Assembly: GCF_000013385.1 (NCBI RefSeq)
Contig: NC_007760.1
Coordinates: 434,001 to 498,000, forward strand
Origin: Anaeromyxobacter dehalogenans 2CP-C
GTDB lineage: Bacteria; Myxococcota; Myxococcia; Myxococcales; Anaeromyxobacteraceae
Length of the DNA: 64,000 nt
Direction of reading: 5' to 3'
In this document: positions 1 to 64,000 of the stretch, piece by piece
Layout of the letters: every line of letters starts with the position of its first letter
How positions within the stretch are numbered: position 1 is the stretch's first letter
The notes under the pieces: model-generated
The model's input: only the letters and a program-made list of their open reading frames with translations
Database searches by the model: none
What the model was told of the DNA's origin: nothing
Translations under genes and position numbers: made by a program

Positions 1-875
1 GTGGCCGCCTCGTCGGCGTCGAGCCGCTCGCCGTCCGCGCCCTTCTGCAGCGCGGTGTCCACCGAGACGGCGCGGCGCACGCGCCGGGTCCGGACCACGT
101 CGTCCACGAAGCGGAGCGGCATGGGGGGCAGGAAGCCCTTCGTGGCGGCGCGCTCCAGGAACGCCTCCAGCCCCTGCAGCTCGTAGGGGCCGAGGCCGTA
201 GCGGATCTTCTGGGTGAGGTACCGGCGGTACTTCTCCGGGTCCCCGCCCTTCAGCGCGGCGAACTTCTGCGCCAGCTCGGTGCGGATCCCGAGCCCGTGC
301 TGCGCGGCCCGGGTCAGCTCCTGCACGTCCTCGGGCGAGACCGCGCCCGGCCGCGCCGCCCACAGCGCGAAGATCATGGGCAGCCCGGTGAGCTGCGTCC
401 ACTCGCGGCCCAGGTCGAGCACGTGGTTCGCGCGGACGCCGAACCCGCGGTCGCCGATCACGAGCGCGCCCTTGGTGCCCTTGGCGCGGGCGAGCCCCTC
501 CTCCGCGGGCATGGGCGTGAACCTCGGGTGGACGCCCTTCGCGTCGAGCACGAGCTTCGCGAGCACGTGCGAGGTGCGGGAGGCGGTGTCGAGGAACACC
601 TCGTCCCAGATGGCCGGCGACTGCTCGCCGGCGAGCACCACCGTCTGCACCGGCCCGTCGGCGCCGATGGCGATGCCCGGCACGATGTCGTACTGCCCCT
701 TGGTGAGCGCGGCGACCGACACGAGCGCCAGGTCCACCTCGCCCGCCTCCAGCATGGCCGCGCAGCGGGACGGCTCGGCCTGCACCAGCTCGATGCGCTC
801 GGAGCCCTCCAGCCCGGCGGTGAGCGGCCAGGCGTTCAGGAACGAGACGGCGGCGGCGCGGATCTTCTTCGGCAT
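1..875 (-). CDS. mqnA: Chorismate dehydratase MqnA, incomplete at the window edge; possible MqnA-MqnC fusion
   Basis: MqnA dehydrates chorismate to 3-[(1-carboxyvinyl)oxy]benzoate, the first step of futalosine-type menaquinone synthesis. The reverse-strand frame from ATG at 875 reads MPKKIRAAAVSFLNAWPLT and continues with a periplasmic-binding-protein-like fold (VDLALVSVAALTKGQYDIVPG near residue 45), typical of the family. The usual C-terminus is reached near residue 255 (FLPPMPLRFV), but there is no stop. The frame stays open to base 1, ending with GERLDADEAA, which resembles the N-terminus of MqnC (dehypoxanthine futalosine cyclase). It lies 14 nt downstream of mqnE on the same strand. The MqnA call is firm; the fusion is inferred from about 35 extra residues. 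Confidence 0.85.
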   Translation of the reverse strand, partial: MPKKIRAAAVSFLNAWPLTAGLEGSERIELVQAEPSRCAAMLEAGEVDLALVSVAALTKGQYDIVPGIAIGADGPVQTVVLAGEQSPAIWDEVFLDTASRTSHVLAKLVLDAKGVHPRFTPMPAEEGLARAKGTKGALVIGDRGFGVRANHVLDLGREWTQLTGLPMIFALWAARPGAVSPEDVQELTRAAQHGLGIRTELAQKFAALKGGDPEKYRRYLTQKIRYGLGPYELQGLEAFLERAATKGFLPPMPLRFVDDVVRTRRVRRAVSVDTALQKGADGERLDADEAA

Positions 876-889
876 GGGAGCTCTCGGGA

Positions 890-2056
890 TCAGGCGGTGA
901 CCTGGAGGCGGGCGGGCGGCTCGGCGGGGAGCGGCGCGTCGTGGACCTTCAGCACGCGGTAGAGGCTGTCGCGCTCGGCCGGCACGCGGCCGGCGGCGCG
1001 GATGAGCTGGTGCAGCGTGCGCTCGCTGAGCGCCTGCGGCACGGTGGACCCGGCCATGTGGTAGATGCGCTCCTCGAGCACGGTGCCGTCGAGGTCGTCC
1101 ACGCCGAACGACAGCGCGGTCTGCGCCAGCCGCTCGCCGAGCGACACCCAGTACGCCTTCACGTGGTCGAAGTTGTCGAGGTACAGGCGCGCCACCGCGA
1201 GCGTGCGCAGCGCGTCGTAGCCGGTGGGCTTCGGGAACGCCTTGCCGATCATGTTGTGCTCGGGGTGGAACGCGAGCGGGATGAAGACCTGGAACCCGTG
1301 GGTCTCGTCCTGCAGCGCGCGCAGCCGGCGCATGTGGTCCACCCGCTCGTCCAGCCGCTCGATGTGGCCGTAGAGCATGGTGGAGTTGGTCTTCACGCCG
1401 AGGCGATGGGCGGTCCGGTGGATCTCGATCCACTGGTCGGCGGTGGCCTTGTCGTCGCAGATCTTCCGGCGCACCCGCGGCGCGAAGATCTCGGCGCCGC
1501 CGCCGGGCATGGTCTGCAGCCCGGCGTCCATCAGCCGGCGCAGCACCTGCTCGTAGCTCATGCCGAACTTCTCGGCGAAGAAGTGGATCTCGATGGCGGT
1601 GAACGCCTTGATGGCCACCTCGGGCCAGGCGGCCCGGATCCGCGAGAGCAGCTCGGTGTAGTACTCGAACGGCAGGTCGGGGTGCAGGCCGGAGACGATG
1701 TGCACCTCGGTGACGCCGAGCGGCTTGCGCGACAGCACCTTCGCCACCGCCTCGTCGAGCGACATGGTGTAGCCGTCGGAGGCGCGCTGGTCGTCCTTGC
1801 GCGCGAACGAGCAGAACTTGCAGGACGCGACGCAGACGTTGGTCGGGTTGAGGTGGACGTTGCGGTTGTAGAACGCGAGCGCGCCGTGGCGGGCCTCGCG
1901 CACGTGGTTCGCGAGCGCGCCGAGCGCGGGCAGGTCGGCGGCCTCGAACAGCCTCAGGCCGTCGGCGTCGCCGAGCCGCTCGCCGGCCAGCACCTTGTCG
2001 CGGATGGGCCCGAGGCCGTCGCGCTCGAGCGCGCGGTTCGCCAGGATCGAGAGCAT
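890..2056 (-). CDS. mqnE: Aminofutalosine synthase MqnE (radical SAM)
   Basis: This 388-residue radical SAM enzyme joins the MqnA product to SAM-derived adenosine, giving 6-amino-6-deoxyfutalosine in the menaquinone pathway. The cluster motif is NPTNVCVASCKFCSF (Cys-x3-Cys-x2-Cys), followed by the MqnE-type segments EVHIVSGLHPDLPFEYY, IKAFTAIEI, GLQTMPGGGAEIF and VKTNSTMLYGH. These separate it from MqnC. The ATG start lies just after the ubiX stop, with 1 nt between, and mqnA follows after 14 nt, so all are probably one transcript. Confidence 0.95.
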   Translation of the reverse strand: MLSILANRALERDGLGPIRDKVLAGERLGDADGLRLFEAADLPALGALANHVREARHGALAFYNRNVHLNPTNVCVASCKFCSFARKDDQRASDGYTMSLDEAVAKVLSRKPLGVTEVHIVSGLHPDLPFEYYTELLSRIRAAWPEVAIKAFTAIEIHFFAEKFGMSYEQVLRRLMDAGLQTMPGGGAEIFAPRVRRKICDDKATADQWIEIHRTAHRLGVKTNSTMLYGHIERLDERVDHMRRLRALQDETHGFQVFIPLAFHPEHNMIGKAFPKPTGYDALRTLAVARLYLDNFDHVKAYWVSLGERLAQTALSFGVDDLDGTVLEERIYHMAGSTVPQALSERTLHQLIRAAGRVPAERDSLYRVLKVHDAPLPAEPPARLQVTA

Positions 2057-2057
2057 G

Positions 2058-2645
2058 TCAGGGTTCCTCCACCGGCTCCGGGGCGCGCGGACTCAGGCCG
2101 TCCCAGCGCTTCATCAGTTCGTTCGGGATGCCCAGCCGGTCGAGCACCCGCGCCACCACCGTGTCCACCACCTGGTCCACCGTCTTCGGCCCCGAGTAGA
2201 ACGAGGGCGAGGCTGGCATCACGAACGCGCCCGCCTCGATCACCTGCGTCATGGCGCGGGCGTGGACCAGCGAGATGGGCGTCTCGCGCAGCACCAGCAC
2301 CAGGCGCTTGCGCTCCTTCAGCATCACGTCGGCGGCCCGGCCGACGAGGTCCACCGAGATCCCGTAGGCGATGCGCGCCAGCGCGCCCGCCGAGCAGGGG
2401 ACGACCACCATGGCGTCGTACATCGACGAGCCCGACGCGAACGGCGCGGTGAAGTCCTGGTTCTTCCAGATCTTGAACGGGTAGCGCGGCTCGGCGCCGA
2501 TCTCCTGCTTCCAGACCTGCTTGCCGGTCTGGGTGAACACGAGGTCGGCCGACACGCCCAGGTCCGCGTTCGCGGCCAGGAAGTCGAGGAGCCGCCTCGC
2601 GTACGGGGCGCCCGACGCGCCGGAGACGGCGACGACCAGCTTCAC
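2058..2645 (-). CDS. ubiX: Flavin prenyltransferase UbiX
   Basis: UbiX makes prenylated FMN, the cofactor needed by UbiD-family decarboxylases. The 195-residue protein starts VKLVVAVSGASGAPYARRLL (flavin-binding GASGA), has PCSAGALARIAYG in the middle and RETPISLVHARAM in the prenyl-phosphate region. The GTG start overlaps the ubiE stop by 4 nt (GTGA), so translation is coupled. A longer reading upstream is open but lies inside ubiE and lacks family similarity. The neighbouring ubiD is its natural client. Confidence 0.93.
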   Translation of the reverse strand: MKLVVAVSGASGAPYARRLLDFLAANADLGVSADLVFTQTGKQVWKQEIGAEPRYPFKIWKNQDFTAPFASGSSMYDAMVVVPCSAGALARIAYGISVDLVGRAADVMLKERKRLVLVLRETPISLVHARAMTQVIEAGAFVMPASPSFYSGPKTVDQVVDTVVARVLDRLGIPNELMKRWDGLSPRAPEPVEEP

Positions 2646-3349
2646 GCGCGCACCGCCGTGACGAGCCCGCACACGCCCGGGAACAGCGTCTCGCCGCGCA
2701 CGTCGCGGAAGCCGGCGCGACGCGCCGCCTCCTCGAACTCGACGCGCGAGGCGAAGCGCTCCATCGAGGCCACCAGGTAGCGGTACGCCTCCGGGTCGGG
2801 CGAGAGGATGCGGCCCAGCACCGGCAGCGCCAGGCGGTTGTAGGCCCCGTGCACGAAGCGCGAGCCGCGCGACTCGGAGCGGAAGAACTCCAGCACCCCG
2901 AGGCGGCCGCCCGGGCGCAGCACCCGCGCCAGCTCGGCGAGCCCGACCTCGTAGCGCTCCAGGTTGCGCATGCCGAACGTCACCGTGGCGAGGTCGAAGC
3001 GCGCGTCGAGGAACGGCAGCGCCATCGCGTCCGCCTGCGAGGCGGGCAGCGCGGTCTTCTCCACGCCGCGGCGGAGCATCTGCATGGAGAAGTCGGCGCC
3101 GGTGACGCGCAGGCCGGGGGCGCGGCGGCGGGCGAGGTCCGCCACGTCCATGGTCCCGGCGCACAGGTCCAGCATCCGCTCGCCGTCCTTGGGGGCGAGG
3201 TCGGAGAGCAGCCGGCGGCGCCAGGCCTGGTCCACCTTCAGCGTCATGACCCGGTTGAGCAGGTCGTAGCGCGGGGCGATGCGGTCGAACATGGCCCGGA
3301 CCGCGGAGGCGCGGTGCGCCTCGCCGGGCAGCGGCACGTTCACGCTCAC
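2642..3349 (-). CDS. ubiE: Demethylmenaquinone methyltransferase (UbiE/MenG family)
   Basis: This 235-residue SAM-dependent C-methyltransferase should carry out the last step, demethylmenaquinone to menaquinone. It shows the family start FDRIAPRYDLLNRVMTLKVD, SAM-binding DLCAGTMDVADLA, the acidic post-motif ADFSMQML and TFGMRNL. A GTG start at 3349 overlaps the ubiD stop (GTGA). Two further GTG codons at 3343 and 3337 are alternative starts. Because the rest of the operon is the futalosine pathway, menaquinone rather than ubiquinone is the likely product. Confidence 0.93.
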   Translation of the reverse strand: MSVNVPLPGEAHRASAVRAMFDRIAPRYDLLNRVMTLKVDQAWRRRLLSDLAPKDGERMLDLCAGTMDVADLARRRAPGLRVTGADFSMQMLRRGVEKTALPASQADAMALPFLDARFDLATVTFGMRNLERYEVGLAELARVLRPGGRLGVLEFFRSESRGSRFVHGAYNRLALPVLGRILSPDPEAYRYLVASMERFASRVEFEEAARRAGFRDVRGETLFPGVCGLVTAVRA

Positions 3350-4860
3350 TGGAGGATCCCTCCGCGGCGCGGCGTCCAGGACGCCGCCGGGGGTGGGGCG
3401 ATGCGCGGGCGGCGGAGCGGCGCCGCGCCCGGCACCAGCCGGTCGTAGAGCGCGTCCATCCGCGCGATCACCTCGGGCGGGTGGACGCACACCTCCGGCC
3501 ACTCGCGCCCGCCCTCCTCGCGCCACTTGCGCGTGGCGTCCACGCCGATCTTCCCGCCGTAGGCGAAGCCGGAGGCGGCGTGGTCGAGCACGTCCACCGG
3601 CCCGTCGGCGATCACCAGATCGCGCTTCACGTCCACGTTCGCGAACGCCCGCCAGGCGGCCTGCGAGACGTCCTGCACGTCCACGTCCTCGTCGAACACC
3701 ACCAGCGTCTTCGTCTGCGCCATCTGGCCGGAGCCCCACAGCCCGTGGATGACCTTCTTCGCCTGGCCCGGGTGCTCCTTCTTGATGGAGACGAGGCAGA
3801 GGTTGTGGAAGACGCCCTCCACCGGCATGCAGATGTCCACGATCTCCGGCGCCACGATCTGCATGAGCGGCAGGAACATGCGCTCGGTGGCCTTGCCCAG
3901 CCACTGGTCCTCGACGGGCGGCGGGCCCACCACGGTGGCCGGGTAGACCGCGTCCTTGCGGCGCGTGATCGCGACCACGTCGAGCGCCGGGTAGTCGTCG
4001 GCGAGCGAGTAGAACCCGGTGTGGTCGCCGAACGGCCCCTCGCGGACGAGCGGGGCGGCGGTGTCCACGAAGCCCTCGATGACGAGGTCGGCGTCGGCCG
4101 GCACGTCGAGCCCGGTGGCGACGCCGGTGACGGTGTGGACCGACGCGCCGCGCAGGAACCCGGCGAACAGGTACTCGTCCACGTTGGGCGGCAGGGGCGC
4201 CGAGGCGCAGTAGGTGAGCGCGGGGTCGCCGCCGAGCGCGATCGCGACCGGCATCCGCTCGCCGCGCTGCTGGTAGGCGCGGTAGTGCGCGGTGGCGGTC
4301 TTGTGGAGCTGCCAGTGCATGGCGAGCCGGCGCGGGCCGAGCACCTGGAGGCGGTACATGCCCACGTTGCGGATCCCGGTCTCGGGATCGCGGGTGATGA
4401 CCTGCGGGAGCGTGATGAACGGCCCGCCGTCGTGCGGCCAGGTGGTGAGCACCGGCAGCGTGCGGAGGTCCGGCTCGCGGTCCACGACCTCCTGGCAGGC
4501 GCCGGAGGAGACGTGCTTCGGGGCCATGGCCGCGAGCTTCCCCAGCTTCGGGAGCATCTTCAGCTTGTCCCAGAACGACTGGGGCGGCGCGGTGCGGAGC
4601 AGCGCGCGCAGCTCGCTGGCGTGCTCCTCGAAGTCCTCGCAGGAGAGCGCCCAGCTGGCGCGCCGGCGGGTGCCGAACAGGTTCATCGCGACCGGCAGCG
4701 TCCCGGGGCGCTCGAACAGGAGCGCCGGGCCGCCCTGCTTGGCGGCGCGGTCGGCGAGCGCGGCCATCTCGAGGACCGGGTGGACGGGCTCGGTGATCCG
4801 GACCAGCTCGCCGGCCTCGTCGAGCCGGGCGAGGAACTCACGCAGCGAGCGGTAGGCCAT
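3346..4860 (-). CDS. ubiD: UbiD-family prenyl-FMN decarboxylase
   Basis: This 504-residue member of the UbiD family of aromatic-acid decarboxylases uses prenylated FMN from UbiX. In the futalosine pathway it probably decarboxylates the prenylated 6-naphthoate intermediate; that substrate is inferred from the operon. Family features seen are ITRDPETGIRNVGMYRLQ (cofactor/metal region), DHTGFYSLADDYPALDV and PVEDQWLGKATERMFLP. ATG 4860 is the best start (MAYRSLREFLARL); an in-frame codon 13 residues upstream would place the promoter inside the gene. First gene of the operon. Confidence 0.93.
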   Translation of the reverse strand: MAYRSLREFLARLDEAGELVRITEPVHPVLEMAALADRAAKQGGPALLFERPGTLPVAMNLFGTRRRASWALSCEDFEEHASELRALLRTAPPQSFWDKLKMLPKLGKLAAMAPKHVSSGACQEVVDREPDLRTLPVLTTWPHDGGPFITLPQVITRDPETGIRNVGMYRLQVLGPRRLAMHWQLHKTATAHYRAYQQRGERMPVAIALGGDPALTYCASAPLPPNVDEYLFAGFLRGASVHTVTGVATGLDVPADADLVIEGFVDTAAPLVREGPFGDHTGFYSLADDYPALDVVAITRRKDAVYPATVVGPPPVEDQWLGKATERMFLPLMQIVAPEIVDICMPVEGVFHNLCLVSIKKEHPGQAKKVIHGLWGSGQMAQTKTLVVFDEDVDVQDVSQAAWRAFANVDVKRDLVIADGPVDVLDHAASGFAYGGKIGVDATRKWREEGGREWPEVCVHPPEVIARMDALYDRLVPGAAPLRRPRIAPPPAASWTPRRGGILQ

Positions 4861-4870
4861 GGCGCGCGGA

Positions 4871-4899
4871 TCTGTACCCCAGGTTCCCTGGGGTTTCAA
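4871..4899 (-). promoter_or_regulatory. Candidate sigma-70 promoter of the ubiD-mqnA operon
   Basis: Reading leftward, TTGAAA (4899-4894) and TACAGA (4876-4871) are 17 nt apart. The spacer is mostly a perfect palindrome, ACCCCAGG-TTC-CCTGGGGT (4876-4894). The predicted start falls only a few bases before the ubiD ATG, so the message would be leaderless or nearly so. The -10 match is moderate. Confidence 0.45.
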
Positions 4900-4910
4900 T
4901 GATCGTTGAA
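4895..4910. promoter_or_regulatory. Palindromic operator candidate upstream of the menaquinone operon
   Basis: TTCAATGATCGTTGAA is a 16-bp palindrome with one mismatched pair (half-sites TTCAATGA and TTCAACGA). It overlaps the candidate -35 of the ubiD promoter. A near copy lies in the promoter of the polyprenyl synthase gene at 9331-9346, with 13 of 16 bases identical. Binding by a repressor is inference. Confidence 0.5.
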
Positions 4911-4971
4911 CGGATCCCGGGACCCCGCGACGGCCCGCAGAGCCTCATGATTCCGGGACGCTGGCCCGGGT

Positions 4972-4991
4972 CGCTTGACTTCGGTCAAGCG
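4972..4991. other. Hairpin with a TTCG tetraloop between divergent genes
   Basis: CGCTTGAC-TTCG-GTCAAGCG gives an 8-bp perfect stem closed by C(UUCG)G on the plus strand, an unusually stable RNA tetraloop. It begins 41 nt before the start at 5013 and lies upstream of ubiD on the other strand. No U-rich tract follows. It could be a 5'-leader structure of the 5013 gene or a DNA operator. Confidence 0.4.
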
Positions 4992-5012
4992 GACGCGTGA
5001 TGGTGCCCTGCG

Positions 5013-5288
5013 ATGGAACGCCGAAACCGCGCCCGCGACCTCATCGTGCTCGCCCTTGCAGAGCTCGACGGCGAGCTGTCCACCAACCAGCACCGGCTCT
5101 GCCCCGAGCAGCTCGGCACGTGCCGCTCGCGCCTGCAGGGCTACCTCTCGGCGCTCGACGGCGACGCGCTGCCGCCCAAGCGCGAGCGGGCGGAGGACCT
5201 GGGCCGGTTGATCCTCGACTCCTGGCCCTACGACGTGCCGCTCGGGCAGGTGATCCTGCGCGCCGAGCGGGCCTGGCGAAACGCCTGA
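5013..5288 (+). CDS. Small protein of unknown function
   Basis: This 91-residue soluble protein starts MERRNRARDLIVLALAELDG. It is mostly helical by composition and contains two Cys (CPEQLGTC), a Lys/Arg-rich middle and WPYDVPLGQVI near the end. I see no signal peptide, membrane segment or known motif. Codon use matches real genes here, and the reading is flanked upstream by the divergent ubiD promoter region and downstream by a convergent protease gene. I do not recognise the family. Confidence 0.55.
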   Translation: MERRNRARDLIVLALAELDGELSTNQHRLCPEQLGTCRSRLQGYLSALDGDALPPKRERAEDLGRLILDSWPYDVPLGQVILRAERAWRNA

Positions 5289-5351
5289 CGCCCGGCGGGC
5301 GCCGCGCGCCCGCGCCCACCGCACGTGGGTGCCCGCGCCGCGGGCGCGCGC

Positions 5352-8096
5352 TCAGGGCGCCGAAGCGCGCGGCCCGGGCTCCGCGGCCGCGCTCCCGACC
5401 GCGGCGGTCTCCGCCGGCGGCCGCCGCGCGATCGCCGGCAGCACCCGCGCCGGGAGGCCTGCGGCCTCCAGCGCCGGCGCGATCACGGCGGCGTCGCCCA
5501 CCACCACGATCGCCTCGCGGCCGAGCGCCCAGCGCCCGGCCTCGGCCACGAGCGCGCGGGCGTCGAGCGCCGCAGCGCGCGCCGCGAACGTGTCCCACTC
5601 GTCCGGCGGCAGGCCGTGCACGAACATCTCGGTGAGGCGCAGCGCGTTCCGCCAGGAGGTGCCGAGGGCGCGGCCGGCGCGGCGCACCGCGCGCCAGCGG
5701 GCCCGGGCCAGCGCCTCCGGGTCGAGCGGCCGGGCCGAGGCGGCGAGCTCGGCCAGGACGGCCGCGAGCGCCTCGCCGGCGCGGGCGCGGTCCACCGCGG
5801 TGGAGAGCACGAGCGCGCTGCCCAGCGACTGCTCCAGCATCGAGAGCGACACCCGGTAGGTGAGCCCCTCGCCCTCGCGGAGCCGGGCGGTGAGCACGTG
5901 CTGGAGCCGCCAGGACAGCGTCCGGAACGCGGCCTCGTCGCGCGCGCCGCGGGGCGGGACGCGCACGCCCACCAGCACCTCGGCCACCCGCCAGCCGGGG
6001 CGGTCCACCACCACCAGCTCGCGCCGGCCGGGCAGCGGCGCCGGCGGACGCGCCGGCAGGGTGCCGTCGCCGCCGCGCGGCCGCCACCGCCCGAGCCGCT
6101 GCTCGATGCGCTCGAACAGCGCGTCGGTCGCCTCGACGTCGCCGGCGATGACGAGGGCGGCCCGCTCCGGCCGCACGTTCAGCCCGAGCCACTTCCCCGC
6201 GTCCGCGGCGCGGAACGCGCGCACCCGCGCCTCGGTGACCTCGGCCGAGTAGGGGTGCCCGGGGTAGAGCAGCTCGAGCAGCTGCTGCCCGGCGGTCTCG
6301 TGCAGCGTGGGCGGGCGGCGGCGCAGCGCGTCCGCCATCGCGTCGCGCTCGCGCTCGAACGCGGCCGCGTCCACGGCGAGGTCGCCGGCGCGGCAGGCCA
6401 CCTGCGCGAGCGCCAGGTCCACGAGCTCGGTGGGCGCGCGCGCGCCGAACTCCAGCCGGTCGCCGCCCACGGTGGCGGGCCGGTCGGCGCAGCGGGCGGC
6501 GCGGAGCGCCAGCACCTCGAAGACGCGCTCCAGCGGGCCGGCGGGCGCGGTGCGCACCACCAGGTGCGCCGAGAGCACGCGGTAGCCGGGCCGCGGCGAC
6601 ACGATCACGCGCACGCCGTTCTTCAGCCGGCGCCGGCGCGCGCTGTCGAGGTGCGGCGGGCGCATGGCGCGGGCCGCGTCGCGCGCGGGGGCGGGCTCGC
6701 CGGCGGCCGCGGCGCCGTGCGGGTCGTCGTCGTCGAGCGCGCTCGCGCCGGCCAGGCGCGGCGGCGCCTCGTCCCGCGGCGCCTCGCCCGGCACGACCGC
6801 CAGCGCCACCAGGCGCTCCTCGCGCAGCCAGCGGCGGGCGAACGCGGCGCGGTCCGGGGTCACCGCGGCGCCGACCGCCGCGGGCATGCCGGTGAGGTAG
6901 TCGGTGCGGCCGGTGAGCCGGATCCAGCGGGCGACCTCCGACGCGTCGAACGCCTCGAGCCGCACGTGCGCGTCCAGCACCAGGCGGTCCCGCAGCTCCT
7001 CGGCGCCCGGATCCGGGCCGCCCTGCCAGCCGGCGAAGCGCAGGCCGGCGCGGAGCCGCTCGACCAGCGGCCGCGCGTCGTCCGGGTCGCGCAGGCCGAT
7101 CCGGATCACCGGCAGCGACGCGCCGTCCATCCCGTGCACGAGGAGCTCCACCGAGAGCGCGCGGTCGCGGTCCGGCCCGGAGAGCACCTGCTCCACCTGC
7201 GCCTCGAGCGCGCGGAGCGCCAGGTACGCCCGCGCGCCGCCGGCGGCCGCGTCGCCCGGGAGCGGCACGGTGAGCAGGAGCCAGGCGCGCTCCACCGGCG
7301 CGCGCACCACGTCGAGCGCCGCGGGCCGCGAGGCGCGGAGCTCGGGCGGCGCGACGGGGGGATCGGCGGGCTCCCCCGGGCGCGTGGCCAGCTCGCCGAG
7401 CGCGGCGCGGGCGCGGGCGGCGACCGCCCCCGCCGGCGCGGGCCCCGCCACGAGCAGCAGCAGGTTCTCCGGGCGGTAGTGCGCCCGCGCGAACGCCCGC
7501 ACGTCCTCGAGCGTGATGGCGCGCAGCGACTCGGGCGTCGCGATCCGCCCGTAGGGGTGGCCCGCGAGCGCGCGGGCGGTCAGCCAGTCCACCTGCGACC
7601 CGAGCGCGTCCGGGTCGCCCCGCAGCGCCAGCTCCTGCAGGACCACCTCGCGCTCCCGGCGCAGCTCCGCCTCGTCCACCCCCGCGAGCGGGTCCCGCAG
7701 CCGATCGGCCTCGATGCGGAGCAGCGCGTCGAGCTGGTCGGGATCGCCCACCGCGTGGAAGTCGGTGGCGTCCGCGGAGGTGCGCCCGTCGAACTCGACC
7801 CCCTCCGCCTCGAGCCGCGCCGAGAGGGCGCGCCCGCCGCCGTGGCGCGCGCGGAAGGAGAGGTGCTCGACGAGGTGCGCGAGGCCCTCCTTCCCGGCGG
7901 GGTCGCGCGCGCTGCCGACCCGGTACGACGCGGCCACCAGCGTGTCCGGACGATGGGGCAGGGCGTACGCGACCAGCTGGATCCCGGAGGGCAGCGCCTC
8001 CGCCCCGGTGGCGCAGGCGGGCGTGGAGAGCCGGGGCCTGCCGAAGGCGCAGGACGCGAGCAGGAGCGGGGCGAGCGCGGCGAAGCGGGCGCGCAT
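5352..8096 (-). CDS. M16-family zinc metalloprotease, lipoprotein
   Basis: This 914-residue protein has two pitrilysin-like halves. The N-terminal half has the inverted zinc motif HLVEH at residues 74-78, then REREVVLQEL for the third zinc ligand. The second half (from about residue 500) lacks an HxxEH motif, as is usual for the structural half of bacterial M16B proteins. The start is set at ATG 8096 because MRARFAALAPLLLASC gives a lipoprotein signal with Cys16. It is probably a membrane-anchored periplasmic peptidase; substrates are unknown. It follows the polyprenyl synthase on the same strand after 163 nt containing hairpins. Confidence 0.88.
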   Translation of the reverse strand: MRARFAALAPLLLASCAFGRPRLSTPACATGAEALPSGIQLVAYALPHRPDTLVAASYRVGSARDPAGKEGLAHLVEHLSFRARHGGGRALSARLEAEGVEFDGRTSADATDFHAVGDPDQLDALLRIEADRLRDPLAGVDEAELRREREVVLQELALRGDPDALGSQVDWLTARALAGHPYGRIATPESLRAITLEDVRAFARAHYRPENLLLLVAGPAPAGAVAARARAALGELATRPGEPADPPVAPPELRASRPAALDVVRAPVERAWLLLTVPLPGDAAAGGARAYLALRALEAQVEQVLSGPDRDRALSVELLVHGMDGASLPVIRIGLRDPDDARPLVERLRAGLRFAGWQGGPDPGAEELRDRLVLDAHVRLEAFDASEVARWIRLTGRTDYLTGMPAAVGAAVTPDRAAFARRWLREERLVALAVVPGEAPRDEAPPRLAGASALDDDDPHGAAAAGEPAPARDAARAMRPPHLDSARRRRLKNGVRVIVSPRPGYRVLSAHLVVRTAPAGPLERVFEVLALRAARCADRPATVGGDRLEFGARAPTELVDLALAQVACRAGDLAVDAAAFERERDAMADALRRRPPTLHETAGQQLLELLYPGHPYSAEVTEARVRAFRAADAGKWLGLNVRPERAALVIAGDVEATDALFERIEQRLGRWRPRGGDGTLPARPPAPLPGRRELVVVDRPGWRVAEVLVGVRVPPRGARDEAAFRTLSWRLQHVLTARLREGEGLTYRVSLSMLEQSLGSALVLSTAVDRARAGEALAAVLAELAASARPLDPEALARARWRAVRRAGRALGTSWRNALRLTEMFVHGLPPDEWDTFAARAAALDARALVAEAGRWALGREAIVVVGDAAVIAPALEAAGLPARVLPAIARRPPAETAAVGSAAAEPGPRASAP

Positions 8097-8227
8097 CGAA
8101 TGGCAGGTATGGACCGGGGGGCGCGAAGCGCAGTCCCCGGGTGGTGCAGGACGGAGCGTCGGTGCGATCGCCGCCCGCGCCACGGCAACCGGCGACTTCA
8201 GGGCGAACGAAGGCAAGCAGGGAGGGG

Positions 8228-8259
8228 CCCCCGCACGGCGGGGGAGGGGCGCAGCCTCC
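8228..8259 (-). terminator. Hairpins directly after the polyprenyl synthase stop codon
   Basis: Reading leftward from the stop, GGGAGGC-TGC-GCCCCTCCC forms an imperfect stem with a TGC loop. CCCCCGC-ACG-GCGGGGG (plus-strand sense, 8228-8244) follows as a 7-bp stem. There is no U-tract, so termination is uncertain. The TGC-loop hairpin resembles elements after other stops in this window (33791-33809, 48098-48114). Confidence 0.4.
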
Positions 8260-9309
8260 CTAGAACGCCCTTTCGGTCAGCTGCAGCGCCGCGGCATGGA
8301 GCGCGCGGCGGTGCACGCCGTCCGGCACCTGCTCCAGCGCCTCGAGCGCGCTGCGGGTGTGCTCGCGGGCGAGCGCGCGCGCGGCGTCCACGCCGCCCAC
8401 GCGCTTCACGACCTCGATCACCTCGCGCGCCACCGCCTCCACGTCGGCGGTGCCGTCCACCACGCCGCCGAGGCGGGCGCGAAGCGAAGGCTCGGCCTCG
8501 CAGGCGCGGATGAGCGGCAGCGTGGCCTTGCCCTCGATGAGGTCGGTGCCGAGCCGCTTGCCGAGGAGCCCGGGATCGGCGGCGTAGTCGAGCGCGTCGT
8601 CCACCAGCTGGAACGCGACCCCGATGCCCTCGCCGAAGCGCACCAGCGCGGCGGGGATCTCGCCCACCTCGCCGGCGGCCCAGGCGCCGGCCGCGGCCGC
8701 CCAGCCGAACAGCGACGCGGTCTTGCCCATCACCACGTCCATGTACGCCTGCTCGGTGGCGGAGAAGCCGCCGCGCAGCGAGAGCTGCAGCACCTCGCCC
8801 TCCACCAGGCGCCGCATGGTGGCGAGCAGCGGCGGCAGCGCCGCGGAGCGGGCCGGCTCGGCCGAGACGATCTCGAGCGCGCGGGTGAGCAGCCAGTCGC
8901 CGGAGAGCACCGACACGGCGTTGCCCCAGATGACGCGCGAGGCCGGCTGGCCGCGCCGCACCGGGCCGTCGTCGATGACGTCGTCGTGCAGCAGCGTGGC
9001 CGAGTGGGTCAGCTCGGCGGCCACCGCGTACGGCACGGCGCCGCGCATCTCGCCGCCGCACGCGCCGCAGGCGAGCAGCGTCACCATGGGGCGGATCCGC
9101 TTGCCGCCGGCGGAGACGAGGTGGCGCGCGGCCGCCTGGAGCTTCGCCTCGGCGTCCTCGGTGGCGCGGGTGAGCTGCGCCTCCAGCTCGAGCAGGCTCT
9201 CCGGGAGGCTCGGCACGCCGGCGAGCGCCGCCTGCGCGCGCTCCGGGCGGACGCCGCGCTGCGCGCTCGCGTCGAGCTGGGAGAGGATGGCCTGCTCTTG
9301 CGCCGCCAT
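8260..9309 (-). CDS. ispB: Trans-polyprenyl diphosphate synthase
   Basis: This 349-residue all-helical prenyltransferase extends allylic diphosphates with isopentenyl diphosphate, making the long menaquinone side chain. The first Asp-rich motif is DDVID at residues 109-113 (LLHDDVIDDGPVRRG) and the second is DDALD at 237-241 (FQLVDDALDY). GGKRIRPM near residue 80 is the usual substrate-binding stretch. Chain length cannot be read with certainty. It is preceded by a good promoter with a palindrome shared with the ubiD operon, tying side-chain and head-group synthesis together. Confidence 0.93.
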   Translation of the reverse strand: MAAQEQAILSQLDASAQRGVRPERAQAALAGVPSLPESLLELEAQLTRATEDAEAKLQAAARHLVSAGGKRIRPMVTLLACGACGGEMRGAVPYAVAAELTHSATLLHDDVIDDGPVRRGQPASRVIWGNAVSVLSGDWLLTRALEIVSAEPARSAALPPLLATMRRLVEGEVLQLSLRGGFSATEQAYMDVVMGKTASLFGWAAAAGAWAAGEVGEIPAALVRFGEGIGVAFQLVDDALDYAADPGLLGKRLGTDLIEGKATLPLIRACEAEPSLRARLGGVVDGTADVEAVAREVIEVVKRVGGVDAARALAREHTRSALEALEQVPDGVHRRALHAAALQLTERAF

Positions 9310-9330
9310 TTCCGCGCCTCCGGGGGAACC

Positions 9331-9346
9331 TTCAACGAAAGTTGAA
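9331..9346. promoter_or_regulatory. Palindromic operator candidate at the polyprenyl synthase start site
   Basis: TTCAAC-GAAA-GTTGAA has perfect 6-bp arms. It lies 22 nt before the gene's ATG and covers the transcription start predicted from the -10 at 9351-9356, a typical repressor position. It matches the site at 4895-4910 in 13 of 16 bases and has the same half-site TTCAACGA. Confidence 0.55.
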
Positions 9347-9350
9347 GCCG

Positions 9351-9380
9351 CATATAGCGCGGCTGGCGTCGCGGGGTCAA
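9351..9380 (-). promoter_or_regulatory. Sigma-70-type promoter of the polyprenyl synthase gene
   Basis: Leftward TTGACC (9380-9375), an 18-nt spacer, then TATATG (9356-9351). This is one of the few AT-rich -10-like hexamers in the window and sits 42 nt before the start codon. The palindrome at 9331-9346 is just downstream. Confidence 0.65.
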
Positions 9381-9408
9381 CGAATGCGGCCCGCGGCGGC
9401 CGCCGGCC

Positions 9409-10938
9409 TCACTGGTAGGAGCGGAGCGCGGGCCACAGCCCGGCGAGCGGGCGCCGCTGGCCCCTGCAGATCCAGATCCAGCGCGCGTCCTCGTAGGGCA
9501 TCACCCACGGGCTCGCGGGCAGCCGCGCCGCGAGGACGCGCTCGCGGAACGCGCCCCCGCAGTCCTCGTCCGCGTCGGAGATCACGATGAGCGGGTCGCC
9601 GCGGCCGGGCGGGACGCCCCAGAGCCAGTACTGGTTGTGGCCGGAGATGGCCGGGGGCAGCCCGAGCGCCGCGCCGTACACCTCCACCGCCGCCGCCTCG
9701 CCGTAGTTCTGGCCGAACACCGCCGCGGTGGCGCGCTCCGCCGGCGCGAGCGTCGCGGCCGCCCCGGCGACGGCGCGCGCGAGCTCGGGCCAGCCGTGCT
9801 GGTCGGCGTAGATCTGCGGGAGGACGCCGTAGGCCGTCCGCTCCATCCGCTCCGGCTCGAGCCCGAGCGCGGCCTGCCAGCGGACGAACGCCGGCTCCGG
9901 CAGGATCGGCAGCGCGAGCGGCAGCGCCGGCACGAGGGACGCGAGCGCCAGCGCGGGCACGGCCACCCGCAGCGCCGGGCGGCGGAGGAGCGGCGCCGCG
10001 GCCGCCCCGCCCGCGGCGAGCAGGAGCGGCAGCACCGGCGCGGCGTAGTAGGGCTTGCCGCCGGTCGCGGCGAGGAGCGCGAGGTAGAGCGCGGCCCCGA
10101 TCCCGAGCGCGCGCGCCGCCGGCGCGTCGCCCCGGCCGAGGAGCCAGCCCAGGCCGCCGAGCCACAGCGGCGCGAGCAGCGGGTTCGCGTCGCGGAGGAG
10201 CCCGAGCGCGAACGCGGGCGGCGACGTCGGCGCGTTCTTGTGGAGCTGCCCGTTCCGGACCAGCTCCAGGAACGGGAGCCCGTGCGCGAGCTGCCAGGCG
10301 ACGTTGGGCAGGATCGCGAGCAGCCCCACCGCCGCGCCCGCGAGCGCCCAGCGGGTCCGGAGCGCGCGCCGCGCCGGGGTCGCGGCGACGCCGGCGAGGA
10401 GCGCCAGCGCCACCAGCGCGGAGGTGTACTTGAACAGCGCGCCGAGGCCGGCCACCGCGCCCGCCGCGACCCACAGGCGCGGGTCGCCACCTTCGGCGAG
10501 CCGCACCAGGACGAGCGCCAGCACCAGCACGAGCAGGGGCTCGAACGCGTTCATGGTGAGGTAGTGCCCGAGCGCCAGCAGCACGCCGCACGCGAGCGTG
10601 GCCGCCGACGCGAGCGCCGCCCCGGCCGTGCCGCCCCCGAGCCGCGCGGCGAGGCGGCCGGCGAGGAGCACCGTCGCCGCCGAGGCGAGCCAGGCCGGGA
10701 GCCGCAGCCCGGGCACCCAGGTGCCGAACAGCTCGGAGGCGAGCCGCGCGACCACGGCGATGCCGGGCGGCTGGTCCACGTAGCCGGCCGCGAGGCGCCG
10801 CCCGCAGGCGACGAAGTAGAGCTCGTCGCGGAAGATCCCGTAGCGGCCGCCGCAGGCGGCGTGCAGCGCGAACGCGAGCGCGGCGAGCGCGCGCGGCGCG
10901 TCGAGGAACGGCCGGCGCGCGGGGCGGGACGGATCCAC
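9409..10938 (-). CDS. GT39/ArnT-like membrane glycosyltransferase
   Basis: This 509-residue polytopic protein has about ten hydrophobic segments and the early-loop signature GIFRDELYFVACGRRLA followed by GYVDQPPGI. Both are characteristic of dolichyl-phosphate-mannose and ArnT-like GT-C glycosyltransferases; the Asp-Glu pair is the likely catalytic site. A C-terminal non-membrane domain of about 130 residues contains FGQNYGEAAAVEVYG. It probably transfers a sugar from a polyprenyl-phosphate carrier to a lipid or protein at the inner membrane. Start is GTG 10938. The substrate cannot be told. Confidence 0.82.
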   Translation of the reverse strand: MDPSRPARRPFLDAPRALAALAFALHAACGGRYGIFRDELYFVACGRRLAAGYVDQPPGIAVVARLASELFGTWVPGLRLPAWLASAATVLLAGRLAARLGGGTAGAALASAATLACGVLLALGHYLTMNAFEPLLVLVLALVLVRLAEGGDPRLWVAAGAVAGLGALFKYTSALVALALLAGVAATPARRALRTRWALAGAAVGLLAILPNVAWQLAHGLPFLELVRNGQLHKNAPTSPPAFALGLLRDANPLLAPLWLGGLGWLLGRGDAPAARALGIGAALYLALLAATGGKPYYAAPVLPLLLAAGGAAAAPLLRRPALRVAVPALALASLVPALPLALPILPEPAFVRWQAALGLEPERMERTAYGVLPQIYADQHGWPELARAVAGAAATLAPAERATAAVFGQNYGEAAAVEVYGAALGLPPAISGHNQYWLWGVPPGRGDPLIVISDADEDCGGAFRERVLAARLPASPWVMPYEDARWIWICRGQRRPLAGLWPALRSYQ

Positions 10939-10985
10939 GCGGCGAGCTTACCGGTCCCGGTCGCGCGGGCGGCCTCCCAGCCGGG

Positions 10986-12245
10986 TCAGTCTCGCCACGT
11001 CTCCAGGACGAGGTCGTCGTAGAGCACGCTGCCCTCGTAGTAGTTCACGTGCGGATCGCCGAGCATGAACCAGTCCGGCCAGACGCCGCCCGCCGGCCAG
11101 CGCGGGTACGCCGGCCCCACCGACGCGAACGCGCCCTCGTCCACGCAGCGGGCCGCGCCCGCCGCCTCGGCCGCGTCCACCGGGTAGTGGAAGACGCACG
11201 CCGCGGCGGCGTCGATCGTCGCGCGGTACGTCTGCTCGCCGCCGTAGCGGAACCGCCCCGAGACCTCGACGGTGTAGCGCGGCCCGTCGCGCTCGATCGT
11301 CACGCGGTACCAGGTGTCCGGCAGGTAGGCGTCCACCGCGCGGATCGCGCCGGACGGCTGCCAGGCGCCGTCCGAGTAGGACAGGAACGGCGGGCCGGTG
11401 CGCTCGGCGCCGGGCTGCGTGCCGTCGAGCGCGAACAGCATGACGGGGTGCTCGCCCGACCAGACGAAGCGGCCCCCGTCCCAGATCTCCATCCACGGCG
11501 GGTAGTGGTTGTCGGAGTCCACCACGACCTTGCGGTGGTGGTGGATCCAGGTGTTCACGTGCGGCCGCGGCAGCCGGTCGAGGATGGTCAGCCAGTAGAA
11601 GCCGTTCTGCCGCGTCGCGTCCTCGCCCGGCCACCAGGGCCCCGCGTCGGCGGGCCCGTCGTAGCCGTTCAGCCCGCCCGCGACCCCGTCGCCGAACGAC
11701 GGGAACCCCACCCGCACCGAGATGCGGTAGCGCGCCGGGAGCGGCGCGGAGGGCCGGAGCACGGTCGCGTCGGTGTGCGCGCGCGAGGTGATCCGCAGGG
11801 CGTGGTTCGCGGGGTCGGCGGGATCCGGGACCACCTCGGCGAGGTCGCGCGTCGAGGCGCCCGCCCGGCGCGTGTACGACTCCACGGTGAGCCAGCCGCC
11901 CGCGCCGGCGGGCGTCGAGGCGCGGAACGCCGCCGGCGGTGTGACGTTCCGTGAAGCGAAGAACGCCCCGCCGTCGGAGAACGGGCCGTCGTCCGGCACC
12001 GGGTCCGGCGCGAACGCGCCGCCGGGCAGCGCCGCCTCGAAGCGCTCCGCGGCCGCCACCGCCCAGCCCGGCGCCCCGGGCGGCGGCGCCGGCGGCGGCT
12101 TCGGCCCGCCGTCCCCGGGCGGCGCCGCGGCGCCCCCGTCCCCGCCGGAGCCGCACCGCGCGAGCAGGGCGGCGACGACGAGCGCCAGCGCGAGCAGGGC
12201 GAACGGGCGCAGCACGGCGAGGGCGGAGACGGGGACGGTCCGCAT
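10986..12245 (-). CDS. Secreted lipoprotein of unknown function, beta-rich
   Basis: This 419-residue protein starts at ATG 12245, where a signal peptide ends in a lipobox (ALLARCGSGG). A Gly/Pro-rich linker follows, then a large domain rich in Trp, Tyr and Asp (NGFYWLTILDRLPRPHVNTW, YPPWMEIWDGGRFVWSGEHP, WYRVTIERDGPRYTVEVSG). This looks like a concanavalin/jelly-roll carbohydrate-binding or hydrolase fold, but I see no catalytic signature and do not assign a family. It is divergent from truA across 55 nt. Confidence 0.7.
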   Translation of the reverse strand: MRTVPVSALAVLRPFALLALALVVAALLARCGSGGDGGAAAPPGDGGPKPPPAPPPGAPGWAVAAAERFEAALPGGAFAPDPVPDDGPFSDGGAFFASRNVTPPAAFRASTPAGAGGWLTVESYTRRAGASTRDLAEVVPDPADPANHALRITSRAHTDATVLRPSAPLPARYRISVRVGFPSFGDGVAGGLNGYDGPADAGPWWPGEDATRQNGFYWLTILDRLPRPHVNTWIHHHRKVVVDSDNHYPPWMEIWDGGRFVWSGEHPVMLFALDGTQPGAERTGPPFLSYSDGAWQPSGAIRAVDAYLPDTWYRVTIERDGPRYTVEVSGRFRYGGEQTYRATIDAAAACVFHYPVDAAEAAGAARCVDEGAFASVGPAYPRWPAGGVWPDWFMLGDPHVNYYEGSVLYDDLVLETWRD

Positions 12246-12300
12246 GCCGGGACCCTGCGCATCGGGCCGCCCGGCCGCGAGGGCGTGGTACCTTCGCGGC

Positions 12301-13038
12301 GTGCCGGTGGTGAAGCTCGTGCTGGAGTACGACGGGACCGCGTACGTCGGCTGGCAGGTCCAGCCGAACGGGCCCTCGATCCAGGCGGAGGTCGAGCGGG
12401 CGCTCGCCACCCTGCACAAGGCGCCGCGCCGGGTCACCGCGGCCGGGCGCACCGACGCGGGCGTCCACGCGCGCGGCCAGGTGGCGTCGTTCCGGGAGGA
12501 CCGGCCGCTCCCGGTGAAGGCCTACGTCATGGGCATGAACGCGGTGCTGCCGCCCGACGTGGCGGTCCGCGCCGCCAGCCTCGAGCCGGACGGCTTCGAC
12601 GCCCGGCGCAGCGCGCGCGGCAAGCGCTACCGGTACGTGATCGAGAACCTGCCCACCCGCGCGCCGCTCACCCGGCTCCAGGCCTGGCAGCACTTCCACC
12701 CGCTCGAGCTCGCGAACGTCCGCGAGGCGGCCGCGCACCTCGTCGGGCGCCACGACTTCGCCGCGTTCCAGGCCGCCGACTGCGCCTGCGAGCACGCGGT
12801 GCGCGAGGTGCGCCGCCTGGAGGTGCTGGGCGAGGCGGGCGGGCGGATCGAGGTGGTCATCGAGGCGACCGCGTTCGTGAAGCACATGGTGCGGAACATC
12901 GTCGGCACGCTGGTGGAGGTGGGGCGGGGCAGGCGGGCGCCCGGCTCCATGCTGGCCCTGCTCGCGCGCGGCGATCGCACCGAGGCCGGGCCGACCGCGC
13001 CGCCGCAGGGGCTGTTCCTGGAAGAGGTGTTCTACTGA
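12301..13038 (+). CDS. truA: tRNA pseudouridine(38-40) synthase TruA
   Basis: TruA isomerises uridines 38-40 in the anticodon stem of many tRNAs. The 245-residue protein begins VPVVKLVLEYDGTAYVGWQ and carries the catalytic Asp52 in AAGRTDAGVHA. FVKHMVRNIVGTL lies in the C-terminal half. It is slightly shorter than the E. coli enzyme (270). A GTG start at 12301 is chosen because homology begins there; the reading upstream overlaps the divergent lipoprotein gene. Confidence 0.94.
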   Translation: MPVVKLVLEYDGTAYVGWQVQPNGPSIQAEVERALATLHKAPRRVTAAGRTDAGVHARGQVASFREDRPLPVKAYVMGMNAVLPPDVAVRAASLEPDGFDARRSARGKRYRYVIENLPTRAPLTRLQAWQHFHPLELANVREAAAHLVGRHDFAAFQAADCACEHAVREVRRLEVLGEAGGRIEVVIEATAFVKHMVRNIVGTLVEVGRGRRAPGSMLALLARGDRTEAGPTAPPQGLFLEEVFY

Positions 13039-13150
13039 GCCGCCCGGCCCGGGCGCTCCCCAGGACGCGGGAGCCATCGGCCCCCGTCCGCGCTGTGCTA
13101 CCCTCTCCGCCTTTCCCCTCGCGTTCGCCCCTCCTCGGAGGAGAGGAGCC

Positions 13151-14239
13151 ATGAGCCAGAAGAAGCTGAAGGTCGGAGTCCTCGGCGCCACCGGCATGGT
13201 CGGTCAGCGCTTCGTCGCCCTGCTCGAGCACCACCCCTGGTACGAGGTCACGCTGGTCGCGGCCAGCGCCAACTCGGCCGGGCAGAAGTACGCCGACGCG
13301 GTGAAGGGGCGCTGGGCGCTCAGGTCCGCGCTCCCCGCGGCGACCGCCGGGCTGACCGTGAAGAACGCCTCCGACGTGGCGGCCATCGCCGGCGAGGTGG
13401 ACTTCGTCTTCTGCGCGGTGGACATGCCGAAGGACGAGACCGCGCGGCTCGAGGAGGACTACGCGAAGCACGAGACGCCGGTGGTCTCGAACAACTCCGC
13501 CCACCGCGGCACGGCCGACGTGCCGATGATGGTGCCCGAGCTCAACCCGGAGCACGCCGCGGTGATCGAGGCGCAGCGCAGGCGGCTCGGGACGTCGCGC
13601 GGGTTCATCGCGGTGAAGCCGAACTGCTCGCTCCAGAGCTACGTGCCGGCCATCCACCCGCTCATGAAGTTCGGCCCGAAGCGCATCGCGGTCGCCACCT
13701 ACCAGGCGATCTCCGGCGCGGGGAAGACCTTCGAGTCCTGGCCGGAGATGGTGGACAACCTCATCCCCTTCATCAAGGGCGAGGAGGAGAAGAGCGAGAA
13801 GGAGCCGATGAAGATCTGGGGCCGCGTGGAGGGCGGGAAGATCGTCGCCGCGCAGGACCCGGTCATCACCGCCCAGTGCATCCGCGTGCCCGCCTCCGAC
13901 GGCCACATGGCGGCGGTGTTCGTGTCGTTCGAGCGCAAGCCCTCGAAGGACGACGTGCTCGAGCTGTGGAGGAGCTTCTCGGGCAAGCCGCAGAAGCTCG
14001 GCCTGCCGTCCGCGCCGAAGCCGTTCCTCCAGTACTTCGAGGACGAGTCGCGCCCGCAGACCCGGCTCGACCGCGACGCCGGCAACGGCATGGCGGTCAC
14101 CATCGGCCGCCTGCGCCCGGACGCGATCTTCGACTGGCGGTTCGTGTGCCTGTCGCACAACACGGTGCGCGGCGCCGCCGGCGGCGCGGTGCTCACCGCC
14201 GAGCTCCTCACCGCCGACGGCTACATCCAGGCGAAGTAG
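13151..14239 (+). CDS. asd: Aspartate-semialdehyde dehydrogenase, archaeal/fungal-type
   Basis: This 362-residue enzyme reduces aspartyl phosphate to aspartate semialdehyde for Lys, Thr, Met and diaminopimelate synthesis. The NADP-binding start is VGVLGATGMVGQRFV, the catalytic Cys159 is in KPNCSLQ, and the archaeal-like signature YQAISGAGKTFESWPEM follows. It is therefore the archaeal/fungal subfamily rather than the enterobacterial one. A strong Shine-Dalgarno (GGAGAGGAG) precedes the ATG. A 12-bp hairpin lies 27 nt after the stop. Confidence 0.93.
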   Translation: MSQKKLKVGVLGATGMVGQRFVALLEHHPWYEVTLVAASANSAGQKYADAVKGRWALRSALPAATAGLTVKNASDVAAIAGEVDFVFCAVDMPKDETARLEEDYAKHETPVVSNNSAHRGTADVPMMVPELNPEHAAVIEAQRRRLGTSRGFIAVKPNCSLQSYVPAIHPLMKFGPKRIAVATYQAISGAGKTFESWPEMVDNLIPFIKGEEEKSEKEPMKIWGRVEGGKIVAAQDPVITAQCIRVPASDGHMAAVFVSFERKPSKDDVLELWRSFSGKPQKLGLPSAPKPFLQYFEDESRPQTRLDRDAGNGMAVTIGRLRPDAIFDWRFVCLSHNTVRGAAGGAVLTAELLTADGYIQAK

Positions 14240-14266
14240 CCCGCCCGCTCGCCCGTCCCTCTTGCG

Positions 14267-14295
14267 CCCCCTCGCCGGTTCGTCCGGCGAGGGGG
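14267..14295 (+). terminator. GC-rich hairpin downstream of asd
   Basis: CCCCCTCGCCGG and CCGGCGAGGGGG form a perfect 12-bp stem around TTCGT. There is no U-tract, so intrinsic termination in the classical sense is not assured. Its position after asd and before the next promoter fits a transcription end. Confidence 0.5.
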
Positions 14296-14415
14296 CCGCC
14301 GCATCGGCCCGCCCCGCGCCCGCTGCCCCGGCGGAGGGCGAGGCGCCGCGGTTCGCGCCCGGTTACATCAGCGCTGCCGCGGCCCCTGCCGGAGCCGCCG
14401 GAGGCCGCCCGCCCC

Positions 14416-14859
14416 ATGCGCTTCGTCGATCCCACCCAGATCCCCGAGCTGCCGCTGCCGTTCATGAACGACGACCACGCCGAGGAGGTCCGGCTGCTCG
14501 AGGCGCTGGGCGAGGCGCTCGAGGCGCACCGCGCCCGGACGGGCGGCCTCGACGTGGTGCTGGAGCGCCTCTCGCTGCTCGCGGTCCACACCCGCGAGCA
14601 CTTCCTGCGGGAGGAGCAGGTCATGCGCGAGAGCGGCTTCCCGGCCTACCCGCAGCACAAGGGGGAGCACGACCGCGTGCTCGCCGAGATGGACGGCGAG
14701 GCCCGCGCCTTCCGCGAGGGCGGCGATCCGGTGCGGCTCCACGCCTACCTGTTCGAGACGGTGCCGGCCTGGTTCGTCCAGCACATCCGCACCATGGACG
14801 CGATGACCGCGCGCTTCGTGGTCTCGCGCCCCGGCGCGCCGGGCGCCGCCGCGGTCTAG
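14416..14859 (+). CDS. Bacteriohemerythrin
   Basis: This 147-residue single-domain hemerythrin has the di-iron ligand pattern: His in MNDDHAEE, HTREHFLREE, HKGEHD and HIRTMD. Such proteins bind oxygen reversibly and are thought to sense, store or deliver O2 in microaerophiles and anaerobes. The ATG at 14416 gives the length typical of stand-alone bacteriohemerythrins; longer upstream readings run through the asd gene region. It is convergent with the LEA14-like gene, 7 nt away. Confidence 0.9.
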   Translation: MRFVDPTQIPELPLPFMNDDHAEEVRLLEALGEALEAHRARTGGLDVVLERLSLLAVHTREHFLREEQVMRESGFPAYPQHKGEHDRVLAEMDGEARAFREGGDPVRLHAYLFETVPAWFVQHIRTMDAMTARFVVSRPGAPGAAAV

Positions 14860-14866
14860 GCCGCGC

Positions 14867-15700
14867 TCACCGCGCCGCGAGCGCGCCGCGCAGGTCCACG
14901 CCCACCTCCAGCGCGCCGTAGCCGGCGCGCCCCGACACCGACAGATCCGCCCGGCCGCGCACCGCGCCGGCCAGCGCGCCCGCGGCCGCGCCCACCGTGG
15001 AGAAGCGGACCGGCACCACCACCGTCGCCTGGCCCTGCGGCGGCACCGCGTCGAGCGCGGACTTCGCCGCCTGGATCACCGGCACCCCCGAGACGCTGAG
15101 GTCGTAGGAGAGGCGGCCGGTGGGCAGCGGGAACGGGTTCGGGTTCCGCACGCTCACGCGCAGCTCGACCACGGTGTGGAACAGGGTGGACTCGCGCACC
15201 ACCGCGTCGGCGAGCGTCACCGAGGGCAGGCGCGGGAGCACCACGCTGCCGTCCATCCGGTACGGCACCGCCACGGTGCCGCCGCCCGCCCGCACCCGCG
15301 CGGCGCCGCTCACCGTCACCGGCAGCGAGGGGCGCGTCGCGAGCGCCTCCAGGAAGCCGGGGACGTCGGCCCAGCGCAGCCGGACGGGGACCGTCACCGG
15401 CACCGCGCCGCCGGCCGGGAGCACGAGCTCGCTCGCCACCTGCCCGCCGCCGGCGGGCGCGCCCATCACCTCGAACGCGTAGGTGAAGCCCGCCACCGGC
15501 AGCGCCACCGGGTTCGGGTTCTCGATCCGGCCGGAGAGCGCCAGCGCCACGCCGTACGCGTCGGCGCCGGTGGGGAGGAGCGCCTCGGGGCGGAACGCCG
15601 GCGGATCGATCGCGAGCGGCGGGGTCCGCGCCGCGCGGCCGCCGCAGGCGGCGGCGAGGGCGACGAGGGCGGCGAGGGCTGCGTGACCGAGCGGACGCAT
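14867..15700 (-). CDS. Lipoprotein with two LEA14/WHy domains
   Basis: This 277-residue protein starts at ATG 15700, giving a lipoprotein signal (ALAALVALAAACGG). Two repeats of about 120 residues each carry the WHy/LEA14 hallmark Asn-Pro-Asn-Pro: RIENPNPVALPVAGF and VRNPNPFPLPTGRLSYDL. Bacterial LEA14-like proteins are associated with desiccation and stress, but biochemical roles are poorly defined. It lies 129 nt downstream of clpB on the same strand, so co-regulation with the heat-shock gene is possible. Confidence 0.85.
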   Translation of the reverse strand: MRPLGHAALAALVALAAACGGRAARTPPLAIDPPAFRPEALLPTGADAYGVALALSGRIENPNPVALPVAGFTYAFEVMGAPAGGGQVASELVLPAGGAVPVTVPVRLRWADVPGFLEALATRPSLPVTVSGAARVRAGGGTVAVPYRMDGSVVLPRLPSVTLADAVVRESTLFHTVVELRVSVRNPNPFPLPTGRLSYDLSVSGVPVIQAAKSALDAVPPQGQATVVVPVRFSTVGAAAGALAGAVRGRADLSVSGRAGYGALEVGVDLRGALAAR

Positions 15701-15829
15701 GCGGACCTCCGGGGCCCGCGGAGGCGGGCCGTCCGGTTGTAGTCCGCCGCGATCCGGGGCCGACAGGCCCGGCGTCGGGCGAGGTGGGGCCGGCGCGCAC
15801 ACGCGCCGCCGGCCGCCCGCGCCGCCGCC

Positions 15830-18442
<2,613 letters not shown>

Positions 18443-18702
18443 GGCGCCAACGTAAGACCGGGAGGACCCCTGGCAAGCGAGCCGCGCCTCCCGGGCGCGC
18501 GCGCCCGGGTGGGTGCGCGGGTTCCCTCGCCGGGGGGGCGTCCGGCCGCCCTCGAACGCTACCGGCGCAGCGAGGGCGGAGCGACCGCGCGGCCGGTGGG
18601 CGCAGGGCCGCACCGTGCGTCACGCATTCCTCGCTTGCCTGGGGGCGCCCGGCATGGAGACTTCCGCCCGAGGCCCGGCGGTCCGGGCGGGAGAGGACGG
18701 CC

Positions 18703-20157
18703 ATGGCGAGCGGCGGGCAGGGGTGGAAGGCGATGGCGCTGGCGGCGGCGCTCGGCGGGCTCGGCGCGCCCGGGGCGGCGGGCGCGGGCCCGAAGGCGGC
18801 GGGCGCGGCGGCGCAGGCGCAGGCGCCTGCGAAGGCCAAGGGGCCGGCCGGCGGCGGCATCCTGCGCGCGCTCGACGCCGCGCTCGGCGAGGTGATCGAG
18901 AAGATCTCGCCCGCGGTGGTGCAGGTCACCGTGAGCGGCTACGCGCCCGCCGACGAGACCGCCTCCGGCGCGATCGTGCGCCAGCGGGTGCTCGGGTCCG
19001 GCGTCGTCGTGGATCCGGACGGCTACATCGTCACGAACGCGCACGTGGTCGCGGGCGCGCAGCGCGTCCGGATCCTGCTGCCGGAGGGACGCGGCCCGGC
19101 CGCGCACACCGCGCGCCGCATCTACGACGCGCGCGTCATCGGCGTCGAGCCGGAGATCGACCTCGCGCTCCTCAAGATCGACGCGCGCAACCTGCCCGTG
19201 CTGGCGCTCGGGCGGCGCGAGGTCCGCCCCGGCCAGCTCGTGTTCGCGGTCGGCAGCCCGGAGGGCCTCGCCAGCACCGTGACCATGGGCGTGGTCTCGT
19301 CGGTGGCGCGGCAGCCCGACCCGGCGCGGCCGGTCGTCTACATCCAGACCGACGCGCCCATCAACCCGGGGAACAGCGGCGGGCCGCTGGTGGACACCGA
19401 CGGCAACGTGGTCGGCATCAACACGTTCATCCTCACGCAGGGCGGCGGGAGCGAGGGGCTCGGCTTCGCGATCCCGTCCGACGTGGTGAAGTACGTCTAC
19501 GAGAGCCTGCGGCGCCACGGGCGCGTGGAGCACAGCATGATCGGGCTCGCGGCCCAGGCCATCACCCCCGGGCTGGCCTCCGGGCTCCGGCTGTCGCAGG
19601 ACTGGGGCGTGGTGGTGGGCGACGTGGCGCCGGGCAGCCCGGCCGAGAAGGCCGGGGTGCTGGCCGGCGACGTCATCGTGTCGGTGGACGGGCGGCCCAT
19701 CGACGGGATGCCGTCCCTGGCGCCGGCGATCTACCTGCACCCGGCGGACGCGCCGCTCTCGCTCGTGCTCCGGCGCGGCGAGGAGGTGCTCTCGGTGAAG
19801 GTGGCCGGCGTGGAGCCACGCCGCCCGGCCGAGCGGCTCGCCGACGTGGCCGACCTGGCGCGCAGCACCGTCCCGCGGCTCGGGGTGGTGGCGATGGACC
19901 TCGACGAGCAGGCCCGGGCCGCCATGCCGGAGCTGCGCTCGCCGGCGGGCGTGGTGGTGGTGGCGCGGGTGCCCGAGGCCGGGCAGGCGGGCGCCGCGCT
20001 CGAGCCCGGCGACGTGATCCACGCGGTGAACCGGACGCCCGTCGCCTCGCTCACCGCGCTGAAGGCGGCGGTGGCCGCGCTCCCCCCCGGCGGCCCCGGC
20101 GTGCTCCGGGTCGAGCGCCGCGGCCAGCTGAGCTGGATCGAGCTCGACCTCGACTAG
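18703..20157 (+). CDS. degP: HtrA/DegP-type serine protease with two PDZ domains
   Basis: This 484-residue periplasmic protease/chaperone has an Ala/Gly-rich secretion signal, a trypsin-like domain with His114 (TNAHVV), Asp153 (EIDLALLKID) and Ser225 (NPGNSGGPL), and two PDZ domains (about 280-370 and 385-480) for peptide recognition. It degrades or refolds misfolded envelope proteins. It lies opposite clpB across 260 nt, placing cytoplasmic and periplasmic protein-quality genes at one divergent promoter region. No clear heat-shock consensus was found there. Confidence 0.92.
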   Translation: MASGGQGWKAMALAAALGGLGAPGAAGAGPKAAGAAAQAQAPAKAKGPAGGGILRALDAALGEVIEKISPAVVQVTVSGYAPADETASGAIVRQRVLGSGVVVDPDGYIVTNAHVVAGAQRVRILLPEGRGPAAHTARRIYDARVIGVEPEIDLALLKIDARNLPVLALGRREVRPGQLVFAVGSPEGLASTVTMGVVSSVARQPDPARPVVYIQTDAPINPGNSGGPLVDTDGNVVGINTFILTQGGGSEGLGFAIPSDVVKYVYESLRRHGRVEHSMIGLAAQAITPGLASGLRLSQDWGVVVGDVAPGSPAEKAGVLAGDVIVSVDGRPIDGMPSLAPAIYLHPADAPLSLVLRRGEEVLSVKVAGVEPRRPAERLADVADLARSTVPRLGVVAMDLDEQARAAMPELRSPAGVVVVARVPEAGQAGAALEPGDVIHAVNRTPVASLTALKAAVAALPPGGPGVLRVERRGQLSWIELDLD

Positions 20158-20237
20158 CGGCGATCGGGGGAGCCGCCCGGCCCGCCGCGCGCTCGCCCCC
20201 GACGGACCTTGCAACGTCCGGCGGCCGCCCGCATCGG

Positions 20238-21347
20238 ATGGGTTTGGTCCGAGCGGAGGCCGCCGTTCCATCCACGATCCCGCACCCGGAAGTCCTCTCC
20301 GTCGGCCGCGCGCTGCCGCCGAACGCCGCCGACCAGGAGACGCTCATCGCGGCGCTGTCCGCGCACTGGGGCGAGGCGCACCACAACACCGGCCGCCTGG
20401 CCGACCTCCACCGCGCCACCGGGGTGGCCCGGCGCCACCTCGCGCTCCCGCTCGACGCGTACGCGCGCCTGGGCGGCTTCGGCGAGGCCAACGCGGCCTA
20501 CGCGCGCGCCGGCGCGGAGCTGGGCGAGGCGGCGGTGCGCGACGCGCTCGCCCGGGCCGGGCTGGCGCCCGCCGACGTCGCCCACCTGTTCTACGTGACC
20601 GTCACCGGCGTCGCGACCCCGTCGCTCGATGCACGGTTGGTGAACCGGCTGGCGCTCCCGCGCTCGGTGAAGCGGACGCCCATCTTCGGCCTGGGCTGCC
20701 TGGCGGGCGCGGCGGGCCTGGCGCGCGCGTCGGACGCGCTGCGCGCGTTCCCGGACGAGGTGGCGGTGCTCCTGTCCGTCGAGCTCTGCTCGCTCACGCT
20801 GCAGCGCGACGACACCTCGATGGCGAACGTGATCGCGACCGGCCTGTTCGGCGACGGGGCGGCGGCGGTGGTGCTGGGCGGCGGGGCGCGCCCGGCCTCG
20901 GCGCCGCGCCGCGGTCCGGCGGTGGTCGCGACCGCGTCGGTGCTCTACCCCGACACCGAGTGGGTGATGGGCTGGGAGGTGGTGGACGGCGGCTTCAAGG
21001 TCCTCCTCTCGTCCAAGGTGCCCGAGGTCATCGCCGCGAACCTGGGCGCGGATGTGGACCGGTTCCTGGGCGCGCACGGCCTCGACCGCGGGAGCATCCG
21101 GCACTGGGTGGCGCACACCGGCGGGCCGAAGGTGCTGGAGGCGGTGGGCGGCGCGCTGGGCCTGCCCCGCGCCGCGCTGGAGCGCTCCTGGCGCTCGCTC
21201 CACGACCTCGGGAACCTCTCCTCCGCCTCGGTGCTGTTCGTGCTCGGCGACCTGCTCGAGTCGGGCGAGGCGCGCCCCGGCGACCTCGGGCTGCTCGCCG
21301 CCATGGGCCCGGGCTTCGCGGCCGAGCTGGTGCTGCTGCGATGGTGA
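20238..21347 (+). CDS. Type III polyketide synthase (chalcone/alkylresorcinol synthase family)
   Basis: This 369-residue homodimeric-type ketosynthase should extend an acyl starter with malonyl-CoA and cyclise it. The triad is Cys154 (FGLGCLAGA), His293 (WVAHTGGPKV) and Asn326 (LGNLSSAS). The GGPKV context is typical of type III PKS rather than FabH. It begins a compact cluster: its stop overlaps the start of an ACP gene by 7 nt, and a fatty acyl-AMP ligase and flavoprotein follow. A fatty-acyl starter and an alkyl-resorcinol, pyrone or quinone product are inferred. Confidence 0.88.
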   Translation: MGLVRAEAAVPSTIPHPEVLSVGRALPPNAADQETLIAALSAHWGEAHHNTGRLADLHRATGVARRHLALPLDAYARLGGFGEANAAYARAGAELGEAAVRDALARAGLAPADVAHLFYVTVTGVATPSLDARLVNRLALPRSVKRTPIFGLGCLAGAAGLARASDALRAFPDEVAVLLSVELCSLTLQRDDTSMANVIATGLFGDGAAAVVLGGGARPASAPRRGPAVVATASVLYPDTEWVMGWEVVDGGFKVLLSSKVPEVIAANLGADVDRFLGAHGLDRGSIRHWVAHTGGPKVLEAVGGALGLPRAALERSWRSLHDLGNLSSASVLFVLGDLLESGEARPGDLGLLAAMGPGFAAELVLLRW

Positions 21348-21646
21348 CGGGGCGCGACGCCGGCGCCGCGGCGGTCGGGGGCGGCGCCGAGGGGCGCGTG
21401 GCGGCGGAGATCGTCCGGATCGCCCGGGACGAGCTGCGCCTCGACGGCGCCTCCGCCGCGCTGGCCGAGGGGCGCGACGCGCCGCTGGCGGACCGGCTCG
21501 ACTCGCTCGCGCGGCTCTCGCTGGTGGTCGCGGTCGAGGACCGGTTCCGCATCGCGCTCGACGACGAGGGGGCGCTGGCCGTCCGGACGCTGGGGGACCT
21601 CGCGCGGCTGGTGGTCGCGCGCGCCGCGCCGGAGCTGCTGCCGTGA
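21341..21646 (+). CDS. Acyl carrier protein
   Basis: This 101-residue ACP has the phosphopantetheine site Ser55 in RLDSLARLSLVVAVED, an acidic helical body and a longer Ala/Gly-rich N-terminus. ATG 21341 overlaps the PKS stop by 7 nt; GTG 21344 is an alternative. Its own stop overlaps the ligase GTG start (GTGA). The arrangement suggests it carries the acyl chain activated by the ligase and hands it to the type III PKS. Confidence 0.87.
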   Translation: MVTGRDAGAAAVGGGAEGRVAAEIVRIARDELRLDGASAALAEGRDAPLADRLDSLARLSLVVAVEDRFRIALDDEGALAVRTLGDLARLVVARAAPELLP

Positions 21647-23403
21647 GGCTCCGCGGGCCGCCCCAGCCGCCGCCCCGGCACCCGACGCTGGCGCACGCGC
21701 TCGCCGCCGCGGCCGGGCACCCCTCCGGCGCGACGTTCCTCGACCTGCACGAGCGCGAGACGTTCCTGTCCTGGTCCGAGGTCCGCGCCCGCGCCGAGCG
21801 CGCCGCGGCGAACCTCGTCCACCTCGGCATCCGGCGCGGCGATCGCGTCGCGATCGTGCTCCGCACCGAGCCCGCCTTCCTCGACGCGTTCCTCGGCGCC
21901 TGGCTGGCGGGCGCGGTGCCGGTCCCGCTCTACCCGCCGGTGCGGCTGGGCCGGCTGGACGCGTACGCGGAGGACACGGGTCGGATGATCCGGGTGGCCG
22001 GGGCGCGGCTCGTCGTCTCGGCGGGCGGCACGCGGCGGCTGCTCGGCGGCGCGGTGGAGCGCGGGGGCCCGGCGCTCGGGTGCGTGGACGTGTCGGCGCT
22101 CTCGGCGCTGCCCGCCCGCATCGCGCGCGAGCCCGAGCCCGACGCGCTCGGCCTGGTGCAGTTCTCCTCGGGCACGACGGTCGATCCGAAGCCGGTCGCG
22201 CTCACCCACCGCGCGCTCGCCGCCATGGCCGACGCGCTCGTCGCGGCGACGTCGGCGGGGCCGGACGACGTGCTCGTCTCGTGGCTGCCGCTCTACCACG
22301 ACATGGGCCTCATCGGCTGCCTGCTCGCCGCGATGAGCTACCCGGGGCCGCTGGTGCTCATCCCCCCCGAGCACTTCCTCACCCGCCCGGCGCTCTGGCT
22401 GCGCGCGCTGGCCCGCAAGCGCGGCACGATCTCCGCCGCGCCCAGCTTCGCGTTCGCGTACGCGGCCGACCGGGTTCGCGACGCCGATCTCGCGGGCCTG
22501 TCGCTCGGGACCGTGCGGCTGCTGCTCGACGGCGCCGAGCCGGTGTCGGCGGTGGCGCTGCGGGGCTTCGCCGAGCGCTTCGCGCGGCACGGGCTGGATC
22601 CGGGGGCGCTCGTGCCCGTGTACGGCCTCAGCGAGGCGGCGCTGGCGGTCACGTTCGCGCGCCCGGGCGGCCGCCTCGGCGGGCTCGGGGTGGACGCGGC
22701 CCGGCTCGCCTCGGAGGGCGTGGTCGCGCCCGGCGGGCGCGAGGTGGTGCCGGTGGGGACCCCGGTCCCCGGGGTCGAGGTCGAGCTCCGCGGCGAGGGC
22801 GGGATGCGGGTGGGGGAGGGGCGCGTCGGGCGGGTGTTCGTCCGCGGCCCGGCGCTCATGCGCGAGTACCTGGGCGATCCCGGGGCGACCGCGCGCGCGC
22901 TGCGGGGCGGGTGGCTCGACACCGGCGACCTCGGGTTCGTGGTGGGCGGCGCGCTGTACCTCCACGGCCGCGCCCGCGACCTCGTGATCGTGCGCGGCGC
23001 GAACCACGCCCCGGAGGAGTTCGAGGCGCCGCTCGCGGCGCTGCCCGGCCTGCGCCCGGGCTGCGCGGTGGCGCTCGGCTTCGAGCCGGCGGGCGGCGCG
23101 GGCGAGGCGCTGCTCGTCCTGGCGGAGCGCGCCAGGGACGAGGCGGCCCCCGACGCCGAGCTCGAGGCGCGCGTCCGGCGCGCGGTGCTCGCGGCGACCG
23201 GCATCGCCCCGCACACGGTCCGGCTGCTCGCGCCCGGCACGCTCCCGCGGACGTCCTCCGGCAAGCTGCGGCGCGCCGAGGCGCTGCGCCGGTTCCAGGC
23301 GGGGACGCTCGCGCCGCCGCAGCCGGTGAGCGCGCTCCGCCTCGCGCTCGCCGCCGCGCGCTCGCAGCTCGCCTTCGGGCGGTCGCGCCGCCGCGGGGGC
23401 TGA
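21643..23403 (+). CDS. Fatty acyl-AMP ligase
   Basis: This 586-residue member of the ANL superfamily activates fatty acids as acyl-adenylates. It has the ATP loop VQFSSGTTVDPK, the FAAL-type core SWLPLYHDMGLIGCLLAAM, VYGLSEAALAVTF, GWLDTGDLGF and the C-terminal Lys in LPRTSSGKLRR. The LYHDMGLIG segment favours an acyl-ACP loading FAAL over an acyl-CoA ligase. GTG 21643 overlaps the ACP stop by 4 nt. It probably loads the ACP just upstream. Confidence 0.9.
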   Translation: MRLRGPPQPPPRHPTLAHALAAAAGHPSGATFLDLHERETFLSWSEVRARAERAAANLVHLGIRRGDRVAIVLRTEPAFLDAFLGAWLAGAVPVPLYPPVRLGRLDAYAEDTGRMIRVAGARLVVSAGGTRRLLGGAVERGGPALGCVDVSALSALPARIAREPEPDALGLVQFSSGTTVDPKPVALTHRALAAMADALVAATSAGPDDVLVSWLPLYHDMGLIGCLLAAMSYPGPLVLIPPEHFLTRPALWLRALARKRGTISAAPSFAFAYAADRVRDADLAGLSLGTVRLLLDGAEPVSAVALRGFAERFARHGLDPGALVPVYGLSEAALAVTFARPGGRLGGLGVDAARLASEGVVAPGGREVVPVGTPVPGVEVELRGEGGMRVGEGRVGRVFVRGPALMREYLGDPGATARALRGGWLDTGDLGFVVGGALYLHGRARDLVIVRGANHAPEEFEAPLAALPGLRPGCAVALGFEPAGGAGEALLVLAERARDEAAPDAELEARVRRAVLAATGIAPHTVRLLAPGTLPRTSSGKLRRAEALRRFQAGTLAPPQPVSALRLALAAARSQLAFGRSRRRGG

Positions 23404-23404
23404 G

Positions 23405-24511
23405 GTGGCGCGGCTCCGCGACGCGGTGGTCGTGGGCGGCGGACCGGCGGGGCTCGCCTTCGCCGCCGCCGCGGCCGCGCGCGGCCTCGACGTGCTGGTG
23501 CTGGAGCGTCGCCGCGGGCCGGTGGACAAGGCCTGCGGCGAGGGCGTCCTCCCGGCCGGCGTGGAGGCGCTGGAGCGGCTCGGGGTGCGCGCGCGGCTCG
23601 GGCCGGCGCTGGCGCGGCCGCTGCGCGAGCTGCGCTGGGTCGATCCGTCGGGCGCGGTGGCCCGGCTGGCGCTGCCCGGGCCGGGCGGGCTGGGCGTCCG
23701 GCGGGTGGCGCTCGAGGCCGCGCTCCGCGAGCGGGCGCGGGAGGCCGGCGCGGCGCTGGAGGAGGGCGTCGAGGCGACCGACCACCGCGTCCTCGCCGAT
23801 CGGGTGCGGGTCCGGGTGGCGGGCGGCGCGGCGGTGGAGGGGCGGGTGCTGGTCGCGGCCGACGGGCTCGGCTCGCCCACGCGGCGGCGGGCCGGCCTCG
23901 AGCGCCGGGTGCGCGGGCCGGAGCGCTTCGGCGTGCGGCGGCACGCGGACGTTGCCGACGCCGGCGACGCGGTCGAGGTGCACTTCGGCGACGGGGCCGA
24001 GGCGTACGTGACGCCGGTCGGCCCGCGGCAGGTCGGGGTCGCGTTCCTGTTCGAGCGCGGGGCGGCGCGCTCGTTCGAGGCGCTGCTCGAGCGGTTCCCG
24101 GCGCTCGCGGCGCGGCTCGAGGGCGCGGCGTTCGCGACGCCGGCCCGCGGCGCCGGTCCCCTGGCGCGCGCCGCCCGCGCCCGCGTGGCGGACCGCCTGG
24201 TGCTGCTCGGCGACGCCGCCGGCTACCTGGACGCCGTCACCGGGGAAGGCCTCTCGCTCGCCTTCGGGAGCGCGATCGACCTCGCCGCGCTGCTCCCCGG
24301 GGCCCTCTCCCGCGGCGCCTCGGCGCGCGCCCTCGCGCCGTACGAGGCCGCCTGGCGGCGCCGGTGGGCGCCCTACGCCCGCTGGACCCGGCTCGTGCTC
24401 GCGCTCGCGCGCCACCCCGCCGTCCGCCGCCGCGTCATCGCCCTCGCCGGCGCCGCGCCCTGGCCGTTCGAGCGGGCCGTCGCCGCCGCGGTGGGCGCCG
24501 GCGCGGGCTGA
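23405..24511 (+). CDS. FAD-dependent oxidoreductase (geranylgeranyl reductase/halogenase-like fold)
   Basis: This 368-residue flavoprotein has a Rossmann dinucleotide site (VVVGGGPAGLAFAAA), KACGEGVLPAGVEAL as in the geranylgeranyl-reductase-like subgroup, and the second FAD motif LLGDAAGYLDAVTGEGL. It starts with GTG one base after the ligase stop, so it belongs to the PKS cluster. By analogy with alkylresorcinol operons it may hydroxylate the ring to an alkyl-quinone, or reduce a chain. The reaction is not readable from sequence. Confidence 0.85.
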   Translation: MARLRDAVVVGGGPAGLAFAAAAAARGLDVLVLERRRGPVDKACGEGVLPAGVEALERLGVRARLGPALARPLRELRWVDPSGAVARLALPGPGGLGVRRVALEAALRERAREAGAALEEGVEATDHRVLADRVRVRVAGGAAVEGRVLVAADGLGSPTRRRAGLERRVRGPERFGVRRHADVADAGDAVEVHFGDGAEAYVTPVGPRQVGVAFLFERGAARSFEALLERFPALAARLEGAAFATPARGAGPLARAARARVADRLVLLGDAAGYLDAVTGEGLSLAFGSAIDLAALLPGALSRGASARALAPYEAAWRRRWAPYARWTRLVLALARHPAVRRRVIALAGAAPWPFERAVAAAVGAGAG

Positions 24512-24527
24512 GCCCGCGCCCGGCGCC
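24494..24527 (+). terminator. Hairpin spanning the stop codon of the flavoprotein gene
   Basis: GGCGCCGGCGCGGGC pairs with GCCCGCGC-C-CGGCGCC, giving about 15 bp with one bulged C. The three-base loop is the TGA stop itself (24509-24511). It is a strong end-of-operon structure without a U-tract. Confidence 0.5.
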
Positions 24528-24680
24528 GGTGTCCCACAGGCCGCCCCGCCGTGCGCCGGGGACCTCCATCGCCGCGTCCCGTGGACGTGGGGCGGCGCGA
24601 CGCGTTCACCCACCGTTCGGACACGCTGCGTGCTAGCGTCCGCGCGTCCCTTTCCCGCACCTCGTGCGGAGGAGAGTCCG

Positions 24681-25643
24681 ATGCGGATCCGGTTCGCCCT
24701 GCCCGCGGCGGCGGCGCTGGTCCTCCAGGCCTGCGCCACCGTCTCGCAGCCTCCGGTGGAGGTGGAGTCCCCCGTCCCGAAGGCGGCCCAGGTCGCGGCG
24801 CAGCAGCAGGCGGCCGCGCCGTCGGCCAAGCGGTACAAGACGAAGATCGCCATCGCGCGCTTCACCAACGAGACGAGCTACGGGCGGTCGCTGCTGAACG
24901 ACGCCGACCTCGATCGGATCGGCAAGCAGGCCTCGGACATGCTCGCCTCGCGCCTGGTCATGTCCGGCGCGTTCGTGGTGCTCGAGCGGCCCGACCTCCA
25001 GAAGCTCGAGCGCGAGCAGGCCATCTCCGGCGGCGCGGGCCTGGTCGGCGCCGACACCGTCATCTCCGGCTCGGTGACCGAGTTCGGGCGCTCGGTGGGC
25101 GGCAAGAAGGGCTTCCTCAGCAGCACCAAGGTGCAGACCGCCCGCGCCAAGGTGGACGTCCGGCTGGTGGACGTGAAGACCGGGCACGCCTACTTCTCGG
25201 CGCTCGGCGCCGGCGAGGCGAGCACCGAGTCCGGCGAGATCGCCGGCTTCGGCAGCCGCGCCGAGTACGACGCCACGCTGAACGACCGCGCCATCGCCGC
25301 GGCCATCTCCGACGTGATCGACCGCCTGGTCGCCACGCTCGCCGCCCGCCCCTGGCGCTCGGACATCCTCGAGGTGCAGGGCCGGCAGGTCTTCATCTCC
25401 GGCGGCCGCCACCAGGGCGTGCGCGAGGGCGACCTGCTGGCGGTGATGGAGGCGGGCAACAAGGTGAAGAGCCGCCAGACCGGGTTCGAGGTGGCGCTCC
25501 CGCCGAAGCGCGTCGGGACGCTCAAGGTGCTGTCGCTGTTCGGCGACGGCGAGACCAGCGAGGGCGCCGTGTGCGAGCTGACGTCCGGCACCATCGAGAA
25601 GGCCTCCCTCCCCAAGCTCTTCGTGGCCGAGGCCACGCCGTGA
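24681..25643 (+). CDS. CsgG-family lipoprotein
   Basis: This 320-residue protein begins with a lipoprotein signal (PAAAALVLQACATV) after a good Shine-Dalgarno (GGAGGAGAG). The body follows the CsgG plan: KTKIAIARFTNETSYGRSLL, MLASRLVMSGAFVVLERPDL, ADTVISGSVTEFGR and VDVRLVDVKTGHAYFS. In curli systems CsgG forms the outer-membrane export pore, but no curlin or CsgE/F genes are nearby. It leads an operon of four lipoproteins whose DUF4810/DUF799-like members commonly accompany such CsgG-like proteins. Confidence 0.85.
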   Translation: MRIRFALPAAAALVLQACATVSQPPVEVESPVPKAAQVAAQQQAAAPSAKRYKTKIAIARFTNETSYGRSLLNDADLDRIGKQASDMLASRLVMSGAFVVLERPDLQKLEREQAISGGAGLVGADTVISGSVTEFGRSVGGKKGFLSSTKVQTARAKVDVRLVDVKTGHAYFSALGAGEASTESGEIAGFGSRAEYDATLNDRAIAAAISDVIDRLVATLAARPWRSDILEVQGRQVFISGGRHQGVREGDLLAVMEAGNKVKSRQTGFEVALPPKRVGTLKVLSLFGDGETSEGAVCELTSGTIEKASLPKLFVAEATP

Positions 25644-25651
25644 GGTACGCC

Positions 25652-25954
25652 ATGCGGAACGTGCTCTTCGCGGCGGCGGCCGCCGCGCTGGTGGCGGGCT
25701 GCGCCATGCCGCAGACCGTCGTGAAGTCCGTCGAGAGCCGCCCCAGCCTGGCGGTGGTGGGCGCGCCGGCCGGCGCGGTGCTCGTCGTGGACGGGCAGCC
25801 CGTCGGCGAGGCGAGCGCGTACGACGGGAACCCCGCCGTGCTGCGCGTCGAGCCGGGCACGCACCAGGTCGAGATCCGCGACCCGTCCGGCGCCGCGGTG
25901 TACCGGCAGACCGTGTTCGTGGAGAGCGAGCTGAAGACGGTGAGGGTGCACTGA
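25652..25954 (+). CDS. Small PEGA-like lipoprotein
   Basis: This 100-residue lipoprotein has the signal MRNVLFAAAAAALVAGC. A PEGA-like beta segment follows: PAGAVLVVDGQPVGEASAYD, then VLRVEPGTHQVEIRDPSG. PEGA domains are short extracellular beta modules of uncertain function. ATG 25652 is 8 nt after the CsgG-like stop; an in-frame GTG at 25640 overlapping that stop is possible but gives a poorer signal peptide. It is coupled to the next gene (1 nt gap). Confidence 0.75.
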   Translation: MRNVLFAAAAAALVAGCAMPQTVVKSVESRPSLAVVGAPAGAVLVVDGQPVGEASAYDGNPAVLRVEPGTHQVEIRDPSGAAVYRQTVFVESELKTVRVH

Positions 25955-25955
25955 G

Positions 25956-26441
25956 ATGCGCGCGCCCCTCCGAGCGATCCTCGTCCTCGCGGCGTCCGCC
26001 GCCCTGCTGCAGGGGTGCGCCGGGCGCAGCCTCTACCACTGGGGCGAGTACGACGACGCGCTGTACGCGCACTACAAGAACCCGCAGGACCGCGAGGCGT
26101 TCGTCGAGCGCCTGCGGGTGGTGATCGACGGCGCGGAGCAGGCCGGGGAGAAGGTGCCGCCGGGCTGCTACGCCGAGTACGGCTACGCGCTGTACGAGGA
26201 GGCCAGGTACGAGGACGCCTCGCGCTACTTCAAGCTCGAGCGCGAGAAGTGGCCCGAGTCCGGCGTGCTCATGCAGAAGATGATCGGCCTCGCCGACCGG
26301 CGCGGCGGCAAGGAGCCGGTGGCGCCCGCCCCCGCGAAGCCCGCCGCCGCCGTCCCGGTGAAGGCCACGAAGGCGCCGGCCAAGGCGCCGGCGAAGCCCG
26401 CCGCCACGCACGGGCCGGCCGGCGCGCTGGAGCGGAGGTGA
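25956..26441 (+). CDS. DUF4810-like lipoprotein
   Basis: This 161-residue protein has a signal ending LLQGCAGRSL and the DUF4810-type core SLYHWGEYDDALYAHYKNP, then GCYAEYGYALYEEARYEDAS, a TPR-like helical pair. The C-terminus is a low-complexity Ala/Pro/Lys tail (about 125-155) that could reach the cell wall. Known relatives occur beside CsgG-like and DUF799 lipoproteins, as here. Function is unknown. Confidence 0.8.
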   Translation: MRAPLRAILVLAASAALLQGCAGRSLYHWGEYDDALYAHYKNPQDREAFVERLRVVIDGAEQAGEKVPPGCYAEYGYALYEEARYEDASRYFKLEREKWPESGVLMQKMIGLADRRGGKEPVAPAPAKPAAAVPVKATKAPAKAPAKPAATHGPAGALERR

Positions 26442-26443
26442 AC

Positions 26444-27139
26444 ATGGGACGGCTCGGATCGCTCGCAGGACGGCTCGCATCGCCCGCAGGACGGCTCGCC
26501 TCGCTCGCGACGCTCGCCGCGCTGCTCTCGGCCTGCGGCACGGCCCAGGTGAAGAAGGACTACGGCGCGTTCAACACCGCCCGGCCCCGCGCCATCCTGG
26601 TGGTGCCGGTGGTGAACAAGAGCGTCGAGATCGACGCGCCGGAGTACTTCCTCTCCACGCTGCCGGTGCCGGTGGCGGAGCGCGGCTACTACGTGTTCCC
26701 GGTGAACCTGGTGAAGCGGGTGCTCGAGGACGACGGCCTCGCCGACGCGTCGCTGGTGCACGGGGCCGACCCGGTCCGCCTCTGCTCGCTGTTCGGGGCC
26801 GACGCGGTGCTCCTCGCCTCCGTCGAGAAGTGGGAGGCGAAGTACATGGTCGTCACCACGCAGGTGAACGTCGAGTTCGAGTACGTGCTGAAGGACGGCA
26901 AGACCGGGCAGACGCTGTGGACCGAGCGGCGGTCCATGAGCTACCAGCCCGGCAACTCCGGCGGCGGCCTCATCGGCGCGCTGGTGAACGCCGCCGTCAC
27001 GAAGGCCTCGCCGAACTACATGCCGCTGGCGCGGCAGGCGAACGCGCAGGCGTTCGCGTGGCCCGGCCCGGGCTTCCCGGCCGGACCGTATCGCCCGGAG
27101 TACGGCCAGGACGTGCAGGTGATGGCCGCGCAGCCCTGA
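26444..27139 (+). CDS. DUF799/GNA1162-like lipoprotein
   Basis: This 231-residue protein has a lipobox in LLSACGTAQV followed by the DUF799 pattern: RPRAILVVPVVNKSVEIDAP, YFLSTLPVPVAERGYYVFPV, FGADAVLLASVEKWEAKY. Neisseria GNA1162 belongs to this family. It sits 2 nt after the DUF4810-like gene. The signal peptide itself is built from a 21-bp tandem repeat (26447-26509), so its start carries three Gly-Arg-Leu-x-Ser units. It is the last gene of the operon; a 12-bp hairpin follows. Confidence 0.82.
   Translation: MGRLGSLAGRLASPAGRLASLATLAALLSACGTAQVKKDYGAFNTARPRAILVVPVVNKSVEIDAPEYFLSTLPVPVAERGYYVFPVNLVKRVLEDDGLADASLVHGADPVRLCSLFGADAVLLASVEKWEAKYMVVTTQVNVEFEYVLKDGKTGQTLWTERRSMSYQPGNSGGGLIGALVNAAVTKASPNYMPLARQANAQAFAWPGPGFPAGPYRPEYGQDVQVMAAQP
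26447..26509 (+). repeat. Three-copy 21-bp tandem repeat inside a signal peptide
   Basis: Units at 26447-26467, 26468-26488 and 26489-26509 all begin GGACGGCTCG and differ at only a few positions. The period is a multiple of three, so copy-number change would lengthen or shorten the signal peptide by seven residues without a frameshift. Confidence 0.85.
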
Positions 27140-27153
27140 GGACCGGCGCGGGA

Positions 27154-27185
27154 CCGCCGGCGCTCGCATCCGGGAGCGCCGGCGG
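27154..27185 (+). terminator. Hairpin after the lipoprotein operon
   Basis: CCGCCGGCGCTC and GAGCGCCGGCGG form a perfect 12-bp stem with an 8-nt loop (GCATCCGG), 14 nt after the stop. No U-tract follows. The next gene starts 18 nt later. Confidence 0.5.
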
Positions 27186-27203
27186 GTAGGCTCCCGCCGC
27201 CCC

Positions 27204-27932
27204 ATGTCCAAGCTCCTCCTGTTCTACCTGCTCGTCCAGCTCACCGGCAGCCCGCTCGGCGCCCTGGCGCTGCTGCTCGCGGTCTGGTGGCTCACCGACC
27301 GGATGACGGTCGGCGTCCTGCCGGACCCGCTCCGGACCGTCGCGCGCTGGCGCCGCCGGCTCCAGCTCGCCCGCGCCCTCGAGGTGAACCCGCACGACCG
27401 CCGCGCGCGGCTCGAGCTCGCGGATCTCCTGCTCGCGGGGCGCCGCCCGGCCCGCGCCGCCGCGGTCCTCCGGCCCAACGTCGAGGCCGGGGACGAGGAC
27501 GCGCACACCGCGTTCCTGATGGGCGCGGCGCTCGGGCGGAGCGGGCAGGCCGATCCGGCGGAGCGCGCGCTCGCCGTCGCCCGCGCGGCGGATCCCGACT
27601 TCCGCGCCGGCGAGATCGACCTCGAGCTCGGGCGCCAGCGGCTCGGCCGCGGCGACGCCGCCGGCGCGCGCGAGGCGCTGGAGCGGCTCCTGGTGGAGCG
27701 CCCCGGATCGGTGGAGGGGCGCCTCTGGCTGGCGCGCGCGCTCGACCGGCTCGGCGACCGCGACGGCGCCCGCCGCCGGCGCGAGGAGGGCTGGCGCGAG
27801 TACGTCTCGCTGCCGCGCTTCCACCGCAAGCACGAGCGCCCGTTCGCGTGGCGGCTGCAGCCCTGGCGGCCGACCGCCGTGGCGCTCGGCGTGGTGCTGG
27901 TGCTCGCCGCGGTCGCGGCCGTGGCCGGTTGA
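27204..27932 (+). CDS. Membrane protein with tetratricopeptide-like repeats
   Basis: This 242-residue protein has an N-terminal hydrophobic segment (about 5-28, LLLFYLLVQLTGSPLGALAL), then TPR-like helical pairs (HDRRARLELADLLLAGRRPA, FLMGAALGRSGQADPAERAL, LGRQRLGRGDAAGAREALE). A C-terminal transmembrane helix follows (about 218-240). It is probably a membrane-anchored scaffold. No close partner can be inferred from neighbours. Confidence 0.78.
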   Translation: MSKLLLFYLLVQLTGSPLGALALLLAVWWLTDRMTVGVLPDPLRTVARWRRRLQLARALEVNPHDRRARLELADLLLAGRRPARAAAVLRPNVEAGDEDAHTAFLMGAALGRSGQADPAERALAVARAADPDFRAGEIDLELGRQRLGRGDAAGAREALERLLVERPGSVEGRLWLARALDRLGDRDGARRRREEGWREYVSLPRFHRKHERPFAWRLQPWRPTAVALGVVLVLAAVAAVAG

Positions 27933-28056
27933 CGCACCGCGCCGGGCCGCGGCGCCGCCGCGCCGCGTCAGCCGTCCCTTTCCCGGCCCTCCCCGCAGAA
28001 TCAAGACCTTTTCGCGGACCGCTCCTGGCTAGGATGGCCGCAAAGGAGAACCCATC

Positions 28057-29055
28057 ATGCGCGCCACCGTCCTGGGCGCCGGTTCCTGGGGAACCGCGCT
28101 CGCATCCCTCCTCGCCGGCAAGGGCTACACCGTCACCTCGTGGGACAAGGACGCCGCGGTCCTCGACGACATCGCGCGCAACCACCGCAACGAGCGCTAC
28201 CTGCCGGGCCTGCACCTCCCGCCGACGCTGCACGCCAGCGCCGAGGTCGCGAAGGCGCTCGAGGGCGCCGAGCTGGTGGTCCTCGCCGTGCCGTCGCACG
28301 CCGTCCGCCCGGTGGTGATCGAGGCGAAGCGCCACGTCCACGCGGGCACGCCCATCGTCTGCGTCGCGAAGGGCATCGAGCTCGACACGCTCATGACCAT
28401 GACCGAGGTCGTCGAGGACGTGCTGCCGGTGCCGCTCCACCCCTACCTGGCGGTCCTGTCCGGCCCGTCGTTCGCGAAGGAGGTCGCGAAGGGGCTGCCC
28501 ACCGCGGTCACCGTGGCGGCGCGCTGGGAGCGGATCGCGAAGCAGGTGCAGGACGCCTTCCACACGAAGACGTTCCGGCCGTACACGTCCGGTGACGTGG
28601 TGGGCTGCGAGATCGGCGGCTGCGTGAAGAACGTCGTCGCCATCGCGGCCGGCATCTCCGACGGCATGGGCTTCGGCGCGAACGCCATGGCGGCGCTCGT
28701 CACCCGCGGGCTCGCGGAGATCACCCGCCTCGCGGTGCGCAAGGGGGCGAACCCGCTCACGCTGTCCGGCCTGGCGGGCCTCGGCGACCTGGTGCTGACT
28801 TGCTCGTCGGACCTGTCGCGCAACCGCACCGTCGGGCGCGGGCTCGCGGAGGGCAAGACCGCCGACGCGATCCAGCGCGAGCTCGGGCAGGTGGCGGAGG
28901 GCGTGCGGAACGCGCGCAGCGCGCGCGAGCTGGCGAAGCGGCTCGGCGTGGAGATGCCCATCACCGAGGCGATCTACCGGGTGCTGTACGAGGGGCTCGC
29001 GCCGCGCGAGGCGGTGACGGCGCTCATGATGCGCGAGACCAAGCCGGAGCTGTGA
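28057..29055 (+). CDS. gpsA: Glycerol-3-phosphate dehydrogenase [NAD(P)+]
   Basis: This 332-residue enzyme reduces dihydroxyacetone phosphate to sn-glycerol 3-phosphate for phospholipid synthesis. The NAD(P) motif is [16 protein letters not shown] at residues 5-20, with [16 protein letters not shown] and the catalytic-Lys region [18 protein letters not shown] Shine-Dalgarno (AAAGGAGAA) precedes the ATG, and TAGGAT about 30 nt upstream may be its -10. Length is normal. Confidence 0.95.
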
Positions 29056-29167
29056 TCCGCGCCCGGCGCGCACGGGGCCCCGCGCCGCCGCGGCCCGGCG
29101 CGCACCGCGGGTCCGGCCCCGCACCGGCCCCGTGCGGATCGGCCCGGGGCGAAGTACACATGAGGCC

Positions 29168-31114
29168 ATGTCCGAGCCCCTTCGCCCCGAGGCCTCCCGC
29201 GAGCTGACCGGCACGCCCGCCGCCTTCACGGAGGGTTGCCGCCGCGACATGGACCGCGCCCGCGCCGAGGCCGCCCGGGCGCGCGCGCTCGGGCCGGCGG
29301 GGGGCCTCGCCACGCTGGAGGCGTTCGACGCCGCGTTCGCGGCGCTCTCCGAGGCCGCCTCGCGCGCCAGCCTGGCCCGGAACGTCCACCCGGATCCGGC
29401 GCTGCGCGACGCGGCCGAGGCCGCGGAGCGCGAGGTGGACGCGCTCTCCACCGAGCTGTCGCTCGACCGCGGCCTGTACGACGCGCTGGCGGGGCTGGAC
29501 CCCGCGGGCCTCGACGCCGCCACCCGCCACCTGGTCGAGAAGAGCCTGCGCGACTTCCGCCGGGCCGGCGTGGACCGCGACGACGCCACCCGCGCGCGCG
29601 TGAAGGCGCTCCGCGAGGAGCTGGTGCGGGTCGGGCAGGAGTTCGGGCGCAACATCAAGGACGACGTGCGCCGGCTGGAGGTCGAGCCGGCCGCGCTGGA
29701 CGGGCTCCCCGAGGACTGGCGCCGCGCGCATCCGCCCGGGCCGGACGGGCGGGTGACGCTCACCACCGACAACACCGACTACGTGCCGTTCCTGACGTAC
29801 GCGCGCAGCGCCGCGGCGCGCGAGGCGCTCTGGCGGCTGTACCGGCTGCGCGGCCACCCGCGCAACCTCGAGGTCCTCTCGCGCATGCTGGCGCGGCGCG
29901 CCGACCTGGCGCGGCTGCTCGGCTACCCGAGCTGGGCCGCCTACGTCACCGAGGACAAGATGATCGGCAGCGAGGGCGCGGCGGCCGACTTCATCGAGCG
30001 GATCGCGCGCGCCGCCGAGGCGCGCATGCGGCGCGACCACGCCCAGCTCCTCGAGCGCAAGCGCGAGGAGCGCCCGGACGCCGATCGCGTCGAGCCCTGG
30101 GACTCGGCCTGGCTGCAGGAGCGGGTGAAGGCGGAGCGCTACGGCTTCGACTCGCAGTCGGTCCGGCCCTACTTCGAGTACGCGCGGGTGAAGCAGGGCG
30201 TGCTCGACGTCACCGGGCGGATCTTCGGGATCGCGTACCGCCGCGCGCCGGACGCGCCGGTGTGGCACCCGGAGGTCGAGGCCTGGGACGTGGTGGAGGA
30301 CGGCGCGCTGCTCGGCCGCGTGTACCTCGACATGCACCCGCGCGACGGCAAGTACAAGCACTACGCCCAGTTCACGCTCGCGTCGGGCCAGGCCGGCCGG
30401 CGGCTGCCGGAGGGCGTGCTGGTGTGCAACTTCCCGCGCCCGGCCCCGGGCGCGCCGGCGCTCATGGAGCACGGCGACGTCCGCACGTTCTTCCACGAGT
30501 TCGGCCACCTGCTGCACCACGTGCTCGGCGGCCACACGCGCTGGGCGGGCCAGTCCGGCGTCGCGACCGAGTGGGACTTCGTGGAGGCGCCCTCGCAGAT
30601 GCTGGAGGAGTGGGTGTGGGATCCGGCGGTCCTCGCCACCTTCGCGCGCCACGTCGAGACCGGCGAGCCCATCCCCGCCGAGCTCGTGGCGCGGATGAAG
30701 GCGGCCGACGAGTACGGCAAGGGGCTCATGGTCCGGCAGCAGATGTTCTACGCCGCGACCAGCCTCGAGCTGCACCGGCGCGATCCGGCCGCGCTCGACA
30801 CCACCGCGCTCGTCGCCGAGCTGCAGGAGCGCTACACGCCGTTCCGCCACGTGCCCGGCACCTACTTCCAGGAGTCCTTCGGGCACCTCGACGGGTACAG
30901 CGCCATTTACTATACGTACATGTGGTCGCTCGTGATCGCGAAGGACCTGTTCGGCCCGTTCCGCGAGGCCGGGCTGCTCGACCCGGCCCCGGCGCGCCGC
31001 TACCGCAAGGCGGTGCTCGAGCCCGGCGGCTCCAAGCCCGCGGCCGAGCTGGTGAAGGACTTCCTCGGCCGGCCGCACGCCTTCGACGCGTTCGCCGCCT
31101 GGCTCGAGGCCTGA
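29168..31114 (+). CDS. M3-family oligopeptidase
   Basis: This 648-residue zinc metallopeptidase of the thimet oligopeptidase/oligopeptidase A group has HEFGH at residues 443-447 in TFFHEFGHLLHHVL. The third ligand is probably the Glu in ATEWDFVEAPSQMLEEW. No signal peptide is present, so it should act in the cytoplasm, clearing short peptides. ATG 29168 gives a normal N-terminus. The MSEPLRPEAS start is separated from gpsA by 112 nt. Confidence 0.92.
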   Translation: MSEPLRPEASRELTGTPAAFTEGCRRDMDRARAEAARARALGPAGGLATLEAFDAAFAALSEAASRASLARNVHPDPALRDAAEAAEREVDALSTELSLDRGLYDALAGLDPAGLDAATRHLVEKSLRDFRRAGVDRDDATRARVKALREELVRVGQEFGRNIKDDVRRLEVEPAALDGLPEDWRRAHPPGPDGRVTLTTDNTDYVPFLTYARSAAAREALWRLYRLRGHPRNLEVLSRMLARRADLARLLGYPSWAAYVTEDKMIGSEGAAADFIERIARAAEARMRRDHAQLLERKREERPDADRVEPWDSAWLQERVKAERYGFDSQSVRPYFEYARVKQGVLDVTGRIFGIAYRRAPDAPVWHPEVEAWDVVEDGALLGRVYLDMHPRDGKYKHYAQFTLASGQAGRRLPEGVLVCNFPRPAPGAPALMEHGDVRTFFHEFGHLLHHVLGGHTRWAGQSGVATEWDFVEAPSQMLEEWVWDPAVLATFARHVETGEPIPAELVARMKAADEYGKGLMVRQQMFYAATSLELHRRDPAALDTTALVAELQERYTPFRHVPGTYFQESFGHLDGYSAIYYTYMWSLVIAKDLFGPFREAGLLDPAPARRYRKAVLEPGGSKPAAELVKDFLGRPHAFDAFAAWLEA

Positions 31115-31188
31115 TCGCCCGCCGGCGCCGGGGTCGCCCGGCCCCGGTGGCCTCGATCGCGGCATGGCGGGCCGGCGCAGCCCCGCCT

Positions 31189-32142
31189 ATGTCCCATCGG
31201 ATGAGCGAGCCCGCCCTCGAGACCCGCGTCGTCCGGACCGCCGTGCCGCCCGAGGGCGAGGCGGTGCGCACCGAGGTCCCCCGCCGGCGCATCAAGGACC
31301 TGGAGGTGATGGTCGCCGACGTCATCCAGGAGACCCCCGACACCACCACGCTCGTGCTCTTCACCGGCAACGACCGGCTCGACTACCTGGCCGGCCACTT
31401 CCTCACCATCGACCCGCGCCAGTTCCCGGCGCTCGAGCGGTGGGTGGCCTACCTGGAGGACCTGAAGGGCAAGCGCGAGGCGCCGCGCGCCTACTCGCTC
31501 GCGTCCGCGCCGCACGAGCGCTACCTCGCCATCACGGTGAAGGAGGAGACGTACCAGAGCGGGCGCACGCGCTACCCGCCGCTCCTCTCGCCGATGCTGG
31601 TGCGGCGCACGCCGCGCGGCAGCCGCTTCGTCATCACCGGCTTCACCGGCCCGTACGTGCTGCCCCCGCGCGTCGAGGAGAAGACCGACCACCTCGTGCA
31701 CGTGGTGGCCGGCTCCGGCTCGGTGCCCAACTGGTCGATCCTGAAGCACGCGCTGCGCGAGCACCCGCGCCTGCGCCACACGTTCGTGTACTCGAACCGG
31801 ACCTGGGACGACGTCATCTACCGCGAGGGCCTGCGCCAGCTCGAGGCCGAGCACCCCGACCGGCTGCGCGTGGTGCACACGCTCACCCGCGAGCCGGAGC
31901 CGGAGCGCCACGGGCCCGGGGTGCGGCGCGGCCGCATCTCGGCGGAGCTGCTCCGCGAGCTCGTCCCGGATCCGCGCGCGGCCCTGTACTACGCCTGCGG
32001 CCCCGCGGTCGGGCCCATCGAGCGCGCCGCCGCGAAGGAGCGCGGCGAGACCCCCGCCCCCCGGTTCCTGGAGGCCGCGCTGGGCGCGCTGGACGAGCTC
32101 GGCGTGCCGCGCGACCGCGTCAAGCGCGAGTCCTACGGGTAG
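31189..32142 (+). CDS. Ferredoxin-NADP reductase-like flavoprotein
   Basis: This 317-residue protein has an FAD domain of the ferredoxin reductase superfamily (RAYSLASAPHERYLAITVK) and a pyridine-nucleotide domain (VVAGSGSVPNWSILK, YYACGPAV near the end). No Cys-x4-Cys-x2-Cys [2Fe-2S] plant-type domain is seen, so it needs an external electron acceptor. ATG 31189 is given; ATG 31201 is an alternative. It stands alone between the peptidase and ABC genes, so its redox partner is unknown. Confidence 0.8.
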   Translation: MSHRMSEPALETRVVRTAVPPEGEAVRTEVPRRRIKDLEVMVADVIQETPDTTTLVLFTGNDRLDYLAGHFLTIDPRQFPALERWVAYLEDLKGKREAPRAYSLASAPHERYLAITVKEETYQSGRTRYPPLLSPMLVRRTPRGSRFVITGFTGPYVLPPRVEEKTDHLVHVVAGSGSVPNWSILKHALREHPRLRHTFVYSNRTWDDVIYREGLRQLEAEHPDRLRVVHTLTREPEPERHGPGVRRGRISAELLRELVPDPRAALYYACGPAVGPIERAAAKERGETPAPRFLEAALGALDELGVPRDRVKRESYG

Positions 32143-32200
32143 CGCCCCCGCGCCATTCCGTGGCGCCCGGGCGCGCGGCGATCTACCTTTCCGCCCGCCC

Positions 32201-32998
32201 GTGCCCCGGACCCTGCGCGCCATCCCCACGCTCCTCAAGGTCGGCTTCGCCGAGGCGGTCGCGTACCGCGCGGAGATGGTGGTGTGGCTGCTCTCCACCA
32301 ACATGCCGCTCGTCATGCTGGCGCTGTGGACCGCGGTGGCCCGCGACGCGCCGGTGGGGCGGTTCGGCCAGCGCGACTTCGTCGCCTACTACCTCGCCAC
32401 GCTGGTGGTGCGGCTGCTCACCGGCGCCTGGGTGATCTGGGAGCTGAACTACGAGATCCGCCAGGGCACGCTCGCGTTCCGGCTGCTCCGGCCGGTCCAC
32501 CCGCTGCTCGCCTACGCGGCGGAGAACCTGTCCGCGCTCCCGGTGCGCATGCTGGTGTCGCTGCCCATCGCGCTCGGCGCGCTGCTGGTGGTCGGCCGCG
32601 ACCGGCTCACGGGCGACCCGCTGCTCCTCGCGCTCTTCCCGGTCACGGTGCTGGGCGCCTGGCTCATCACCTTCCTCGCGATGGCGATCATCGGCGCCCT
32701 GGCGTTCTGGATCGACCAGGCCGGCTCGCTGTTCGAGATCTGGCTGGGCCTGTTCGGCGTGTTCTCCGGGTACCTCGTGCCGCTCGAGCTGTTCCCGCAC
32801 TGGGTGGCGACCGCGGCGCGGTTCCTGCCGTTCCGGTACATGCTGGCGTTCCCGGTGGAGATGATCATCGGGATGACCCCGCGCCCGGTCGCGCTCGCCG
32901 AGCTCGCCGTCCAGTGGACGTTCGTGGTCGCGCTGGCGCTGGGCGCGCGGGGCGCCTGGGCGCTCGGGCTGCGCCGCTTCGCGGCGTTCGGAGGGTAG
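32201..32998 (+). CDS. ABC-2-type transporter permease (DUF990-like), first subunit
   Basis: This 265-residue protein has six predicted membrane segments and the DUF990-like start KVGFAEAVAYRAEMVVWLLS, then VIWELNYEIRQGTLAFRLLRP. The second permease follows after 4 nt, and the likely ATPase (37068-38072) is 3.3 kb away on the other strand. It is an exporter of unknown substrate. GTG start at 32201. Confidence 0.85.
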   Translation: MPRTLRAIPTLLKVGFAEAVAYRAEMVVWLLSTNMPLVMLALWTAVARDAPVGRFGQRDFVAYYLATLVVRLLTGAWVIWELNYEIRQGTLAFRLLRPVHPLLAYAAENLSALPVRMLVSLPIALGALLVVGRDRLTGDPLLLALFPVTVLGAWLITFLAMAIIGALAFWIDQAGSLFEIWLGLFGVFSGYLVPLELFPHWVATAARFLPFRYMLAFPVEMIIGMTPRPVALAELAVQWTFVVALALGARGAWALGLRRFAAFGG

Positions 32999-33002
32999 GG
33001 GC

Positions 33003-33791
33003 GTGGGACGCTACCTCCGCCTGCTCGCGGTGCAGTTCCGCGCCTCCGCCGCGGTGGCCATGCAGTACCGCGTCGAGTTCCTGGTGGAGGGCGCGCTGGC
33101 GCTCTTCTGGACCGGCTGGTCGCTCGTGCCGCTGCTGGTGGTCTACGGCAGCCGCGAGGCGGTGGCGGGCTGGAGCTTCGACGAGGCGCTGGTGGTGATG
33201 GGCTGGTTCACGCTCATGAAGGGCGTGCTCGAGGGCGCGGTCAACCCGTCGCTCACCACCGTGGTCGAGCACATCCGCAAGGGCACGCTCGACTTCGTCC
33301 TGCTGAAGCCCGCCGACGCGCAGTTCCTCGTGTCCACGGCCAAGTTCGAGCCCTGGCGGATCATCGACGTGCTCGGCGGCCTCGTCATCTTCGCGGTGGC
33401 GTTCCACCGCATGGGCCGGCTGCCGGAGGCGGGCGGCGTCCTCGCGGCCTGCCTGCTGTTCGCGGCCGCCACCGTGATCCTGTACTCGCTCTGGATCATC
33501 GTGGTCGCCGCCGCGTTCTTCGTGGTGAAGGTGGACAACCTCTCGTTCCTGTTCGTGTCCATCTACGACGCCGCGCGCTGGCCGGCGTCGGTGTTCCGCG
33601 GCGCGCTCCGGGTGATCTTCACGTTCGTGGTCCCGCTCGCCGTCATGACGACCTTCCCGGCCGAGGCGCTGCTCGGGCGGCTGGCGCCGCCCCGGGCGCT
33701 GCTCATCGCCGCCGGCGCGGTGGCGTTCGCGGGGCTGGCCCGGGCGGTGTGGCTGCGGTCCATCTCCCGCTACACCTCCGCGTCGTCTTAG
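33003..33791 (+). CDS. ABC-2-type transporter permease (DUF990-like), second subunit
   Basis: This 262-residue protein has six membrane segments and is a paralogue of the preceding gene: AVAMQYRVEFLVEGALALFW and TVVEHIRKGTLDFVLLKPAD align with the first subunit's AYRAEMVVWL and EIRQGTLAFRLLRP. Together they would form a heterodimeric channel. GTG start at 33003 after GAGGGTAGGGGC. A hairpin with a TGC loop begins at its stop codon and opens the repeat region. Confidence 0.85.
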   Translation: MGRYLRLLAVQFRASAAVAMQYRVEFLVEGALALFWTGWSLVPLLVVYGSREAVAGWSFDEALVVMGWFTLMKGVLEGAVNPSLTTVVEHIRKGTLDFVLLKPADAQFLVSTAKFEPWRIIDVLGGLVIFAVAFHRMGRLPEAGGVLAACLLFAAATVILYSLWIIVVAAAFFVVKVDNLSFLFVSIYDAARWPASVFRGALRVIFTFVVPLAVMTTFPAEALLGRLAPPRALLIAAGAVAFAGLARAVWLRSISRYTSASS

Positions 33792-34020
33792 CGAGGGCTG
33801 CGCCCTCGCCCCGCCGCCCTGAGCTTGCCGAAGGGCGTCGGGGGCCCACTCCTGCTGCGCGGGGCCCGTGACCTCGCGCGCCCGCATGCGCGGGCACGCG
33901 CGAGGTCGATGTTCTGACGGGGCTGCGCCCCGCCCCACGGAGCGGAGCTCCGCGGGGCCCCACCCTGCTGCGCGGGGCCCGTGACCTCGCGCGCCCGCAT
34001 GCGCGGGCACGCGCGAGGTC
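33791..34020. repeat. Intergenic hairpin-rich repeat array
   Basis: There is no gene in this stretch. It contains a stop-adjacent hairpin GCGAGGGC-TGC-GCCCTCGC (33791-33809), then CCCTGAGCTTGCCGAAGGG. Two 67-bp direct repeats follow at 33841-33907 and 33954-34020 (period 113 bp, three mismatches). Each ends in an 11-bp-arm palindrome (GACCTCGCGCG and CGCGCGAGGTC) with a smaller inner hairpin. Between them is a module (33915-33960) shared with 48094-48140. No transposase or target duplication is visible. Confidence 0.85.
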
Positions 34021-34112
34021 CCCGCGGGCGCCGCTACGCGGCGCAGGTCGTCCGGCCCAACCACACATCCGGCGTGCCGCCGGGACCGCGGTTCGACTAC
34101 ATTCCGGCCGGC

Positions 34113-35030
34113 ATGCTCCGCCTGACCTTCCTCGGCACCTCCGCCGCCCAGCCCACCATCCGGCGCAACCTCACCGGCCACGCGGTGCGGCGGGAGCGCG
34201 AGCTGTTCCTGGTGGACTGCGGCGAGGGCACCCAGCGCCAGCTCATCCAGTTCGGCGCCGGGTTCGACGTGGCGGCCATCTTCTTCACCCACTTCCACGC
34301 CGACCACTACCTCGGCGCCATCGGCTTCCTGCGGACGCTCTCGATGCAGAACCGCGCCGAGCCGCTCGACCTGTACGGCCCGCGCCCGGCGAAGCGGCTG
34401 CTCGAGACCATGCTGTTCACCGGCGCGGAGCGCTTCAGCTACGAGGTCCGCATCCACGAGGTGCGCGCGGGCGAGGCGGTGCGGCGCGACGGCTGCGCCA
34501 TGGTCCCGTTCCCCACCGAGCACCGCACCCCGTCGCTCGGCTGGGCGCTGCGCGAGGACGCGCGCCCGGGCCGCTTCCACCCGGAGAAGGCCGCGGCGCT
34601 GGGCGTCCCGAAGGGCCCGCTGTTCGGCGCGCTCCAGCGCGGCGAGGCGGTGACGCTCCCCGACGGCCGGGCGGTGCGGCCCGAGGAGGTGGTCGAGCCG
34701 CCGCGGCGGGGCCGGGCGCTGGTCATCACCGGCGACACGCGGCCGTGCGCGGCCACCGTGGAGGCGGCGCGCGGCGCGGACGTGCTGGTCCACGACTGCA
34801 CGTTCGGCGACGGCGAGGTGGAGCGGGCCGAGGAGACGCTCCACTCCACCGCCCGCGGCGCGGCGCAGGTGGCGCGCGAGGCGGGCGTGGGGCGGCTGGT
34901 GCTCACGCACCTCTCCACCCGGTACGATCGCGCCTGGGAGCCGCTGGTGCAGCAGGCGCGGGAGGCCTGGCAGGGCCCGCTCGACGTGGCGCACGACGGC
35001 ATGGTGCTCGAGATCCCGCTGCCCGAGTGA
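34113..35030 (+). CDS. rnz: Ribonuclease Z
   Basis: This 305-residue metallo-beta-lactamase-fold nuclease trims tRNA 3' ends. It shows LTFLGTSAAQPT, VDCGEGTQRQL, the zinc motif HFHADH at residues 60-65, and downstream ligands in FPTEHRTPSLGW, ITGDTRPC and VLTHLSTRY. ATG 34113 is placed by homology. It begins about 90 nt after the repeat array. Confidence 0.94.
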   Translation: MLRLTFLGTSAAQPTIRRNLTGHAVRRERELFLVDCGEGTQRQLIQFGAGFDVAAIFFTHFHADHYLGAIGFLRTLSMQNRAEPLDLYGPRPAKRLLETMLFTGAERFSYEVRIHEVRAGEAVRRDGCAMVPFPTEHRTPSLGWALREDARPGRFHPEKAAALGVPKGPLFGALQRGEAVTLPDGRAVRPEEVVEPPRRGRALVITGDTRPCAATVEAARGADVLVHDCTFGDGEVERAEETLHSTARGAAQVAREAGVGRLVLTHLSTRYDRAWEPLVQQAREAWQGPLDVAHDGMVLEIPLPE

Positions 35031-35121
35031 CGGCGCGCGGCCTCGCCCTGCCTCGCCCATACGCGGGGCCATCGGCATGGCCTGCGCTGGACTGCGCGGA
35101 GCTCGCCATTAGGTTCCGCGC

Positions 35122-35826
35122 ATGATCACCGTCCGCAAGACCGAGGCCCGGGGCCACTTCGACCACGGCTGGCTCGACACCCGCCACACCTTCTCGTTCG
35201 CCGACTACCACGACGAGGCGCACATGGGCTTCCGCGCCCTACGCGTCGTCAACGAGGACCGCGTCAAGCCCGGCGAGGGGTTCGGCACGCACGGCCACCG
35301 CGACATGGAGATCCTCTCCTACGTGCTCGGCGGCACGCTCGCGCACCGCGACTCCACCGGCGGCGGCGGGCGGCTGCGGCCGGGCGAGGTGCAGCGCATG
35401 AGCGCGGGCACCGGCGTCATGCACTCCGAGTACAACGGCTCGGATCGCGAGGAGGTCCACTTCCTCCAGATCTGGCTCATCCCCGATCGCCAGGGCCTGA
35501 AGCCGTCCTACGAGCAGCGGGAGTACCCGGAGGCCGAGCGGCGCGGGAAGCTGCGCCTCGTCGCGGCGCCCGACGGCGCCGGCGGCGCGACCACGCTCCA
35601 CGCGGACGCGCGGGTGTACGCCACGCTGCTCGCGGCCGGCGAGCGCGTCGCGCTCCCGCTCGCGCCGGGCCGGCACGCCTGGGTGCAGGTGGCGCGCGGC
35701 GAGGCGACCGTGAACGGCGAGCGGCTCCGCGCCGGCGACGGCGCGGCGCTGTCCGGCGAGGCGGAGGTCGCGCTCGCCGGGGCCGGGGAGGGCACCGCCG
35801 AGGTCCTCGTGTTCGACCTCGCCTGA
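35122..35826 (+). CDS. Pirin-family protein
   Basis: This 234-residue bicupin has HTFSFADYHDEAHMGFRALR and the metal-binding cluster GTHGHRDMEILSYVLGG with RMSAGTGVMHSEYN, as in YhhW-type pirins that bind Fe(II) and can cleave quercetin in vitro. The physiological substrate is unknown. The second cupin (about 140-230) lacks obvious metal ligands. Confidence 0.9.
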   Translation: MITVRKTEARGHFDHGWLDTRHTFSFADYHDEAHMGFRALRVVNEDRVKPGEGFGTHGHRDMEILSYVLGGTLAHRDSTGGGGRLRPGEVQRMSAGTGVMHSEYNGSDREEVHFLQIWLIPDRQGLKPSYEQREYPEAERRGKLRLVAAPDGAGGATTLHADARVYATLLAAGERVALPLAPGRHAWVQVARGEATVNGERLRAGDGAALSGEAEVALAGAGEGTAEVLVFDLA

Positions 35827-35872
35827 ACGCCCGCTGTTCCGCCGGCGCGCGGGTTGGTCTAGAACCACGGGC

Positions 35873-37063
35873 GTGCCGCCGAACACGCCCGCCGACGACC
35901 TCGCGCGCTGGGTCCCCCGCCTGCTCGCCACCTGGCGCGCGGCGCGCAAGGGCCCGCCGCGCCGCGGACCCCGCCCCCCGCCCGACGCGCTCCTGCCCGA
36001 GGAGCTGCGCGAGGTGGGGGCGGCGGTGGCCCGGCTCTCCCGCGGCCTCACCCGCGACCGGGAGCTGGCCGGCGCCCGCTACATGGACGAGGAGCGGCTG
36101 CTCGGCGCCTACCTGCTGTTCTACTGGCCGGTCTCGTACCTCCAGGCCCGCGGGATCCTCTCGGAGCTGCCGCGGCGCCCCCGCGCCGTCCTCGACCTGG
36201 GCAGCGGCCCCGGCCCCATGGCGTTCGCCGCGCTCGACGCCGGCGCCGCGGAGGTGACCGCCGCCGACCGCTCCGCCCGCGCGCTCGCCGCCGCGCGCGA
36301 GCTGGCCCGCCACGCCGGCGAGCCGCTCGCCACCCGCGAGTGGAACCCGGCCCGCGCCGGCCTCGCCGCGCTCGCCGGCGATCGCCGCTTCGACCTCGTC
36401 TCGATGGGCCACGTCCTCAACGAGCTGTGGAAGGGCCAGGACGAGGACCGGCGCCGCGCCGGGCTGCTCGAGGAGGCGCTCGGGCTGGTGGCGCCGGGCG
36501 GCTCGCTGCTGGTGGTCGAGCCGGCGCTCCGCGACACCTCGCGGGCGCTGCTGCGCGTGCGCGATCTCCTGGTCGAGCGCGGCGCCGCGATCCGCGCGCC
36601 CTGCCTGTTCCGCGGCCCGTGCCCGGCGCTGCTGCGCGAGACCGACTGGTGCCACGCCGAGCGGCCGGTGGACCCGCCGCCGCTCGTGGCGCAGATCGCG
36701 AAGGCGGCCGGGCTGCGCCGGGAGGCGGTGAAGATGAGCTACCTCCTCGTCGCGGCGCCCGGCGAGGCCTGGCAGGCGCCGCCCGCCGGCAGGGTGTTCC
36801 GCATCGTCTCCGAGCCGCTGCCCTCGAAGGGCCGCCTGCGCTACATGGGCTGCGGCCCCGAGGGCCGGATGGGCCTCAGCCTGCAGGAGAAGCACGTGCG
36901 GCCCGGGAACCGCGCCTTCGAGCGGCTCCTGCGCGGCGACGTGGTGGAGGTGACCGGGGCCGAGCCGCGCGGGGACGGGCTGGCGCTGGGCGAGGCCTCC
37001 ACCGTGAAGGTGCTCGCGCCGGCCGGGCGGCCGGTGCCGCCGCCGCGCGACGAGGAGCGCTGA
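35873..37063 (+). CDS. Rsm22/METTL17-like methyltransferase-fold protein with candidate Fe-S cysteines
   Basis: This 396-residue SAM-methyltransferase-fold protein has VLDLGSGPGPMAFAALDAG and SMGHVLNELWKG, as in the Rsm22 family of small-ribosomal-subunit factors. Four cysteines, Cys244-x5-Cys250-x9-Cys260 and Cys327 (MGCGPEG), resemble the [4Fe-4S] ligands reported for mitochondrial METTL17. The C-terminus (about 285-390) is beta-rich. GTG start at 35873. It is convergent with the ABC ATPase gene, 4 nt apart. rRNA methylation itself is not shown by sequence. Confidence 0.75.
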   Translation: MPPNTPADDLARWVPRLLATWRAARKGPPRRGPRPPPDALLPEELREVGAAVARLSRGLTRDRELAGARYMDEERLLGAYLLFYWPVSYLQARGILSELPRRPRAVLDLGSGPGPMAFAALDAGAAEVTAADRSARALAAARELARHAGEPLATREWNPARAGLAALAGDRRFDLVSMGHVLNELWKGQDEDRRRAGLLEEALGLVAPGGSLLVVEPALRDTSRALLRVRDLLVERGAAIRAPCLFRGPCPALLRETDWCHAERPVDPPPLVAQIAKAAGLRREAVKMSYLLVAAPGEAWQAPPAGRVFRIVSEPLPSKGRLRYMGCGPEGRMGLSLQEKHVRPGNRAFERLLRGDVVEVTGAEPRGDGLALGEASTVKVLAPAGRPVPPPRDEER

Positions 37064-37067
37064 GGTC

Positions 37068-38072
37068 CTACTTCGCCGGCTCCGCCGCCAGCCGCGAGGC
37101 GCGGAACAGCTCCGAGAAGACCTCCTCGAGCGGCGGATCCTCCACGGTGAGGTCGGTCACCGGCATGGCCGCGAGCACCCGGGCCACCACCGCCGAGACC
37201 TCCTCCGCCGCCACCTGCAGCGTGGCGCTGCCGGGCTCCGCCGACACCACCTGGCCGAAGCGCGCCAGCTCCCCGCCCGACGGCGCCGCGCCGTTGCCGC
37301 TCGCGAGCCGCAGCACGATCCGCTTGTCCGGGCGGACCCGGTGCGCGAGCGCCCGCAGGTCGCCGTCGTAGATCAGCCGGCCGTGGTCGATGACCACCAC
37401 GCGCGGGCAGAGCTGCAGCACGTCCTCCATGTAGTGGCTGGTCAGGATCACCGAGGCGCCGTAGCGCTCGTTGTACGCCTTCACGAACTGGCGCACGGTG
37501 GCCTGCATGGAGACGTCGAGCCCGATGGTGGGCTCGTCGAGGAACAGCACCCGGGGCCGGTGCAGGAGCGCCGCCGCGAGCTCGCACTTCATCCGCTCGC
37601 CCAGCGAGAGCTGGCGGGTCGGCTTCTGCACGAGTGGCCCGAGCTCGAGCAGCTCGGTCAGCTCCGCCACCGTCTCCTGGAACTGCGCCCGCGGGATGTC
37701 GTAGACGGCGCGGTTCAGCTCGAACGTCTCGGCCGGTGGCAGGTCCCAGATCAGCTGCTGCTTCTGGCCCATCACCAGGGTGATGGCCTTCAGGAACGCC
37801 GGCTCGCGGCGGCGCGGGACGTGCCCGCCCACCGTGACCTCGCCGGCGGTGGGGTGCAGCAGCCCGGAGAGCATCTTCAGTGTGGTGGTCTTGCCGGCCC
37901 CGTTCGGCCCCAGGAAGCCCACCCGCTCGCCTTCACCCACCGAGAAGTCGATGCCGTCCACCGCGCGCACCGTCTCGTAGGTGCGGTGGAACAGCGCGCG
38001 CACCGCGGCGGCCAGGCCGGGCGGGCGCCGGGCGACGCGGTAGTGCTTGGCGAGGGCGTGGACCTGGATCAC
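37068..38072 (-). CDS. ABC transporter ATP-binding protein
   Basis: This 334-residue ATPase has Walker A GPNGAGKTTTLKML, the signature LSLGERMKCELAAALL and Walker B VLFLDEPTIGLD. MGQKQQLIWDLPPAETFELN is typical of ATPases paired with DUF990 permeases. A C-terminal accessory domain of about 90 residues follows. The only matching permeases here are at 32201-33791 on the other strand, so they are its probable partners. GTG start at 38072. Confidence 0.88.
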   Translation of the reverse strand: MIQVHALAKHYRVARRPPGLAAAVRALFHRTYETVRAVDGIDFSVGEGERVGFLGPNGAGKTTTLKMLSGLLHPTAGEVTVGGHVPRRREPAFLKAITLVMGQKQQLIWDLPPAETFELNRAVYDIPRAQFQETVAELTELLELGPLVQKPTRQLSLGERMKCELAAALLHRPRVLFLDEPTIGLDVSMQATVRQFVKAYNERYGASVILTSHYMEDVLQLCPRVVVIDHGRLIYDGDLRALAHRVRPDKRIVLRLASGNGAAPSGGELARFGQVVSAEPGSATLQVAAEEVSAVVARVLAAMPVTDLTVEDPPLEEVFSELFRASRLAAEPAK

Positions 38073-38143
38073 GGGGGCGAGATATTGCGGCCCGGACCTC
38101 CCGGGGGCAACCCCCGTGTCGCGCCGCCGGTTACCATGCGTCC

Positions 38144-39121
38144 ATGGCCGCCACGAAGAAGAAGCGCCCGGTCACCAAGACCGGCCGTCCCCGCGCCCGC
38201 AAGGGGGTGACGCTGAAGCCGACCGAGCTCACCGCCCAGCAGGTGGCGCTCGCCGAGCGGCCGCCGGAGCTGGAGGCGCTGGCGCGCGCGGTGGAGGCGG
38301 ACGGCGGGGCGGTGCTGGCGGCGTACCGCGAGCCGCTGGGCGGCCACCCGCTCCTGTTCGTGGCGCTGCCGGTGGAGAAGGTGGACCGCACCGCCTTCCA
38401 GCGCGACGTGTCCGACGCGCACGTGCGCAAGCTCACGCTCGCCATGGACAAGACCCGCCGCTACCTCGACCCCATCGTCGCGGTGCGCGAGGGCGAGCGA
38501 TACCTCACCCCGAACGGCGGCCACCGGCTCACCGCGCTGAAGGAGCTCGGGGCGAGGACGGTGCTCGCGCTGCTCGTGCCCGAGCGCGAGGTCGCGTACC
38601 AGATCCTCGCGCTCAACATCGAGAAGGCGCACAACCTCCGCGAGAAGGCGCTCGAGGTGGTGCGCATGTACCGCGACCTCGCCGGCGCGCTCGACCCGAA
38701 GGAGAGCGAGATGGCGCTCGAGTTCGAGGAGCCGGCGCTCGTCACGCTCGGCTTCGCGTACGAGCAGCGGCCGCGCCTGTCCGGCGGCGCCTACGCGCCC
38801 ATCCTGCGGAAGGTGGACGCGCTCTCGGACGACAGGCTCTCCCGGGCGCTGGCCGAGCGCGAGCGGCGCGCCGGCGTGGTGCTCGCGTTCGACGACGCGG
38901 TGGGGGAGGCGGTGGCGCGGCTCAAGGCGCGCGGCTTCGACTCGCCCTACCTCAAGAACTTCGTGGTGGCGCGGGTGAACCCGCTCCGCTTCATGAAGGG
39001 GGCGGCGCCGCCGTTCGACGAGCTGTTCGCGCAGATGACGAAGCGCGCGCAGGGGATGGACCCCGGCAAGGTCAAGAGCGAGGACGTGGCGCGCAGCGGC
39101 GGCGCGCCCGAGGCGGAGTAG
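38144..39121 (+). CDS. ParB/sulfiredoxin-fold protein without a ParA partner
   Basis: This 325-residue protein has a Lys/Arg-rich start, then a ParB-like N-domain: LPVEKVDRTAFQRDVSDAHV, LDPIVAVREGERYLTPNGGH and RLTALKELGA. The ParB nucleotide-binding box is usually GERRxxA; here it reads NGGHRLTA. LALNIEKAHNLREKALEVVR follows, as in ParB. There is no obvious C-terminal dimer zipper and no parA nearby, so it is probably not the chromosomal segregation ParB. Role unknown. Confidence 0.75.
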   Translation: MAATKKKRPVTKTGRPRARKGVTLKPTELTAQQVALAERPPELEALARAVEADGGAVLAAYREPLGGHPLLFVALPVEKVDRTAFQRDVSDAHVRKLTLAMDKTRRYLDPIVAVREGERYLTPNGGHRLTALKELGARTVLALLVPEREVAYQILALNIEKAHNLREKALEVVRMYRDLAGALDPKESEMALEFEEPALVTLGFAYEQRPRLSGGAYAPILRKVDALSDDRLSRALAERERRAGVVLAFDDAVGEAVARLKARGFDSPYLKNFVVARVNPLRFMKGAAPPFDELFAQMTKRAQGMDPGKVKSEDVARSGGAPEAE

Positions 39122-39129
39122 CGCTGCGC

Positions 39130-39609
39130 TCAGCGGCGCTGGGCGCGGGCCTCGGTGCGCGCCAGGACCAGCCGGAGCTCCAGCTCGCCGCCGATGGTGG
39201 CGAGCGTCTCCTCGTCCACGTGGTCCTCCGCGTAGGGGAACACCTCGCGCTCCTCCCAGCGGACGTGCCGCTCCAGGAGCTCGGCGAACGCGGTGAGCGC
39301 GGCGCGCAGCTCCGGCGGCCGCGCCGTCCGCGCGCTGTCGAGCAGCCGCGTCAGCTCGGCGTGCTCCGCGCCGAGCCGGTGCAGGTCGGCGCCGGTGAGG
39401 TGCCGCCCGAGCACGTCCTCCTCGGTGCGGCTGTGCGTCCGGAAGACCTGCTCGTCGAAGCGCCGCGCCAGGGCGAGGAGCCCCGGCAGGTCCTTCGGCG
39501 CGCCCGCGCTCTCCGGGTGGCCGGCCAGCCCCATCTTGAGCTGGAACGCGACCAGCATGGCCTGGTGGTGCTCGCTCGAAAGTGGCTTCAGCTGGCGAGA
39601 GCGCCTCAT
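39130..39609 (-). CDS. Hemerythrin HHE-domain protein
   Basis: This 159-residue helical protein has SSEHHQAMLVAFQLK, VFRTHSRTEEDVL, LGAEHAELTRLL and LERHVRWEEREVFPY, the spaced His/Glu set of HHE cation-binding domains. The start is set at ATG 39609 (MRRSRQLKPL); an upstream extension would run into the fadI promoter. It may bind a di-iron centre to sense or handle O2 or NO. This is the second hemerythrin-type gene in the window. Confidence 0.85.
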   Translation of the reverse strand: MRRSRQLKPLSSEHHQAMLVAFQLKMGLAGHPESAGAPKDLPGLLALARRFDEQVFRTHSRTEEDVLGRHLTGADLHRLGAEHAELTRLLDSARTARPPELRAALTAFAELLERHVRWEEREVFPYAEDHVDEETLATIGGELELRLVLARTEARAQRR

Positions 39610-39706
39610 GAATGAATCGTGCCCGGCCCCCCTGACGTGCGCAAGGGCGCCCGCCGGCTCCATCCCCCACACCCCGATCCCCCACGGGGGGAGGAGCGGT
39701 CCTTGG

Positions 39707-39735
39707 TTGACGCTTCGCGCCATGCTCACTAAATC
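39707..39735 (+). promoter_or_regulatory. Sigma-70-type promoter of fadI-fadJ
   Basis: TTGACG (39707-39712), a 17-nt spacer and TAAATC (39730-39735). It is the best -35/-10 pair in the gap and lies about 45 nt before the fadI ATG. Confidence 0.65.
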
Positions 39736-39780
39736 TGGCCAGGCAACCGACCGATTCCCGAGTCAACCGGAGCTGCGCTC

Positions 39781-41088
39781 ATGGGCATGAACGGTTCTCC
39801 TCCGCCCGGCCGGCGGGCCGCGGTCGTGGCCGGCCTCCGCACGCCGTTCGTCAAGGCGGGCACCGACTTCAAGGACCTCTCCGCCACCGAGCTCGGCGCG
39901 CTCCTCGTGAACGAGCTGGTGGTGCGGAGCGGGCTGCCGCCGAACGCGTTCGACTCGGTCGTCTTCGGCCAGGTCATCCCCTCGCCCACGGTCACGCTCA
40001 TCGGCCGCGAGATGGTCCTGCGCACCCAGCTGCCGCGGAGCGTGCAGGCCCACACCGTGGCGCGCGCCTGCGCCACGTCGATCCAGGCGGCCACCGACGT
40101 GGCCGACCAGATCCGGCTCGGCCACTCCGACTGCGCCATCGCCGGCGGCGCGGAGTCGGTCTCCGACGCGCCCATCTTCGCCTCGCGCCCGCTGGCGCAG
40201 GCGCTGGTGGAGCTGAGCCGCGCGCGCACGCTCGCGGACCGGGCCCGCATCCTCGCCGGCCTGCGCCCGAGGGACTTCACCCCCACGCCGCCCGCGCTCA
40301 AGGAGCCGACCACCGGGCTCACCATGGGCGAGAGCGCCGAGAAGATGGCGCAGGTGAACGGCATCTCGCGCGCCGCGCAGGACCGGCTCGCCTACGAGAG
40401 CCACCGCCGCGCCGCCGAGGCCTGGGACGCGGGCCGCTTCGACGAGGAGGTCATGCACGTCCCGGTGCCGCCGCGGTACGACCACGTGGCGGCCCGCGAC
40501 AACATCGTCCGCAAGGACACCACCGTCGAGGCGCTCGCGAAGCTCCGCCCGGTGTTCGACCGGCGCTACGGGACCATCACCGCCGGCAACGCCTCGCCGC
40601 TCACCGACGGCGCGGCGGCGCTCGTGCTCATGAGCGAGGAGCGGGCGAAGGCGCTCGGGATCCGGCCGCTCGGGTTCGTGAAGGCCTACGCCTACGCCGC
40701 GCTCGACCCGCGCGACCAGCTGCTGCAGGGGCCGGCCTACGCGGCGCCGGTGGCGCTGGAGCGGGCGGGGCTCCGGCTCGCCGACATGGACCTCGTGGAC
40801 ATGCACGAGGCGTTCGCCGCGCAGGTGCTCTCCAACCTGCAGGCGTTCGCGTCCAAGGACTTCGCCGAGCGCGAGCTGGGCCGGTCGGCGCCGCTCGGCG
40901 AGGTGGACCCGGCGAAGCTGAACGTGAACGGCGGCTCGATCGCGCTCGGCCACCCGTTCGCCGCCACCGGCGCGCGCATGATCCTGCAGACGCTCCGCGA
41001 GCTGGGGCGCCGCGGCGGGCAGCACGCGCTCCTCACGGTGTGCGCGGCGGGCGGCCTGGGCGCGGCGGTGGTGCTCGAGCGGGAGTGA
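39781..41088 (+). CDS. fadI: 3-ketoacyl-CoA thiolase FadI
   Basis: This 435-residue thiolase cleaves 3-ketoacyl-CoA in fatty-acid beta-oxidation. The acyl-enzyme Cys97 is in VARACATSIQAA, with NVNGGSIALGHPFAATGAR and the second active-site Cys in LLTVCAAGGLGAAVVLE. Length and features match FadI (E. coli 436) rather than FadA. It is followed by fadJ after 53 nt. ATG 39781 or 39787 may be used. Confidence 0.93.
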   Translation: MGMNGSPPPGRRAAVVAGLRTPFVKAGTDFKDLSATELGALLVNELVVRSGLPPNAFDSVVFGQVIPSPTVTLIGREMVLRTQLPRSVQAHTVARACATSIQAATDVADQIRLGHSDCAIAGGAESVSDAPIFASRPLAQALVELSRARTLADRARILAGLRPRDFTPTPPALKEPTTGLTMGESAEKMAQVNGISRAAQDRLAYESHRRAAEAWDAGRFDEEVMHVPVPPRYDHVAARDNIVRKDTTVEALAKLRPVFDRRYGTITAGNASPLTDGAAALVLMSEERAKALGIRPLGFVKAYAYAALDPRDQLLQGPAYAAPVALERAGLRLADMDLVDMHEAFAAQVLSNLQAFASKDFAERELGRSAPLGEVDPAKLNVNGGSIALGHPFAATGARMILQTLRELGRRGGQHALLTVCAAGGLGAAVVLERE

Positions 41089-41141
41089 CTCGCCCCCGGC
41101 GCCCGCCCCTCGGCGGCGCGCCGGCGTGCACGGAGGGACGC

Positions 41142-43316
41142 ATGATGTCGGCTGAGGCGATGACGGCGGGCCAGGGCGCGTCGCGGTACTTCCGCGTGGA
41201 GGTCGCCGGCGGGGTCGCGACGCTGGTGCTCGACGAGCCGGGCGAGCGCGTGAACACCGTGCACCCCGAGGCGATGCGGGAGTTCGCCGCCCACCTCGAC
41301 CGGCTGGAGAAGGACGAGGCGGTGAAGGCGATCGTCGTCGCGAGCGGCAAGCCCGACGTCTGGGTGGCCGGCGCGAAGGTCGAGCTCATGCAGGGCGCGA
41401 AGGACGCCGCCGAGGCGGAGCGGCTCTCGCGCGACGGGCAGGCGCTGTTCGACCGGGTGGAGCGCTGCCGGAAGCCGGTGGTGGCCGCCATCCACGGCGC
41501 CTGCCTGGGCGGCGGGCTGGAGTGGGCGCTCGCCTGCCACTACCGGATCGCCACCGATCACCCGAAGACGTCGCTCGGCCTCGTCGAGGTGCAGCTCGGG
41601 CTCATCCCCGGCGGCGGCGGGACGCAGCGGCTCTCGCGCCTCATCGGCATCCAGCCGGCGCTCGACCTCATCCTGGCCGGCAAGACGGTGAAGGCGCGCA
41701 AGGCGCTGAAGCTCGGCCTGGTGGACGAGGCGGTCCCGCCGCCCCTGCTGCTGCAGGTGGCGCAGGAGCGCGCCGCCGCGCTCGCCTCGGGCAAGCTGCG
41801 CCGCGCCCCGCGCCGGGCAGGCGGGGCGGTGGAGCGGGTCACCCGCGCCGCGCTGGAGGAGAACTTCCTCGGGCGCGAGGTGCTGTTCCGCCAGGCGCGG
41901 AAGCTCACGCTCGCGAAGACGAAGGGGCACTACCCGGCGCCGCTGCGCGCGCTCGAGGCCGTCGAGTACGGGTACGCGAAGGGCTTCGAGAAGGGGCTGG
42001 AGAAGGAGGCGGAGCTGTTCGGGAAGCTCGCCATGACGCCGGAGGCGCGCCGGCTCATGGAGATCTTCTTCGCCACCACCGCGCTCAAGAAGGACAACGG
42101 GGTGGACGACCCCGCGGTGAAGGCGCGCCCGGTCTCGGTGGTGGGCGTGCTGGGCGGCGGCCTGATGGGCGGCGGCATCGCCTACGTGACCGTGAACGCC
42201 GGGCTCCCGGTGCGCCTGCGCGAGCGGGACGACGCCGCCGCGGCGCGAGGGGTGGCGGCGGTGCGCGGCGTCCTCGACGAGCGGGTGAAGCGCCGGTCCA
42301 TCGACCGGCTGGAGCGCGCCGAGAAGCTGCGCCTCCTCACCACGACGACGGACTGGTCCGGCCTGGAGCGGGTGGACGTGCTCGTCGAGGCGGTCTTCGA
42401 GGACCTCTCGCTGAAGCAGGAGATGGTGCGCGCGTTCGAGGCGGTGAACCCGGGGGGCATCTTCGCCTCCAACACCTCGTCCATCCCCATCGGCCGCATC
42501 GCCGAGGCGTCGCGTCACCCCGAGACCGTGCTCGGGATGCACTACTTCTCGCCGGTGAACAAGATGCCGCTGCTCGAGGTGATCGTCACCCCGCGCACCG
42601 CGCCGGAGGTGACCGCCACCGCGGTCGCGCTCGGCAAGAAGCAGGGGAAGACGGTCATCGTCGTGCGCGACGGGCCCGGCTTCTACACGAGCCGCATCCT
42701 CGCGCCGTACATGAACGAGGCGGCGCACCTGCTGGTGGAGGGCGCGGCGATCGAGGACCTGGACCACGCGCTGGTGGCGTTCGGGTTCCCGGTGGGCCCC
42801 ATCACGCTGCTCGACGAGGTGGGCATCGACGTCGGCGACAAGGTCGGGAAGATCCTGCAGGAGGCGTTCGGGGCGCGCATGGCGCCGCCCGCGGCGCTGC
42901 ACGACGTGGTGAAGGCCGGGCGCCTCGGCCGCAAGAACAGCAAGGGCTTCTACACCTACGGCGGCAAGGAGAAGCGCGTGGACGAGACCGTCTACGACCT
43001 GCTGCCCGGCGGCCGCCGCCGCAAGCGCGTCGCCGCCGACGAGATCCAGGAGCGGCTGGTGCTGCAGCTCGTGAACGAGGCGGTCCGCTGCCTGGGCGAG
43101 GGCATCCTGCGCTCGGCCCGCGACGGCGACGTCGGCGCGGTGTTCGGCCTCGGGTTCCCGCCGTTCCGCGGCGGGCCGTTCCGCTGGGCCGACGCGGTGG
43201 GCACGAAGGCGCTGCTCGAGCGGATGGAGAAGCTGCGCGCGCGGCACGGCGACCGCTTCGAGCCGGCGCCGCTGCTCGCCGAGCTGGGCCGGACGGGCCG
43301 GCCGTTCCACGGCTGA
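41142..43316 (+). CDS. fadJ: Trifunctional fatty-oxidation subunit FadJ
   Basis: This 724-residue alpha subunit combines enoyl-CoA hydratase (about 10-200, HGACLGGGLEWALACHYRIA) with 3-hydroxyacyl-CoA dehydrogenase (from about 330: VVGVLGGGLMGGGIAYVTV, then MHYFSPVNKMPLLEV). The start is ATG 41142 after CGGAGGGA; a longer upstream reading overlaps fadI. It pairs with FadI for beta-oxidation. The perfect 14-bp hairpin at 43343 ends the unit. Confidence 0.93.
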   Translation: MMSAEAMTAGQGASRYFRVEVAGGVATLVLDEPGERVNTVHPEAMREFAAHLDRLEKDEAVKAIVVASGKPDVWVAGAKVELMQGAKDAAEAERLSRDGQALFDRVERCRKPVVAAIHGACLGGGLEWALACHYRIATDHPKTSLGLVEVQLGLIPGGGGTQRLSRLIGIQPALDLILAGKTVKARKALKLGLVDEAVPPPLLLQVAQERAAALASGKLRRAPRRAGGAVERVTRAALEENFLGREVLFRQARKLTLAKTKGHYPAPLRALEAVEYGYAKGFEKGLEKEAELFGKLAMTPEARRLMEIFFATTALKKDNGVDDPAVKARPVSVVGVLGGGLMGGGIAYVTVNAGLPVRLRERDDAAAARGVAAVRGVLDERVKRRSIDRLERAEKLRLLTTTTDWSGLERVDVLVEAVFEDLSLKQEMVRAFEAVNPGGIFASNTSSIPIGRIAEASRHPETVLGMHYFSPVNKMPLLEVIVTPRTAPEVTATAVALGKKQGKTVIVVRDGPGFYTSRILAPYMNEAAHLLVEGAAIEDLDHALVAFGFPVGPITLLDEVGIDVGDKVGKILQEAFGARMAPPAALHDVVKAGRLGRKNSKGFYTYGGKEKRVDETVYDLLPGGRRRKRVAADEIQERLVLQLVNEAVRCLGEGILRSARDGDVGAVFGLGFPPFRGGPFRWADAVGTKALLERMEKLRARHGDRFEPAPLLAELGRTGRPFHG

Positions 43317-43342
43317 GGACCGGCCGCGCACCCTGGAACTGC

Positions 43343-43374
43343 GAGAGGCGAGCCGGTCACCCGGCTCGCCTCTC
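43343..43374. terminator. Bidirectional terminator hairpin between fadJ and the cytochrome gene
   Basis: GAGAGGCGAGCCGG and CCGGCTCGCCTCTC form a perfect 14-bp stem with a TCAC loop. It lies 26 nt after the fadJ stop and 65 nt after the oppositely directed cytochrome stop, so it can serve both. Only a short pyrimidine run follows. Confidence 0.75.
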
Positions 43375-43438
43375 TTCACTTCGTCGCTGCGACTTCAGCG
43401 TGGGCGAGGCGGGCCGGAGCCCACCTCGCCCGGGTCGC

Positions 43439-45787
43439 CTACTGGAACTGCGCGAACAGCTTCGTCACGGCGTCGAGGAAGTCCGTGGAGGACGTCGCGG
43501 ACGACGTCTCCACCATCGTGCCGAACGTCGCGGTGTGCGCGTTGAACGAGGCGAGGTCGCCCGCCGCGTCGGCGTTGATCATCTGCGCGCGGTGGCAGGA
43601 GCCGCAGGCGCGCGAGCCGGGCCCGGTCACGTACATCGGGACGGTGCCGATGGCGCGATCCTTGCCGGTGATCGTGGCGGAGGCGGAGAGCAGGCTCGGC
43701 ATCGAGAGCTGCTGGTCCGGCACCTCGAACTTGCCGGCCTCGTGGCACGAGCGGCAGTTCAGGATGGTGAAGTTCGGGTAGGTCGAGCCGACGTGGTGCT
43801 CGTACTCCATCGCCGCGACCGGATCCGCGAAGTCCACGTTGCGGATGTCGAACGCCTGGAACGAGTGGATGGCGTGCACGTAGGAGTCGATCGAGCGGGA
43901 CTGCATCTCCAGGTGCGAGCCGCCGCTGCCGACCACGTGGCAGGCGCGGCAGCCGACGACGCCGGCGGCGCCGTACGCGGGGTGGTGGAACGAGGTGGCG
44001 AGCGCGTCGTGGCAGTTGTTGCAGCCCGACGTCGCCACGATGTCACGGCCGTAGGCCGCGTCGTCGGCGACGAGCGCGCCGGCCGCGAGGTCCACGGTCT
44101 TCGACACGCCGGCGACCGCGATCTCCGGGTTCGTGTCGGAGACGGCCGCCGTCTGGTCCAGGCCGACCACCGGCAGGACGACCACCTCGACGCGCTTCAC
44201 GACGCCGCTCGCGATGAGGTCCGCCCAGGTAGACAGGTCGGCCGTCGCGGTCCACGCGGTGTTGCCGGCCGTCGCCAGGGGGGCGACCGCCAGGCGCGGG
44301 CTGTTGTTCGTCGCCGCCTCGGTCCACTCGAGGTTGCGCAGGCCGCCGGTGGAGCCGTGGCCGCTGACGATGAAGTCCTTGGTGTCGTAGCCGTACAGGC
44401 TGACCACGACCGTCGGCTTCACGAGCGCGTTCGCCGCGGCGCCGGCCACCGAGAAGTCCACCGTGAGGACGTTCGTCGCCGCGGTGAAGGTCACGCCGTC
44501 GATGGCGGTCGTGAAGCTCGCCGAGTGCTTGACGCCCGCGCTCGCGTAGATCTTGGGGTCGTAGCCGAGGTGGATCTGGCTGAACTTCGGCGCGATCCCG
44601 TTCACGTCGCGGTGGCACTCGCTGCAGTCACCCGTGTACGTGTAGTAGTCGATGTTGTGCGGGACGATCGCGCTGAGCGCCGGGGCGTTCGCCTCGGTGC
44701 CCACCACGGGGTGGCAGCTCTTGCAGGTCTTCAGCGTGAAGTACTGCTGCGTGAGGATCCGGTCGAGCTTGCCCTCGTGGCACATCACGCAGTTCGCCAT
44801 CGTCTGCGGGTACGGGAACTCCATCGCGTGCGACATGTGCGTGTCGTTCACGATGGTCGCGACGTACGCGTACTTCGTCTGCTGCTCGGCGCTGTAGATC
44901 GTCTCGCCCTCCGCGTCCACCGTGAGCGCGGCGGCCGCGGCCGGGTCGTCGCCGAGGATCTGGAAGACGAAGTCCGTGCCCTCGCGCTGGTCGGTGTGGC
45001 AGGCCTTGCAGGCCACCATGTCCTCGAGGCCGGCGACCGTCGCCTGGCGGTAGCCGTGCTTCGCGTACGGCGCCGGGTGGCACTTCTCGCAGCCGGAGAC
45101 GTTCGCGACGGACGAGTAGGTCCAGGTGCCGTACTTCACGCCGGCGCTGGCCACGTTGTCCATCAGGTTGTAGTGGCCCTCGGCCGGCAGGATCAGCTTG
45201 TCGCCGAGGTACAGGTACACGAACGCGTTCGAGCTCTCGGGTGCGAAGGCGACGCCCGAGGCGGTGGAGGTGTACCGGCCCGGAACGCCGTCCACGGCGG
45301 CCGGCGTGCCCCAGCTGAACGCGGTGGCGGTCACGAAGCCGAGCGCGGCGTCGTACTGCGTCGCCGTGAAGCGCTTCTGCTTCAGGGCGCCGATGCCGGC
45401 CGTGTACGGAGCGCCGTTGTAGGTGACGTCGAAGGTCAGCACGGAGTTGAAGGTGCCCTCCGTGGCGCCCGGCGCGCTGGCGACGGTGATGCCGGAGATC
45501 ACCAGCTTCGTGGTCTCCGGATTCAGGCCGTCGGCGAAGTTGTCGTAGATGGCCTGGTGCTGCGTGCCCGCCGTGGCGTGGCACACCGCGCAGGACTCGG
45601 GCTTGGCGATGGCGGCGGCGTCCTTGCCGTCCTGCCCGTTCTGGCCGTTCTGGCCGTTCGTACCGTCCGTGCCGTCCTGGCCCGGAGGACCCTGGGGCCC
45701 GACGCTCCCGTCCGACCCCTTGCACCCAGCAAGCGCGAGCACGCCGGCGAAGAACAGCGCGCCGCTGTACCGCATCAGTTTTTGCAT
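43439..45787 (-). CDS. Decaheme outer-membrane c-type cytochrome, OmcA/MtrC family, with collagen-like stalk
   Basis: This 782-residue lipoprotein has the signal ALFFAGVLALAGCKG. About 11 Gly-x-y triplets follow directly (for example GPQGPPGQDGTDGTNGQNG), then ten CxxCH haem sites: CAVCH, CEKCH, CKACH, CVMCH, CKSCH, CSECH, CNNCH, CRACH, CRSCH, CGSCH. Five are in each half, separated by a haem-free beta-rich region, as in OmcA/MtrC proteins that move electrons outside the cell to metals. No MtrA/MtrB-type conduit genes are adjacent. ATG 45787 is chosen for its signal peptide. Confidence 0.93.
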   Translation of the reverse strand: MQKLMRYSGALFFAGVLALAGCKGSDGSVGPQGPPGQDGTDGTNGQNGQNGQDGKDAAAIAKPESCAVCHATAGTQHQAIYDNFADGLNPETTKLVISGITVASAPGATEGTFNSVLTFDVTYNGAPYTAGIGALKQKRFTATQYDAALGFVTATAFSWGTPAAVDGVPGRYTSTASGVAFAPESSNAFVYLYLGDKLILPAEGHYNLMDNVASAGVKYGTWTYSSVANVSGCEKCHPAPYAKHGYRQATVAGLEDMVACKACHTDQREGTDFVFQILGDDPAAAAALTVDAEGETIYSAEQQTKYAYVATIVNDTHMSHAMEFPYPQTMANCVMCHEGKLDRILTQQYFTLKTCKSCHPVVGTEANAPALSAIVPHNIDYYTYTGDCSECHRDVNGIAPKFSQIHLGYDPKIYASAGVKHSASFTTAIDGVTFTAATNVLTVDFSVAGAAANALVKPTVVVSLYGYDTKDFIVSGHGSTGGLRNLEWTEAATNNSPRLAVAPLATAGNTAWTATADLSTWADLIASGVVKRVEVVVLPVVGLDQTAAVSDTNPEIAVAGVSKTVDLAAGALVADDAAYGRDIVATSGCNNCHDALATSFHHPAYGAAGVVGCRACHVVGSGGSHLEMQSRSIDSYVHAIHSFQAFDIRNVDFADPVAAMEYEHHVGSTYPNFTILNCRSCHEAGKFEVPDQQLSMPSLLSASATITGKDRAIGTVPMYVTGPGSRACGSCHRAQMINADAAGDLASFNAHTATFGTMVETSSATSSTDFLDAVTKLFAQFQ

Positions 45788-46508
45788 GGCGTGAAGCTCC
45801 CAAGCGTGGATAGGGCAATAGCGCCCCCGAATCCGATCGCGGCGCGAGTCTACCAAGGCGAGACTCATTGGCCAGACGATTGCGTATTTTTCCTGCGGTC
45901 GGCGGCGTCGTTCGCGCAATACAGCGAGATCTCGCGCCTTTCGGGCCTGCGACCCCTCGCCGCGCTCCGCGGAACGGGGGTGGGCGATTCTGTCCAGGCC
46001 GCAATCTGGAGGCCCCGGGTGACGCAAATCAATCCTGGCCGCCCGCAACGACCTCGCCGCGCGTCGCGGTGCGCGCGCCGCGGTGGGACCGCGATCTGGC
46101 GGCCGTTTCGCGCGATCGCCGCGCCGGGCACCCCGCGGCGATCCGCCGCGGGGATTGCGCGGTGCGCGCAATCGCGCGGTCCGTCCTGCAGCGGCGTTCC
46201 CCGCGGGCGCTAGCCAATGGTGGCGAGCCGTCCCGGGGCGCCGGCGCGCGGCCGGATCGCGGCCGTGCGGGCGAGGGCTTGCGGCCCGGGCGCCCCGCCG
46301 CGGGTGGTGGCCGCCCCGGCGGCGCCAGGATTGCGCAGGGCCCTCGCAGTGATTTCGCCGCGATCAATCGGCCCTGACGCGCGAGGCCAATTCCGGCGCG
46401 CCGGCCGGGCGGGCGGCGGCCCGGCCGCCGCGGGCGGGCGGACCGGGGCGTTCCGGGGCGGAGGCGGCGGGCGGCAGCCCGGCTTAAGATGCCGCGCCAG
46501 AGGGCCCC
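45788..46508. other. Gene-free regulatory region between cytochrome and sensor kinase genes
   Basis: About 720 bp without a convincing gene; the open frames have atypical codon use and no motifs. It serves two divergent promoters. It contains an inverted repeat, GATTGCGC-GGTGC-GCGCAATC (46153-46173), and related GATTGCG words at 45885 and 46328. AT-rich TATTTTTCC near 45890 may belong to the cytochrome promoter. No tRNA or riboswitch was recognised. Confidence 0.6.
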
Positions 46509-47411
46509 TTGAAGCTCCGCCACGTCCTTCCGCTCATCATCGGCTTCGTCTTCGTGCCCGCCGCCCTCATGCTGACGGTGGGGATCCTGATCCTCGTCTA
46601 CGGCTCGGTGGCCCGGGACTACCTGTTCGGCATCCTGATCGTCTCGCTGGTCGGCACCACCATCATCGGCAGCGCGGCCACCCTGGCGGTGCTGTTCCGA
46701 GAGGCGCGCGTCGCGAAGCTGCAGACCGACTTCGTGAACAAGGTGAGCCACGAGCTCCGCACCCCGCTCACCTCCATCCGCATGTTCGTCGAGACGCTCC
46801 AGCTCGGCCGCCTCCAGGACCCGCAGCGGCAGCGCGAGGCCCTCGAGATCGTCGCGGAGGAGACCGCGCGGCTCTCCGGGCTCATCAACCGCCTGCTCGA
46901 CTGGGCGCGCATGGAGTCCGGCCGGCGCGTGTACGAGCTCTCCCGGCAGCCGCTCGGCCCGATCCTGGACGCGGCGCTCGCCGCGTTCGAGCCGCAGCAG
47001 CTGCACCACCCGGTGCAGCTCGAGCTGGACCTCCCGTCGCGCCTGCCCTCGGTGATGGCGGACCGCTCGGCCCTGGTCGAGGCGGTGCTGAACCTGCTCA
47101 ACAACGCGTTCAAGTACACCGGGGCGGAGAAGCGGATCCGGCTCTCGGCCGTGGCGAGCGGGCCCACCGTGACCATCGCCGTGACCGACAACGGGCCCGG
47201 GATCCCGCAGCGCGACCAGAAGCACGTGTTCGACAAGTTCTACCGGGCCTCCGACCCGCTCAAGCGCACGGTGGAGGGCACCGGGCTCGGGCTGGCCATG
47301 GTGAAGCACATCGTGATCGGGCACGGCGGGAAGGTGTCGGTCGAGAGCGAGCCCGGGCGCGGCGCGACCTTCGTCATCGCGCTGCCGGTGGCCGGAGGGA
47401 CCCATGGCTGA
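46509..47411 (+). CDS. Membrane sensor histidine kinase
   Basis: This 300-residue kinase has two N-terminal transmembrane helices (about 6-30 and 40-62) with almost no periplasmic loop. A dimerisation domain with His81 (KVSHELRTPLTSIRM) and an ATPase domain (NLLNNAFKYTG, DNGPGIPQRDQKHVF, GTGLGLAMVK) follow. The start is a TTG at 46509; no in-frame ATG gives the first helix. It overlaps the response-regulator gene by 8 nt. Without a sensor domain, the signal is probably membrane- or partner-derived. Confidence 0.88.
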   Translation: MKLRHVLPLIIGFVFVPAALMLTVGILILVYGSVARDYLFGILIVSLVGTTIIGSAATLAVLFREARVAKLQTDFVNKVSHELRTPLTSIRMFVETLQLGRLQDPQRQREALEIVAEETARLSGLINRLLDWARMESGRRVYELSRQPLGPILDAALAAFEPQQLHHPVQLELDLPSRLPSVMADRSALVEAVLNLLNNAFKYTGAEKRIRLSAVASGPTVTIAVTDNGPGIPQRDQKHVFDKFYRASDPLKRTVEGTGLGLAMVKHIVIGHGGKVSVESEPGRGATFVIALPVAGGTHG

Positions 47412-48096
47412 GCGGATCCTGGTGATCGAGGACGACCCGTCCATCCTGCGCGGCCTGCAGCTCAACCTCGGGATGGAGGGCTACACGGTCCGGTCCGCGA
47501 GCGACGGCGAGACCGGGCTGCAGCTGGCGCGCACCGAGCAGCCGGACCTGGTGGTGGTGGACGTGATGCTGCCGCGCATGGGCGGGCTGGAGGTGATCCG
47601 GGAGATCCGCAAGGAGGACCCCGAGCTCCCCATCCTCATCCTCTCGGCGAAGAACCAGGAGACCGACAAGGTCGCCGGGCTGCAGCTCGGGGCCGACGAC
47701 TACCTGGGCAAGCCGTTCGGGCTGAAGGAGCTGCTCGCGCGCATCGACGCGCTGCTGCGCCGGCGGCGCTCGCGCGGCGAGGGCGCGCAGCCGAAGGCGA
47801 TCCGCAGGGCGGGGGAGATCGAGCTCGACCTGGACGCCCGGCGCGCGCTGGTGGACGGCCGCGCGCTCGAGCTGACCAGCCGCGAGTTCGACCTGCTCGC
47901 GTTCTTCGTCACCCACCCCGACCGCGTCTACTCGCGCGAGCAGCTCATGGAGGCGGTGTGGGGCTCGCGCTACTTCGGCACCGCCCGCACCGTGGACAAC
48001 TTCGTGGCCCGCCTGCGCGCGCACATCGGCGACGACGCCGAGCAGCCGCGCCACCTGGAGACGGTCCGCGGCATCGGCTACCGGTTCAATGTTTGA
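47404..48096 (+). CDS. OmpR/PhoB-family response regulator
   Basis: This 230-residue protein has a receiver domain with the phospho-acceptor Asp53 (LVVVDVMLPRMGG) and Lys in LGKPFG. A winged-helix DNA-binding domain follows (about 135-228: LELTSREFDLLAFFV, TVDNFVARLRAHI, VRGIGYRF). It overlaps its kinase partner gene. The pair is divergent from the decaheme cytochrome across a 720-bp region holding palindromes, so that cytochrome is a possible target, by position only. Confidence 0.93.
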   Translation: MAERILVIEDDPSILRGLQLNLGMEGYTVRSASDGETGLQLARTEQPDLVVVDVMLPRMGGLEVIREIRKEDPELPILILSAKNQETDKVAGLQLGADDYLGKPFGLKELLARIDALLRRRRSRGEGAQPKAIRRAGEIELDLDARRALVDGRALELTSREFDLLAFFVTHPDRVYSREQLMEAVWGSRYFGTARTVDNFVARLRAHIGDDAEQPRHLETVRGIGYRFNV

Positions 48097-48140
48097 ACGG
48101 GGACTGCGTCCCCGCCCCACGGAGCGGAGCTCCGCGGGGC
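48094..48140. repeat. Stop-adjacent hairpin module shared with the 33.9-kb repeat array
   Basis: CGGGGAC-TGC-GTCCCCG (48098-48114) directly follows the response-regulator stop. Then comes a segment ending in the 12-bp palindrome GCGGAGCTCCGC (48124-48135). Nearly the same module occurs at 33915-33960, with compensatory changes in the stem. It separates the regulator from convergent selA. Confidence 0.75.
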
Positions 48141-48152
48141 CCGTGGCCTCCG

Positions 48153-49628
48153 TCAGCCGGCCAGCGCGGTCCGCACCGCCGCGATGAGCGCCTCGTCCTC
48201 GCCGGGCATCACCGTCCGAGCATCGAGCACCACCCGGTCCTCCTCGATGCGGCCGATCACCGGCGGATCCGCGCGGCGCAGCCGGGCGGCGAGCGCGTCG
48301 GGGGCGCCGGGCAGCGAGAGCACGGAGGTGGGGAGGGTGACCTCGGGCAGCGAGCCGCCGCCCACCGCCGAGCGGCTCGGGCGCACCGCGCAGCCGGCGC
48401 CGGCCGGCCCGAGCGCCGCGAGCCAGCCGCGCGCCCGCGCCTCGAGCGCCTCCGGCGCGGCCGCGATGGCGCGCCACACCGGGACCTGCTCGAGCGCCTC
48501 GCCGCGCTCGTAGTGCGCGAGCGTGGCCGAGAGCGCCGCGAGCGTCACCTTGTCCACCCGGAGCGCGCGCATGAGCGGGTGGCGCTTCACGCGCGCGATC
48601 GCCTCGCGCGTGCCGCACAGGATCCCGGCCTGCGGGCCGCCCAGGAGCTTGTCGCCGGAGAAGCACACCAGGTCCGCGCCGGCGCGGATCCGCTCCTGCA
48701 CGGTCGGCTCGGCGCCCAGGCCGAACGGCGCCGTCTCGAGGAGCGTGCCCGAGCCCAGGTCGTCCACCACCCACAGCGCGCGGCGGCGGCCGAGGTCCAC
48801 CAGCTCCTCCAGCGGCGTGTCGTGCACGAAGCCGGACAGGCGGAAGTTGGACCGGTGCACCGCCAGCAGGATGCGCGTGCGCGGGCCGACCGCCGCCTCG
48901 TGATCGCGCAGGTAGGTCCGGTTGGTGGTCCCGACCTCCACGAGCGCGGCCCCGGAGCGGCGCAGCACGTCCGGGATGCGGAAGCCGCCGCCGATCTCGA
49001 CGAGCTGCCCGCGGGAGACGATCACCTCGGGCAGGCCCGGCTCCGCCTCCCCGCGGCCGGGTGCGGCCAGCGGGCGCACCCCCGCCTCCCCGCCGCCCGA
49101 CCGATCCGGCGGCGCGTCCATCAGCGCGGCGAGCGCCAGCATGACCGCCGAGGCGTTGTTGTTCACCGCCACCGCCGCCTCGGCCCCCGTCAGCCGGCAC
49201 AGCGGCGCCTCGGCGTGGCCGTACCGGTCCCCCCGCTCCCCCTCCGCGAGGTCGTACTCGAGGTTGGCGTAGCCCCGCGCCGCCCGGCCCATGGCCGCGA
49301 TCGCGGCCTCGGACAGCGGCGCCCGGCCCAGGTTGGTGTGGATCACCACGCCGGTCGCGTTGACGACCGGCCGGAGCGACCCCCGGGCGTCCTCCCGGAG
49401 GCGGTCCAGGAGCCCTGCCTCGATCGCCTCGGGGGAGGGGCAGGGCTCCCCCGCCAGCACCGCCGCCCGGTGGCGATCGAGCTCGGCCCGGACGGCCTCG
49501 AGGACCGGGCCGCGTCCCAGCGTCTCGACCAGGCCGGCGCGATCCGCCGCGTCCACCAGCCGATCCGTCCGCGGGAGCCCTCGCAAGGCCGAGCCGGCGG
49601 GCCCGGGGGAGAATTTTGGAGTGGTCAT
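48153..49628 (-). CDS. selA: L-seryl-tRNA(Sec) selenium transferase SelA
   Basis: This 491-residue PLP enzyme converts Ser-tRNA(Sec) to Sec-tRNA(Sec) with selenophosphate. The PLP Lys327 is in CFSGDKLLGGPQAGI, with VVIHTNLGRAPLS and AVAVNNNASAVMLAL earlier. Length is close to E. coli SelA (463). The start is ATG 49628. selB lies 12 kb away at 61637-63586; selD and the Sec tRNA are not in the window. It is divergent from nuoL. Confidence 0.94.
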   Translation of the reverse strand: MTTPKFSPGPAGSALRGLPRTDRLVDAADRAGLVETLGRGPVLEAVRAELDRHRAAVLAGEPCPSPEAIEAGLLDRLREDARGSLRPVVNATGVVIHTNLGRAPLSEAAIAAMGRAARGYANLEYDLAEGERGDRYGHAEAPLCRLTGAEAAVAVNNNASAVMLALAALMDAPPDRSGGGEAGVRPLAAPGRGEAEPGLPEVIVSRGQLVEIGGGFRIPDVLRRSGAALVEVGTTNRTYLRDHEAAVGPRTRILLAVHRSNFRLSGFVHDTPLEELVDLGRRRALWVVDDLGSGTLLETAPFGLGAEPTVQERIRAGADLVCFSGDKLLGGPQAGILCGTREAIARVKRHPLMRALRVDKVTLAALSATLAHYERGEALEQVPVWRAIAAAPEALEARARGWLAALGPAGAGCAVRPSRSAVGGGSLPEVTLPTSVLSLPGAPDALAARLRRADPPVIGRIEEDRVVLDARTVMPGEDEALIAAVRTALAG

Positions 49629-49666
49629 GTCCGCTTGCTCCCGGAGGTTTTCGGCCGACAAGACCC

Positions 49667-49695
49667 TTGCTAGAGCGGCTCTATGAAGGTAATCC
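49667..49695 (+). promoter_or_regulatory. Candidate promoter of nuoLMN
   Basis: TTGCTA (49667-49672), a 17-nt spacer and TAATCC (49690-49695), ending 13 nt before the nuoL ATG. The leader would be very short, so the match may be fortuitous. No other pair in the 80-bp gap is better. Confidence 0.4.
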
Positions 49696-49708
49696 TTCGC
49701 CCCACTCT

Positions 49709-51739
49709 ATGCCCTCGATCGTACCCTCTCCCGCTGCGGCAGAGTCCTATCTGTGGGCCATCATCCTGTTCCCGCTCGCGGGAGCGATCGTCAACGGTCT
49801 CACCGGTCGGAGGCTCGGCCGCGGGAACGTGACGGTGATCGCCATCGGCGTGATGGTGGGCGCGTTCCTCGTCTCGTCGGTCGCGTTCTACCACGCGCTG
49901 ACGGGCACGGTGCTCCGGTTCCGGGGTGAGCCCTGGATCCAGGTGACCGGCGCCGACGGCCGCACGATCGTCTCGATCGGCTGGGGCCTGCTCGTGGATC
50001 GCCTGTCGGCGACGATGATCATGGTCGTCACCGGCGTGGGCACGCTCATCCACGTCTACTCGGCGTCGTACATGTCGCACGAGGACGACGCGGGCTACGC
50101 GCGCTTCTTCACGTACCTGAACCTGTTCGTCGCGGCGATGCTCACGCTCGTCCTCGGCGACTCGCTCATCCTCACCTTCGTCGGGTGGGAGGGCGTGGGC
50201 CTCTGCAGCTACCTGCTGATCGGGTTCTGGTACACCGACCCGGCCAAGGCGTACGCCGGCCGCAAGGCGTTCGTCACCAACCGCATCGGCGACTTCGGCT
50301 TCCTGATCGGGGTCTTCGCGCTGTTCTCGATCTTCGGCACGGTCGGCTACGCCGACCTGCAGTCGCTCGCGCACGGCGTCGATCCCGCCGCCGCGATCCA
50401 GACCGGCGTGTTCGCCGGCCGCACCTACCAGGCCGCCGTCACCTTCGCGCTCATCGGCCTGTTCGTGGGCGCGTGCGGCAAGAGCGCCCAGCTGCCGCTC
50501 TACGTGTGGCTCCCCGACGCGATGGCCGGCCCGACGCCGGTCTCCGCCCTGATCCACGCCGCCACCATGGTGACCGCCGGCGTGTACCTGGTGGCGCGCA
50601 ACGCCTACCTGTTCTCGCTCGCCCCGGCGGCCATGGCCACGGTCACGATCGTGGGCGCGGCCACCGCGCTGTTCGCGGCGCTGATCGCGTTCGTCCAGAC
50701 CGACATCAAGAAGGTCCTGGCCTACTCCACCGTCAGCCAGCTCGGCTTCATGTTCATCGGCGTCGGCGTCGGCGCCTGGTGGGCCGGCGTCCTGCACCTC
50801 GTCACCCACGCGTTCTTCAAGGCCTGCCTGTTCCTCGGCGCCGGCTCGGTGATGCACGGGATGCACGAGGACACCGACATCCGGAACATGGGCGGCCTCG
50901 CGAGGAAGATGCCGCACACCGCGGCCACGTTCGGCATCGCCACGCTCGCCATCACCGGCTTCGTGCCGCTGTCCGGCTTCTTCTCGAAGGACGCGATCCT
51001 CGGGAACGCGCTGTTCAGCCACAACCCGGCCTGGCACCAGGTCGGCCAGATCGCGTACGTGCTCGGCTCGCTCGCCGCGCTCGGCACCGCGTTCTACATG
51101 TCGCGCCTGTTCTTCCTGACGTTCACCGGCAAGCCGCGCACCGCGGCGGCCGCGCACGCGCACGAGTCGTCGCCGGTCATGTACGTGCCGCTGTGGGTCC
51201 TCGCGATCCTCTCGATCGTGGCCCTGCTGCTCGGCCTCCCCGGCCACGGCCCGCTCGCCGAGGTGTTCGCGCGCTTCACCGAGCCGGTGTTCGCGGCCGG
51301 CACCGAGCGGCTCCACGAGGTCGGCCACCTGCACGCCGGCGCGCACCCGGCCTGGCCGTTCGCCGCGGCCTGGGCGCTCGCCGCGGTGGGCACGCTCGTC
51401 GCGTACCTCATGTACGCGGGCGCGCTCCGCGCCGCCCCGGCGGCCCTGGCCCGCACGTTCCCGCGCCTGTACCAGTTCGCGGTGGACAAGTTCCGCGTGG
51501 ACGAGCTGTACCAGATGGTGGTCATCGAGCCGCTCAAGACCGCCGCCTACCTGCTCTGGCGCATCGTGGACGTGTTCGCCATCGACGGCCTGGTGGTGAA
51601 CGGCGTGGCCCGGCTGGTGGGGTACGCCGGGTCGGTGCTCCGGCTCGCCCAGAACGGCGACGTGCAGCGCTACGCCGCGATCATGGTGGTCGCCGCGGCC
51701 GTCATCCTCTGGACCGTGGTCGGCGCAGGAGGGCGCTAG
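49709..51739 (+). CDS. nuoL: NADH-quinone oxidoreductase subunit L
   Basis: This 676-residue proton-pumping, antiporter-like subunit of complex I has the conserved Glu in TFVGWEGVGLCSYLLIGFWY, Lys in VGACGKSAQLPLYVWLPDAM, and the discontinuous-helix segment HAATMVTAGVYL. The long C-terminal amphipathic helix region characteristic of NuoL follows (about 560-676). ATG 49709 gives the natural N-terminus. It starts a three-gene operon (nuoL-nuoM-nuoN); subunits A-K are not here. Confidence 0.95.
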   Translation: MPSIVPSPAAAESYLWAIILFPLAGAIVNGLTGRRLGRGNVTVIAIGVMVGAFLVSSVAFYHALTGTVLRFRGEPWIQVTGADGRTIVSIGWGLLVDRLSATMIMVVTGVGTLIHVYSASYMSHEDDAGYARFFTYLNLFVAAMLTLVLGDSLILTFVGWEGVGLCSYLLIGFWYTDPAKAYAGRKAFVTNRIGDFGFLIGVFALFSIFGTVGYADLQSLAHGVDPAAAIQTGVFAGRTYQAAVTFALIGLFVGACGKSAQLPLYVWLPDAMAGPTPVSALIHAATMVTAGVYLVARNAYLFSLAPAAMATVTIVGAATALFAALIAFVQTDIKKVLAYSTVSQLGFMFIGVGVGAWWAGVLHLVTHAFFKACLFLGAGSVMHGMHEDTDIRNMGGLARKMPHTAATFGIATLAITGFVPLSGFFSKDAILGNALFSHNPAWHQVGQIAYVLGSLAALGTAFYMSRLFFLTFTGKPRTAAAAHAHESSPVMYVPLWVLAILSIVALLLGLPGHGPLAEVFARFTEPVFAAGTERLHEVGHLHAGAHPAWPFAAAWALAAVGTLVAYLMYAGALRAAPAALARTFPRLYQFAVDKFRVDELYQMVVIEPLKTAAYLLWRIVDVFAIDGLVVNGVARLVGYAGSVLRLAQNGDVQRYAAIMVVAAAVILWTVVGAGGR

Positions 51740-51742
51740 CTC

Positions 51743-53371
51743 GTGAACCTGCTCACCGTCGTCACCTTCCTCCCGCTGCTCGGCGCGCTCGCGATGGTGC
51801 TCGTCCCGCGGGACGAGCCGTCGCAGCACCGGGCGCTCGCGCTGGTGGTCTCGCTCGTCACGTTCGCGCTGTCGCTGGGCCTCTGGTTCGGCTTCGACGC
51901 GAGCCCCGGCGCGCCCGAGTTCCAGTTCGAGCTCATGATCCCGTGGATGCCCACCATCGGCATCGGCTTCCACGTCGGCCTCGACGGCGTGGCGCTGCTC
52001 CTGTTCATGCTCACCACCGTGCTCATGCCGGTGGTGGTCCTCTCCGCCTGGAAGGCGGTGGGCGACCGCGTGAAGGAGTTCATGATCGCGCTGCTGGTGC
52101 TCGAGAGCGCCATGCTCGGCACCTTCATCGCGCTCGACCTGGTGCTCTTCTACGTGTTCTGGGAGGCGATGCTCATCCCGATGTACCTGCTCATCGGGAT
52201 CTGGGGCTCGCAGAACCGCCTCTACGCGACGGTGAAGTTCTTCGTGTACACGTTCGCGGCCAGCGTGCTGATGCTGCTCGCCATCCTGTACGTGTACTTC
52301 CACGACGGCGGCACGTTCGACTACGTCGAGGCGCGGCGCGCGCTGGCGGTGACGCCCGGCGCGGCGAGCTGGCTGTTCCTCGCCTTCGCGCTCGCCTTCG
52401 CGGTCAAGGTGCCGATGTTCCCGCTGCACACCTGGCTGCCGGACGCGCACACCGAGGCGCCCACCGCCGGCTCGGTGATCCTGGCCGGCGTGCTCCTGAA
52501 GATGGGCACGTTCGGCTTCTTCCGCTACGCGCTGCCGCTCTTCCCGGAGGCGGCGCTGCAGCACCGCAACCTGGTCGCGGTGCTGGCGGTCATCGGCATC
52601 ATCTACGGCGCGCTCATGTCGCTCGTGCAGACCGACATGAAGCGGCTGGTGGCCTACTCCTCGGTCTCCCACCTCGGCTTCGTGATGCTGGGCCTGATGG
52701 CCCTCTCCGCCGAGGGGATGACCGGGTCCGTCTACCAGATGCTGAACCACGGCGTGTCCACCGGCGCGCTGTTCCTCCTGGTCGGCATGCTCTACGAGCG
52801 GCGCCACACCCGCCTCATCTCGGAGTACGGCGGCATCGCCAAGCGCGTGCCGGTGATCGCGGCGGCGTTCGTGATCGTGACGCTCTCCTCGATCGGCCTC
52901 CCCGGCACGAACGGCTTCGTGGGCGAGTTCCTGATCCTGTCCGGCACCTGGCTCTCGCGCCTGGGCGGCTCGGCGGTGTTCGCCACGGTCGCGGCCCTCG
53001 GCGTCATCCTGGGCGCGGTCTACATGCTGCTGCTCGTCGAGAAGGTGTTCTTCGGGCCGAACCAGAACGCCGCGAACCACCACCTCCCGGACCTCTCCGT
53101 CCGCGAGGGCTTCGTGCTCGCCCCGATGATCGCGCTGATCGTGGTGATGGGCCTGCTGCCCGGGCCGTTCCTGGCGCCGGCCAAGCCGGCGGTGGACCGG
53201 CTCATCCAGCGCTTCCAGGTGGCCGAGGCGCGCCTCGGCAAGGGGCCGCAGGTGGGCACCGCGGTGCCGGCGGTGATGGTCCGCGCGCCCGCGCCGGCCC
53301 CGGCGGCGGAGCCCGCCCCGCTGCCCGCGCCGGCGCCGGTCCCGCTCCAGCAGCCCGGAGGGAACTACTGA
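51743..53371 (+). CDS. nuoM: NADH-quinone oxidoreductase subunit M
   Basis: This 542-residue antiporter-like complex I subunit has the conserved Glu in [17 protein letters not shown], Lys in [19 protein letters not shown], and [20 protein letters not shown]. The family is about 510 residues; the excess is a Pro/Ala-rich C-terminal tail (about the last 35 residues) that may be unstructured. GTG start 3 nt after nuoL. Confidence 0.95.
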
Positions 53372-53372
53372 C

Positions 53373-54848
53373 ATGAGCGGCTTCCCGACCCAGGACTTCG
53401 TCGCGCTGGTCCCGGTGGCGATCCTCACGATGGGGGCGCTGGTCCTGCTGATGACCGAGGTGTTCCTCACCTCGGGCCGGCGGGCCTACCAGGCCTACCT
53501 GACCATGGTGTTCGCGGCCGCCGCCGCGGCCTACGCCGCCTGGATGCCGGTGCCCGGCAACGTGTTCGGGCGCCAGGCGGTGGTGGACAGCTTCTCGGCC
53601 TTCGTCACGGTGGTGCTCTGCGCCGGCCTGGCGCTCTCGGCGCTGGTGGGCCAGAGCTGGCTGAACGCCCGCAACTCCGAGCGCGGCGAGTTCTACGCGC
53701 TCGCGCTGTTCGGCACCGCCGGCATGGTGCTGCTGGGCATGGCCACCGACCTGCTCATCGCGTTCATCGCGGTGGAGGTGATGAGCCTCTCCACCTACTG
53801 CCTCGCCGCCTTCCTGCGGCGCGGCAAGAAGCCCGCCGAGGCGGCCTTCAAGTACGTGGTGCTCGGCTCGATCTCCTCGGCGCTGCTGCTCTACGGGTCG
53901 GCGCTGCTCTACGGCGCCTCGGGCTCGACGCTGTTCTCGCTGCTGCCGCGCGGCCAGGGCTCGGCGCTGTACCTCGCCGGCATCGCGCTGGTGGCCGGCG
54001 GCGTCGCCTTCAAGATCGCCGCGGTCCCGTTCCACGCCTGGACCCCCGACGTCTACGAGGGCGCGCCCACCCCGGTGACCGCGTTCATGGCCGCCGGCGT
54101 GAAGACCGCGGCCTTCGCGGTGCTGGTCCGCCTGTTCCTGGCCACCGAGAGCGGCTCGGCCGCCATGTCCACCTCGCTCGGCACGGTGCTCTCCGCGCTG
54201 GCCGTGCTCACGATGATCTTCGGCAACCTGCTGGCGCTGCCGCAGCGCAGCGTGAAGCGGATGCTGGCGTACTCGTCGATCGGCCACGCCGGCTACCTGC
54301 TGGTGGGCGTGGTCTCCGCGGTGGTGGCGGGCGCGCGCGACAAGGCGCTCGCGGGCCTGCTGTTCTACCTCGCGGCCTACACCGCCACCGTCATCGGCGC
54401 GTTCGCCGTGGTCGGCGCGCTGGAGCGCCGGACCCGGGGCGACTTCGAGCCGGCCGACGCGTGGGACCTCGATCGCTTCGCCGGCCTGGCGCGGCGCCGC
54501 CCGGCGCTCGCGTTCGCGATGGCGGTGTTCCTGTTCTCGCTCGCGGGCGTGCCGCCCACCGCCGGCTTCATCGGGAAGTTCTACATCTTCAAGGCGGCCA
54601 TGGGCGCCGGCCTCTACGGCCTGGCGGTGCTGGGCGTGCTCACCAGCGTGCTCGGCGCGTACTACTACCTGCGCGTCGTCCTCTACATGTACTTCCTGCC
54701 GTCGAAGGACGAGGCCGGCGAGGTGGTGCTCTCGGCGCCGTCGCTCACCATCGCGCTGGCCGCGGCGGTGGCGGTGGTGGTCCTGCTCGGCGTGGTGGCC
54801 GACCCGATGGTGCGGCTGGCCCAGGCGGCGAGCGCCATCATCCTGTAG
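53373..54848 (+). CDS. nuoN: NADH-quinone oxidoreductase subunit N
   Basis: This 491-residue antiporter-like subunit is close to the usual length (485). It has [19 protein letters not shown] (conserved Glu), [20 protein letters not shown] and [16 protein letters not shown]. The ATG follows the nuoM stop by one base. It completes the distal membrane arm of complex I, passing electrons to menaquinone. Confidence 0.95.
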
Positions 54849-54872
54849 CGGGCGGCGCACGCCCCACCTCTC

Positions 54873-54904
54873 GCGCGGCGGCCGGGGCGACCGGGCCGCC
54901 GCGC
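54873..54904. terminator. Hairpin between convergent nuoN and receiver genes
   Basis: GCGCGGCGGCC and GGCCGCCGCGC form an 11-bp stem with a 10-nt loop. It sits 24 nt after the nuoN stop and 56 nt after the oppositely directed receiver-gene stop. No U-tract. Confidence 0.5.
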
Positions 54905-54960
54905 TCCGTTCGAGGGGCTGGGGGCGAGCGGCTCCGGGAGGCGTCCGCCTCGACGGCCAG

Positions 54961-55302
54961 CTAGTGCGCGGCGCGGCCGGCGTCGGCGAGCTCGGCCGCG
55001 CGGAACGGCTTCGGCAGCGCGGTCGCCGCCGGGTGCCGGCGGGCGGCCTGCTCGAGCACGTCGGCGTAGGGGCCGGTCATCACCGGGCGCGCGCCGGCGG
55101 CGGTCGCCGCCGCGAGCACCTCGTCGGCGCCGGGCATGTGGGCGTCCACCAGGCAGCAGTCCACGCCACCCGCGGCGAGCCGCGCGAGCGCCTCGTCGGC
55201 GCCCACGCACACCTCGACCCGGTGTCCGTCCAGCCGGAGCGCGATCGCGAGGGCCTCCCGGAAGTTCCGATCCGCATCCACGAGCAGGAAGCACTGCGCC
55301 AT
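54961..55302 (-). CDS. Single-domain response-regulator receiver
   Basis: This 113-residue CheY-like protein has an acidic pair (LLVDADRNF), phospho-acceptor Asp53 (CLVDAHMPG), MTGPY for the Thr switch and LPKPFRAAEL for the conserved Lys. There is no output domain, so it acts by protein contact or as a phosphate shuttle. Start is ATG 55302 with GGAAG upstream. A hairpin, U-tract and sigma-54 promoter (55319-55423) lie directly upstream, next to the NtrC-type gene, so expression is probably under sigma-54 control. Confidence 0.88.
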   Translation of the reverse strand: MAQCFLLVDADRNFREALAIALRLDGHRVEVCVGADEALARLAAGGVDCCLVDAHMPGADEVLAAATAAGARPVMTGPYADVLEQAARRHPAATALPKPFRAAELADAGRAAH

Positions 55303-55318
55303 GGGGACGCTTCCGGGA

Positions 55319-55397
55319 GAAAAGAAAAAGAAGTGCAAAGCGCAGCTGAAGTGGCGGGGGGGGACCTACTTCAACAGGCTGCTTTGCACTTCTCGCC
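55319..55397 (-). ncRNA. Candidate sigma-54-dependent small RNA or attenuating leader
   Basis: Reading leftward from the predicted start near 55397, AGAAGTGCAAAGC (55393-55381) pairs perfectly with GCTTTGCACTTCT (55341-55329). An inner TGAAGT/ACTTCA stem and an apical loop with eight consecutive C follow. The outer stem runs straight into CTTTTTCTTTTC, a U-rich terminator tract that is very rare in this genome. The product would be about 79 nt. Readthrough would enter the receiver gene (start 55302). The C-rich loop could pair with Shine-Dalgarno sequences; that is inference. Confidence 0.6.
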
Positions 55398-55407
55398 GGC
55401 ACCAAAG

Positions 55408-55423
55408 AGCAATGACGGTGCCA
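55408..55423 (-). promoter_or_regulatory. Sigma-54 promoter
   Basis: Leftward TGGCACCGTCATTGCT matches the -24/-12 consensus TGGCAC-N5-TTGC(A/T) exactly, with GG and GC ten bases apart. The predicted start, about 12 bases past the -12 element, is near 55397, at the foot of the hairpin. An NtrC-family activator gene with GAFTGA lies immediately upstream (55616-57040). The rest of the gap, 55424-55615, holds no gene I can support. Confidence 0.72.
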
Positions 55424-55615
55424 GCCGGTACGCGCGCGCCTGCTCCGGCGGATAGCCCCTCTATCCGGGCACTTGCCAGCGGCGGTCGCCGGACCACTCC
55501 CGGTCCGGTCCCCTCCAATGTCGCAGCGCGATTTCGGAGCTGCAAGATGCCGCTGCAGAAGTGAAACGCGACCCTGGCGCCGGACGCCGTCCCGGGTTCC
55601 GGCCACGCGACCCGG

Positions 55616-57040
<1,425 letters not shown>

Positions 57041-57053
57041 GCCTCCCGGGATC

Positions 57054-60000
57054 TCAGCCAATCCCCGCCTCCTTTTCAACCGGGCCGCCGCCCTCCCCCG
57101 CGAGCGGGGTGAGCGGGAAGCGCAGGGCGAAGGCGGTGCCGGCGCCGGGCCGGCTGGTCACGGCCACCTCGCCGCCGTGCCCCTCGACGATCCGCCGCAC
57201 CACCGCCAGGCCGAGGCCGGTCCCGCTCGCCTTGGTGGTGAAGAACGGCTCGAAGATGCGGCCGCGGACCTCCTCCGGGATGCCCGCGCCGGTGTCCTCC
57301 AGCTCGAGCACGGCCGCGTCCCCGTCCCGCCGCAGCCGGACGGTGAGGCGGCCCCCGCGCGGCATGGCCTGGACCGCGTTCACCGCCACGTTCACCACCG
57401 CCTGGCGCACCAGGCGCGCGTCCATGGGCACCTGCGGCAGCGCCGGGTCCACCTCGCGGAGGATCTCGATGGGCTGGCCGTTCTGCGCGAGCGCGGTGGC
57501 GAGCGCCTCCTCCACCACCCGGTCCAGCGGCTCGGGGCGCACCTCCGGCGTGGACGGGCGGGCGAAGTCGAGCAGGTCGCCCACGATCCGGTTGAGCCGG
57601 TCGGCCTCCTCGCCCACGATGTCGAGCAGCATGCGCGCGTCGCCCTGGGGGCGCAGCATGCGCCGCAGCGAGCCGAGCGAGTTGAAGATGACGCCGAGCG
57701 GGTTGCGCACCTCGTGCGCGACCACCGCCGACAGCTCGCCCAGCGCCGCGAGCCGCTCCTGCTGGATGAGCTGGCGCTGCGCGTGCGCCAGCTCGGCGTA
57801 GCTGCGGCGGAGGTCCTCGTAGAGCCGCGCGTTCTCCGCGGCGACCGCGAGCTGGTTCGCGATGGCGGCCCCGCGCTCGATCTCCGCCGGGCTGAAGCGC
57901 CGGGGGCCGCGGGTCTCCACGATCACCGCCGCGCCGATGTACCGGTCGCGCACCAGCAGCGGCAGGCCGAGCATGGCGCGGATGGAGGGGTCCGAGGCCA
58001 CGTCCTCGCGCACGCGCGGATCCCGCGCCGCGTCCTCGATGGCGATGGGCTCGCGGCGCTCGAACACCATGGCGGCCAGGCGCGGGGCGGCCGCCTCCAC
58101 CGGCACGTCCACGCCCACCGCGGCCTGGGGCAGCCCCCAGGCCGCCCGCACCTGGAGCTGCTCGCGGCCCGGGGCGCACAGCGCGATGGCCGCGCGCGGC
58201 GCGTCCACGATGCGCGCCAGGTTCCGCACGCCCGCGTCGAGCACCTGCTCGAAGTCGAGCGTGGCCACCAGCGAGCGGCCCACCTCGTGGAGCAGCCCGA
58301 GCTCCTCGGCGCGCCGGCGCGTCTCGGAGTAGAGCCGCGCGTTGTCCACCGCCACCGCGAGCTGGCTGGCGATGGCCATGGCGCGCGACAGCTCGCCGGG
58401 CGAGAAGGTCCGGTCCATGCTGGCGGCCGCCACCAGCGCCACGCCCACCGGGTGGTCGCGGACGTGGAGCGGCACCGCCAGCAGCGCCCGGTCGGGCACG
58501 CCCGGCTCGGCGAGCCGGCCCGCGACCGGCGTCCGCGCCTCCAGCGCGTCGCGCGCCAGCGACCGGTCGGCGACCGGCACCGCGGCCGGGCCGATGGGCG
58601 CGCCGCGGGTCGCGGCGCGCCGCAGCTCGCGCCGCCGGTAGTCGTCGAGCAGGATGGTGCAGTCGGAGCCCTGCAGCGTCTGCTTCAGGTGCTCGGCGCC
58701 GGCGGAGAGCACCTCCTCGAGGTCGAGCGAGGAGGACACCACCCGCGCCACGTCGATGACGGTGGAGAGCTCGTGCAGGCGCCCGCGGGCCTCGGCGTAG
58801 AGCCGGGCGTTCTCGATCGCCACCGCGAGCTGGTTCGCGACGGCCGTGACCCGCTCCACCTCCGCCGGCGTGAAGCGGCGCGGGCGCGCGGTGTCCACCA
58901 CCACCAGCACGCCCAGCGGCTCGCCGCGCAGCAGCAGCGGCGCCACGATCGCGGCGCGCGCGCGGTGGTGCTCCACCAGCAGCCGGTTGAGGCCCTCGGC
59001 CTCGGCGTCCGCGTCCTCGACCACGAACGTGCGCCGCTCGCGCACCGAGCGCCAGCTCAGCCCCTCGCCGGTCGCGAGCGCGGCCGAGGCCCGCTCCAGC
59101 GCCGCCGCGCCGCCCTGGCTGATGGCGGCGGCGCGCAGCGCCAGGTGGACCGGATCGTAGAGGTGGACGACGCCCACCGCGGCGCCGAGCAGCCGCCGCG
59201 CCGCGTCCACGCCCTCGGAGAGGACGTGGTCGAGGTCGAGGGAGCCGGCGACGGTGCGGCTCATCTCGTTCAGCAGCGACAGGTCCTCGACCCGGCGGCT
59301 GGCCTCGGCGTACAGCTCGGCGTTCTCCAGCCCCACCGCCAGCTCGCCGGCGAGCGCGTTCGCGAGCGCCAGCTCCGGATCCGAGAAGCTGCGCCCCGCG
59401 TCGTCGAACAGGAACAGGACGCCGCGCGTGGCCTGGCGGGAGGTGAGCGGGACCACCAGCAGCGCGGTGGGCGGCAGGCCCTCGCGGCCGCACAGCGCGC
59501 TGCGCGGGTCGCGCGAGGCGTCCTCGGTCCAGGCGGGCGCGCCGCGGCGGAGCGCGTCCTCCGCGAGCAGGTCCTGGCCCGCCGGGATGCGCAGCGCCTC
59601 CGCGCGCAGCGGCCCGCCCCAGCCGCCCACGCCGCGGAGGCAGCGCTCCTGCGGATCCACCAGCAGCACCGCGGCGCCGCGGCAGGAGAGGGCGCTCGTC
59701 ACCTCGCGGCAGCCGTCGTCGAGCAGCGCCGGCACGTCCCCGGGCGCGTTCCCGAAGATGCGCAGGGCGAGGGCGTGCACGGCCTCGAGGTCGGAGAGGC
59801 GGCGGCGGACGTCGGCGAACAGCCGCGCGTTCTCGACCGCCACACCGATCTGCACCGCCATGGCCGAGAGCAGCGTCACCTCGCGCTCCGCGAACGGGCG
59901 CGCGGTGCGGCGCCCGAGCACGATCGAGCCCACCGCGGCCTGGCCCTTCGCGAGCAGCGGGACCGCCATGGCCGCCTGCAGCCCCTCGGTCCGAGCCACC

Positions 60001-61637
60001 TGGAACGCGGTGGGATCGGCGTCGTCCGGGTACCGGGCCGGCCCGCAGCGCTTCACGGCCAGCCCGGGCAGCGACTCGCCCAGCCCGAGCCGCGAGGCCC
60101 GCCGCAGCGTCTCGGCGGAGAGGCCGTGGCCGGCCACCAGCGCGAGGCGCTCGCCCTCGCGGACGAACGCGGCGCCGGTGTCCGCCTGGAACGTCTCCAC
60201 CACCCGGCGCAGCGAGGTGTCGAGCAGCAGCACCGGATCGAGCTGCGCGCTGCCCATGGCCACGTCGTTGATGAGCGTGAGCTCGGCCACGCGCCGGCGG
60301 AGCGCGCCCAGCAGCCCCTGCGTCTCGACCGCGCTGGCCACGTGCGGGCCGACCGCGCCGAGCAGGCCGAGCCAGGGCCGCACCGCCTCCAGCTCGTCGC
60401 GGAACGCGGCCACCATCACCCCCACCGCGCGGCCGCGGGCCACGAGCGGCACCCAGATGCCGGCGCGGATCCCCTCGGCGCGGAGCGCCTCGGCGCCGGA
60501 CTCGGCGGCGTCCACCGGGACGGCGCGGGCCGCCCGGTCGCGCAGCACCTCGCCGATGCGCGCGGTGACGGGCACGCGCTCCAGCCGCGCCTGGACCTCG
60601 GGGCTGGTGCCGCTCGCGAACGTCCGGACCAGCTCGCGGCCGCCCTCGTCCACCAGGTACACCGCCACCACCGCGCAGCCGGTGGCGGCCGTCAGCACGG
60701 TGGTGACCTCGGCGAAGAACGCGTCGAGGTCGGGGGCGTCCCCGGCCAGCCGCCCGACCCGGTTCAGGAGCGCCAGGTCCGCGTTGTGGCGCGAGAGGTC
60801 GGCGATGGTCCGGGCCGCGTCGAGCGCCGCGGCGAGCTGCGCGCCGAACAGCCGGAGCGCGCCCACGTCCTCGCTCCGGAGCCAGCGCGCCGCGACGAGC
60901 AGGCCCAGCGCCGGGCCGGCGCGCGCCTCCACCCGGACCACCACCGCGCGGGCGATCCCGATGGCGGCGATGGCCTCGCGCGTCGCCGCCGCGCGCGGCT
61001 CGGGCACGAACGCGGCCGCCTCGGCGGGGAGGTCGTCGGAGTAGGCCGCGCCCGCGTCCCACGCCAGCCGGAACATGGGCGGCCAGCGCCCGAGCTGGCC
61101 GTCGAGCGGCCGCTCCAGCGCGCGCTCCAGCCGCGCCGCGGCGGGCGGCGGCAGCGCCGACCAGTCCACCCGGAGCCCGTCGCCCTCCGGGCGCGCCAGC
61201 AGCACCAGCGCGGACAGCTCGCCCGCGGCCCCGCGCAGCCGCTCCAGCACCGCGGCCTCGCTGGGCTCGCGCTGGAGCGCGGCGCCCAGCTCCGCGAGCG
61301 CCTCCAGGCGCGGCCGCCGGGTCGCCTGCGCGGTCGCGTCCCGCACCTCGACCAGGACGTCGCGGCCGTGCACCCGCACGCGCAGCTCGACGGCGCGCCG
61401 CGTGCCGTCGGGCAGGAGCACGCCGACCTCGTACTCGGCCGGCGCCGCCTCCCCGCGCAGCCGCCGCTCGTGGCGCTCGACCACCCGCGCCATGTCCTCC
61501 GGGGCGATCAGGTCGAGCACGTCGAGGCCGACCATGGTGGGGACGGTGCGGCCGGCGAGGGCCGCGGCGCCCTCGCTCGCGTACACGACCTTGCGATCGC
61601 GCACGACCAGCGAGCCGCCCTGGAACCGCTCCGCCAT
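57054..61637 (-). CDS. Soluble hybrid-sensor histidine kinase with PAS and about seven GAF domains
   Basis: This very large kinase (1527 residues) has no membrane segment. A PAS domain (about 1-105) is followed by seven GAF-like units of about 160 residues, each ending in a linker such as AVENARLFADV (about 596), GLENAELYAEA (764), AIENARLYAEA (934), AVDNARLYSET (1091) and AAENARLYEDL (1261); two earlier units end near 269 and 431. His1307 is in VVAHEVRNPLGVIFN, then EDTGAGIPEEV and GTGLGLAVV. Its ATG overlaps the selB stop. Ligands are unknown. Confidence 0.9.
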   Translation of the reverse strand: MAERFQGGSLVVRDRKVVYASEGAAALAGRTVPTMVGLDVLDLIAPEDMARVVERHERRLRGEAAPAEYEVGVLLPDGTRRAVELRVRVHGRDVLVEVRDATAQATRRPRLEALAELGAALQREPSEAAVLERLRGAAGELSALVLLARPEGDGLRVDWSALPPPAAARLERALERPLDGQLGRWPPMFRLAWDAGAAYSDDLPAEAAAFVPEPRAAATREAIAAIGIARAVVVRVEARAGPALGLLVAARWLRSEDVGALRLFGAQLAAALDAARTIADLSRHNADLALLNRVGRLAGDAPDLDAFFAEVTTVLTAATGCAVVAVYLVDEGGRELVRTFASGTSPEVQARLERVPVTARIGEVLRDRAARAVPVDAAESGAEALRAEGIRAGIWVPLVARGRAVGVMVAAFRDELEAVRPWLGLLGAVGPHVASAVETQGLLGALRRRVAELTLINDVAMGSAQLDPVLLLDTSLRRVVETFQADTGAAFVREGERLALVAGHGLSAETLRRASRLGLGESLPGLAVKRCGPARYPDDADPTAFQVARTEGLQAAMAVPLLAKGQAAVGSIVLGRRTARPFAEREVTLLSAMAVQIGVAVENARLFADVRRRLSDLEAVHALALRIFGNAPGDVPALLDDGCREVTSALSCRGAAVLLVDPQERCLRGVGGWGGPLRAEALRIPAGQDLLAEDALRRGAPAWTEDASRDPRSALCGREGLPPTALLVVPLTSRQATRGVLFLFDDAGRSFSDPELALANALAGELAVGLENAELYAEASRRVEDLSLLNEMSRTVAGSLDLDHVLSEGVDAARRLLGAAVGVVHLYDPVHLALRAAAISQGGAAALERASAALATGEGLSWRSVRERRTFVVEDADAEAEGLNRLLVEHHRARAAIVAPLLLRGEPLGVLVVVDTARPRRFTPAEVERVTAVANQLAVAIENARLYAEARGRLHELSTVIDVARVVSSSLDLEEVLSAGAEHLKQTLQGSDCTILLDDYRRRELRRAATRGAPIGPAAVPVADRSLARDALEARTPVAGRLAEPGVPDRALLAVPLHVRDHPVGVALVAAASMDRTFSPGELSRAMAIASQLAVAVDNARLYSETRRRAEELGLLHEVGRSLVATLDFEQVLDAGVRNLARIVDAPRAAIALCAPGREQLQVRAAWGLPQAAVGVDVPVEAAAPRLAAMVFERREPIAIEDAARDPRVREDVASDPSIRAMLGLPLLVRDRYIGAAVIVETRGPRRFSPAEIERGAAIANQLAVAAENARLYEDLRRSYAELAHAQRQLIQQERLAALGELSAVVAHEVRNPLGVIFNSLGSLRRMLRPQGDARMLLDIVGEEADRLNRIVGDLLDFARPSTPEVRPEPLDRVVEEALATALAQNGQPIEILREVDPALPQVPMDARLVRQAVVNVAVNAVQAMPRGGRLTVRLRRDGDAAVLELEDTGAGIPEEVRGRIFEPFFTTKASGTGLGLAVVRRIVEGHGGEVAVTSRPGAGTAFALRFPLTPLAGEGGGPVEKEAGIG

Positions 61638-63586
61638 CAGCGTCCCTCGCCGCGCAGCACCCGCTTCTCGCCCACCCGCAGCGTGACCTTCTCGCGGTCG
61701 AAGTACTCCGCCAGCGGGATGACGTGCTTGCGGGTGGCGCCCACGAGGTCCTTGAACTCCTGGGTGGTGATCTGGCGGCGCTCCCTCAGCCAGGCCACCA
61801 GCTTCGCCTCGAGCGCCTTCACCGCCGCGGCGTCGAAGTACAGCTCCGACGAGACGCGCAGGGCGCGCCCCTCCGCGGCGAGCAGCTTCAGCACCGCCTG
61901 CACGTCCGGCGCGCTCGCGCCCACCGCGCCGGGCAGCTCGGCCAGCCAGGGCGGGGTGAGCCCGCCCTTCGCCAGCGCGGCGGCCACCTTCTCCTTCAGC
62001 GCGCCGCCGGCGCTCTCGCCGCTCGCGGCGGCGTGGCCCTTCTCGCGGACGACGTCGCCCTCGACCACCAGCTCGCCGCGCTCGGCGGCCTGCGCCAGCA
62101 GCCGCTGGAACAGCCGCGGGTCGGTCACCGGCGGCAGCTTCCCGCGCAGCGCCTCGCGCCCCATGCCGGCGGCGAGCGGGTGATCGCGGTGGAACGCCGC
62201 CACCGCCGCCGCCATGCGGCGGGTCAGCTCCTGCGCCACCGGCCCGGCCACGTAGGCGCGCCGCTCGCGGTCGAACAGCACCGCGCCGCCGCGCGCGCCG
62301 AGCCGGTCGAGCGTGCCCTGCGCCGCCTTCGGGGAGAGCGCGGTGCGGCCCACCAGCGCGGGCAGGTCGAGGCCGGCGGGCCCGGCCATGGCGAGCACGG
62401 TCGCGAGGCGCGCCTCGGGGTCGGGCCCAGCCAGCGCCGCGAGCTGCGCGAGCGACTCCGGCCGCCCGCGCCGGCGCTTCGGCGCCGCGACCGCGAGCAC
62501 CCGCCCGCCGCCGACCGTCTTGCCGCGCCCCTCGAGCACCGCGAACCCGCGCAGGATGAAGCGCTGGCCCGGCAGCGCCGCGGCCGGCTCGGCCAGCCGG
62601 AGCTGCGCGTGGGCGGTGGCGCCGGGGGCGAGCTCGGCGCGGTCGAGCAGCGAGATCACCGCGGGGACCTGGGTGGTGCCCACGTGCAGGAGCAGCTTGG
62701 CGCGATGGCGGAGCGGCTTCGGCGCCGCCGCGAGCAGCGTCAGCTCCGCGTCGATGATCGAGGACGCCGGGACCACGCCCGGGTGGACCAGCACCTGGCC
62801 GCGCCGGATGGCGGCGGGCTCGATGCCGGGCAGGTTCACCGCGGTGCGCTGGCCGGCGAGCGCGCGCGGGGTGGGCTTGCCGTGCACCTGGACCGAGCGG
62901 ACCCGCAGGCCCTCGCCGCCCGCCGAGGCGGGCAGGAGCGCGGCCGCGTCGCCCTCGGCGATCTGCCCGGACAGCAGGGTGCCCGTGACGACGGTCCCGA
63001 AGCCCTTCATCGAGAAGGCGCGGTCCACCGGCAGGAACAGCGGGCCGTCGGCGGGTCGCTCCGGCACCTCGGCCGCGAGCGCCCCCAGCGCGGCGCGCAG
63101 CGCGTCCAGCCCCTCGCCGGTCGCGGAGGAGACCGGGACGATGGGCGCGCCCTCCAGGAACGTGCCGCGCGTCACCTCGCGCACGTCCTGCTCCAGGAGC
63201 GGCAGCCAGTCCGCGCCCAGCTCCGGCAGCAGGTCGGCCTTGGTCACGGCGACCAGCCCCCGCGGCACGCCCAGCAGCCGGCAGATGTCGAGGTGCTCGC
63301 GGGTCTGGGGCATCACCCCCTCGTCCGCCGCGATCACCAGCACCACGAGGTCGATGCCGCCCGCGCCCGCCGCCATGGAGCGGACGAAGCGCTCGTGGCC
63401 GGGCACGTCCACCACCCCCGCGACCGAGCCGTCGGGCAGCGCCAGGTGCGCGAAGCCCAGCTCGATGGTGATGCCGCGCCGCTTCTCGTCGCGCAGCCGG
63501 TCGGTGTCGATCCCGGTGAGCGCCCGGACGAGCGAGGTCTTCCCGTGATCGATGTGGCCGGCCGTGCCGATGACGACGCGCTTCAT
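61637..63586 (-). CDS. selB: Selenocysteine-specific elongation factor SelB
   Basis: This 649-residue GTPase brings Sec-tRNA(Sec) to UGA codons marked by a SECIS hairpin. G1 is [12 protein letters not shown] (residues 7-18), with [10 protein letters not shown] and [10 protein letters not shown]. The C-terminal half (about 370-649) contains winged-helix segments for SECIS binding ([20 protein letters not shown]). It overlaps the kinase gene (stop and start share a base) and lies 23 nt after a phosphoribosyltransferase gene, so it is part of a four-gene transcript. Confidence 0.95.
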
Positions 63587-63609
63587 GGCTCTCCGGCGCC
63601 GCGGCCCGG

Positions 63610-64000
63610 CTAGACGCCGACCTCGCCCGGGTCCACGGCCGCGCCCAGCTGGTCGAGCTGGTAGTCCCAGGCGAACAGGATGAGCTCGTCGGTCTCGAAC
63701 GCGTGGAAGTCGGGCCGGGCGCCGCTCGGGCGCACTACCAGCACCGCGGTGCGCACCTCGCGCGCCCCGGCCTTGCGCGCCACCGCGCGCGCCTTCGCGA
63801 GCGTGGCGCCGGTGGCGGCCACGTCGTCCACCACCAGCACGCGCCGCCCGGTCAGCGCCGGCAGCTCGGAGGCGGGGCCGCCCGGGCCGCCGGCGTCGCG
63901 GCGGCGCTTCTCGATGCGGACCGGCTGGAACTCGGCGCCGAGCGCGGCGGCGAGCGCGCCGCCCACGAACACGCCGCCCTTGGCGATCCCCACCACCACG
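63610..64000 (-). CDS. Type I phosphoribosyltransferase, 5' end beyond the window
   Basis: The C-terminal 129 or so residues of a PRTase-fold protein: VVGIAKGGVFVGGALAAALG, then the PRPP-binding loop RRVLVVDDVAATGATLAKA. The end FAWDYQLDQLGAA resembles COG2236-type purine-like phosphoribosyltransferases. Base specificity cannot be assigned. It is upstream of selB on the same strand. Confidence 0.82.
   Translation of the reverse strand, partial: VVVGIAKGGVFVGGALAAALGAEFQPVRIEKRRRDAGGPGGPASELPALTGRRVLVVDDVAATGATLAKARAVARKAGAREVRTAVLVVRPSGARPDFHAFETDELILFAWDYQLDQLGAAVDPGEVGV

Follow-up and report, generated by a model that had tools for sequence, protein, structure and literature searches.

A 64-kb stretch of Anaeromyxobacter DNA (the window) very probably holds the pxr ortholog of this genus, the whole locus being read as a sigma-54-dependent RNA circuit driven by a PxrK-PxrR pair. 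Model hits, gene order and a paired enhancer motif suggest that the RNA is probably a compact ortholog of Pxr with one hairpin, and one that the model of Rfam (RF01812) misses. In Myxococcus, Pxr is a small RNA restraining fruiting-body formation; it is produced in an L and an S form and prevents development. The M. xanthus pxr gene lies downstream of pxrK and the NtrC-type pxrR, has a predicted sigma-54 promoter, and is followed by an NADH dehydrogenase gene (PMC5684412, PMC5568312). Pxr has been described as arisen within Cystobacterineae (PMC5568312, PMC8538405), and Anaeromyxobacter makes no fruiting bodies (PMC8538405). An Anaeromyxobacter pxr may already figure in Chen et al. 2014. The locus, its conservation, its similarity to Pxr, the promoter, the enhancer motif and the form of the terminator are described below from sequence analysis, and the features are collected in Table 1.

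Table 1. Predicted features of the pxr locus in the window, in the direction of transcription of the RNA.
Feature	Position	Strand	Basis
Sensor histidine kinase, PxrK counterpart	57054..61637	(-)	Pfam: PAS, six GAF stretches, HisKA, HATPase_c
Sigma-54 response regulator, PxrR ortholog	55616..57079	(-)	Pfam: receiver, Sigma54_activat, Fis HTH
Enhancer site 1, TTTCACTTCTGCAG	55553..55566	(-)	9/10 to TTKCA-N4-TGMAA; similar place in relatives
Enhancer site 2, TTGCAGCTCCGAAA	55532..55545	(-)	9/10 to TTKCA-N4-TGMAA
Sigma-54 -24/-12 promoter, TGGCACCGTCATTGC	55409..55423	(-)	Sequence match; conserved in related loci
Predicted small RNA (Pxr ortholog), ~78 nt	55320..55397	(-)	Promoter to U-tract; fold; covariation; model matches
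63-nt hairpin (outer stem, inner stem, apical loop)	55330..55392	(-)	Fold and covariation
C8 apical loop, corresponding to the Pxr SL1 C-run	55356..55363	(-)	Invariant C columns; SL1 alignment
U-tract UUUUUCUUUU, with the outer stem an intrinsic terminator	55320..55329	(-)	Sequence
Single-domain receiver, 113 aa (accessory)	54961..55302	(-)	Pfam: Response_reg
nuoN-like NADH dehydrogenase subunit, convergent	53373..54848	(+)	Pfam; same syntenic boundary in M. xanthus

The order of the window genes is kinase, NtrC-type regulator, hairpin, receiver and nuoN-like gene, in agreement with the pxrK-pxrR-pxr-NADH dehydrogenase order of M. xanthus; the initial annotation had missed this likeness to Pxr, which extends to the RNA core. 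The kinase C-terminal region has a homolog upstream of PxrR in most genomes of the family and in many others. With the cut-off applied, PxrR has a single match in each genome, and its sequences cluster by family in a tree. Against the LuxO model it scores 361 bits, far under the cut-off of 800. The kinase and NtrC-type pair had been proposed in the initial annotation to adjoin a dedicated sigma-54 small RNA, and the conservation of promoter, stem pairing and C-run loop supports this.

The sigma-54 element and the hairpin after it, with its C8 loop and its U-tract, are real as originally described and lie on the minus strand. The predicted start at 55397, reckoned from a -12 GC whose C is at 55409, is the one that had been claimed. 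The outer stem, given before as 13 bp, comprises 12 bp on folding (GAAGUGCAAAGC/GCUUUGCACUUC), a minor correction; inside it a bulge with two more pairs leads to an inner 8-bp stem plus three pairs. The minimum free energy of the hairpin is -38 kcal/mol, with z = -6.3 relative to dinucleotide shuffles. The C8/G8 run is the only G or C homopolymer of at least 8 in the window, and besides the U-tract of the hairpin only two T5/A5 runs occur. Runs of at least 6 are fewer in the window than a simple Markov expectation, with 10 G-runs versus 36 and 6 C-runs versus 33. A generic terminator scan called no site at the hairpin, a miss that its stem and loop limits may explain. TGGCACCGTCATTGC is the sole exact TGGCAY-N5-YTGC in the 64-kb window. 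Across the 5.0-Mb genome, the exact pattern occurs 21 times versus 54 for the reversed control. Being rarer than its control, the motif alone is no evidence of a promoter; its conservation is.

By DNA search the stretch turns up within the genus and in a second genus of the same family, and reading 3′ of each PxrR match adds more genera and families f5 and f9. In an alignment of 14 homologous hairpins (A1), 94.9% of the cells pair under the structure given above, and at most 54% do so with slid partners. Cells changed on both sides number 27 versus 9.1 in shuffles, and pairs with two-sided change 8 versus 4.9, a value of 8 being reached by 7 of 500 shuffles; the count of further pair types is the one measure that falls below the shuffles. 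Seven C columns are invariant. Forty model-aligned sequences show two-sided changes in 20 of the 25 pairs, in an alignment that leans to the structure. Another alignment (A2) was dropped, as it contained antisense matches of the near-palindromic hairpin. The initial annotation had staked its reading on stem pairing and the -24/-12 element being kept in relatives, and many genomes retain the promoter, the pairing and the C-run loop. By these sequence comparisons the hairpin looks like a gene.

Two covariance models of the hairpin were used. R1 was trained on f1 and f5 hairpins only and applied to 147 genomes of the class; R2 is broader, and its training includes four Myxococcaceae sequences. 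The hairpin model found 23 further loci which are neither training sequences nor Pxr, a list made after three weak hits that lack a promoter (G017:20537, G075:277779 and G094:260570) were set aside as false. The promoter was left out of the model, and random positions reach 9 against TGGCAY-N5-YTGC in 0.15% of cases (~0.0015 each). Nonetheless 22 of the 23 hits have a promoter scoring 9-10 out of 10, and the remaining one scores 8. The distance from promoter to stem is 11-16 nt in all 23, and 11-17 nt across the related loci. The longest C-run per hit is 5-10. Copies in f2, f3, f4, f7 and f8, which may be orthologs or paralogs, are not beside pxrR where compared. The model gave no RNA hit in f10, and the f9 loci (G143, G144) were recognised by synteny and by eye, outside the model hits.

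Upstream of the promoter, TTKCA-N4-TGMAA motifs scoring at least 8/10 are found in the window and in most related loci, with a chance expectation per 200 nt of 0.14 sites scoring at least 8 and 0.089 scoring at least 9. Most of the 23 model hits have at least two such sites, mostly spaced by 18-24 nt. The sites stand 32-33 nt apart in L164 and both L165 copies, and overlap or stand closer in L144, L161 and one L166 copy; L162 has one displaced site. The tandem f5 copies G040b and G040c have no site within the 200 nt searched. A genome-wide search for exact pairs of the motif gave 11 places in 10 of the 24 family genomes, every one upstream of such an RNA, and a control pattern has no match in the 24 genomes. 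The window's own genome lacks the exact pattern, because both sites there carry one mismatch. The activator-RNA link suggested at the outset gains support from these exact pairs, which precede the RNA wherever they are found in the family. Judged by its motifs, the locus has the predicted sigma-54 promoter and upstream enhancer region of a pxr gene.

The link to Pxr itself was examined with Rfam. Under a permissive threshold, Pxr comes out as the top match of the region. Taken alone this match is weak, covering 31 nt of the C-loop stem with a score of 17.6 bits against a gathering cut-off of 80; many divergent Myxococcaceae loci likewise fall under this cut-off. Among the Myxococcaceae genomes compared that have both a Pxr over the cut-off and an R1 match, the R1 match and the Rfam Pxr locus coincide in all 39, and the R2 match agrees in 54 of 54 genomes. 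A model match directly 3′ of the PxrR match, on the same strand, is present in 97 of the 112 genomes compared. In the R1 match to a Myxococcaceae Pxr, the inner stem and C-run fit well and the outer stem fits more poorly. The covariance alignment with Myxococcus-type Pxr identifies an SL1 with its C-run loop in the window. Changing one C to A in the SL1 loop is enough to inactivate M. xanthus Pxr (PMC5684412). Separate SL2 and SL3 are absent from the window, which has a single hairpin and then the U-tract. The window RNA is thus classed as a divergent ortholog rather than a typical RF01812 member; the likeness takes in the SL1 core and the promoter region and stops short of the whole RNA. By eye, some of the divergent f6 hits resemble intermediates between the two forms.

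Searched with a strict pattern, 84,980 species genomes yielded 13 stretches, titled Anaeromyxobacter, Myxococcales, delta-proteobacterial and, for one, only Proteobacteria. Outside the class, a locus of 40% GC in G188 (C85:3484-6846, L210) carries kinase, PxrR, enhancer, promoter and C-loop RNA in the same order. Its PxrR is 67% identical, and two TTTCATATATGAAA sites are followed by TGGCATTATATTTGC and then by a C-rich-loop hairpin with a U-tract. Since the PxrR of G188 adjoins f1 in the tree, transfer of this module is possible; as judged from sequence, either transfer or deep ancestry may account for it.

Copies and displaced units were also observed. Similar sigma-54 C-loop hairpins lie away from pxrR at five loci of f1 genera g2, g3 and g5 (L146, L155, L145, L150, L157), and G023 and G030 have both a pxr-locus hairpin and one elsewhere. 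Several RNA copies per genome, each with its own promoter, are found in G040 (L095, in tandem), G138 (L141, L164, L165) and G139 (L142, L166). In G015 (C89) and G022 (C115), the enhancer-promoter-RNA-receiver unit lies ~1.7 kb and ~3.6 kb off pxrR, respectively, apparently as a block. Two marginal model hits outside the class, G147:C8:24725-24795 and G155:C252:43377-43450 (L208, L209), are C-loop hairpins whose TGGCAC-N5-RTGC element stands tens of bases farther upstream than usual; an NtrC-type gene stands beside the one in G155.

The initial annotation had offered two functions, a dedicated small RNA and attenuation of the receiver. The receiver gene starts 17 nt past the U-tract, leaving little space for a second promoter, and gene-order comparison places a receiver behind most of the family's pxr-locus hairpins as well as at the displaced G022 copy. 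The hairpin could then be mainly a 5′-leader attenuator, at which sigma-54 transcripts stop unless a signal permits read-through into the receiver. However, the RNA retains its promoter and terminator without a receiver in G033, f5, the Myxococcaceae Pxr loci and G188, and the tandem G040 copies each have their own promoter, which makes this explanation unlikely. No separate receiver gene was detected in the G033, f5 and Myxococcaceae loci examined, and the receiver is thus accessory; constant co-occurrence with a downstream receiver is not seen in relatives. Because many loci keep the RNA without it, receiver attenuation becomes a secondary idea, not supported as the main function; the dedicated small RNA is supported. 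Expression of the window receiver from this sigma-54 promoter would need read-through past the terminator, and such read-through is possible in Anaeromyxobacter itself.

Two other explanations have still less in their favor. The absence of SL2 and SL3 and the Rfam score far under the cut-off would fit an unrelated sigma-54 RNA, whose likeness to Pxr is a convergent C-rich loop in a shared neighborhood; yet PxrR orthology, synteny, the enhancer pair, the promoter distance and the 39/39 match on Pxr loci must then all coincide, which is highly improbable. With its U-tract and its position 3′ of pxrR in the same orientation, the hairpin might also merely terminate pxrR and yield no RNA product of its own. 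That is hardly credible, for a conserved sigma-54 promoter at nearly fixed spacing separates pxrR from the hairpin, and hairpin, promoter and enhancers occur together away from pxrR in G015, G021 and G022.

For the preferred reading, a Pxr ortholog in a sigma-54 circuit, we infer transcription, PxrR binding, seed pairing and a physiological role as follows. The PxrK-like kinase would control the NtrC-type activator PxrR, which would bind the two TTKCA-N4-TGMAA sites, lying ~110-145 nt 5′ of the promoter, and drive sigma-54 transcription of a ~78-nt RNA ending at its own terminator. The RNA would keep the SL1 core of Pxr, a hairpin presenting a C7-9 loop, with one long stem enclosing this core and doubling as terminator, where Myxococcus has separate SL2 and SL3. 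The exposed C-run would most likely serve as the seed of antisense pairing with G-rich mRNA sequences, among them ribosome-binding sites, depending on nutrients or growth; the initial annotation had likewise proposed that the loop could mask G-rich Shine-Dalgarno sites. In some Anaeromyxobacteraceae, read-through may also give the single-domain receiver.

Direct targets of Pxr were still unknown in 2025 (PMC11928866). In Anaeromyxobacter genomes, G8 ahead of an ATG was matched more often than the control, with no gene common to different species; no target is therefore claimed. Among these G8 runs (L211-L240), a few precede proteins that by eye resemble exopolysaccharide enzymes (G014, G019).

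The apparent presence of a diverged Pxr in a non-fruiting soil bacterium suggests that the switch predates multicellular behavior or stands apart from it. The chances are about even that PxrK-PxrR-Pxr is an ancient Myxococcota module, older than or independent of development, belonging to a C-loop RNA family that extends beyond the class, has a nearly dedicated enhancer-binding protein for each RNA, and acts, in bacteria that do not fruit, on genes of nutrient or growth state. A diverged ortholog together with its entire predicted circuit in Anaeromyxobacter, a genus that does not fruit, and its relatives in other families and outside the class offer simple hosts for studying Pxr targets and the action of the C-loop, and the covariance model widens a family that Rfam currently misses.

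The closest known system is Pxr of M. xanthus and its relatives, which shares the position 3′ of pxrK/pxrR, the sigma-54 promoter, the paired enhancer, the C-run SL1 loop and the NADH dehydrogenase neighbor. It differs in having three stem-loops in ~108 nt, against one 63-nt hairpin and a U-tract in the window, and in its role in Myxococcus fruiting, against a host genus without fruiting bodies. By their general descriptions, two other circuits are alike in plan. In CbrA/CbrB-CrcZ of Pseudomonas, a two-component NtrC-type activator also drives a sigma-54 small RNA, although CrcZ is longer than the window RNA and binds Hfq/Crc through A-rich motifs. LuxO-Qrr of Vibrio likewise combines a sigma-54 activator with a small RNA, and Qrr differs in its pairing sequence and its Hfq dependence.
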